A stretch of 30,024 bases of DNA, taken from IMG/VR virus record IMGVR_UViG_3300031963_006063, positions 1-30,024 of that record. One strand, 5' to 3'. Source of the DNA: a virus. This document shows, one piece after another, positions 1-30,024 of the stretch. A program made the translations under genes and the position numbers. Each line of letters begins with the position of its first letter. The stretch's first letter is position 1. The notes below the pieces were generated by a model that was not told where the DNA came from, made no database searches, and saw only the letters and a list, made by a program, of their open reading frames with translations.

Positions 1-26
1 CCCCGCAGGGTTACCCCGCAGGGTTT
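1..26. repeat. 13-nt tandem direct repeat at window edge
   Basis: The 10-mer CCCCGCAGGG occurs twice at positions 1-10 and 14-23, followed by TTA and TTT, giving a 13-nt period. The array may continue to the left of the window. It lies beyond the early-gene terminator. Its role is unknown; it could be part of an intergenic or terminal repeat region. Confidence 0.5.
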
Positions 27-97
27 GTTGGGGGTTGCGGCATAGTAGTGGTGGTTGCCAACGTTTGACTCGGCGCTATATTTACCAAAGCGAGCAT
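11..97 (-). CDS. Possible 28-aa Thr/Pro-rich peptide
   Basis: A short minus-strand reading frame starts with ATG at 97-95 and ends with TAA at 13-11. It is preceded by AAGGAG with a 7-nt spacer, one of the better ribosome binding sites in the window. The peptide begins MLALVNIAPSQTLA, continues with a run of four threonines, and ends in a proline-rich tail. It lies downstream of the terminator at 211-244, so it would need its own promoter or read-through. No family is recognised. The start codon also sits in a small hairpin (GCGAGC/GCTCGC, 90-105) that could hide it. It may be chance. Confidence 0.25.
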   Translation of the reverse strand: MLALVNIAPSQTLATTTTMPQPPTNPAG

Positions 98-146
98 ACG
101 CTCGCTCCTTCGGGACTCCCCCACCCGATGAGACTCCTCTGAGCAG

Positions 147-181
147 CGCCCCGGCCATCGCTAATACGATGTGCCGGGGCG
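147..181. other. GC-rich hairpin of unknown role
   Basis: Left arm 147-160 (CGCCCCGGCCATCG) pairs with right arm 167-181 (CGATGTGCCGGGGCG) around a 6-nt loop, with a single bulged base. Neither strand has a convincing T-run after it, so it is not a classic intrinsic terminator. Its core resembles the terminator stem at 9605-9632 (CCCCGGCAC). It may back up the terminator at 211-244 or protect the 3' end of the transcript. Confidence 0.55.
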
Positions 182-210
182 TTGTGCATTTCCCCTAGCG
201 CATTCACAAA

Positions 211-244
211 ACGCAAAACCCTCAAGGGAATACCCCTTGAGGGT
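211..244 (-). terminator. Intrinsic terminator of the left operon
   Basis: A perfect 11-bp stem joins ACCCTCAAGGG at 218-228 to CCCTTGAGGGT at 234-244 around a 5-nt loop. Read on the minus strand the stem is followed by TTTTGCGTTTTG, an interrupted U-tract. It lies 10 nt beyond the last gene of the minus-strand chain (stop at 255). The 254 bases left of that gene otherwise hold only a second hairpin, a weak short reading frame and an edge repeat. Confidence 0.8.
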
Positions 245-254
245 GCATGTGAGG

Positions 255-548
255 CTACGGGGATTTCTTTCCGTTGTCTTTGTCGATCCAGTGCTGACGA
301 TACCGCTCCGCATATCCCTGCTTCCGCTTCTTTCCTTTTTGAGGAAGAGGAGATGGCTTTGGTGGCGGGGCAACCTCTACCAGCAGGGACTGCAGGGATA
401 TCTCTCCGCAATACACGTGCGTCACTGGCAAAAACGGCCAAAGCAGCAACGCTCTTTGCGCGAGAGTTGCAACGCTTTCTTCTGGGCGTCTCGCAAGGAT
501 GGCCCGAGAAAGCGTTCCCATCTTCAAGAATAGATGACTGTCGCTCAT
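255..548 (-). CDS. Small hypothetical protein with basic C-terminus
   Basis: This is a 97-residue protein of unknown function and the last gene of the left operon. Its ATG overlaps the stop of the winged-helix regulator upstream (ATGA, 545-548), the coupling used throughout this region. The first half is Leu/Ala-rich. Residues 60 to 97 are proline- and lysine-rich with a strongly basic patch near PQKGKKRKQG, which suggests nucleic-acid contact, but no domain is recognised. An internal ATG at codon 10 could also serve as the start. The terminator at 211-244 follows directly. It is accepted as a gene mainly for position and coupling, since other frames here are also open. Confidence 0.55.
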   Translation of the reverse strand: MSDSHLFLKMGTLSRAILARRPEESVATLAQRALLLWPFLPVTHVYCGEISLQSLLVEVAPPPKPSPLPQKGKKRKQGYAERYRQHWIDKDNGKKSP

Positions 549-1081
549 CGTTTGATTCCCAAGGCGTAGGCGCGAGAGGCGCTGATATACTGCGTCGGTG
601 GCGTCCAGTTATCCTCGTCGTCGTCCTCTGACAAGACGATGGCAATGAGCCGCTTCCCGTTTTCGATGGTTCGCATGGCTTTCCCGTGCTTGATAAGACG
701 ACGGACGGACCACGCGACGGTGTTCTCGCTGCGCTGAAGCGCATCAGAGAGGCGCTTCACGGTGGACGGCCCATGCTGCAGCGCCTCCAGTACACGGGCG
801 TCCGTATCGTAGCGGCAGATGGGAGGCGCATCGTGGTCCGCCGCCACCCACACGAACGTGAGGGGTGCCCCATTCCCGTTGGGGATTCGGCGCTTCTCGC
901 CACGGATCAGCCCCTGTGACTGCAATCGGCGCACGGTGCTTTCGATGGTGTGGATGTGTACGCCCGTGCGATGCGCGAGTTGCTTGTTGGTGATCTCAGG
1001 GTACTCGCGCACCAAGGCCAGCACCTGATGCGAGATGGCGAGTGGATCGCCGCGCTCATGTCGAGTTGCCCAGTTGGTCAT
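545..1081 (-). CDS. Double winged-helix DNA-binding protein
   Basis: This 178-residue protein has two helix-turn-helix/winged-helix units. The first spans about residues 15 to 70 and includes TNKQLAHRTGVHIHTIESTV. The second spans about 92 to 140 and includes STVKRLSDALQRSENTVAWS. Both have the MarR/MarR-like pattern of a recognition helix followed by a basic wing. A short acidic stretch (SEDDDEDN) lies near the C-terminus. It probably binds DNA as a regulator, perhaps controlling the early-to-late switch. The target cannot be told from sequence; the direct repeats near 9543-9582 are one candidate. The ATG overlaps the upstream stop (ATGA, 1078-1081). Confidence 0.75.
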   Translation of the reverse strand: MTNWATRHERGDPLAISHQVLALVREYPEITNKQLAHRTGVHIHTIESTVRRLQSQGLIRGEKRRIPNGNGAPLTFVWVAADHDAPPICRYDTDARVLEALQHGPSTVKRLSDALQRSENTVAWSVRRLIKHGKAMRTIENGKRLIAIVLSEDDDEDNWTPPTQYISASRAYALGIKR

Positions 1082-1371
1082 ATCGCCTCCGCGTTATCCT
1101 CTATCGACATGGTGAGTCGCGCCAGTTCAGCGCGTTGCTTGGCGATGATGTCCTGCAGGAGTTGCGCTTCTGAGGGGCGGCACCCAATCGCATCCGCCGC
1201 GTCGATGACGGACGACTCGATGCGCTTGAGCGCGTTCTGGCGCTTCTTGTCGCTGCTCTCCGCGCCCCATGCCGACGCAATCTCCAGTCGCTCGTAGGTG
1301 TCGAGCGCATTGATCGCGGTGCGGAGTCGGTCACGCAGGATGCGGAGGTGTTTCGGGAGTCCGTCGCTCAT
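1078..1371 (-). CDS. Hypothetical helical protein
   Basis: This is a 97-residue protein starting MSDGLPKHLRILRDRL, mostly alpha-helical with charged heptad-like stretches (LRDRLRTAINALDTYERL, LQDIIAKQRAELARL). The ATG at 1371 is chosen over longer in-frame starts because it overlaps the preceding stop as ATGA (1368-1371). The downstream regulator overlaps its stop in the same way. No family is recognised. In size and position it belongs to the set of small accessory phage genes that are often dispensable in the laboratory. Confidence 0.7.
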   Translation of the reverse strand: MSDGLPKHLRILRDRLRTAINALDTYERLEIASAWGAESSDKKRQNALKRIESSVIDAADAIGCRPSEAQLLQDIIAKQRAELARLTMSIEDNAEAI

Positions 1372-1538
1372 GCGCTGTTCTTGTCGTCGGTCTTGGTGTG
1401 CAATGGGCAGCCCTGCGTAATCCAGAACTGCCACACGCCACCCACCTGATATGCGCCTCTGCCCCGTCCATTGTCGAGGACGGGACAGGTGCAGCCGATA
1501 GCGACGGCGGCGTCACTGCCGGGGTTAGGTGTGGTCAT
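1368..1538 (-). CDS. Small conserved Cys-containing phage protein
   Basis: This 56-residue protein starts MTTPNPGSDAAVAIGCTCPV and ends with a GCPLH motif. The arrangement NPGS..A...GC.CPVLDN followed by FWI...CPLH is a pattern I recognise from many small uncharacterised phage and prophage proteins; the function is unknown. Three cysteines (16, 18, 44) and a nearby histidine (47) suggest metal binding, which is an inference. The start overlaps the upstream stop as ATGA (1535-1538) and uses a GGAGGACGC ribosome-binding segment that is repeated at another gene junction (3621-3634). Confidence 0.8.
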   Translation of the reverse strand: MTTPNPGSDAAVAIGCTCPVLDNGRGRGAYQVGGVWQFWITQGCPLHTKTDDKNSA

Positions 1539-1547
1539 GCGTCCTCC
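1534..1547 (-). repeat. 14-bp junction repeat, copy 1
   Basis: GTCATGCGTCCTCC here and at 3621-3634 reads GGAGGACGCATGAC on the minus strand. Each copy holds the ribosome binding site, the end of an upstream gene (C-terminus EDA-stop) and the overlapping ATG of the next gene. Confidence 0.7.
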
Positions 1548-1867
1548 AGCTTTTTGCGGACTTCTGACTCGGGCCAATAATCCCGGTTCCCCGGATCGTC
1601 CAACCCGATGGCAAACCCCTCGTCAAACGCTTCACGCGCCAACCGCCGAAGCCGCTTCACTTCCGCCACCAGAGCGGGCACTGCGCTGCGAGCAGCGGCG
1701 ATGAACGCGGCGTCTCTTTCGGTCTGTGTATCGGCTACCTCCATGCCAAGGCCATACACCGCCACCAGTGATGCGGTGCGACCGTCGTATGGGTCTCCAA
1801 CTTCCCACGGACCGCCAGTCGCCGCGTTTGCCAGCGCATCCAGCCGGTCCAATTCGTCTTTGGTCAT
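1535..1867 (-). CDS. Ea22/Ead-like phage protein
   Basis: This 110-residue protein carries the pattern LANAATGGPWEV near the N-terminus and DAAFIAAARSAVPALVAEV further on. The same order, A(T)xGPW followed by DAxFIAAAR..VP.L..E, occurs in small phage proteins usually labelled Ead/Ea22-like, a family from lambdoid accessory regions with no firm biochemical role. The C-terminal part is charged and helical and ends LEDA. The ATG at 1867 forms a TGATG overlap with the preceding 41-aa gene, so the slightly longer in-frame start upstream is not used. Confidence 0.7.
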   Translation of the reverse strand: MTKDELDRLDALANAATGGPWEVGDPYDGRTASLVAVYGLGMEVADTQTERDAAFIAAARSAVPALVAEVKRLRRLAREAFDEGFAIGLDDPGNRDYWPESEVRKKLEDA

Positions 1868-1992
1868 CAGTCCACCCACCCGTCGCCACGACGGAAATGC
1901 CAGAAGCGGTGCGAGACGATAGCCCAGATAAGTCCGAGTAGCGAGCGGTCGTAGTAGTGACCGGCAGCGCAGTGATATTCCCAGCGGTTCAT
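1867..1992 (-). CDS. 41-aa aromatic/His-rich small protein
   Basis: A short reading frame starts MNRWEYHCAAGHYYDRSLLG and ends with a charged tail after a short hydrophobic stretch (LLGLIWAIV). ATG 1992 is preceded by GGGAGGGGG, a strong Shine-Dalgarno region, and overlaps the stop of the 31-aa membrane peptide as ATGA. The downstream Ea22-like gene overlaps its stop. The hydrophobic stretch (about residues 19-27) is short for a full membrane span. No family is recognised. Coupling on both sides makes it likely to be translated. Confidence 0.6.
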   Translation of the reverse strand: MNRWEYHCAAGHYYDRSLLGLIWAIVSHRFWHFRRGDGWVD

Positions 1993-2084
1993 TCCCCCTC
2001 CCACTTCCCCAGTGGCTTGGTCAGCACGGCAAAAACGATGGCGGTGATCCACGCGACAGCGATGGCGATTAATGGACGGCTCAC
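1989..2084 (-). CDS. 31-aa single-pass membrane peptide
   Basis: This very short gene starts with GTG at 2084-2082, overlapping the TGA of the preceding gene as GTGA, and ends with TGA at 1991-1989, overlapping the next ATG as ATGA. The product is a hydrophobic helix, PLIAIAVAWITAIVFAVL, followed by a short KPLGKWEGE tail, so it is probably a single-pass inner-membrane peptide. Without it the chain of overlapping genes would have an unexplained gap of about 90 bases. Small phage membrane peptides can act in lysis timing, superinfection exclusion or host membrane modulation; none of these is shown here. Confidence 0.6.
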   Translation of the reverse strand: MSRPLIAIAVAWITAIVFAVLTKPLGKWEGE

Positions 2085-2401
2085 GGCTGCGCCTCCGCGT
2101 CGATGGCGCGGACGGCGGCGAGGAAGTCGGTGAGCGCGCTGTGACACTCGATGACGTTGACGGCGGCTCGCTCAATGCGCTCGGCGCGGTGCTTCCACCC
2201 GTCGCGCTCGTTCATGCAGTCCCACAACTGCGACGACGTGTCTTCGCGCTGCCGCATGAGTTCTCCGTGCTCTTCAAGGCTCATCGCGTACTGCTCCCGC
2301 ACCGCCGCCAGCTCGGCGCGGAGGGCATCACGTTCAGCGATCAACGTTGTGAGGTCCACTGTCGTTACTGGTGTCGTCCAGTAGGTGCGGATTTCACTCA
2401 T
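2081..2401 (-). CDS. Coiled-coil hypothetical protein
   Basis: This 106-residue protein starts MSEIRTYWTT. From about residue 15 it is a long charged helix rich in Glu, Arg and Ala (LIAERDALRAELAAVREQY) typical of a coiled coil. A second helical part includes WDCMNERDGWKHRAERIERA. It is probably a dimeric helical protein; the function is unknown. ATG 2401 sits in the 17-bp repeat that also covers the start of the Ala-rich gene, and overlaps the stop of that gene by 8 nt. Similar short coiled-coil genes are common in phage accessory operons. Confidence 0.7.
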   Translation of the reverse strand: MSEIRTYWTTPVTTVDLTTLIAERDALRAELAAVREQYAMSLEEHGELMRQREDTSSQLWDCMNERDGWKHRAERIERAAVNVIECHSALTDFLAAVRAIDAEAQP

Positions 2402-3188
2402 GGCTCGCGGCCTCCCGTCCCACGGCGCACATGGCGCGTACCAAGTCACACGCAGACGCTTGCAGGGTGGCGACGGTGGGCGCGAGTGCGTCCCTCGCTG
2501 CGGCCCTCGCTGCGGCCAACGCTGCGTCCCACGCTGCGGACCCCGCTGCGTCCCTCGCTGCGGACCCCGCTGCGGCCCTCGCTGCGGCCAACGCTGCGTC
2601 CCTCGCTGCGGCCCACGCTGCGGACCCCGCTGCGGCCCTCGCTGCGGCCAACGCTGCGTCCCTCGCTGCGGCCCACGCTGCGTCCCACGCTGCGTCCCAC
2701 GCTGCGGACCCCGCTGCGTCCCACGCTGCGGACCCCGCTGCGGCCCTCGCTGCGGCCAACGCTGCGTCGATCTTCGGCTGTCCCGCTTGCGCCGTCACCG
2801 CGTCCACGATGCGGGCGCACGACTCCAACGCCTGCGCGTGCTCGGTCAGGCCAGCAAGCCGAAGCCACGCTGGCGCTTGCACGCGGACAATCCAGTCCGT
2901 CGCCATCCATGCGCGGGTTTGCTCGTCGGCGCCGGTCGTGCGCGTCCCGATGGTGTCGGGAATCAGCGGTAGCAGCAGCCGCGTCCGGTCCGCGTCCGGC
3001 AGCGCATCGTTCCACGAGCGCATGAACGCCGCGATCACGGGCGACACACACTTCGGGTGATCGCTCCACGGTTCGCCTGCGATATAGGCGGCGGCTTCCA
3101 TCGCGCACATTGCGCCTTCTTTCGGCGTGTGTGCGCCGTGGGCCAAGGTCGTAATCTGGTGCAGCTTGTCGGTATCAATCGTCGTCAT
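2394..3188 (-). CDS. Ala-rich tetrapeptide-repeat protein
   Basis: This 264-residue protein has two parts. Residues 1 to about 130 form a unique globular domain (HGAHTPKEGAMCAMEAAAYI, then EPWSDHPKCVSPVIAAF, then PLIPDTIGTR). I recognise this domain from uncharacterised phage and bacterial proteins that also end in Ala-rich repeats. Residues about 140 to 240 are a run of A-A-x-x units with x drawn mainly from L, R, W, G, D and S, encoded by 22 in-phase 12-nt DNA units (2497-2760). The repeat part should be a long alpha-helix with spaced Trp, Arg and Asp. Function is unknown. The gene lies exactly between two 17-bp repeats, which suggests a movable or deletable cassette. Confidence 0.8.
   Translation of the reverse strand: MTTIDTDKLHQITTLAHGAHTPKEGAMCAMEAAAYIAGEPWSDHPKCVSPVIAAFMRSWNDALPDADRTRLLLPLIPDTIGTRTTGADEQTRAWMATDWIVRVQAPAWLRLAGLTEHAQALESCARIVDAVTAQAGQPKIDAALAAARAAAGSAAWDAAGSAAWDAAWDAAWAAARDAALAAARAAAGSAAWAAARDAALAAARAAAGSAARDAAGSAAWDAALAAARAAARDALAPTVATLQASACDLVRAMCAVGREAASHE
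2398..2414 (-). repeat. 17-bp direct repeat over a start codon, copy 1
   Basis: TCATGGCTCGCGGCCTC occurs here and at 3185-3201, 787 bp apart. On the minus strand it reads GAGGCCGCGAGCCATGA, which includes a GAGG ribosome binding site and the ATG of the coiled-coil gene. It also encodes the EAASH end of the Ala-rich protein. Confidence 0.85.
2497..2760 (-). repeat. 22 tandem 12-bp units inside the Ala-rich gene
   Basis: Twenty-two consecutive 12-nt units begin with GCTGCG on the plus strand, differing mainly in the last six bases (GCCCTC, GCCAAC, TCCCAC, ACCCCG-type variants). Higher-order blocks of four or five units recur, for example at 2569, 2629 and 2737. Decayed units flank the array. 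The 12-nt unit keeps frame, so unit gain or loss by slippage would change only protein length. Confidence 0.95.
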
Positions 3189-3390
3189 GGCTCGCGGCCT
3201 CGGGGGAAGGGGTGGTCTGTAGCGCGTCGATGTGATTCAGTAGGCGCTTGATTTCGTCTTGTGCTTCGCCGCCGTTGCAGCCAAAGCCGCCGCAGGAGTC
3301 GTAGTACCCGCCAAGCACTTCCTGCCGCAGCACGTCAAGTTCATCAGGCGTGAGCAAGCGCGGATCGGCTTTCCACTTACGCCTTGGCAT
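3175..3390 (-). CDS. Small hypothetical protein with Cys/Gly motif
   Basis: This 71-residue protein starts MPRRKWKADPRLLTPDELD and contains a short YYDSCGGFGCNGG segment (two cysteines four apart). The C-terminus ends EAASH plus three aspartates. ATG 3390 is chosen over the in-frame GTG at 3396 because GGGGGAG lies at a good distance before it. It overlaps the start of the Ala-rich gene by 14 nt through the 17-bp repeat. The CxxxC-Gly motif could bind metal, but no family is recognised. Confidence 0.65.
   Translation of the reverse strand: MPRRKWKADPRLLTPDELDVLRQEVLGGYYDSCGGFGCNGGEAQDEIKRLLNHIDALQTTPSPEAASHDDD
3185..3201 (-). repeat. 17-bp direct repeat over a start codon, copy 2
   Basis: This is the second copy of TCATGGCTCGCGGCCTC. 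It covers the ATG of the Ala-rich gene and encodes EAASH at the end of the upstream 71-aa protein. Confidence 0.85.
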
Positions 3391-3625
3391 CGTCACTCCC
3401 CCGCGTCGGCGTGGTGGGGCGGTTGTCGCTCGCGGCGGTGAGGGCGGCGTTCTCTCGATCCATCGCCCACGCCTCCGTCACCACCGGCACCACGGGGGCG
3501 GCGGTTGCCAACCGCTCGCGCAGCCGCACGATCTCGTCGGCAAGTGCGACAGCATCGTGCGTCTCGTCTGGTGGCAACCCAACTTGGAAATCGCGCAGCA
3601 CGGCGTCTCGCTGTTCTGTCGTCAT
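3377..3625 (-). CDS. Hypothetical helical protein
   Basis: This 82-residue protein starts MTTEQRDAVLRDFQVGLPPD. A predicted helix around residues 22 to 42 (HDAVALADEIVRLRERLATA) could form a short coiled coil. The C-terminal third is Thr/Asp/Pro-rich and looks disordered. ATG 3625 overlaps the upstream stop as ATGA and is preceded by the GGAGGACGC junction sequence shared with 1534-1547. No family is recognised. Confidence 0.65.
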   Translation of the reverse strand: MTTEQRDAVLRDFQVGLPPDETHDAVALADEIVRLRERLATAAPVVPVVTEAWAMDRENAALTAASDNRPTTPTRGSDDAKA

Positions 3626-3634
3626 GCGTCCTCC
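3621..3634 (-). repeat. 14-bp junction repeat, copy 2
   Basis: This is the second copy of GTCATGCGTCCTCC. On the minus strand it covers the end of the 53-aa gene (EDA-stop), a GGAGG ribosome binding site and the ATG of the 82-aa gene. Confidence 0.7.
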
Positions 3635-3783
3635 TCCTCTGCCATCGACGCTGCATACGCCTGACGGCTGAGGTCGAGTCGATACCAGTATTCGATGGGC
3701 GTGTCGTCACGCTGGTCCTGCTGCCACTGGCGATACGCGGCATCGTCTGCACGGGCATCGCTGAAATCGTCGGTGCTACGCAT
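3622..3783 (-). CDS. Small acidic hypothetical protein
   Basis: This 53-residue protein starts MRSTDDFSDARADDAAYRQW and ends in an acidic EEEDA. It is rich in Asp, Glu, Tyr and Trp (IEYWYRLDLSRQAYAAS), so it is a small acidic protein; acidic DNA-mimic anti-defence proteins look broadly like this, but that is only a possibility. The start is uncertain. ATG 3783 is preceded by a pyrimidine-rich stretch without a Shine-Dalgarno site. An in-frame ATG at 3825, after GAGACGGCGG, would add 14 residues and overlap the upstream gene by 22 nt. Confidence 0.6.
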   Translation of the reverse strand: MRSTDDFSDARADDAAYRQWQQDQRDDTPIEYWYRLDLSRQAYAASMAEEEDA

Positions 3784-3803
3784 GGGGAGAGAAAGAGAGA
3801 GGG

Positions 3804-4205
3804 TTATACGGGGAGCCGTTCCCATCCGCCGTCTCGCTTGGGCCAGACGATGAACAGGGGGAAGGGCGCGTGTTCTGCAACGAGCTTGGCTTTGAGCCAT
3901 GCATCTTCTTCCGCCCAGAACGAATCGGGCTTGCCATCCTTGCCCTTCTTGCGGGGCTTCACTTCGTGAAGTTCGATGTGTCCATCATCCAGCAGCACCA
4001 CGAAGTCCGGGCGGTAGTGCGTGTTGTCCGCGAGGCGAATCGACAGGAGTTCGTACCACCAGCCCGCGATCACTCCGTGCTTCAGCTGCTCGTCCAACAC
4101 CGCCGCGTATTGCGCCTCACCCTTATTCATCCCGGTGGTTTTGGGGCGTGGCTTCTTCCCCTTGGCGCGCGGAAGGTTGCGGGCGCGACGGAAGGGGTGC
4201 GCCAT
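3804..4205 (-). CDS. PD-(D/E)XK endonuclease, DUF1064-like
   Basis: This 133-residue protein has a compact nuclease pattern: E30 in NKGEAQYAAVLDEQ, D67 in YRPDFVV, and E81 with K83 in IELHEVKPRK. This E...D...ExK order is that of the PD-(D/E)XK superfamily. The layout, with a conserved Tyr just before the catalytic Asp and an aromatic-rich C-terminal strand (FPLFIVWPK), resembles DUF1064 and other small phage resolvase-like nucleases. The N-terminus is basic (RRARN, KGKKPRPK). A role in junction cleavage or recombination is likely from its place just after the primase-helicase, whose stop overlaps its ATG as TAATG (4203-4207). Confidence 0.75.
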   Translation of the reverse strand: MAHPFRRARNLPRAKGKKPRPKTTGMNKGEAQYAAVLDEQLKHGVIAGWWYELLSIRLADNTHYRPDFVVLLDDGHIELHEVKPRKKGKDGKPDSFWAEEDAWLKAKLVAEHAPFPLFIVWPKRDGGWERLPV

Positions 4206-5953
4206 TATCGGCGCTCCTTCCATCGCGGCAGCATTGGGCCGTGAATCTCTTCCTGCTCCGCGATGCTCAACGTGCGTGGCGCCAGACGCAGCGTCCGGTA
4301 GTCCCACTGCACGGGCAGATCGGCTACGCCCCCGTGTCGGTTTTTGTCCACGATCAGCCATGTATCCGCCAGATTCCCTGTCCGGGTGAACCGTGAATGG
4401 TCGAACAACAGTACCTGATGCGAGTCGTTTTCAATGGCACTACCGCCCATCAGCCCCTGCGCGACCGGACGCTCGGCGCGGTTCCCGCTGGTCTGGCGGT
4501 TGAACTGCGAGAGCGCGACCATCGCGATCCCGTGCGTCTGCGTCAGCTCGCGCAGGGTGTGCGCGACCTGCGTCACCCGCTCAAAGTCGGAGTGGCTGGG
4601 GCTGGTGTAGGCCAGCTGGAGGTAATCGACCACAAAGAACCGCGATCCATGCACCTCCACGTGATACCGGATACAGGCCGCAATGTCCGCCAGTTTGCTG
4701 ATCGGCTTGCGGTTGACCAGCACGTGCCCGCCCGTCGTCTGTCGAATCTCGTCCAGCACCGACGCCGCCCGACGATATGCCCCGTGGTCGAACGATGGCC
4801 CCTGCTCTAACTGCACCACCGACTCCCCGCTCACGACCGACAGCAAACGGGTCGCCAACTCACTGCGCCCCATCTCCAGCGAGATGAAGGTGGCAACCTC
4901 CCCCTCGCGAATCGCTGTCGCTGCCATGTTGATGCCGATCAGCGACTTGCCTGTCCCGGTGTTCGCGCCAATCGTCACCAGCCACCCACGCGCCAGCCCA
5001 ACGCCACCACCACCACCGTGGCACAGCGCATTCCACGCCGGGATGGGCGTGGGCACGGCGTCGATAGGGGCCAGCTTCTCGGTGAGGATCTGCTCCAGCG
5101 TGGTCCCGGAGATGGAGTCGAACGTGACGGCGGGCGGTTCGGCCCCAATCGGCGTGGCCGTGTCTGCCACCGACTGCCATGTCTGCGTCCAGTCCAGCCC
5201 AAGCTGCTGCACGGCCTGATGGAGATCGCACAGGTCTTTCACCCGCTGCCCCTCAACCATCACCTCCCGGATCACCTTGGCCTTGGGGAGCGACTTGGCA
5301 ATCGCCGCCACCATCGTCGCCCCTCCCTCATCCGGCTCCTGCCACACCAGCACCTCCCGGCCAGCAAAGAGCGTGGCGTACTCCAGCTTCCACTGACTCG
5401 CGCCGGGGAGGCCCACCACACACAGCCCGCGCTGCCACCCCGCGTGGCAATCGGACTCCCCCTCCACGATCACCACGGGCGCGGTGGGGCGTGCCGCCAG
5501 CACATCCTGCCCGTACAACGGGGTGCCCTCTCCGTCGTTGAGCCAAAACGTCCCTTTGCGTGTACGGCATTTGGTGCGGATAACTCGTTGTGCCGCATCA
5601 CGATACGGGATTGCCACCACAGACTGTCCAAACTTCCCGATTCTATCCTCGACCCCCGCCGCCGTCAACGTGGCGATGGCGAGTCCTTTTCGCTCAGCGT
5701 ACTCGGCCACGGTGAGGCCGGTGTTGCTGGCCTCGACAGGGAGCGCCACACCCAGCACCTCGGCCAGCGTTGCCAGCCCCTCGGTAAAGCCACAGGCGGC
5801 ACATCCCCACGCGTGATCTCCAAGCCATGCGGAGGCGGTGGTGTCGGCGTGGCGCGGGCAGCGAAACGCCACCGCCTGTCCTGATTTCTTTGCCCCATAC
5901 CGCCCCCTGAGCAAGGCGTCCTTGAGCAGTCCGCGTGCATCTAACGTGTTCAT
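4205..5953 (-). CDS. Bifunctional DNA primase-helicase
   Basis: This 582-residue replication protein unwinds DNA and makes primers at the phage fork. The N-terminal zinc-binding site is C32-x2-H35 with C51-x2-C54. A TOPRIM primase domain follows, with VEGESD at 163-168 and the acidic motif QEPDEGG at 205-211. The DnaB-type helicase domain has Walker A GANTGTGKS (329-337), Walker B RFFVVDYLQ (438-446), the LSQFNR motif (481-486) and GSAIENDSHQ (504-513). The size and order match T7 gp4-type proteins. ATG 5953 overlaps the previous stop as ATGA; the open frame further upstream is only shadow of that gene. In the second TOPRIM motif Glu-Pro-Asp replaces the usual Asp-x-Asp. Confidence 0.93.
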   Translation of the reverse strand: MNTLDARGLLKDALLRGRYGAKKSGQAVAFRCPRHADTTASAWLGDHAWGCAACGFTEGLATLAEVLGVALPVEASNTGLTVAEYAERKGLAIATLTAAGVEDRIGKFGQSVVAIPYRDAAQRVIRTKCRTRKGTFWLNDGEGTPLYGQDVLAARPTAPVVIVEGESDCHAGWQRGLCVVGLPGASQWKLEYATLFAGREVLVWQEPDEGGATMVAAIAKSLPKAKVIREVMVEGQRVKDLCDLHQAVQQLGLDWTQTWQSVADTATPIGAEPPAVTFDSISGTTLEQILTEKLAPIDAVPTPIPAWNALCHGGGGGVGLARGWLVTIGANTGTGKSLIGINMAATAIREGEVATFISLEMGRSELATRLLSVVSGESVVQLEQGPSFDHGAYRRAASVLDEIRQTTGGHVLVNRKPISKLADIAACIRYHVEVHGSRFFVVDYLQLAYTSPSHSDFERVTQVAHTLRELTQTHGIAMVALSQFNRQTSGNRAERPVAQGLMGGSAIENDSHQVLLFDHSRFTRTGNLADTWLIVDKNRHGGVADLPVQWDYRTLRLAPRTLSIAEQEEIHGPMLPRWKERR

Positions 5954-6507
5954 TCCGCGCTCCAGATCACAGACTGCCGTTTGATTGGCGGGATGCCATC
6001 GATCTCGGTAAAGCTCTTCTCTTCGACCAGCACCCGATCCTGAGGGAGGAGCATCAGCGCATGATCCCGATGGCGCTCCACGACCCAGAGGTGCTTGTGC
6101 TGGGCCGGTTCCAGCGCGAACCCGTCCGTCAGGTGGTCGATGGCGAACCAGAGGGTGCCCCTGTCCACCGCCTCCCGGTGATTGGCCGACAGGATGGCGC
6201 AATCCAGCCCGGACAGGTAGGACGGTTGCCATAGTTCCGCGTCGAACCCGTAGCAGTCCCACGCCACGACCTCCGACAGGCTCACCGGCTCCCAAACGAC
6301 AAACTTGGAGCGCAGCGCATGGAGGGGGATGTCTACAACCAGCGCCCCGTTTTCCAGCAGCACGTGGCACCCCACCGAACGCCCCGGCTGCACGCTAACC
6401 CCCACCCAAACCGCCGGGACCAATGCGGTCCGAAGCGGGTCCGACAACACAAACGACGGAACGACGTAGACATACCGATGGTGCGGCAAGCTAAGATTGT
6501 GCGCCAT
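5950..6507 (-). CDS. Hypothetical protein of the replication module
   Basis: This 185-residue protein starts MAHNLSLPHHRYVYVVPSFV. It is a mixed alpha/beta protein rich in Val, Trp and His (ALVPAVWVGVSVQPGRSVGC; LWVVERHRDHALMLLPQDRV). It looks soluble and has no clear catalytic signature. ATG 6507 forms a TAATG overlap with the previous gene and has AGAGGTGGGGG in front, so the upstream GTG at 6516 is not preferred. Its place between a winged-helix initiator and the primase-helicase suggests a role in replication, for example as a loader or accessory factor, but this is inference. Confidence 0.7.
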   Translation of the reverse strand: MAHNLSLPHHRYVYVVPSFVLSDPLRTALVPAVWVGVSVQPGRSVGCHVLLENGALVVDIPLHALRSKFVVWEPVSLSEVVAWDCYGFDAELWQPSYLSGLDCAILSANHREAVDRGTLWFAIDHLTDGFALEPAQHKHLWVVERHRDHALMLLPQDRVLVEEKSFTEIDGIPPIKRQSVIWSAE

Positions 6508-6734
6508 TACCCCCACCTCTCTTCCTGCATCAGCAAGGTCGGGTTATCCCGACGGATGAGCGAGTACGCCCCCTCGTAGCTGCCCGTGATGGCATCGACC
6601 CCCCAGCGCCATTCCCCTGTCGCTTGGCTTGGGCGCAACGTGGACATCGCCCACGCCTTTGGCGAGATGTACATCACATGCGCGAGGGTGTCCGTCCCTT
6701 CGCAGTAGAACAGGCGATCAGTAAAGTGCTTCAT
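6507..6734 (-). CDS. Hypothetical protein of the replication module
   Basis: This 75-residue protein starts MKHFTDRLFYCEGTDTLAHV and has several Trp and Tyr residues (GEWRWGVDAITGSYEGAYSL). It has a single cysteine and no clear motif. The ATG overlaps the stop of the initiator-like gene as ATGA (6731-6734), and its own stop overlaps the next ATG. It is likely translated as part of the replication operon. Function is unknown. Confidence 0.65.
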   Translation of the reverse strand: MKHFTDRLFYCEGTDTLAHVMYISPKAWAMSTLRPSQATGEWRWGVDAITGSYEGAYSLIRRDNPTLLMQEERWG

Positions 6735-7453
6735 GAAGCGCGCTCCATAGTGTGCGCCAGACGGTCAAACTCAGAAACATCTTGCCCAGAGCGCGCCCAC
6801 TCCTCACGGGTGCGTCCATATACGCGCTGCACGGTAGCGTAGGACCGCCACGCGCCTTCGCTAAAGAACCGCGCGATGGTTTTGACGTAGCGCGGGTCTG
6901 TGCCCGTGCGTCGGCAATACTCCGCATACTCCTGTGCCGCGTTGACCAACTGCGCTGGGGCAGCGCCTTCTGACAGCACCTCGCTGATCGCCCGAATCGC
7001 CGGGTGCCACAGATGATCTGTGTCTCGTTTGGGGTACACCGGCCAAATCACTTGCGCGACTTCCCTTGCCTGTTCGTGCAGATCGTTAGTCTTGATCGTT
7101 CTCTTATATCGTTTGGGTGACTCCTCTGTCGGGGGTGGGGTGACAGGCGTGTCACCCGTGGGTGACATAGTAGTCACCCCTGACACTCCCGGCTCAAGCA
7201 CCACTTCGTACAGCGTGGTGCGTCCGGGGCGCTCGGTGCGCCTGAGATACCCAGCCGCAACTAGCGCCGGGATCGCGCGCTGAATCGTGCGGTCTGACAG
7301 ATGGCACGCTTTTGCCAAGGTTGTCACGCTGGCCCATACGTTGCCACCGAGCCGGTTGGTGAATGTCCCAATCGCGCACAAGACGCGTAAGTGCGTGTCA
7401 GAGATGGCCGCATCTGCGACAGCACTTGCTGGGATAATGGAAAGGGCTGGCAT
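6731..7453 (-). CDS. Winged-helix replication initiator-like protein
   Basis: This 240-residue protein has an N-terminal winged-helix domain at about residues 18 to 88: a start helix (ISDTHLRVLCAIGTF), the SVTTLAKACHLSDRTIQRAI helix-turn-helix, then AGYLRRTERPGRTTLYEVV. A Pro/Thr-rich linker follows at about 92 to 120. The C-terminal helical domain (about 125-215) includes HPAIRAISEVLSEGAAPAQL and AEYCRRTGTDPRYVKTIARF. This layout is common for phage replication proteins of the O/DnaD/HTH_36 type that bind an origin and recruit helicase. The helicase lies three genes downstream. A transcription-factor role is the main alternative. A GAGGAG lies about 12 nt before the ATG. Confidence 0.75.
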   Translation of the reverse strand: MPALSIIPASAVADAAISDTHLRVLCAIGTFTNRLGGNVWASVTTLAKACHLSDRTIQRAIPALVAAGYLRRTERPGRTTLYEVVLEPGVSGVTTMSPTGDTPVTPPPTEESPKRYKRTIKTNDLHEQAREVAQVIWPVYPKRDTDHLWHPAIRAISEVLSEGAAPAQLVNAAQEYAEYCRRTGTDPRYVKTIARFFSEGAWRSYATVQRVYGRTREEWARSGQDVSEFDRLAHTMERAS

Positions 7454-7483
7454 CGATTGAATGGACTCCTCTGATAGTACGAC

Positions 7484-7717
7484 TCATCGACGGTGACGGC
7501 TGTGTCCACCCATGTTCCCCCCACGGGTCCGTCGTGGCTCCCCCACGCGCTCAAGCAGTGAATGCACGGCTTGAAACGTCGTCCCGACTTGTGCTGCCAC
7601 CGCACGAATCGACAACCCGCTGCGATACAGCGCAATCACTCGCGCGCGCCGAATCTCGTTGGGTTGGTTCCCGGTGTGGTGGTTCTGGGTGGCAGAAGGC
7701 TTACGCTTCCTCGGCAT
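7484..7717 (-). CDS. Small helix-turn-helix protein
   Basis: This 77-residue basic protein has one helix-turn-helix at about residues 24 to 58 (ARVIALYRSGLSIRAVAAQV followed by GTTFQAVHSLLERVG). The pattern is that of sigma-70 region 4 or transposase/resolvase-type HTH domains with basic tails on both sides. It probably binds DNA as a regulator of phage or host genes. ATG 7717 has GAGGATC in front and overlaps the end of the nuclease gene by 17 nt; an open frame further upstream is shadow of that gene. The C-terminus is Gly/Arg/His-rich. Confidence 0.75.
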   Translation of the reverse strand: MPRKRKPSATQNHHTGNQPNEIRRARVIALYRSGLSIRAVAAQVGTTFQAVHSLLERVGEPRRTRGGNMGGHSRHRR

Positions 7718-8546
7718 GATCCTCGCTCCTCCACTGTTCGCAGAATGGGGAGACATCGCAGTAATGCTTGCATCGCTTGTACTCGCCAACTCGACGCTGC
7801 ACGATGTATCCGTCAGGCACATCCTCTGGGTTTGGCGGCGAGGAAAGCACCTTCAACGCACGCTTCCCGTCCTGCTTGATGATCGCATACGAGTCCCCGC
7901 TATACCAACGCTCTTCGTCTGTGCAGTCGATCTCGACGCCTTCTGACGCCTCCTGATGCAGGATCACCCGCTCCCGGATATACTCCTCCGCTTCCTCCAG
8001 CGACCACACCGGGATGGAGATCACCTTGATCGCGGCCTGTGGGTAATCCGGGTTCCGCTGTGCCTCCGTTTTGCGCCAGTCTCGGAAGATGGCGATCACC
8101 TCCAGATGCTCCACGGGATTGCCGTTCTGGTGCGCCAGCCACCGCAAGATGTTCAACTGTCGCGTCCAGCTATCAGACCCGTGCTGCTTGTAGACGGTGG
8201 TGACCTTGTAGTCGCTGATCTTCCCCGACTCCAAATCCATCACATCGAACTGCCCGGATACCTGCCATCCGTTCACCTCAGCGTAGAGACGCTGCTCTAC
8301 GATCATGCCCTCTTCCCTCAGGCCAGCACGCTCCAAGATCGTGTGTACTGCTTGCCCAAGTAGGGACCACACCCGCTCCGACACATCCACCGAGAGCTTG
8401 TCTCGGTGGATGGCCGACAGCACGCGCACGCGCGGAGAGTCGATCAGCTTAGTGGCGCTAATGTCGCCGCCGCCTGTGTATGGGTCGTTTGTGACAGCTG
8501 CCACGATACTCTGTGGCAAGCCGTGCATGTTGGTGATGGTGGTCAT
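7701..8546 (-). CDS. PD-(D/E)XK exonuclease with Cys cluster (Cas4/RecB-like)
   Basis: This 281-residue nuclease has the RecB/Cas4-type motif order: H68 in LLGQAVHTILER, D101 in GQFDVMD, D112 with K114 in ISDYKVTT, and Q130 in TRQLNILRW. The C-terminus carries C259-x3-C263-x5-C269 (CKHYCDVSPFC), as in PDDEXK_1 proteins with an iron-sulphur cluster. A fourth cysteine (C208) could complete the cluster, though it is not at the usual N-terminal place. The likely role is 5'-3' DNA end processing in recombination, working with the SSB-like protein two genes upstream. The ATG overlaps the upstream stop as ATGA (8543-8546), which decides the start within a longer open frame. Confidence 0.85.
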   Translation of the reverse strand: MTTITNMHGLPQSIVAAVTNDPYTGGGDISATKLIDSPRVRVLSAIHRDKLSVDVSERVWSLLGQAVHTILERAGLREEGMIVEQRLYAEVNGWQVSGQFDVMDLESGKISDYKVTTVYKQHGSDSWTRQLNILRWLAHQNGNPVEHLEVIAIFRDWRKTEAQRNPDYPQAAIKVISIPVWSLEEAEEYIRERVILHQEASEGVEIDCTDEERWYSGDSYAIIKQDGKRALKVLSSPPNPEDVPDGYIVQRRVGEYKRCKHYCDVSPFCEQWRSEDHAEEA

Positions 8547-8791
8547 GTCGCCAAATCCGCAGCCATCGCAGCCGTCAGATTCGCCGCCGCGTGCAGCTTG
8601 TCCATAGCCGACTTTGCCATAGAAGAAGCGTTCTCGGTTTCCATCAAAAACCCACGAATCTTCTTTGCCGCTTCTACGTCGCCAGCCATAACACACTCTC
8701 CGAGTGTTGCCAGCACAAGGACGACCATCATCTCTTCGGGCAAGAGATCGACCTGCATCTCTGTGGCTTTTGTCGGGTTCTCCTGCTCCAT
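8543..8791 (-). CDS. Small helical hypothetical protein
   Basis: This 82-residue protein starts MEQENPTKATEMQVDLLPEE and is Ala/Met/Glu-rich. Two or three helices are likely (EEMMVVLVLATLGECVMAGD; AKSAMDKLHAAANLTAAMAA). It is not clearly a membrane protein, since the hydrophobic stretch is short and flanked by acids. It sits between the SSB-like gene (TAATG overlap) and the nuclease (ATGA overlap), so it is likely a recombination or replication accessory factor. No family is recognised. Confidence 0.65.
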   Translation of the reverse strand: MEQENPTKATEMQVDLLPEEMMVVLVLATLGECVMAGDVEAAKKIRGFLMETENASSMAKSAMDKLHAAANLTAAMAADLAT

Positions 8792-9258
8792 TATCGTGTC
8801 GCCTTGATGAACATCGTCGCAGCTGCCGCCTGAATCGACGCCGCGTCCGGGGTGATCCCAGCCTCTTCGATACGCGCCCCAAAGTGCACGATTGCCGCGT
8901 TGACGCAGTTGGCGTAGAGCGCCACGATCTCATCAAACGACAGCGTGGACGGCGCAGTCGCTCTGGCCGGTGCCGCACTTGCTGCTGGCGCAAGCGGAGC
9001 GCCACCCGTCACGCGATTGATGTTCGTGAACGTCTTCCCGTCCTTCTTGACCTGCTCAAAATGCAGCCGCTGTCCCACCGCCGTCTCAAACGTGAGCTTG
9101 GCGCGATCCAGCTGCGAGGTCGCGCTCGACAGCGAGACGTACACCATCGTGCCATCATCGCCAGTGAATAGCACCTGAGGGCCGAACTGCCCTTCGGTCT
9201 GCTCTACCCCAACCACCGTGATCGTCAGCGGGCCGTTTGCAAGCTTATGAATCGCCAT
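8791..9258 (-). CDS. Single-stranded DNA-binding-like protein
   Basis: This 155-residue protein has a beta-rich N-terminal part of about 85 residues (PLTITVVGVEQTEGQFGPQV, then GTMVYVSLSS, then DGKTFTNINRV) that fits an OB-fold ssDNA-binding domain. An Ala/Pro linker follows (about 89-105), then a helical C-terminal domain with FDEIVALYANCVNAAIVHFG and TPDAASIQAAAATMFIKATR. I have seen similar C-terminal helices in phage SSB-like proteins that lack the acidic tail of bacterial SSB. ATG 9258 has a perfect GGAGG six nt upstream and is preferred over the longer frame. It would coat ssDNA for the primase-helicase and nuclease. Confidence 0.65.
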   Translation of the reverse strand: MAIHKLANGPLTITVVGVEQTEGQFGPQVLFTGDDGTMVYVSLSSATSQLDRAKLTFETAVGQRLHFEQVKKDGKTFTNINRVTGGAPLAPAASAAPARATAPSTLSFDEIVALYANCVNAAIVHFGARIEEAGITPDAASIQAAAATMFIKATR

Positions 9259-9281
9259 ACATCCTCCGTACCGGGAAAGAG

Positions 9282-9308
9282 TGGGTGGCAACCGTATGCT
9301 GCCACCCA
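9282..9308 (-). other. Intergenic hairpin with GGGTGGCA core
   Basis: Stem TGGGTGGCA (9282-9290) pairs with TGCCACCCA (9300-9308) around a 9-nt loop, in the 60-nt gap before the SSB-like gene. The minus strand shows only ACTCTTTCCC after it, so it is at best a weak terminator. It shares its core with the hairpin at 23540-23569. Confidence 0.65.
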
Positions 9309-9318
9309 TACTGCATCA

Positions 9319-9510
9319 TCAGGAAAACTGCACGAACTGGGCAATACGCTCAGTCTTTCCAAGCCACGGCATGACCCACGCAACGGCCTCGTCATGCGTT
9401 AGGCCGGGAGGGATCGCGAGGGTCCGCGTCATGCCGCGCTCGCTTACCAATTCCGCCGCCATGTTTGCAGTGCTGCGCGGAGCCAATTCGTTTGTGACTG
9501 CCTCTGCCAT
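9319..9510 (-). CDS. Small hypothetical protein, first gene of the replication operon
   Basis: This 63-residue protein starts MAEAVTNELAPRSTANMAAE and ends WLGKTERIAQFVQFS. ATG 9510 has CAGGGGG just upstream. A longer frame further upstream would run into the promoter-like region and the terminator, so it is rejected. This is the first gene after the putative promoter at 9564-9592 and may be an early, highly expressed protein. No family is recognised. The middle part (THDEAVAWVMPWLG) looks helical. Confidence 0.65.
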   Translation of the reverse strand: MAEAVTNELAPRSTANMAAELVSERGMTRTLAIPPGLTHDEAVAWVMPWLGKTERIAQFVQFS

Positions 9511-9542
9511 ACGACCCCCTGTACAATCGTGCGCGCCAGCGT

Positions 9543-9582
9543 TGTTGTTGACGCGTGAAGTCAAGTGTACGTGTTGTTGACG
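9543..9582 (-). promoter_or_regulatory. Candidate operator: two 11-bp direct repeats
   Basis: TGTTGTTGACG occurs at 9543-9553 and 9572-9582, 29 bp apart. One copy lies within the spacer of the putative promoter and the other just downstream of its -10. A TTGAC/GTCAA inverted pair (9548-9564) overlaps the first copy. The layout suits a repressor or activator binding as two dimers. The window encodes at least three HTH proteins that could bind it. Confidence 0.45.
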
Positions 9583-9592
9583 AATTACGCAA
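9564..9592 (-). promoter_or_regulatory. Putative sigma70-like promoter for the replication operon
   Basis: On the minus strand TTGCGT (9592-9587) and TACACT (9569-9564) are separated by exactly 17 nt. They lie 54 nt or more before the first ATG (9510), just after the terminator of the late operon. The -35 match is weak (3 of 6) and the -10 is fair (4 of 6), so an activator or another sigma factor may be needed. Confidence 0.4.
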
Positions 9593-9598
9593 GGGGGC

Positions 9599-9633
9599 AA
9601 AAAACCCCGGCACGCGTTGCTGCGTGCCGGGGT
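9599..9633 (-). terminator. Strong intrinsic terminator after the lysis cassette
   Basis: An 11-bp perfect GC-rich stem joins CCCCGGCACGC (9605-9615) to GCGTGCCGGGG (9622-9632) around a 6-nt loop. On the minus strand it is followed by a run of six T (from 9604 to 9599). It lies 16 nt after the endolysin stop and separates the late from the replication operon. Confidence 0.92.
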
Positions 9634-9648
9634 ATGTGATGCGACAGT

Positions 9649-10158
9649 CTACCTTCGTCCGTTAAGCAGTGCGCGGACTGTCGCGCGGAACGCCTCAAGG
9701 TCTAACCCAAGAGGGTCGGTCTTTCTTCCGGGAGGGAGTGCTACCTCCGCGTGAGTGACGATCCGCTCCAGAGGGATACCGTAGTGATTCACCAGCTGGA
9801 CGCACACCATTGCGGCCTCAAACAGCTGCGCCTTGGGGTACGTCTCGCCGTCGTTCCTGTTTGAGAGGCAGACCCCAATGGCAAAGTCGTTGACATCGGA
9901 CACCCCGTCGAGTGCAGACACCCCACAGTGCCATGCTCGCTGCTCGGGATGCACCAAAAGAAAGACATTCCCGGTGCGCCCTAGCAGGAAGTGATAGCTG
10001 ACCTTGCTTTCTGGACGGCGACACCAGTCGAGGGACGTATCCACCCGATCTGACGCATCCGCGTGCAACACGATGGCGGTGATTCGCACCCCCTCCGGGC
10101 GCTTATTGCGATTCGGAGAGGGGCGGGACTGCCACTTGGGGGGCAACACCAACTGCAT
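9649..10158 (-). CDS. Endolysin, N-acetylmuramoyl-L-alanine amidase
   Basis: This 169-residue lysis enzyme cuts the amide bond between muramic acid and L-alanine in peptidoglycan. It has the Amidase_2/T7-lysozyme pattern: H32 in AIVLHADAS (zinc ligand), VSYHFLLGRTG (53-63), AWHCGVSALDG (75-85), AIGVCLSN (93-100), and H136 in VTHAEVALPPGRKTDPLG. The third ligand is probably D148, with K146 as catalytic base. No signal peptide or cell-wall-binding domain is seen, so it depends on the holin genes just upstream. The start ATG follows CGGAG at a good distance, three nt after the upstream stop. A strong terminator follows it. Confidence 0.93.
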   Translation of the reverse strand: MQLVLPPKWQSRPSPNRNKRPEGVRITAIVLHADASDRVDTSLDWCRRPESKVSYHFLLGRTGNVFLLVHPEQRAWHCGVSALDGVSDVNDFAIGVCLSNRNDGETYPKAQLFEAAMVCVQLVNHYGIPLERIVTHAEVALPPGRKTDPLGLDLEAFRATVRALLNGRR

Positions 10159-10161
10159 GAG

Positions 10162-10470
10162 CTACTCCGTGGGCTTCTTGGCGTTCTTCAGGAAGTGCAG
10201 CCCATACGCGAGGAGCGCACCCACCGCCGCCTTCACCGCATCCTGATCCAGCACGGCGAGGCAGTTCACCTCTGGCTCACACGGGATCGTCACGCCCGTC
10301 AGCTTGGCGAGGAACGTCAGCGCAAACGCGATGAGCGCCACCGCGATGCGCTTGATAAGCGGGGACTGCATATCCACCCACGCACTCACCTTCTTGAGCG
10401 ACTGCATGACGAGGAACGTGACCGGCCCGACAAGAGTCGGGAGGAGCAGGGAGAGCGCAAACATCTTCAT
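10162..10470 (-). CDS. Putative holin
   Basis: This 102-residue membrane protein has three likely helices: about 3-22 (MFALSLLLPTLVGPVTFLVM), 40-58 (RIAVALIAFALTFLAKLTG) and 77-95 (AVKAAVGALLAYGLHFL), with a basic C-terminus (KNAKKPTE). Size, three spans, charged tail and position directly before the endolysin fit a class I holin that opens the inner membrane at lysis. Two cysteines (PCEPEVNC) in the loop between spans 2 and 3 could form a disulfide in the periplasm, giving timing control; this is inference. AGGAGG lies 10 nt before the ATG. Confidence 0.75.
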   Translation of the reverse strand: MKMFALSLLLPTLVGPVTFLVMQSLKKVSAWVDMQSPLIKRIAVALIAFALTFLAKLTGVTIPCEPEVNCLAVLDQDAVKAAVGALLAYGLHFLKNAKKPTE

Positions 10471-10497
10471 GGGGAGTGCCTCCTGTGTGTAAACGTG

Positions 10498-10791
10498 TTA
10501 TGAACGATGATCCAGCCGACCTTCCATGTGCGCGATCTTGGTCAGGGCTTCGCGCAGGAGCGTGTACATCTCGCCCATGTCGCTCCGCATATCACGCACA
10601 TCCCGCTCCATCTTCTGCACCGTGGCTTTCAGCATGGCATACGACATCACTCCACCAACCAATGCCGAAATAATCGGTACGATCAACGCGTTGATCGATG
10701 CGGGGCTTGACGGAACTCCAGCGTTTTGCAGCACGATGCTCCCCGAGGCAACAAGCGCACTGATTTTAAGCGAAACAGACTCTACCGTCAT
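10498..10791 (-). CDS. Membrane-anchored coiled-coil lysis-region protein
   Basis: This 97-residue protein has a moderately hydrophobic N-terminus, one clear membrane helix at about 33-53 (INALIVPIISALVGGVMSYA), then a charged coiled coil (QKMERDVRDMRSDMGEMYTL) to the end. Its position before the holin and endolysin points to lysis. It could be an i-spanin-like protein or a second holin/antiholin with a cytoplasmic coiled coil. No lipoprotein partner (o-spanin) was found nested in it. It overlaps the end of the 1106-aa gene by 4 nt. Confidence 0.65.
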   Translation of the reverse strand: MTVESVSLKISALVASGSIVLQNAGVPSSPASINALIVPIISALVGGVMSYAMLKATVQKMERDVRDMRSDMGEMYTLLREALTKIAHMEGRLDHRS

Positions 10792-13700
10792 CGAGTAATG
10801 GCCTCCATCGCAGAGCGAATGTTGGTCGGGATGCGAGCCTGTCCCTTGGATTGAGCGCGAGAAATGACGTTTTTTACCTGATCCGCCTTCTTCTCAAGAT
10901 AATACCCCTGTAGTCTCGCGCGAATTCTCTCGTCGTTGATGCGGGACAAGTCTACCTGTTCTTCAGCGGGGCGCTGGCTGTTTTCATAGGCAAGCAAACG
11001 ACGCGCCATCGTCGGGTCGATTTGCCCGTATGTCTGATAGATCGGGTCCGTCGCGATCACCGACGCCAGCGCGTTGCGGATCGCGGTGCCGATCTGTTGT
11101 TCACGCACGGCATATTCGTCACCCGTCTCGGCCTTGGTCCGCTTCACGCGGCCCACGACCGCGCCCGTCCGCTCCAACTCCTTCCGCACAAAATCTTCCT
11201 GCGTCAGGTCGGCGCGGACCTGAGACGGGATGAACATAGAACCGGCCAGTCCAAACGGGCGCTGCGTGACCTTGCCGAGCGGATCGACCTTCACCGGCAG
11301 GGTTTGCGACAAGCCGGGGATACCAGCCAGCACTTGGTTCTTGATGCCCTCGGCAACCGTCGTCCCGCGCGTCTCGCGTGCGATTGGGTCAACGCCACTG
11401 GCAATCGAGCGTAGCATCCCGGAGCCGGGGACCATTGCGCCAATGGTACGCCCAGCCAGCCCAATCGCTGCGTCTGCGGCGTCTGGGGTGCCCGCCTTCT
11501 GGGCGACCTCAAACGCATCGCTCAGGCTGGCGACCATCGGCAACTCGGACACGGCGCGGACGGGAGCCGTGAGCGCGCCGAACGCGTATTCTCCCGGAGA
11601 GACGTTCACATCCTGATCCATGTTGTACATGGCCGCGCCAATCTGGAGCAGGTTCCCAAACGGGGAATACTTGGCAATCTGAATCCACGGCGACTTCTCG
11701 GTGAGCTTGATTGCGCCTTCCAGCTTGCCCTGCTCCTCCCACGCATCACGCTCGCGCTGATTCGACGGGAAGAACCCCGTCATTTTACCATCTTTGGCGA
11801 GGTGGTATCCCAGCGTCAGGCCAAGCGTCGATCCGGTCGTGATGCGGCCAAGAGCGTTCGCCAGTTCCCGCTGCTCGGCAGACTTTCCGCGATAGACGAC
11901 ATCGACCAGCCGACGCCCCTGCGAGAGAATCCCGAGCGGCGTGTATTCGTAAATGCGCTTGGCGATGTTGGCCGGGGTTCTGCGGAAGAGGAAGAGCAAG
12001 TCGCCCGCCCCCGGCACGATGTTCATCACATCTTTGATCTTTTCTGCCGCGCTGGCGAGCTTGCTGTTCTCTTGGAACGTGGCGATCTCCGCATCGCCCA
12101 TCGCGCGCATCGACATTTCATCGGTCGGCTTTGCGATCAACTGCTGTACGCGGTCTGCAAACGCTTGGCCCGTCTTGCCTTCAGCCTGCGCCAACACGCG
12201 CGCCTGCTCGTCGAGCGACCGAGAGATTGCGATGTTTTTGAACAGCTCGTCAGTCGCGCCCATCGTGCGACGGACTGCACCGACGTACCAGTTCAGCGCC
12301 TTGTTGTCGAACTTGACCTCGCGCATGTTGTCGAGAACGGCGGCGTTCATGGGGCGTTCCCCGCGCATCACCCGCATAAACTCCTTTGCCCCATTTTCTG
12401 CGCCACGCAAACTGGCGTCGGCAACGGCCTTTGGGTTCAGTGCCGATGCCGACTTGGAACTAACGCCAGTGAATGGCATGAGCAGCCGGTCAAAGACAAA
12501 GGCCGGGTATTCCTTCCCCTGCTCAAGCCCAGCCGACACGAGGTTGCCGCCAAAGTTACTCAACTGCGACTTGAACGAAGTCAAGACGTTTGTCTTGATT
12601 AGCGTTAAAAACTTCTCGCGCATCGAGAACTTCGTCAGGTCGTTGGCGAGTTTGTTCAACTCGCCAAAGTCCTTCATGTCCGCCGCCTTGATGATGGCGG
12701 CACGCTCTTCTTCCGTCAGCGGACGCTGGGCCAACCGCTGGGCGCGCGCCATCCACGTAATGGGATCAGCCGTGCGGAGCGCCGTCGCTCGCAACGCTGA
12801 CAGGTTGCGGCCCGTTTCTGTGCGCTGTGTGGTGAACGTGCCAAACAGCGCGTTGCGCTCCTTGTTCAACTCGGCAAGGCGCAGTTGAGCTTTGGCGATT
12901 TCGTCAGGAGAGGCTGTAGCCGAGTTGAGAATCTTGAAGTACGCCTCTTCCTCGGCCAGCACATCGTTGATCGCCGTCCGCACGTGCAAGAGGTCATAGC
13001 GACCCAGCGTCTCGCCGTTCTTGGCGCGTGTCACCAGTTCTGACGGATCAACCCCCAACTCCGACGCCACCTTCTTCTGCACATCCCTGAGCGACTCCGA
13101 CTCAATCAGATCGCCCACCTTCTTGCCGGGGTACAGCCCCGATTGCTTGTGCTCCACCGTCACACGTAGTGGCGTCTCAAACTCCGACACGAACTGACTG
13201 GCTGTGCGCTTGAGGCGCTCTTGCACCAGTGGATCGTCGCTGAACTTCTCCCAGTTTGCGTAGCCGGTGATCTCCTGCGGCTGCATCAACGGCTGCTCGC
13301 GGCGTGCGGCGGGCGGCATGGTGGACCCAGTTCGCGCGGTCGTCTGCGTTGCGTCGTCCAGCCCCAGCGTCAGCTGATCGGCCTCGCTCACCGGGGCGAC
13401 ACTGCGCGGCACTGTAGACTCAGCAACGTCAGTGGCAACGCCGGAAGCCGGTGGTGTGGTTGGAGCCGGGACCGCCTCCGTTCGACGCAGTGCCCCGAGC
13501 GCCTTTGATCCACCAGAGAGTAGCGCCTCCGTGCCCTTCGCAAGGCCGACAGAGGTCAAGGCGCGTCCAATCGGAGACGTTGATGCCGCCTCAAGCGTCC
13601 GCTGCACCGTTGGGAATCCGGCCTTCCCGGCCAGCTTGCCAACCATCGCCGCTTCGGATTCTTCGGGGCGTGCGCCAACCGCTTCCGCCGTGCCGAGCAG

Positions 13701-14108
13701 TATGGGAGCCAGCGCCCCGCCGGAATAGCCCGCCGCTGCATATTTCCCCAGCGTGGCGGGGATCATTCCCACCGATTCGCTGAGTTCATACGTCGGGACA
13801 AGGCGCGCGTCTTTAGGGCGCGTCAAGGCTTTGCCGGTCTGCTCAATGTCGCGGAACATGCGCGACACGGGATTCTCTTCCCCGAGCGTCGGAACACGGC
13901 TCAAAGAGCCAAGTGTCGAAGACACCGCCGTATTGACCGCTGAGAGCGCACCTAGCGCCGACGCGCCAATGCCCTCCGCAATGCCAACTGATGACGGAGA
14001 CGCTACCCGCAAGTCGTCAAAAACGCCCGACGACTTGCGAGAGCGCAAGTCGTCAAAAACGCCAGAGGATCGGCGTGGCTTGAGGTCGTCAAAAATCCCA
14101 GATGCCAC
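10788..14108 (-). CDS. Giant internal virion / DNA-ejection-type protein
   Basis: This 1106-residue protein is the largest in the window and occupies the place of the large internal core proteins of T7-like phages. The N-terminus has three 12-residue repeats with SG(I/V)FDDL at 3-9, 15-21 and 27-33. Glycine/alanine-rich, weakly hydrophobic stretches follow (about 40-200), as in proteins that insert into membranes on ejection. A long helical middle leads to a C-terminal part with FRRTPANIAKRIYEYTPLGI, a pattern like the LPD38 region of large polyvalent phage proteins. No lytic transglycosylase or peptidase motif was seen. The start is GTG at 14108, right after the upstream TAA, with GGGAGG five nt before it. 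Confidence 0.75.
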   Translation of the reverse strand: MASGIFDDLKPRRSSGVFDDLRSRKSSGVFDDLRVASPSSVGIAEGIGASALGALSAVNTAVSSTLGSLSRVPTLGEENPVSRMFRDIEQTGKALTRPKDARLVPTYELSESVGMIPATLGKYAAAGYSGGALAPILLGTAEAVGARPEESEAAMVGKLAGKAGFPTVQRTLEAASTSPIGRALTSVGLAKGTEALLSGGSKALGALRRTEAVPAPTTPPASGVATDVAESTVPRSVAPVSEADQLTLGLDDATQTTARTGSTMPPAARREQPLMQPQEITGYANWEKFSDDPLVQERLKRTASQFVSEFETPLRVTVEHKQSGLYPGKKVGDLIESESLRDVQKKVASELGVDPSELVTRAKNGETLGRYDLLHVRTAINDVLAEEEAYFKILNSATASPDEIAKAQLRLAELNKERNALFGTFTTQRTETGRNLSALRATALRTADPITWMARAQRLAQRPLTEEERAAIIKAADMKDFGELNKLANDLTKFSMREKFLTLIKTNVLTSFKSQLSNFGGNLVSAGLEQGKEYPAFVFDRLLMPFTGVSSKSASALNPKAVADASLRGAENGAKEFMRVMRGERPMNAAVLDNMREVKFDNKALNWYVGAVRRTMGATDELFKNIAISRSLDEQARVLAQAEGKTGQAFADRVQQLIAKPTDEMSMRAMGDAEIATFQENSKLASAAEKIKDVMNIVPGAGDLLFLFRRTPANIAKRIYEYTPLGILSQGRRLVDVVYRGKSAEQRELANALGRITTGSTLGLTLGYHLAKDGKMTGFFPSNQRERDAWEEQGKLEGAIKLTEKSPWIQIAKYSPFGNLLQIGAAMYNMDQDVNVSPGEYAFGALTAPVRAVSELPMVASLSDAFEVAQKAGTPDAADAAIGLAGRTIGAMVPGSGMLRSIASGVDPIARETRGTTVAEGIKNQVLAGIPGLSQTLPVKVDPLGKVTQRPFGLAGSMFIPSQVRADLTQEDFVRKELERTGAVVGRVKRTKAETGDEYAVREQQIGTAIRNALASVIATDPIYQTYGQIDPTMARRLLAYENSQRPAEEQVDLSRINDERIRARLQGYYLEKKADQVKNVISRAQSKGQARIPTNIRSAMEAITR
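14008..14090 (-). repeat. Three 36-nt repeats with embedded hairpin
   Basis: GTCGTCAAAAA recurs at 14013, 14049 and 14085, exactly 36 nt apart. Two copies share 20 identical bases (CGCAAGTCGTCAAAAACGCC at 14008-14027 and 14044-14063). A perfect 11-bp inverted repeat, GACGACTTGCG (14029-14039) and CGCAAGTCGTC (14044-14054), has only four bases between its arms. Confidence 0.9.
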
Positions 14109-15236
14109 TTAGCCTCCCGGCCACTTGGTCTTGGTGACGTTCTCGTACCGCTGGATGACCGCCTCGCGAGGCGCAGTCCCTTCCTTAATGAGGTCCAGCG
14201 CCTCTTGATACAATGCCTGAGCTGATGTGGGTGCCGTTGCCGCATTTCCGGGGATCGCAGCGCCCAAGCCAATCTGCCGCAGCAACTCGTCAGATGACGA
14301 TGTCTTCGGCGCGGTCTTTGCCGTCTCCTGCGACTTGCGGTACATCCCCAGCATGATCTCCTGCGGCGGCTTATTGGCGTTAGCCTTTGAGCCTCGCAGT
14401 CGCATAAACTCTGCAGACTTCTCGGCGCGCTCCTTGGGATCAGACATGCTTTCGTTCCACCACGCTTCAGCCTTGTCAAGCTCGCCTTGGTATTCACGAT
14501 TTGCCTGAGCCACCTGAGCGCGCGATGCAGCGGCTGACGCATACGACTGTGCGATTGCCGCCTCAGCCTTACGCTTTTCGATGGGCGACATGGCGTCAAT
14601 GCCCAACAGGTCTGACGAAATACCAGACAAAAGCTGCTTGGCCTTGTTGATGTCGTTGCCGACAAACGGGGCCAACTCCTTGGCACGCTGATTCAGCGCC
14701 TCGTCTTTCAGACGCTGCTCCAGCTTGAAGGTGCTTTCCTTCTCTTCCAGTTCAGCCTCTCTGGCCCGCTTTGCCACCACATCTTGCGGCACCAAGCCAA
14801 ACCGTATCCCGCCTACCGTGACGCCCTTGGCGGGGGGAGTTGCAGGGCGGGCTGGCGGCTGGGCAGGGGCGGCGTTAAGCGCCGTGCGGATCGGGGTATC
14901 CAGCGTTCCCGTGGGACGCTCCGACGCCCCCATGCTTTGCTGCGTGGCACTAGCCAGCGCCTTCCCCATCACGCTCGGTGAGAGGGAAGACGCCGGGAGC
15001 GTCGGCTGTGGCATCGAGAACGTCCCGGCCTGAGCGGGAGCTTCCTCTTCTGGGAGCACGGAAATCCCGCCACCCGCTGCCCGATACATGTTCAGGGTGT
15101 TGATGGCATTCATCTCTTCCTGCTGCGCTTCCCGCTTCAGGCGCTCTTCGCGGTCGATCATGCCGCGCCCGTAGCTGGCCATGCCAGCGCCAACGCCACC
15201 CAAGGCCAACCGCAGTGCGTTCATAAATGGTGCCAT
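14109..15236 (-). CDS. Internal virion / ejection-type protein
   Basis: This 375-residue protein starts MAPFMNALRLALGGVGAGMA, a short Gly/Ala-rich helix like those at the N-terminus of ejection proteins, then a charged coiled coil (IDREERLKREAQQEEMNAIN). A Pro/Ala/Thr-rich middle (about 60-135) looks flexible. Residues about 150-290 are helical (AKRAREAELEEKESTFKLEQ; IEKRKAEAAIAQSYASAAAS). No enzyme motif is seen. It probably packs in the capsid core with its neighbours and leaves with the DNA. ATG 15236 follows GAGG at 8 nt; ATG 15224 is a weaker alternative. It lies 9 nt after the 716-aa gene and abuts the giant protein. Confidence 0.65.
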   Translation of the reverse strand: MAPFMNALRLALGGVGAGMASYGRGMIDREERLKREAQQEEMNAINTLNMYRAAGGGISVLPEEEAPAQAGTFSMPQPTLPASSLSPSVMGKALASATQQSMGASERPTGTLDTPIRTALNAAPAQPPARPATPPAKGVTVGGIRFGLVPQDVVAKRAREAELEEKESTFKLEQRLKDEALNQRAKELAPFVGNDINKAKQLLSGISSDLLGIDAMSPIEKRKAEAAIAQSYASAAASRAQVAQANREYQGELDKAEAWWNESMSDPKERAEKSAEFMRLRGSKANANKPPQEIMLGMYRKSQETAKTAPKTSSSDELLRQIGLGAAIPGNAATAPTSAQALYQEALDLIKEGTAPREAVIQRYENVTKTKWPGG

Positions 15237-15245
15237 GATCGATCC

Positions 15246-17396
15246 TCAGAATCCGTCTGATGCACTGGTGGACCCAGTCACCCCGCCGCTTGTGCCAAAC
15301 AACGCACGGATCTCAGGCGGGAGACTGCGGATAAACGCATCGCGATCCTTCTGCTTCATCGGAGCCAGTGTCGCCGCCAGCTGCGTGAGGAACGCATTCC
15401 GCGCCTGTTGCTGCGATGCCGTGAACTGCTGTCCCGCAATCGTCCGCACCGGCTGTCCGCTGGCGTCCAGCACCGGCTTGCCGTCCGCTCCATACAGAAT
15501 ACCCGTCGCTTCCGTCATGCCCAAGCGTTCCCGAAGCGCACGGTCCAACTGCGCCTGTGCCGACTGCGCCTCGCGATTTAGACGGTTCTGCTCCACGGCG
15601 CTCGTTGCCATCGGCTTCCCGTTGGCATCCAGCTTCGGGACCACCTTCCCCGTCGCGTCCACCGTGTACTGCTGCCCCGTCGTTTCCGACATGGCAATCG
15701 CTTCTCGGAGCAGCCGATCCTTGTCGGCAGACGCCTGTGCCCGCTCAAACTGGGACTGGTTCTGCTCTCGACTCAGACGCGACTGTTCGGCGGCGTTCGT
15801 TTCAATCTGGTTGCCATTCCGGTCCAGCTTCGGAACGACCTTCCCTTCGGCATCCACGACATACTGACGACCCGTCGTCTCCGACAACTGGATCGCTTCG
15901 CGAAGCGCCCGCTCCTTTGCGTTCTGTGATGCCTGAAACGCCTGTTCGCTGGACTGCAGCGCCGTGCGCTGCTCGCGATCCAACCTGCTCTCCCCCGCCT
16001 GAAACGTCTGCTGCTGCTGCTGCAGCCGCTCCCGTGCGGCCAACTCGTTCGCTGCCACCCGCTCCCGGCTGGACATCTCGGCGTACCCCAGCGCCAACTG
16101 GCCCGACTGATACTCCTTCGTCGCCATGTCTCGCGCCGACTGCAGATCCAACTCGCGTCCCTTGAGACGTTCGTTCTGCGCCAGTTCTGCCGCACGGGCT
16201 TCGATGTCGGCTTTCGCCTTGGACGACTCGACGTTCGCCCGGAAGACGCCCAGTTCCTGTTCGCCCACCGTGCCCAGCGTCTGGCCCAGCTGCTGCACCA
16301 AGAACTGCTGGCGCTGCTGCTCCCGCGCCATCGCCTCCTTGAGCAGATCCGCCTCCATCGTGGCCTGTGCGCGAGCGAACTGGCCCGCGATGTCGCCCAT
16401 GCGCCCTGCTGCGATTGAGGACGCGGCAATGCCACGCCGTGCCATCTCTTCGTCCAGCGCCATCTGGCTGGCCTGACGCTCGGCTTCCAAGTTCGCCATC
16501 GCGGCTTCCCGCTGCGCGGCAAAGGCCGGATCGTCATAGACCGACCCTTCCTCTTCCATGCCCGTCAGGCGGGACAGGAGACGGCTGGTGAGGGCCTGAG
16601 TCGTCGTGCCCTGCTGGAACGCCTGACCCAAGGCAAACGGTGCGGCAGCAGAGGGTGCGCCGTACCCCATTGCTGGGGCAGCGCCCATCCCGCCCATGCC
16701 GCCGTCGCCCATGTCCTCGTAGCCCATGTCGCCAAAGGCCATCCCACCTTCGTCCATGCCACCGCCTTCCACGCCCTCGCCCACCCCGGCAAAAGCGCCC
16801 TGCATCCCTTCAAAGCCACCCTGTGCGAAGAGGGCTTGCAGGGACGCCATCATGTCGGGCGAGACTTGCCCGCCAGCGGCAGGGGCGGATGTCGCACCAC
16901 CCAGCGCCTGAGAAACCTGCGACGGCAGGTTGCCACCGCTCGGCTCATACCACGGGTTCTCGACCACCTCATCACGACCAACGCCCCGGATGTACTGGTA
17001 CTGCTCGACCCCCGCAGGGCGAAGCCATGAGGTGACTTGCTTGTTGCCTCCATATGTCACCCACGGGGTGGGCGTAGCCCCGGCAGGGACTTCGGGGCGG
17101 CTCATGTCAATAAAGTTCTTGCCAGCCTCTAGCTTGACATTGCTAGGGGCAACCTTTGCCGTCATGAACGCATCGGGCGCAACCTCTCGCGGCGGGGGAG
17201 CCGGTCGCGCCTGTCCCTGCTGCTGCATCTGGGCGAACGTCTGCGTCTGCTGCCCGCCCATCTGGCGAGCCGCAGGACGAGGCTGGGCTGGCCGCTGCCG
17301 TGGGGCGGCTCCACCCACCCCGCCGCCCGCGTTCCCCCCGAACAGTTGCGTCTGGGGGCTAGGGAGAACGCCAAGCGCCGTGTTGTATGTGGCCAT
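15246..17396 (-). CDS. Large coiled-coil internal virion protein with 60-aa repeats
   Basis: This 716-residue protein has a Gly/Gln/Pro-rich N-terminus (1-70), a globular part (about 75-165), a Met/Gly pentad segment (about 210-245), and a long Ala/Gln/Glu coiled-coil region (about 285-490; for example MANLEAERQASQMALDEEMA). Three tandem repeats of about 40-65 residues follow (about 496-656), each with a helix, a (S/T)E(T/A)TG turn, a DA.GK.V segment and a D.(N/S)G..(I/M/V) segment. A C-terminal helix ends with SLPPEIRALFG. The composition is typical of phage internal or ejection proteins. The ATG overlaps the previous stop as TAATG. Function by analogy only. Confidence 0.7.
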   Translation of the reverse strand: MATYNTALGVLPSPQTQLFGGNAGGGVGGAAPRQRPAQPRPAARQMGGQQTQTFAQMQQQGQARPAPPPREVAPDAFMTAKVAPSNVKLEAGKNFIDMSRPEVPAGATPTPWVTYGGNKQVTSWLRPAGVEQYQYIRGVGRDEVVENPWYEPSGGNLPSQVSQALGGATSAPAAGGQVSPDMMASLQALFAQGGFEGMQGAFAGVGEGVEGGGMDEGGMAFGDMGYEDMGDGGMGGMGAAPAMGYGAPSAAAPFALGQAFQQGTTTQALTSRLLSRLTGMEEEGSVYDDPAFAAQREAAMANLEAERQASQMALDEEMARRGIAASSIAAGRMGDIAGQFARAQATMEADLLKEAMAREQQRQQFLVQQLGQTLGTVGEQELGVFRANVESSKAKADIEARAAELAQNERLKGRELDLQSARDMATKEYQSGQLALGYAEMSSRERVAANELAARERLQQQQQTFQAGESRLDREQRTALQSSEQAFQASQNAKERALREAIQLSETTGRQYVVDAEGKVVPKLDRNGNQIETNAAEQSRLSREQNQSQFERAQASADKDRLLREAIAMSETTGQQYTVDATGKVVPKLDANGKPMATSAVEQNRLNREAQSAQAQLDRALRERLGMTEATGILYGADGKPVLDASGQPVRTIAGQQFTASQQQARNAFLTQLAATLAPMKQKDRDAFIRSLPPEIRALFGTSGGVTGSTSASDGF
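15429..15911 (-). repeat. Three tandem ~60-aa protein repeats (coding)
   Basis: Approximate copies start near 15911, 15715 and 15540. Shared protein features are REAI.(L/M)SETTG.QY.VDA.GKVVPKLD in the first two (given here as a pattern) and a shorter, more diverged RERLGMTEATGILYGADGK in the third. Limits are estimated by eye. Confidence 0.75.
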
Positions 17397-18322
17397 TACC
17401 GGCCTCCCAGCCCAGTGTACTGCCCACCATAAGGCGCGTTAAATCCCGCCAAGATGCTGGGTGCAAACATCGCCATCAGTCGGGCGCGAGCTTCCGCTTC
17501 CTGCTGGGCGCGTTCCATCTGCTCCCGCTCCAGCGCCAACTGCCCCTGACTGCCAGCAAGCCCAGCCGCTGCCTGTGCGCCCTGCCCAATCGCCATCATC
17601 CCTTCCTTCGACTTCCACCACGGAGTCGAGGACGGCGGGGCCGCATTGGGCGCAGAAGTCGGCGCAGCAAATCGGCCCATCGGCTGATTGGGCTGGTTGG
17701 TGATCATCGCGGACGGATCCACGCGAGTCCCGCCATACGTCCCGCTGCCTACCTGAGACAGCGAGGGCGTCATGTTCGTCATGGTTGGCTGAGGAGGCGC
17801 TATGCGGTTAGGAACCGATGCGGCCACCTGTCGTGCTGCCGTGGGGTTCGCCGTAGACACGCCCCGACCCAAGCGCATGGCCGCAGACGGCCCCTGCGCT
17901 GCGCTATCAGCCAGATAACTGGTCGCGTCAAACCCGCCAGTGCCGCCGGACATTCCATCAAAGACTGAACGCTGCAGGTTGATGTCTGGAATATCCAGCC
18001 CAGCAAAGTCGCCACCGCCAACCGCGCTGATCTTGTCGCCCAAGGCGTTGACCTTCCGGGCGGTGAGGAGGTTCTTGATGCCCCCCTTGAGCGCCTGACC
18101 CGTCTGGCCCGCCATGTACCCCGACGCGCCACCCTTGAGGCCCTCGACAAGGTCAAAGCCAATCCCAGACTGCCCCGGACGATCCAGCCCGCGCATGGCC
18201 GCGCCAACCGCCGCGCCAGCCAACGGACCCCCGATAGCGCCAGCCGCCATAGGAGCCAGCGCCTGCAGCACACCCTTGTTCCGGTCGTACAGACCCGCCA
18301 GCCCACCACGCTTCCGTGCCAT
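17396..18322 (-). CDS. Gly/Ala-rich internal virion-type protein
   Basis: This 308-residue protein starts MARKRGGLAGLYDRNKGVLQ and then has Gly/Ala-rich, membrane-active-looking stretches (ALAPMAAGAIGGPLAGAAVG; GGASGYMAGQTGQALKGGI). The middle is Ser/Thr/Pro-rich and probably flexible. A coiled coil near the end (LALEREQMERAQQEAEARAR) is followed by MAMFAPSILAGF and a Gly-rich tail. It is likely the first of four ejection/internal proteins (308, 716, 375, 1106 aa), like P22 gp7/gp20/gp16 or T7 gp14/gp15/gp16 in position and make-up. That link is by context, not by identified homology. A GGGAGG lies about 10 nt before the ATG. Confidence 0.65.
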   Translation of the reverse strand: MARKRGGLAGLYDRNKGVLQALAPMAAGAIGGPLAGAAVGAAMRGLDRPGQSGIGFDLVEGLKGGASGYMAGQTGQALKGGIKNLLTARKVNALGDKISAVGGGDFAGLDIPDINLQRSVFDGMSGGTGGFDATSYLADSAAQGPSAAMRLGRGVSTANPTAARQVAASVPNRIAPPQPTMTNMTPSLSQVGSGTYGGTRVDPSAMITNQPNQPMGRFAAPTSAPNAAPPSSTPWWKSKEGMMAIGQGAQAAAGLAGSQGQLALEREQMERAQQEAEARARLMAMFAPSILAGFNAPYGGQYTGLGGR

Positions 18323-18324
18323 CG

Positions 18325-18507
18325 TTACTTCCTCCCTGTGCGCTTGAGCGCGACCTTGGGCTTCGCCCGTTCTGGTAGTGCAGTATAGGACTTCTTCGGG
18401 GTGGACTCAATGAACTCTTTGGCAACCGCCTTGGAGATCCCCGTCTTCCCCGTCCCGCCAGCCGCAGCGTACATGGCCCGCTGCTGGGCCTTGCTCTTGA
18501 TCGGCAT
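18325..18507 (-). CDS. Small Lys-rich protein, DUF3008-like
   Basis: This 60-residue basic protein starts MPIKSKAQQRAMYAAAGG and has KAVAKEFIESTPKKSYTALP in the middle. The opening MP.KSK.QQ.(A/F)M.AA and the later KEF..(S/T)..K..LP match the pattern of DUF3008-type small phage and bacterial proteins, whose function is unknown. It may bind nucleic acid or be packaged. The ATG overlaps the stop of the next small Lys-rich gene as TGATG (18505-18509). Confidence 0.65.
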   Translation of the reverse strand: MPIKSKAQQRAMYAAAGGTGKTGISKAVAKEFIESTPKKSYTALPERAKPKVALKRTGRK

Positions 18508-18683
18508 CAGTCGTTCCCCTTGGCCTGTCGAGCCACGGCGGCATTGTCCACCAGATTCGGATACGGTCGTCCCGCCGCCTTGGCCTTGGCCTTCGCTGCC
18601 GCCTTCTGCTTGGGCGACAGCGTGGTGGGCTTCGCGTCCTTCGGGGCGTCCTTGCGCCAAAAGGCGATCTTCTTCTTGGGCAT
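18507..18683 (-). CDS. Small Lys/Ala-rich protein
   Basis: This 58-residue protein starts MPKKKIAFWRKDAPKDAKPT and has an Ala/Lys helix (SPKQKAAAKAKAKAAGRPYP) that resembles histone-tail or DNA-condensing peptides. It ends with VDNAAVARQAKGND. It lies two nt after the second fibre gene and overlaps the following Lys-rich gene by one base. Being among virion genes, it could be a packaged DNA-binding protein, but it may equally be a small structural part. Longer in-frame starts run into the fibre gene and are rejected. Confidence 0.65.
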   Translation of the reverse strand: MPKKKIAFWRKDAPKDAKPTTLSPKQKAAAKAKAKAAGRPYPNLVDNAAVARQAKGND

Positions 18684-18685
18684 TG

Positions 18686-19405
18686 TCAGATCCGGTTGAT
18701 CGTCGCAATCACGGACGGGACACGGGGAACGCTCCCCGCCGCCGGGATCGTCTCCAGCGACACCAGCGTACTGGGCGACTGCCAGTACAACTGGACGTAG
18801 TCGTTCGCTGCCATCGGGACGAAGATGTTCCACATCGCCAGCATGTGCCCGTCCCCAGACCCGTGCTTCTTGGGCAGGGTGATCTGCCCTGCACTATCTG
18901 GGATGTTCGTCCCGTTCTTCTTCCACCAGAAGTAGATGTTGTGTTCAGCCGAGTCCGTGTTCTTGACCTGAGCGCTGAACATGATGTTGTAGTCGCCCGC
19001 ATACGTCACGCGGATTTGCGACCCACTGATCAGTGCGGTGCCACGGGTCGTCCCGGTGCTGTTCAGCGTCACCAACTGCTGCGTGTTGATCGTCGCGGTG
19101 GGCTGGTCCGTCGTGTCGTAGAAGTCTCCGTACCAGTGCGCCCATGCCGACAACACCCACGACCCGGACACCATGCTGTAGGTGTCCCCGGTGTCCGTGG
19201 CGTAGTACGTCGAGCCATCCGCACTGGTGACGGGTCGTGACGCCAACGTGCCAGACTGCACATGAACACTCGCATCCGCATCATGCGCGTTAAACTGCTC
19301 GCGCAACGTGTTGTCATTGCCGCGCACATCATTCGCGTTCACTGGCGCAGGGCCGGGGAACGGACTGACGAACGGTCGGACTTGATGCGAAGAGACGGAG
19401 GCCAT
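18686..19405 (-). CDS. Fibre-type protein with C1q-like head
   Basis: This 239-residue protein starts MASVSSHQVRPFVSPFPG. Residues about 22-85 repeat the module found in the next fibre (ANDVRGNDNTLREQFNAHDA, then HVQSGTLASRP, then TDTG). From about residue 90 it has an all-beta domain like a C1q/TNF-type trimer head (NTQQLVTLNS; AGDYNIMFSAQVKNTDSAEH; IYFWWKKNGTNIP; MAANDYVQLYWQS; ending PSVIATINRI). I recognise this type from phage tail-fibre or head-surface proteins; it often mediates trimerisation or glycan binding. No Shine-Dalgarno is seen before the ATG, so translation is probably coupled to the upstream fibre gene seven nt away. Confidence 0.7.
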   Translation of the reverse strand: MASVSSHQVRPFVSPFPGPAPVNANDVRGNDNTLREQFNAHDADASVHVQSGTLASRPVTSADGSTYYATDTGDTYSMVSGSWVLSAWAHWYGDFYDTTDQPTATINTQQLVTLNSTGTTRGTALISGSQIRVTYAGDYNIMFSAQVKNTDSAEHNIYFWWKKNGTNIPDSAGQITLPKKHGSGDGHMLAMWNIFVPMAANDYVQLYWQSPSTLVSLETIPAAGSVPRVPSVIATINRI

Positions 19406-19412
19406 GTGCTAG

Positions 19413-20411
19413 TTACGGCACGTAGTTCTGACCAAGCACGGCGATGTACGGGCCGACAGCGCCAACTCCTCCAATAACAACCTGAAGGATATCCATGCGA
19501 CCAGCGGTGGTCGTCCATGTTGGAGCCACGCCACCAGCATAGACCGCATTGGTGATGGTCAGTGTCCTCCCGCCAGTTCCGTCTTGCACGATCTGCAAAA
19601 TCACAGACCCGACGTTAAGAGAACCAAGCGTCAGCGTTGCGTTCCCCGTCAGGGTGACTCTGGTGATTGAACTGGTAAGATTGACCGTCTGTGTGCCAGA
19701 GGCTGAAACCGCTCCATAGGTTTCAATAATGCGTGTACCAGCACCAAGCGTAATGCTGGTGTTAAACGTCACGCTATTCGTAAACGTGTACGATGTTCCG
19801 CCAAACGTCCCGCCAGCAATGCCTGACGCCGCGATCCCCGTCAGCGATGCGCCAGACCCGCTAAACGTGTTCGCCGTGACTGTGCCAGAGGCGGTAATTC
19901 CTCCGACATACAAGTCGCGCCAGCGCAGCGAAGTCGTCCCCAGATCGTTCGTTGCCGTCACGCTGGGCACTACGCTAGTGTTGACGCGCCCCGTCACCGA
20001 CACGGTGTCCGTTGTCGCATTGCCCAGCGCCACGTTGCCATTGATCGTCCCGTCGCCCGTGATCGTGGCATTGCCTGTGACCGACGCATTACCGCCCACC
20101 GAGAGATCACTTGGGAGGGTGACCGCGCCAGTGGACTGGATATAGGAGATCTCCTCCCATGTCGAGCCGTTGTCGTACCACAGCTTGACGCTCCCCGTAT
20201 CCGTCGTCAGCCACTTCCGCCCAGCCGTCCCCGCCGAAGGACGCGCTGCCAGCGTGGACGACTGCAGATGGATACCCGAGTCGTCGTCGTGCGTGACATA
20301 CGCATCACGCAGCGTGTTGTCGTTCGCCTTGACCACCGTGGCGTCGAGCGCATCCCCGTTCGACGGGTTGGTGAATGCCGCGACTCCGTGCTGTCCGACT
20401 GTTGTCGCCAT
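19413..20411 (-). CDS. Tail fibre / appendage protein
   Basis: This 332-residue protein has an N-terminal anchor-like module (about 20-85) shared with the next gene: ATVVKANDNTLRDAYVTHDD, then HLQSSTLAARP, then WLTTDTGSVKLWYDNGSTW. The rest is a Gly/Thr/Ser/Asn-rich beta-repeat shaft (SVGGNASVTGNATITGDGTI; SLRWRDLYVGGITASGTV) as in trimeric phage fibres. The C-terminal 90 residues are beta-rich (ATLTLGSLNVGSVILQIVQD) and may form the tip. The LRWRDLYV segment resembles the motif before chaperone or tip domains in fibres, but no peptidase S74 domain is present. GGGAGG precedes the ATG. It likely recognises the host surface. Confidence 0.75.
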   Translation of the reverse strand: MATTVGQHGVAAFTNPSNGDALDATVVKANDNTLRDAYVTHDDDSGIHLQSSTLAARPSAGTAGRKWLTTDTGSVKLWYDNGSTWEEISYIQSTGAVTLPSDLSVGGNASVTGNATITGDGTINGNVALGNATTDTVSVTGRVNTSVVPSVTATNDLGTTSLRWRDLYVGGITASGTVTANTFSGSGASLTGIAASGIAGGTFGGTSYTFTNSVTFNTSITLGAGTRIIETYGAVSASGTQTVNLTSSITRVTLTGNATLTLGSLNVGSVILQIVQDGTGGRTLTITNAVYAGGVAPTWTTTAGRMDILQVVIGGVGAVGPYIAVLGQNYVP

Positions 20412-21941
20412 TTAGCGCCTCCCAAGCGCGTAGCTTTCTAGCTGGAATCGACTAAAGACCGGCAACGCACTGCCAGAGTCGATGATGGTGATGTCCGTGT
20501 AGTATCCCGTCCCGCCCATCTGGACACGGTAGTTTTTGCTGCCGGGGCCACCCCACACGCCGCTGCCCCATGTGCCAGATCCCCACAATCCGGCAGAAGA
20601 CGTTGGCAGCGTGTAGTTCCCGGCTGCCATGTCCGTCTTCCATGTGACGGAGCAGGAGGACGAACCGTTCAACTGGGCCGTGAGATAGCCATACCGCAGC
20701 GACTTAGTTAGCGCATCGTCGCCAGAGTATAGACGGTGCAACTGCGCCGTCATGCTGTAGACGGTGCCGCCCGTTCCGTTTGCTACCACGTTGTCCAGAT
20801 ACACAGCGGGCGCATCGCAGAGGCTGACGTACCCATCCGCATCACCACGCAGCACAACCGGCAAGCCCGACGTATTCAGCGTCTCCCAGAGCGCCGTCGT
20901 GGCGGGCGCGAGGTAGCCGGTATCCCACGGGCCAGACCACGACCGCAGCACCGTGTGGTAGACGTACACGCCATACCCCGGCACACTGATCCACAGTTCT
21001 CGCGTAGCGCGATTGAACACGGCGCGGATGGCATCGAACTGCGTCGAGGTCAGCGCCCGGATCGGAGCGATCAGCGGGTCTGGCTTCTCGACTGTGCCAA
21101 CCGGCATGACTTCGGCTTCGTTCACCATGTACAGCCCGCGCTCGGAAATGAAGAAGCCCAGATTCCCGATAGACACGATGCTGTGCTTGGCAATCACCCC
21201 AACGTCTGCCGTGACACCCGCTGGCTGCACGGTGATGTCGTCTTGCCCGTACCCTGTCAGGCGCGAGATACCGCGCCGATGGAAGATCATCAGCGAGGTG
21301 TTGATGCTCGCCAGCCCGACTACCGTTTCGTCGCCAAACGTGCGGACGACAATCTGCCCGCCACCAGACGCGCCGTTCCCCAGCGTGTCTCCGTTGTTCA
21401 GCGAGGAGTAGAAGATGGAATCAGGCGCAGCCGGATCACCGCATCCCCACAACCGCTGGTTGTGGACCGCAATGCAGGAAGTCGTCGCGGTCGATGCGAG
21501 GTTGACGGAGAACGTGGTTCCGTTCCACTTGTTGAGCAGCCCGCCATCCGAGATGTACACCACATCGTTCGTGCCATCACGGAACTGGGCGAACACCGGA
21601 GAGACGGACGACGATACCGCCCCAGTACGAGCCGTCCACGTAATCGGGAAGCTGCCGTATGTCGCGGTGTAGAGCTTGGCGTTGGTGATGACCATCAACT
21701 CCTGCGTCCCGCCATCCTTGCGCCACGTATAGCCGTTCAGGATGGCTGCGCTATCTACCGCCCCAGAGACGCGCTGCGTTCCGCCACGCTTGGTGATCGC
21801 GCCGTAGTCCGTCAGGCGACAGTTGATGGCTTTCCGTAGCTGGTTTGGCTGGACGAGGATGTCGTCAGAGACGTTGTTCAGTCCCCCGTCCATAGACGAC
21901 TGCTGATCGAACAGTCGCGCCCCTCCCGGCTCGCCCGCCAT
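20412..21941 (-). CDS. Tail hub / nozzle-type protein
   Basis: This 509-residue protein is nearly all beta, with repeated short strands that suggest a beta-propeller. Examples are QLRKAINCRLTDYGAITKRG near the N-terminus, NDVVYISDGGLLNKWNG, SLMIFHRRGISRLTG, GNLGFFISERGLYMVNE and LWISVPGYGVYVYH. The opening (D.GLN..SD.IL..PNQL..A.N) is usual for podovirus tail nozzle or stabilisation proteins (T7 gp12, P22 gp10 roles). It starts in a TGATG overlap with the adaptor gene, as these two tail proteins commonly pair. It probably closes the short tail and holds DNA until ejection. A C-terminal jelly-roll-like part includes GYYTDITIIDSG. Confidence 0.75.
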   Translation of the reverse strand: MAGEPGGARLFDQQSSMDGGLNNVSDDILVQPNQLRKAINCRLTDYGAITKRGGTQRVSGAVDSAAILNGYTWRKDGGTQELMVITNAKLYTATYGSFPITWTARTGAVSSSVSPVFAQFRDGTNDVVYISDGGLLNKWNGTTFSVNLASTATTSCIAVHNQRLWGCGDPAAPDSIFYSSLNNGDTLGNGASGGGQIVVRTFGDETVVGLASINTSLMIFHRRGISRLTGYGQDDITVQPAGVTADVGVIAKHSIVSIGNLGFFISERGLYMVNEAEVMPVGTVEKPDPLIAPIRALTSTQFDAIRAVFNRATRELWISVPGYGVYVYHTVLRSWSGPWDTGYLAPATTALWETLNTSGLPVVLRGDADGYVSLCDAPAVYLDNVVANGTGGTVYSMTAQLHRLYSGDDALTKSLRYGYLTAQLNGSSSCSVTWKTDMAAGNYTLPTSSAGLWGSGTWGSGVWGGPGSKNYRVQMGGTGYYTDITIIDSGSALPVFSRFQLESYALGRR

Positions 21942-22627
21942 CAGCCGCCGCTCCAGTCATACTTCTGGTCCGGGTAGGCCATGCGCGTCGGGTTGATCGT
22001 GCGACGGCGCAGATCGTCTAGGAGATCGGCCCGCTCTTCTTCAGACAACCGCTTGTAATTCATGGCTGACTGCGTTTCTGCGCCACCCTTCAGCAGCAAG
22101 CGATACGCTGCGCCAATCGCCAGCAACGTCTCGCTGTTTGCTGGGAAGTTGATAACGGACGCATCCGTTGCCAAATCCAGCAGCGCGGTCGGCTTGTAGT
22201 TGACGGCGATGTAAACAGGCGTCCCTGTGCCAAGTGGCAGGATCTGCACGGTCTCCCCGACGTAGTAATACAAGCGGGGATAGGTTGGCAGATAGTTCGC
22301 CGTCGTCGCAACCGGGACGTTCTGGAACTCGGTCTGGCTGTACAACACGTTGCCATCCGAGACAGACAAGATCCGGTAGAACTCTTTGCGGTTGTCCCCA
22401 GCCCCGGTGTTGAGACTGCTAAACGGGATCTGCCCGTTCGCGTCCGTTGCCAACTGCAACTGCTGAAACGTGTACTGGGGCGCGGCGTTGAGGATGTTCG
22501 ACCACTCCTCGTCGTAGACGCCGTTCAGGACGCGCTTGATGATGTCGTCGCTCCAACGCGACGACCCCACCGCATCCATGTACTCACGGGTCAACTCGAC
22601 CAGTTGGGCGCGTGTGACAGCGGGCAT
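21941..22627 (-). CDS. Head-tail adaptor (connector) protein
   Basis: This 228-residue protein starts MPAVTRAQLVELTREYMDAV with helices typical of podovirus adaptor proteins (SSRWSDDIIKRVLNGVYDEE), then a beta part (RKEFYRILSVSDGNVLYSQT; YPRLYYYVGETVQILP), and a C-terminal helix pair (SETLLAIGAAYRLLLKGG; SEEERADLLDDLRRRTINPT). The order of helix bundle, beta insert and C-terminal helices fits the T7 gp11/P22 gp4 role of a ring under the portal. Its place directly before the nozzle-type gene agrees. Only a weak AGAG lies before the ATG. Confidence 0.75.
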   Translation of the reverse strand: MPAVTRAQLVELTREYMDAVGSSRWSDDIIKRVLNGVYDEEWSNILNAAPQYTFQQLQLATDANGQIPFSSLNTGAGDNRKEFYRILSVSDGNVLYSQTEFQNVPVATTANYLPTYPRLYYYVGETVQILPLGTGTPVYIAVNYKPTALLDLATDASVINFPANSETLLAIGAAYRLLLKGGAETQSAMNYKRLSEEERADLLDDLRRRTINPTRMAYPDQKYDWSGG

Positions 22628-22648
22628 GGGCGACTCTGTGGTAAAAGA

Positions 22649-23083
22649 CTACGCGACGTAAATACGCTTCTTGGTAGTTCCTGTTGGGTCAGGACTATCC
22701 AGCACTTCCCCCAGCGCAGACTCAAATGCCTCACGAACATTGCCCGTGTTCCAGTTGCTCATCTCGTCGGACATCCGCTGGACATCGTCGCGAGGGAACG
22801 TGCGGAACATGCGCTCCAAGTATGACGGCGCTTCGTCGGCGCTACACAACATCGGCAAATACCCGATGATGTCGTAGGCTCTGTGCGGGGCAATTTCGCC
22901 AGACTGTACGGTTTCCCAGCGACGGTCTTCTGGCTCCCAGTGCATACAGACGGCCCAGAACTCGCCTTGGCTGTCCTCGATAAACTTGAGGTGCAGCCCC
23001 GCATGAATCGCCTTGAGCCGCCGCGAGACTTCTGGCGACGGCTCAGGACGACCCAAGTGGTTGAGCAGGACGACCCCGCTCAC
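22649..23083 (-). CDS. Hypothetical protein in head-tail region
   Basis: This 144-residue protein starts (GTG) MSGVVLLNHLGRPEPSPEVS. It is rich in Trp and charged residues (GEFWAVCMHWEPEDRRWETV) and has a helical C-terminal half (YLERMFRTFPRDDVQRMSDE). The GTG at 23083 overlaps the upstream TGA as GTGA. It may be a small tail-assembly or completion factor given its place between capsid and adaptor genes. No family is recognised. Confidence 0.65.
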   Translation of the reverse strand: MSGVVLLNHLGRPEPSPEVSRRLKAIHAGLHLKFIEDSQGEFWAVCMHWEPEDRRWETVQSGEIAPHRAYDIIGYLPMLCSADEAPSYLERMFRTFPRDDVQRMSDEMSNWNTGNVREAFESALGEVLDSPDPTGTTKKRIYVA

Positions 23084-23514
23084 TCAAGCACCAACAGTTC
23101 GACGTACACCGCCAGATCGTCGGGCTGAACCGACACCGCACCCGTCGTCACCAGCGCCACGCGCAGACTGTCGCCGGGGTTGAGCGTCCGCTCGGCATCC
23201 GTCGTAGTGGTCAGGAAGCTGAACTGAAGCGGCACGTTCGCCGCTGCAGCACTAATTGCCAGCCCGCTGGTCAACGCCACCGCCGTCGCACCCGTCATCT
23301 TGAACAGAGTCGCGACACAAGACGTAGCAGCGGTCGGGTACACCGCCGCGCACAGCGAAGCGCGGTTGATGTACGCCTTAGCCGGGGAAGCGCAGACGTT
23401 GTGGTTCTCCGTGCCAGCCGCCAGCGTCCCACCAGTCGGGTTCATGTCGCTGGACACGATGTTCGGATGTGTTCCAAACCGTCCCGGACGCGGGCTAAAA
23501 TGATTCAACGCCAT
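23080..23514 (-). CDS. Putative capsid-associated (decoration-like) protein
   Basis: This 144-residue protein starts MALNHFSPRPGRFGTHPNIV. The second half is a beta-sandwich-like series (GATAVALTSGLAISAAAANV; TLNPGDSLRVALVTTGAV; LAVYVELLVLE). The NPGDSLRV strand followed by a closing VELLVLE strand is typical of small phage surface or decoration proteins I have seen next to capsid genes. It follows the major capsid gene after a hairpin-containing gap. GGAG lies before the ATG. A role in head stabilisation is inferred from position and fold only. Confidence 0.6.
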   Translation of the reverse strand: MALNHFSPRPGRFGTHPNIVSSDMNPTGGTLAAGTENHNVCASPAKAYINRASLCAAVYPTAATSCVATLFKMTGATAVALTSGLAISAAAANVPLQFSFLTTTTDAERTLNPGDSLRVALVTTGAVSVQPDDLAVYVELLVLE

Positions 23515-23539
23515 CTAAGTCTCCGTGGTTATCCCAGCA

Positions 23540-23569
23540 GTGGGTGGCAGCGGAAGTGCTACCACCCAC
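23540..23569 (-). other. Hairpin downstream of the capsid gene
   Basis: Arms GTGGGTGGCAGC (23540-23551) and GCTACCACCCAC (23558-23569) form a 12-bp stem around a 6-nt loop; the single mismatch becomes a G-U pair in minus-strand RNA. There is no U-tract after it. It lies in the 65-nt gap between the capsid gene and the next gene, where a partial terminator or RNA-stabilising hairpin is often found. Confidence 0.7.
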
Positions 23570-23579
23570 CGCAGTGACG

Positions 23580-24908
23580 TTAGATGTGGCTGTAGCGGAC
23601 AGCGTCCGTGTAGCCCGTGATGCTGCCGTGCGCGTTGCGGGCAAGGCAAGCCAGATTGCCGTACCAGCCGTAGGTCGTCTCGAACGCATCGCGGCCCTGC
23701 ATCCAGCGCCACGGACCCGCGCCCTCAAACTCCACGAAGCCCCAATCCTTGGCATCCACCCACGCAAGCGACGGGAGGTGCAGGAGGTAGATCGTGCCAG
23801 CCGGGACGTAGTAGTCCGTCACGCACGGGATACCACACACTTCGATGGCCTTGTAACCACCCTTGATCGTGGTCGAGAACTCGCCCGCCGTGAACCGGCG
23901 CTGACCGACCATCGACTCCATGAGCTTCTTGGCAATACCCGGAGTCGTGATCATCAGGAACTCCTTCGGACGGGTCATGGCGTCCTTGCCGCTACGACCC
24001 GCAATGCGCTGGATCAGATCCCAAAGATCCGACTCGGTCGGCTGGGTCGCATCCGGCGTATCCGTGCCCGCCACCATGCGCGTGGCGTCCCAGATATTGT
24101 AGGTCGCGTTGCTGATGTTGTGCAGCGAAGCGTACCCGTTGGCGCGGTTCGTAATGTTGATCAGCCCATTCATGGCGTTGTTAATGGACGAGTCCGTCGT
24201 CGTCGCCTTGACCAGCTTGTCGCCACTAACCGTCCCCGCCACAGTCGTGGACAGCGTCAGCGTCGAATTGTCTCCGCTGGTGCTGATCGCCGTCACCGAA
24301 GCCCGACCACGAACAGTCGGAGTCGCTGCGCCAAGCGTGGTGCCGTCCACGACCGCCACAAAGTCACCAACGGACACCAGCAGGGCACCCTGACCGGCGT
24401 TTGCCACGTTGTACGGGTTGTTCACCACAATCGTCGTCGGCGGGCCAGCCGTGTACGAAGTGATGTTCGCCACGATGCCATCGGGCTTGTTGTGCAGCGC
24501 CTGCTGCATGAGCAGGGTGGAGGCGTCCTTGATTTCTTCCATCGTCTTCGTGGCGATGGTCGTGAAGGCCGCATCCTTGCTCTGCGTTCCGACGAACGCC
24601 AGCCCGTCGATCTGTCGCGTGGTGTACGCACGAACGACATTCACGCGAGCCTGAACTTCCGTCGCCGCCGTGTCGGGCGGGAAGTAGCCAGCGGACGAGA
24701 ACGTGGCACCAGCGGGACGACCCACCACCACATCAAAGAACACATCGTTACCACCCCAGCGCATGTTGCGCGGGCCACCCTGCTTGCCCTTCTGTAGCTG
24801 GGCCAGAAGCGGGGTCACAAGGTTCTGGACCTTTTCGCGGAACTGGCCGTACACGTTCTTCAGAAGGCCAGTCAGTTCCGCATCCGTAATAACTGTCGGT
24901 GCAGCCAT
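23580..24908 (-). CDS. Major capsid protein
   Basis: This 442-residue protein builds the icosahedral head. The N-terminal helix (MAAPTVITDAELTGLLKNVY) is followed by an extended arm (GGNDVFFDVVVGRPAGATFS), a spine helix (AFTTIATKTMEEIKDASTLL), a beta-rich inserted part (GDFVAVVDGTTLGAATPTVR) and a C-terminal domain (KDAMTRPKEFLMITTPGIAK; YKAIEVCGIPCVTDYYVPAG). The order fits HK97-fold coat proteins of podovirus-like phages. Position after portal and scaffold, and Thr/Ala-rich composition, support this. No protease gene is nearby and no cleavage site is evident. Only a weak GAGAG precedes the ATG at 24908. Confidence 0.87.
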   Translation of the reverse strand: MAAPTVITDAELTGLLKNVYGQFREKVQNLVTPLLAQLQKGKQGGPRNMRWGGNDVFFDVVVGRPAGATFSSAGYFPPDTAATEVQARVNVVRAYTTRQIDGLAFVGTQSKDAAFTTIATKTMEEIKDASTLLMQQALHNKPDGIVANITSYTAGPPTTIVVNNPYNVANAGQGALLVSVGDFVAVVDGTTLGAATPTVRGRASVTAISTSGDNSTLTLSTTVAGTVSGDKLVKATTTDSSINNAMNGLINITNRANGYASLHNISNATYNIWDATRMVAGTDTPDATQPTESDLWDLIQRIAGRSGKDAMTRPKEFLMITTPGIAKKLMESMVGQRRFTAGEFSTTIKGGYKAIEVCGIPCVTDYYVPAGTIYLLHLPSLAWVDAKDWGFVEFEGAGPWRWMQGRDAFETTYGWYGNLACLARNAHGSITGYTDAVRYSHI

Positions 24909-24923
24909 GATACACTCTCTTGA

Positions 24924-25997
24924 TTATCTGATGGATGAAAGCACTGCGGACAGTGCGCTACTTACCGCATCGTCAACGGTGGACGGTTTGGCACTCGCCT
25001 TCGGGCGATCCGGCGTAGCGCCGACTTGCCCAACCGGCTTGAGCTTCTGACCGACCATACGCTTGGCCTTCTGCGCTTCTACCTGCGCCCGTTCCAGTTC
25101 AGCGTTCGCCTTCTGCTTGGCGGCGGTGACTGGCTTGGAACGACGCGAGTGGGCCGCTTGCGCCCACAAGGCCAAGTCCTCAACGATGTACTGCCGAATG
25201 GCTTCGTAGCGTGATGGGGGGACGTAGGGTAGCCCGTTCGGGGCCACTTCCACATGCGCTCTCATCGCCATCTCCAACTTGGCTTCCAGTTCCTCAACCG
25301 GCACGGTGGGCAGTGCATCCGCAATCAACTGGATGGCTGGACCGACTTCCGCTGCGTAGAACTGTTCGCCCGTCTGACTAATACTCTGTAACTCTTGGGA
25401 CAACCGCAAGTTCGCCATCTGCTGTTCGGCCCGTTCTGCTCGACGCTCTGGCGAGTTTTCGTTGAGGTACGCCTCGTAGACGGCCTCACGGTACGCCTCG
25501 TCGTTCAGCAGTCGCTCCATCTGCTGCTCGCGCTCGACCAGCAACTGCTCCATCTGCTCGACCTGCTGCTGCGTATCAGCCTTGAGCCGCTGCTCTCGGT
25601 CCTGAGAGTAGACGCCCCACTGAGCCAGCTTGACGACTTGATCCAGCCGGTCCTGTCGAACCTTTCCGTTCGCCTTGTACTCCACGATTAGCGCCGGGAC
25701 TTCGACTTCCCCATGCTCGTCTCGGAGGACGAAGTCCGTAGCCAGCCCTTCCGTAACGGACGGGACCGCTACAAACCCTTCCGGCAATTCTACATCACTA
25801 GCAGCAACGACCTCATCGCTGTCTTCGCCGGTCGGCTCATCTTGCTCAGGAGAAACCTCCCCTTCATCCGACGACTCTTCTGCCTCTGGAGAGGCGACTG
25901 GAGTGTCTTCGGCGGGGGCCTCTGACTCTGGAACAGGGAGCGCAGCGCTGACAGCGTCTGACATCGCGTCTCGGATGTCGAATGCGGGTACGGTCAT
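24924..25997 (-). CDS. Scaffolding protein
   Basis: This 357-residue protein guides capsid assembly between the portal and the coat protein. It has an acidic, Pro/Ser/Glu-rich N-terminal region (about 15-75; for example EESSDEGEVSPEQDEPTGED), a long Gln/Glu coiled coil at about 130-170 (DTQQQVEQMEQLLVEREQQM), a helical middle and a basic C-terminal region (SKPVTAAKQKANAELERAQV; KAKRMVGQKLKPVGQVG). Acid start, coiled-coil middle and basic end are the usual signature of scaffolds, whose C-terminus binds coat protein. It lies 9 nt after the portal and 15 nt before the capsid gene. Confidence 0.85.
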   Translation of the reverse strand: MTVPAFDIRDAMSDAVSAALPVPESEAPAEDTPVASPEAEESSDEGEVSPEQDEPTGEDSDEVVAASDVELPEGFVAVPSVTEGLATDFVLRDEHGEVEVPALIVEYKANGKVRQDRLDQVVKLAQWGVYSQDREQRLKADTQQQVEQMEQLLVEREQQMERLLNDEAYREAVYEAYLNENSPERRAERAEQQMANLRLSQELQSISQTGEQFYAAEVGPAIQLIADALPTVPVEELEAKLEMAMRAHVEVAPNGLPYVPPSRYEAIRQYIVEDLALWAQAAHSRRSKPVTAAKQKANAELERAQVEAQKAKRMVGQKLKPVGQVGATPDRPKASAKPSTVDDAVSSALSAVLSSIR

Positions 25998-26006
25998 GAC
26001 AAACCC

Positions 26007-28259
26007 TTACTGTTGGCGACTCAGTGTATCCGCTTGCTGTGCAGCCATCTCCTCGTCCGGGATGCCCGCCAACTGCTGCTGCAGGAGGGGGGCAACGCCA
26101 ATAGGCGGATTGCTGGCAGCAAGGGGTAGCTGATTCGGTGGAATGGCCGGGACAGACGCAGCCTCTGGGCCGCGAGCCGGTTGGCCTCCTCCGGGCATTC
26201 CCGAAGGACCAGCAGACGGCATCATGCCGCCCTGTTTCTGTGCCGCCTGATTGGCCAGTGCCACCCAGCGCTGCTGGGCAATGGCAATGATTTCCGGCGA
26301 CAAATCGTCCTGCAGCAGAATCTCGCGCTCCAGCACATCCTGATGAATCGCTTCGTTGTCCTGCCACCGAATCTCTGGCGGCAGCGTGCCCATCCGAATG
26401 GCGTCGGCCACCCGCTTGGCGCGGGCCTCTTGGTCCTCATCCGGCGTGGCAATATCTCGGGCCACCGCAAACATCTGCCGACGCCGGTATTCCTTGAGAT
26501 CGATCACCCCCGACTGAAGCCAGTTGTCCAAGAGGTACATCCGAAACGCCATCGGCATGGGCATCATCGTGGACGGCTCAACCCGGACATCGGACTGTCC
26601 GTCAAAATCTGACGCACTCACGGCTCGCGCCAGATCAGGACGCCCCTTCCCAACTGCCCCCAACGAACGGGGCACATCATAGCCCCACGCCATGCCCGCC
26701 AGTGTCACTCTCGACCAGTCCGTAAAGGCATGGGCCAGCGCACTGACGACAGGGCTGAACACGCGCTCCAACTGCTCGCGAGTTGCGATAATCGCTCGAC
26801 CAGATTCGCCCGTGGCCTGACCACGGCTGATCTGATTCCAGCCAGACGCATTCTCAAACGCTTGTTTCTCCAGCGCCAACGCTTCCTTGACATCGTTGCC
26901 AACAGAGAACCCGCTCACGGGCTGGATCGAGTCCGACATCGGTCCTGCGCCACGGATTTCGATCATGGAGGTCACACCCCCCATGAACGTCTCGGTCGCA
27001 ATGGCGTTAGGGCGCGTCAGGAACCGCCCACCCGCGTTGACTCGGATGTTCTCGACCCACTTGGACAGCAGCGCATTGACGCGCATTTGATGGTCGATCC
27101 ACTGCTCCATGATCGGACGCGGATAGTACGACGGATCGCTGCTGCCATCCGGCACCCGCACCACGGGGATCACGCCCCAGAGCAGCGGGGAAGGGCCAAA
27201 CACGACCTCGTTCCCCACCACCACCATCTGCAGCCCTTCCGGCAGGACATCTGCATGAGGCGCAAGGTAGATCGTGAACCGTTCGGTTACGTCTTCATCG
27301 CGAAGCCGCTGGCCCTCGCCAATCGTGGTCTGCGTCAGCACCCACGCGCCAATGCCTTCCGATCCGGCATAGGTCGGAGCGTTGCCAGTCGAGAGCGTAG
27401 TGTCTGCCGCGTCTACGCCAGACGCGCCGTAGCGATACGCGGCTTCTTGGCGAGAGATTACCTCGCGTACCACGACCCAATGCGGGTCTTGCGTTGCCGT
27501 CGCGTTGGGAGAGACGCGCACCTGTTCCACGCGCAGCGTCTGACACCCGATGTCACCGAGTGGCTTGCGCTGCCCCGGTACTTCGCCAAGGCGCTCATCC
27601 CACGGACCACGATCCGCGTCCCAGTACAAATGCCAGAACGAGACGCCATCGGTCTGTGCCCAAAACGCGGCTTCCCGCGCCACCCGCAACATCTTTTGCT
27701 GATCCCACTGGTGCTCCAGCGACAAATGCTGCGCCTGCGCCTTGCGCTTGTCGTCCGGGTCTTGGGTCATCGGGGTGACGCTGAACCCCGGCCTCTGATC
27801 CATCATGATCTGGAGGCGCTGATCGAGCGCCTTGTCAATCATGTTGTAGACCACACGGGCCGCATCACGGGGACGGGACGGCTCACGCCACGGGCCAAGC
27901 CCCTGCGCGGAGATCCACTGCTGCCCCGCCCGGAAGAGGCGATTCCGCTCGACCAAGTGCAGATGCATCTGCACGGCTTCCCGGCGCGAGTCCCACAACG
28001 ACCGGACCCAACTGGCCCACGCCGCTGCGGTCGGCTCCGTCTCGTCAGCCAATGGGCAATCGTGCCCATAGAGCGCCCGGATCAGGGCTTGCTGCTGCTC
28101 CGTGTACGATCCCTGCGGGTTTTCTGGCGGATTCGGCTCGACTTCGTCGTTAGGCGCGTTTGGGTCGTTGGAGAACCCCGCCAAGATTCGGGCCATCTCA
28201 TCGTCTACGACCGCGCCAACAAACGCCGGATCGTCTTCTGCGCCGAACGGGATCGTCAT
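26007..28259 (-). CDS. Portal protein
   Basis: This 750-residue protein forms the dodecameric ring through which DNA is packaged. Diagnostic parts are AARVVYNMIDKALDQRLQIM and MMDQRPGFSVTPM (N-terminal core), FWAQTDGVSFWHLYWDADRG, IPVVRVPDGSSDPSYYPRPI, EQWIDHQMRVNALLSKWVEN (stem helix), and QAFENASGWNQISRGQATGE (crown/clip approach). A long Gln/Pro/Gly-rich tail (about 675-750) ends it. Size and layout fit the large P22-type portals. Its ATG overlaps the upstream stop as ATGA (28256-28259), and the scaffold and coat genes follow. The terminase that would partner it lies outside the window. Confidence 0.92.
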   Translation of the reverse strand: MTIPFGAEDDPAFVGAVVDDEMARILAGFSNDPNAPNDEVEPNPPENPQGSYTEQQQALIRALYGHDCPLADETEPTAAAWASWVRSLWDSRREAVQMHLHLVERNRLFRAGQQWISAQGLGPWREPSRPRDAARVVYNMIDKALDQRLQIMMDQRPGFSVTPMTQDPDDKRKAQAQHLSLEHQWDQQKMLRVAREAAFWAQTDGVSFWHLYWDADRGPWDERLGEVPGQRKPLGDIGCQTLRVEQVRVSPNATATQDPHWVVVREVISRQEAAYRYGASGVDAADTTLSTGNAPTYAGSEGIGAWVLTQTTIGEGQRLRDEDVTERFTIYLAPHADVLPEGLQMVVVGNEVVFGPSPLLWGVIPVVRVPDGSSDPSYYPRPIMEQWIDHQMRVNALLSKWVENIRVNAGGRFLTRPNAIATETFMGGVTSMIEIRGAGPMSDSIQPVSGFSVGNDVKEALALEKQAFENASGWNQISRGQATGESGRAIIATREQLERVFSPVVSALAHAFTDWSRVTLAGMAWGYDVPRSLGAVGKGRPDLARAVSASDFDGQSDVRVEPSTMMPMPMAFRMYLLDNWLQSGVIDLKEYRRRQMFAVARDIATPDEDQEARAKRVADAIRMGTLPPEIRWQDNEAIHQDVLEREILLQDDLSPEIIAIAQQRWVALANQAAQKQGGMMPSAGPSGMPGGGQPARGPEAASVPAIPPNQLPLAASNPPIGVAPLLQQQLAGIPDEEMAAQQADTLSRQQ

Positions 28260-28555
28260 GCGTCTGCTCGCTGTCCAAGGCCCATCGCACTGCGGACCCG
28301 ATTCCAGTCACGGTACATCTCGTACCGCTCTCGGATCACGCGCATCAGTTCTTCCTGCGCCCACATCTCGTTTTCCTGCATCGCCAGCGCCATCAGATCT
28401 TCCGGCACCTCCTCGTCCTTCAGCGCCTCCGCGTCTGACTCGGGAGGGCGACGGGAGAGCGCCACCCGCTCCCACGCACGACTGACACGCGCTACGCTCA
28501 AGTACAGCGCGAACGCCCAGATCGCCGCGATACTGACGGCTGCGGCGGTAGACAT
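28256..28555 (-). CDS. Small N-terminally membrane-anchored protein
   Basis: This 99-residue protein starts with a hydrophobic helix (AAAVSIAAIWAFALYLSVAR, about 4-23) and continues with a charged helical domain (EVPEDLMALAMQENEMWAQE; LMRVIRERYEMYRDWNRVRS). It is probably a bitopic inner-membrane protein with a coiled-coil domain. Its position just before the portal is unusual for a lysis gene, but the topology is spanin-like. Alternatively the hydrophobic helix is buried in a virion protein. It is coupled on both sides (TGATG and ATGA). Confidence 0.65.
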   Translation of the reverse strand: MSTAAAVSIAAIWAFALYLSVARVSRAWERVALSRRPPESDAEALKDEEVPEDLMALAMQENEMWAQEELMRVIRERYEMYRDWNRVRSAMGLGQRADA

Positions 28556-28914
28556 CAGTTCATCAGGTACGTCTTGCCACGAATCGCGACCGTGGCGACC
28601 ACGCCAGCGCCAGCCGCACCCACCGTCACCGTCGCCGCGTTGCCCGTCGTGATGGCAATGGGCGGGACGAAGTTCGTAATGATCGGGGCCGTGTTGGCAG
28701 CGGGGATCTGATAACGCTCCAGCACCGTCGCGCCGTCGCGCACCTCGATCACCACGGCAGCAGCCGGGGGACCACTGAAGCTAATCGACACGCCAGTCAC
28801 GAAATGCTGCCGGTTCGTGGCCCCGGCACGGGTCGCCGTGGCCGTGGCGTTGGTCTGCGTGTCCACGACACTCCACTGCGTCGGCTCCCACGCCTTCTGT
28901 TCGATGCTTGCCAT
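28555..28914 (-). CDS. Small beta-sandwich virion-type protein
   Basis: This 119-residue protein starts MASIEQKAWEPTQWSVVDTQ. It is rich in Ala, Thr, Val and Ile with alternating strand patterns (FVTGVSISFSGPPAAAVVIE; VRDGATVLERYQIPAA; AITTGNAATVTVGAAGAGVV). It resembles small phage surface or neck proteins in which a VTGVS(G/I)SFS strand and a (V/L)RDGAT turn form a beta-sandwich. Location upstream of the portal supports a virion role. No firm family is named. Confidence 0.6.
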   Translation of the reverse strand: MASIEQKAWEPTQWSVVDTQTNATATATRAGATNRQHFVTGVSISFSGPPAAAVVIEVRDGATVLERYQIPAANTAPIITNFVPPIAITTGNAATVTVGAAGAGVVATVAIRGKTYLMN

Positions 28915-28915
28915 C

Positions 28916-29437
28916 TCAGTCTCCAGACTTTCGTAGGGTCACTGTGCCACCGCCACCACCGCCACCGCCAGTGACAGACGGAGCAATGGCACCCAACCGC
29001 AATGTGGCGGCGGGGACCAGAATAAAGTTCTGCACTTCCGGCGCAACCGCAAGCAGCCGTAGCACCACGGGCGTCGGCGTGATCGCCAGCGTCCCCGGTA
29101 CGACGGTCGGGGCGATCGCGATGTCTCGGACTGCCACCGCCGGAACCGCCACCGTCACGGTCGTTGTGGTAACCGGGACGACGGCGTTGAGCGTGAGGCG
29201 CGACGAGGGCACGGCCACCTGTGTCGTTGCCGACACAGCGGGCGCGACGGCTACCAACTTGAGCGTTGTCGCCGGGACCGTTACCGTGGCTGTGCCAGCA
29301 CTGACCGTTGGGGCCACCGCCAATATCCTGACCGCCGCCACCGGGACGGTGACCACCGTGACGGCGGTAACCGCATACGTGAACCGATGCAGCCCATACG
29401 GCCCACGTGCCCGCAGCCACGGCTTACTGCGCGCCAT
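28916..29437 (-). CDS. Six-fold beta-repeat protein with poly-Gly tract
   Basis: This 173-residue protein is built from about six repeats of 20-23 residues. The consensus is T-V-T-V-P-A-x-x-L-x-L-x-A-V-A-P-x-V (for example ATVTVPATTLKLVAVAPAV and ILVPAATLRLGAIAPSV). Each unit should form two short strands split by a Pro turn, like a fibre or beta-solenoid. A run of eight glycines and a short TVTLRKSGD tail close it. I recall similar VPA..L.L.(A/G).AP.V repeats in other phage structural proteins. A basic start (MARSKPWLRARGP) precedes the repeats. No Shine-Dalgarno is evident. Confidence 0.7.
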   Translation of the reverse strand: MARSKPWLRARGPYGLHRFTYAVTAVTVVTVPVAAVRILAVAPTVSAGTATVTVPATTLKLVAVAPAVSATTQVAVPSSRLTLNAVVPVTTTTVTVAVPAVAVRDIAIAPTVVPGTLAITPTPVVLRLLAVAPEVQNFILVPAATLRLGAIAPSVTGGGGGGGGTVTLRKSGD

Positions 29438-29445
29438 GCGCTAGA

Positions 29446-29688
29446 TCAGCTCGGCGTTGCCATCTCGACGCTGCCCTGCGGCTGGCCGAGGAAGGTCGCC
29501 AGCGTGTTGCACAAGTCGGTGTCGGACCAGTTCGGCGCGTTGAGCGGCGGCACGGTCTGCGACAGCGCGGCCTGTGCAATGCGCGGGATTGGCTGGTTGG
29601 CAACCGTGTCTTGAATCGTGTAGCTGTAGTCCACTTGCACCGTGTTGGCGACCGGATCGACAACGTAGCGCGTGATGAGGATAGCCAT
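29446..29688 (-). CDS. Hypothetical protein upstream of structural genes
   Basis: This 80-residue protein starts MAILITRYVVDPVANTVQVD and continues YSYTIQDTVANQPIPRIAQA. It has beta-like strands at the start and a Trp/Asp-rich end (NAPNWSDTDLCNTLATFLG). ATG 29688 is eight nt after the upstream stop; longer in-frame starts run through that gene and are rejected. No family is recognised; it is probably a small virion or assembly protein by context. Confidence 0.6.
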   Translation of the reverse strand: MAILITRYVVDPVANTVQVDYSYTIQDTVANQPIPRIAQAALSQTVPPLNAPNWSDTDLCNTLATFLGQPQGSVEMATPS

Positions 29689-29696
29689 GAATGTAG

Positions 29697-30024
29697 TCAG
29701 GCGAGGGTAGGTTGGATCGGCGGTTCTTCGCCCATCTGCAGGGTGGTGTTCGATGCGGTGGCGAGGTTGTTGCCACTTCCCGACTCGTCGCGCACCGTGG
29801 TGCTCACCGGCACGGTGACGAACTCGCGCCCGAAGAAGCGGCCTTTGAGGCTCGGGTGCCGGTAGGTCGGGTCCATCAGCAGCGGCACCTCCTGCTGGGG
29901 GACAAACGCCCCGAGGATCAGCTGCAGGTCGAAGAGGTTGCCAACGAACGTGGCGTTGATTGAGGGCACCAGCGTCGTCGTACACGCCGCGTTCGCGGTG
30001 GGCACGTTCGGGGCGGATGTGCGG
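29697..30024 (-). CDS. Hypothetical virion-type protein, 5' end outside window
   Basis: At least 108 codons are open to the window edge with no stop. The only start inside is a GTG at 30005 without a Shine-Dalgarno site, so the gene probably begins beyond the edge. Visible parts include FVGNLFDLQLILGAFVPQQE, HPSLKGRFFGREFVTVPVS and a polar tail (ESGSGNNLATASNTTLQMG). It looks like a soluble beta-rich protein with an acidic C-terminus. No family is recognised. Confidence 0.6.
   Translation of the reverse strand, partial: RTSAPNVPTANAACTTTLVPSINATFVGNLFDLQLILGAFVPQQEVPLLMDPTYRHPSLKGRFFGREFVTVPVSTTVRDESGSGNNLATASNTTLQMGEEPPIQPTLA

Follow-up and report, generated by a model that had tools for sequence, protein, structure and literature searches.

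How might a single gene enter or leave a dense phage operon while the genes on both sides stay translated? The question is raised by the early block of a 30,024-base virus record, the whole of which was analysed and is called the window here. Nearly all genes in the window, as predicted with a simple in-house caller, lie on the minus strand, and one of them, encoding an alanine-repeat (Ala) protein, carries the same 17-bp sequence at both borders. We propose that the Ala gene, part of the hypervariable early block of a tailed phage, is probably a single-gene cassette whose gain or loss proceeds through homology at translation-coupled junctions.

A 17-bp direct repeat in register with two consecutive starts

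The features of the block and its neighbours, with ribosome binding sites abbreviated as RBS, are:

4205-5950: DnaB-type primase/helicase, the first gene of the relevant block in transcription order
3804-4205: TnsA/Holliday-resolvase-like nuclease (phrog_190, E 1.5e-14), after the helicase
3621-3634, minus strand: outer 14-bp repeat, copy 1 (GGAGGACGCATGAC), where the 82-aa gene starts; the 53-aa gene has the ending EEEDA*
3175-3390, minus strand: upstream neighbour, 71 aa, of no known family, C-terminus EAASHDDD
3185-3201, minus strand: junction repeat, copy 1 (GAGGCCGCGAGCCATGA), encodes EAASH of the 71-aa protein and holds the RBS and start of the Ala gene
2394-3188, minus strand: Ala-repeat gene, 264 aa, phrog_3416 family, with a conserved helical N-domain (about residues 1-143), an x-A-A-x repeat and a conserved LQxSAxxLxxRM tail
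2487-2766, minus strand: 12-bp tandem array of 23 units, encoding the Ala tract
2398-2414, minus strand: junction repeat, copy 2 (GAGGCCGCGAGCCATGA), encodes EAASH of the Ala protein and holds the RBS and start of the coiled-coil gene
2081-2401, minus strand: downstream neighbour, 106 aa, probable coiled coil
1534-1547, minus strand: outer 14-bp repeat, copy 2 (GGAGGACGCATGAC), where the 56-aa Cys-containing protein starts; the gene before it has the ending KLEDA*
545-1081: protein with two winged-helix matches

Past the nuclease, transcription runs through the 53-aa, 82-aa and 71-aa genes, the Ala gene, the 106-aa coiled-coil gene and small genes, and then through a 110-aa gene (1535-1867), the 56-aa Cys-containing gene, a 97-aa gene and the winged-helix protein. 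The contig itself opens with 1.9 copies of CCCCGCAGGGTTA (positions 1-25).

The 17-mer, TCATGGCTCGCGGCCTC, has exact copies at 2398-2414 and 3185-3201 and no third site with up to three mismatches in the whole window, where shuffled sequence gives an expectation of 0.26 such matches. The sequence-only reading of this DNA had pointed to these two copies and had claimed that each carries the RBS and ATG of the next gene and encodes EAASH at the end of the previous one; both observations hold. Read on the minus strand, the repeat is GAGGCCGCGAGCC-ATG-A and occupies positions -13 to +4 of the consecutive starts at 3188 (Ala gene) and 2401 (coiled-coil gene), which places direct repeats at both borders of the Ala gene in register with both starts. 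The genes before the two junctions end PSPEAASHDDD* (71 aa, ATG at 3390) and GREAASHE* (Ala gene) and overlap the next gene by 14 nt and 8 nt, respectively. Reading frames overlap at both borders of the Ala gene, and intergenic space is nil. Beyond the 17 bp, identity ends sharply and the flanking bases of the two copies are unlike. The Ala tract aside, this pair is the only non-tandem direct repeat of at least 15 nt in the 30 kb; the other direct repeat of that length is a tandem one at 14008/14044.

Joining the two copies in silico reproduced the 787-bp loss that had been predicted. The spacing may be off by whole 12-bp units, since the array contains an exact internal repeat of up to 67 bp and its unit number may therefore be an assembly estimate. 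After the join, both neighbours are open and translated: upstream, the product is a 69-aa protein, MPRRKW...TPSPEAASHE*, and downstream, the coiled-coil gene (MSEIRTYW...) is unchanged. The claim that loss preserves both neighbours is thus accurate for the coiled-coil gene and for the upstream gene as far as its EAASHE end, but the C-terminus of the upstream protein is altered from DDD to E.

The two copies of GGAGGACGCATGAC form a second, nested pair of coupled junctions that encloses the inner pair. Recombination between them would take out 2,087 bp of the accessory block with both borders intact. This pair is weaker evidence than the inner one because it has 14 bases, most of them RBS and start.

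Could function alone produce the repeat?

The main rival explanation is functional convergence, in which the same needs (a GAGG RBS, a spacer, an overlapping CATGA start and GC-rich codons for E-A-A-S-H) shaped both junctions independently and no recombination is recorded. The 17-mer is not an arbitrary sequence: nine of its 17 bases are functional, comprising the GAGG RBS (4) and the overlapping CATGA start (5). The junction also recurs in unrelated phages, always at a coupled start. Among the loci fetched for comparison, which bear L numbers, L109 and L108 have the exact 17-mer, in matching register, at coupled gene junctions: after ...NPNPEAASHDE* in L109 and after ...QQQEAASHE* in L108. 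Partial copies lie at 8-nt gene overlaps in Pseudomonas phage PseuP_224 (16/17, ...EGASHE*) and Moraxella phage Mcat5 (14/17, ...MAASHE*), both of them weak BLAST matches (E about 8) chosen for overlapping two genes. Because all four of these copies sit at coupled starts, the 17-mer represents a junction type, and some of its likeness is forced by function.

How much likeness can function force? A base-composition null is too generous, since four of the 17 bases are the RBS and five the overlapping start, and in its place starts were compared with the start codon as anchor. Between genomes, at least 13 identical anchored bases occur at no more than 4.2e-5 per pair of starts and at least 15 at 3.2e-5, and the pairs with long anchored identity are probably mostly homologous genes. 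The rate of at most 4.2e-5 therefore gives at most 0.0015 over the approximately 35 adjacent pairs of the window. L108 and L109 are the only other carriers of the exact 17-mer among 2.9 million viral contigs, and one sample of an alphaproteobacterial class had it in 1 of 385 genomes.

Within genomes, anchored identity of at least 9 nt was present in 6 of 2420 pairs of consecutive starts and in 5 of 25160 non-consecutive pairs (Fisher p 1.4e-4; L040, which has a SAS-like start sequence, was excluded from these counts). Without the window, the count is 5 of 2419 consecutive pairs (p 8.9e-4). Across the fetched loci, consecutive starts have such identity about 10-12 times as often as non-consecutive ones. 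For the cases in L077 and L152, which are near the consensus GGAGGTGA, function may be the whole explanation. The low rate between genomes, the scarcity of the exact 17-mer and the confinement of the excess to neighbouring genes all argue against convergence, and we consider it an unlikely source of the pair.

Empty and occupied sites in helicase relatives

Is there evidence elsewhere in this phage group that genes come and go at such junctions? Helicase relatives at 60-74% identity were collected from 17 loci (L082-L098), about thirteen of them non-redundant. By tblastn, none of the 17 keeps the 71-aa, Ala, coiled-coil or nuclease gene, the accessory block being replaced, and the 17-mer is absent from all of them at up to two mismatches. 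The slot after the helicase holds the TnsA/Holliday-resolvase-like nuclease in the window, whereas many relatives have an unrelated protein there, which we take, from reading its sequence by eye, to be RusA-like. A search of viral contigs with the 71-aa, coiled-coil and nuclease neighbours gave one weak coiled-coil match (L107) and no contig with relatives of both flanks, and no empty site for the Ala gene was seen among these contigs. Matches to isolate phages by DNA are limited to a short segment near 1.5-1.8 kb, and relatives of the locus were not among them.

Occupied and empty sites of the same anatomy are present in the helicase relatives for other genes. In L087, perfect 15-bp repeats of a coupled start junction, AGGAGGAGGCATGAC, enclose an 841-bp segment made up of a 138-aa gene and its successor, and in place of this segment L084 and L085 have an empty site with one copy of AGGAGGAGGCATGAC; the right-hand gene starts MTIPTPYLWPLG in both L087 and L084. 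Compared with L087, L089 has an extra 269-bp PGDYG-type gene (90 aa) between GAGGAGATTACGCCATGA and GAGGATATCACGCCATGA, which are identical at 16/18 positions, and L087 has the single-copy empty site GAGGATAAAGCGCCATGA. A 112-aa gene of L087 that is absent from L089 and L088 has AGCCATGA at both borders, with the ATGA coupling retained. Other insertions in the relatives (416, 482, 1272 and 1357 bp, as defined by BLAST) break at start junctions and have about 5-6 common bases around CATGAC, and long repeats are therefore not required. Repeats of 8-18 bp accompany several, not all, of the gain or loss events among the helicase relatives. Within this phage group, coupled junctions are thus sites of clean gene gain or loss.

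L028 has three successive junctions (9223, 9521 and 9901) with a common GGAGGGCGCGGC. Each of them codes EGAA shortly before the preceding gene ends, and they are possibly a row of single-gene cassettes. The repeat junctions of L152 and L028 yielded no clean presence/absence pairs. For the earlier proposal of a cassette gained or lost by a seamless route, the anatomy is as it described and the route is seen in relatives for other genes, but for the Ala gene the searched contigs included none with both neighbours.

A regulatory or a mobile element?

Cluster K mycobacteriophages carry SAS and ESAS sequences, which are 13-bp asymmetric repeats with an RBS just upstream of starts (PMC3203893). The window repeat might similarly be a two-copy start-associated regulatory element that is bound by ribosomes or a factor and regulates two genes jointly, its copies having spread without gene movement. 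It resembles SAS in that it is asymmetric, contains an RBS and adjoins starts from upstream, and the Ala-family locus L040 has a SAS-like sequence, GATGGAGATAGAC, immediately upstream of four genes (3576-5850). However, SAS are numerous, dispersed and of one consensus (PMC3203893), whereas the window has two copies only, both bordering one gene, and the repeat sequence changes from phage to phage and from one junction to another. The helicase relatives L082-L098, which have no 17-mer, also speak against an element of this kind, and we regard it as improbable.

Direct repeats that flank one gene are also what a target duplication would leave, and the pair could in principle be such a duplication or the att-like repeat of a dedicated mobile element or site-specific recombinase. 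However, inverted repeats were not found at the ends of the Ala gene, the Ala protein has no similarity to transposases or recombinases, and the repeat sequence varies from case to case in the relatives. A dedicated element is thus a very improbable origin, and a transposon or att-site reading was rejected, as neither ends nor enzyme were found. The trend so far is for independent insertions of the Ala family to have neither ends nor an enzyme in common.

The Ala-repeat protein and its family

What is the gene that would have moved? The Ala protein matches the phrog_3416 profile (E 7.3e-16) over residues 3-212 of 264, which is most of its length, and it belongs to a widespread, uncharacterised phage family. 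Viral contigs contain at least 79 relatives of it and bacterial assemblies 35, and the family is scattered across unrelated phage neighbourhoods. Pfam, NCBIfam and PADLOC gave no name for it. Residues H20, C28, E31, D61, R68, R92, D98, W99 and R102 of the N-domain are invariant; H20, C28 and E31, together with the nearly invariant C47, could be a metal site. AlphaFold predicts the N-domain confidently (pLDDT above 90 to about residue 150) and the Ala repeat as long helices with low confidence in the middle. A relative of solved structure was found neither by sequence nor by fold; there were two matches that are viral and uncharacterised. A structural role, or one in host takeover, would be conjecture, and the evidence bears on the mobility of the gene.

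Most other genes of the family are without such repeats. Repeats of at least 15 nt were present in L040, L076 and L077 only, and none of the 35 bacterial loci has a flanking repeat above 12 nt. The L040 repeat looks like a dispersed start sequence, and the Ala gene of that locus has on both sides a repeat of at least 26 bp followed by the hairpin-like GGGGGGCCTA..CGCCCCCC. Ala-family phages also have long repeats at other gene borders, namely 26 bp in L010 (4668 and 4969), 52 bp in L042 (8289 and 8907) and 17 bp in L004, where there are three copies (5854, 6676 and 7624). The EAASHE coded by the window junction falls past the last conserved stretch of the family (LQxSAxxLxxRM). One relative, from a Chromatiaceae bin, has the ending VGREA* with GGGAGGCATGA, so the GGGAGGC part of the junction may be native to the end of the gene.

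Relation to known exchange systems

The window case belongs with known boundary-mediated phage module shuffling, of which it is a variant. Lambdoid phages are mosaics made through short boundary sequences by illegitimate or homeologous recombination, with module joints at gene borders that have short homology. Classical lambdoid boundary sequences are intergenic, whereas in the window the homology falls within reading frames that overlap. RecA-independent deletions between short direct repeats, as at the lacI hot spots, join repeats of ~17 bp several hundred bp apart precisely and leave one copy. Those deletions are laboratory events inside one gene, whereas the window has a gene-border cassette. 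The mobile regulatory cassettes of T4-type phages, or PeSLs, are promoter plus stem-loop elements (Arbiol 2010; Comeau 2014, as cited in PMC4503421). As outlined in that source, PeSLs resemble the window junctions in being short conserved regulatory sequences between accessory genes, through whose homology single genes or small modules are swapped. The window repeat differs from the PeSLs outlined there: it is a translation-coupled junction, coding for the end of one protein and providing the start of the next.

How would a gene pass through such a junction? On the cassette account, the Ala gene would be bounded by a duplicated translation-coupled junction, consisting of the last codons of one gene, the RBS and the overlapping start of the next, and genes of this block would come and go when such junctions recombine or serve for template switching. 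Gain would double the junction around the new gene. Loss would leave one copy, and the neighbours would retain their reading frame, RBS and coupling. Copy-choice or strand annealing between junctions would be the most likely mechanism, and both the action of an enzyme here and the arrival or departure of the Ala gene by this route are steps that we infer. The functional core (RBS and ATGA) would supply a short sequence common to every border, a longer match of 15-17 bp would raise the likelihood of recombination, and selection would retain the products in which both neighbours are translated.

Why might these junctions matter beyond this locus? Each gene border of this kind would have to carry an RBS and an overlapping ATGA-type start, and so would have built-in microhomology. 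It is possible, although we hold this with less than even confidence, that translation-coupled stop/start junctions serve phages generally as a medium of gene exchange, through which accessory genes enter and leave singly with the operon unbroken, and that a junction duplicated around a gene marks the event. Our analysis offers a concrete, testable account of how single small genes may be swapped cleanly in dense phage operons, and it marks a widespread, uncharacterised Ala-repeat family as a cargo gene. The signature itself, neighbouring starts with a common anchored repeat, could find recently moved genes in many genomes.
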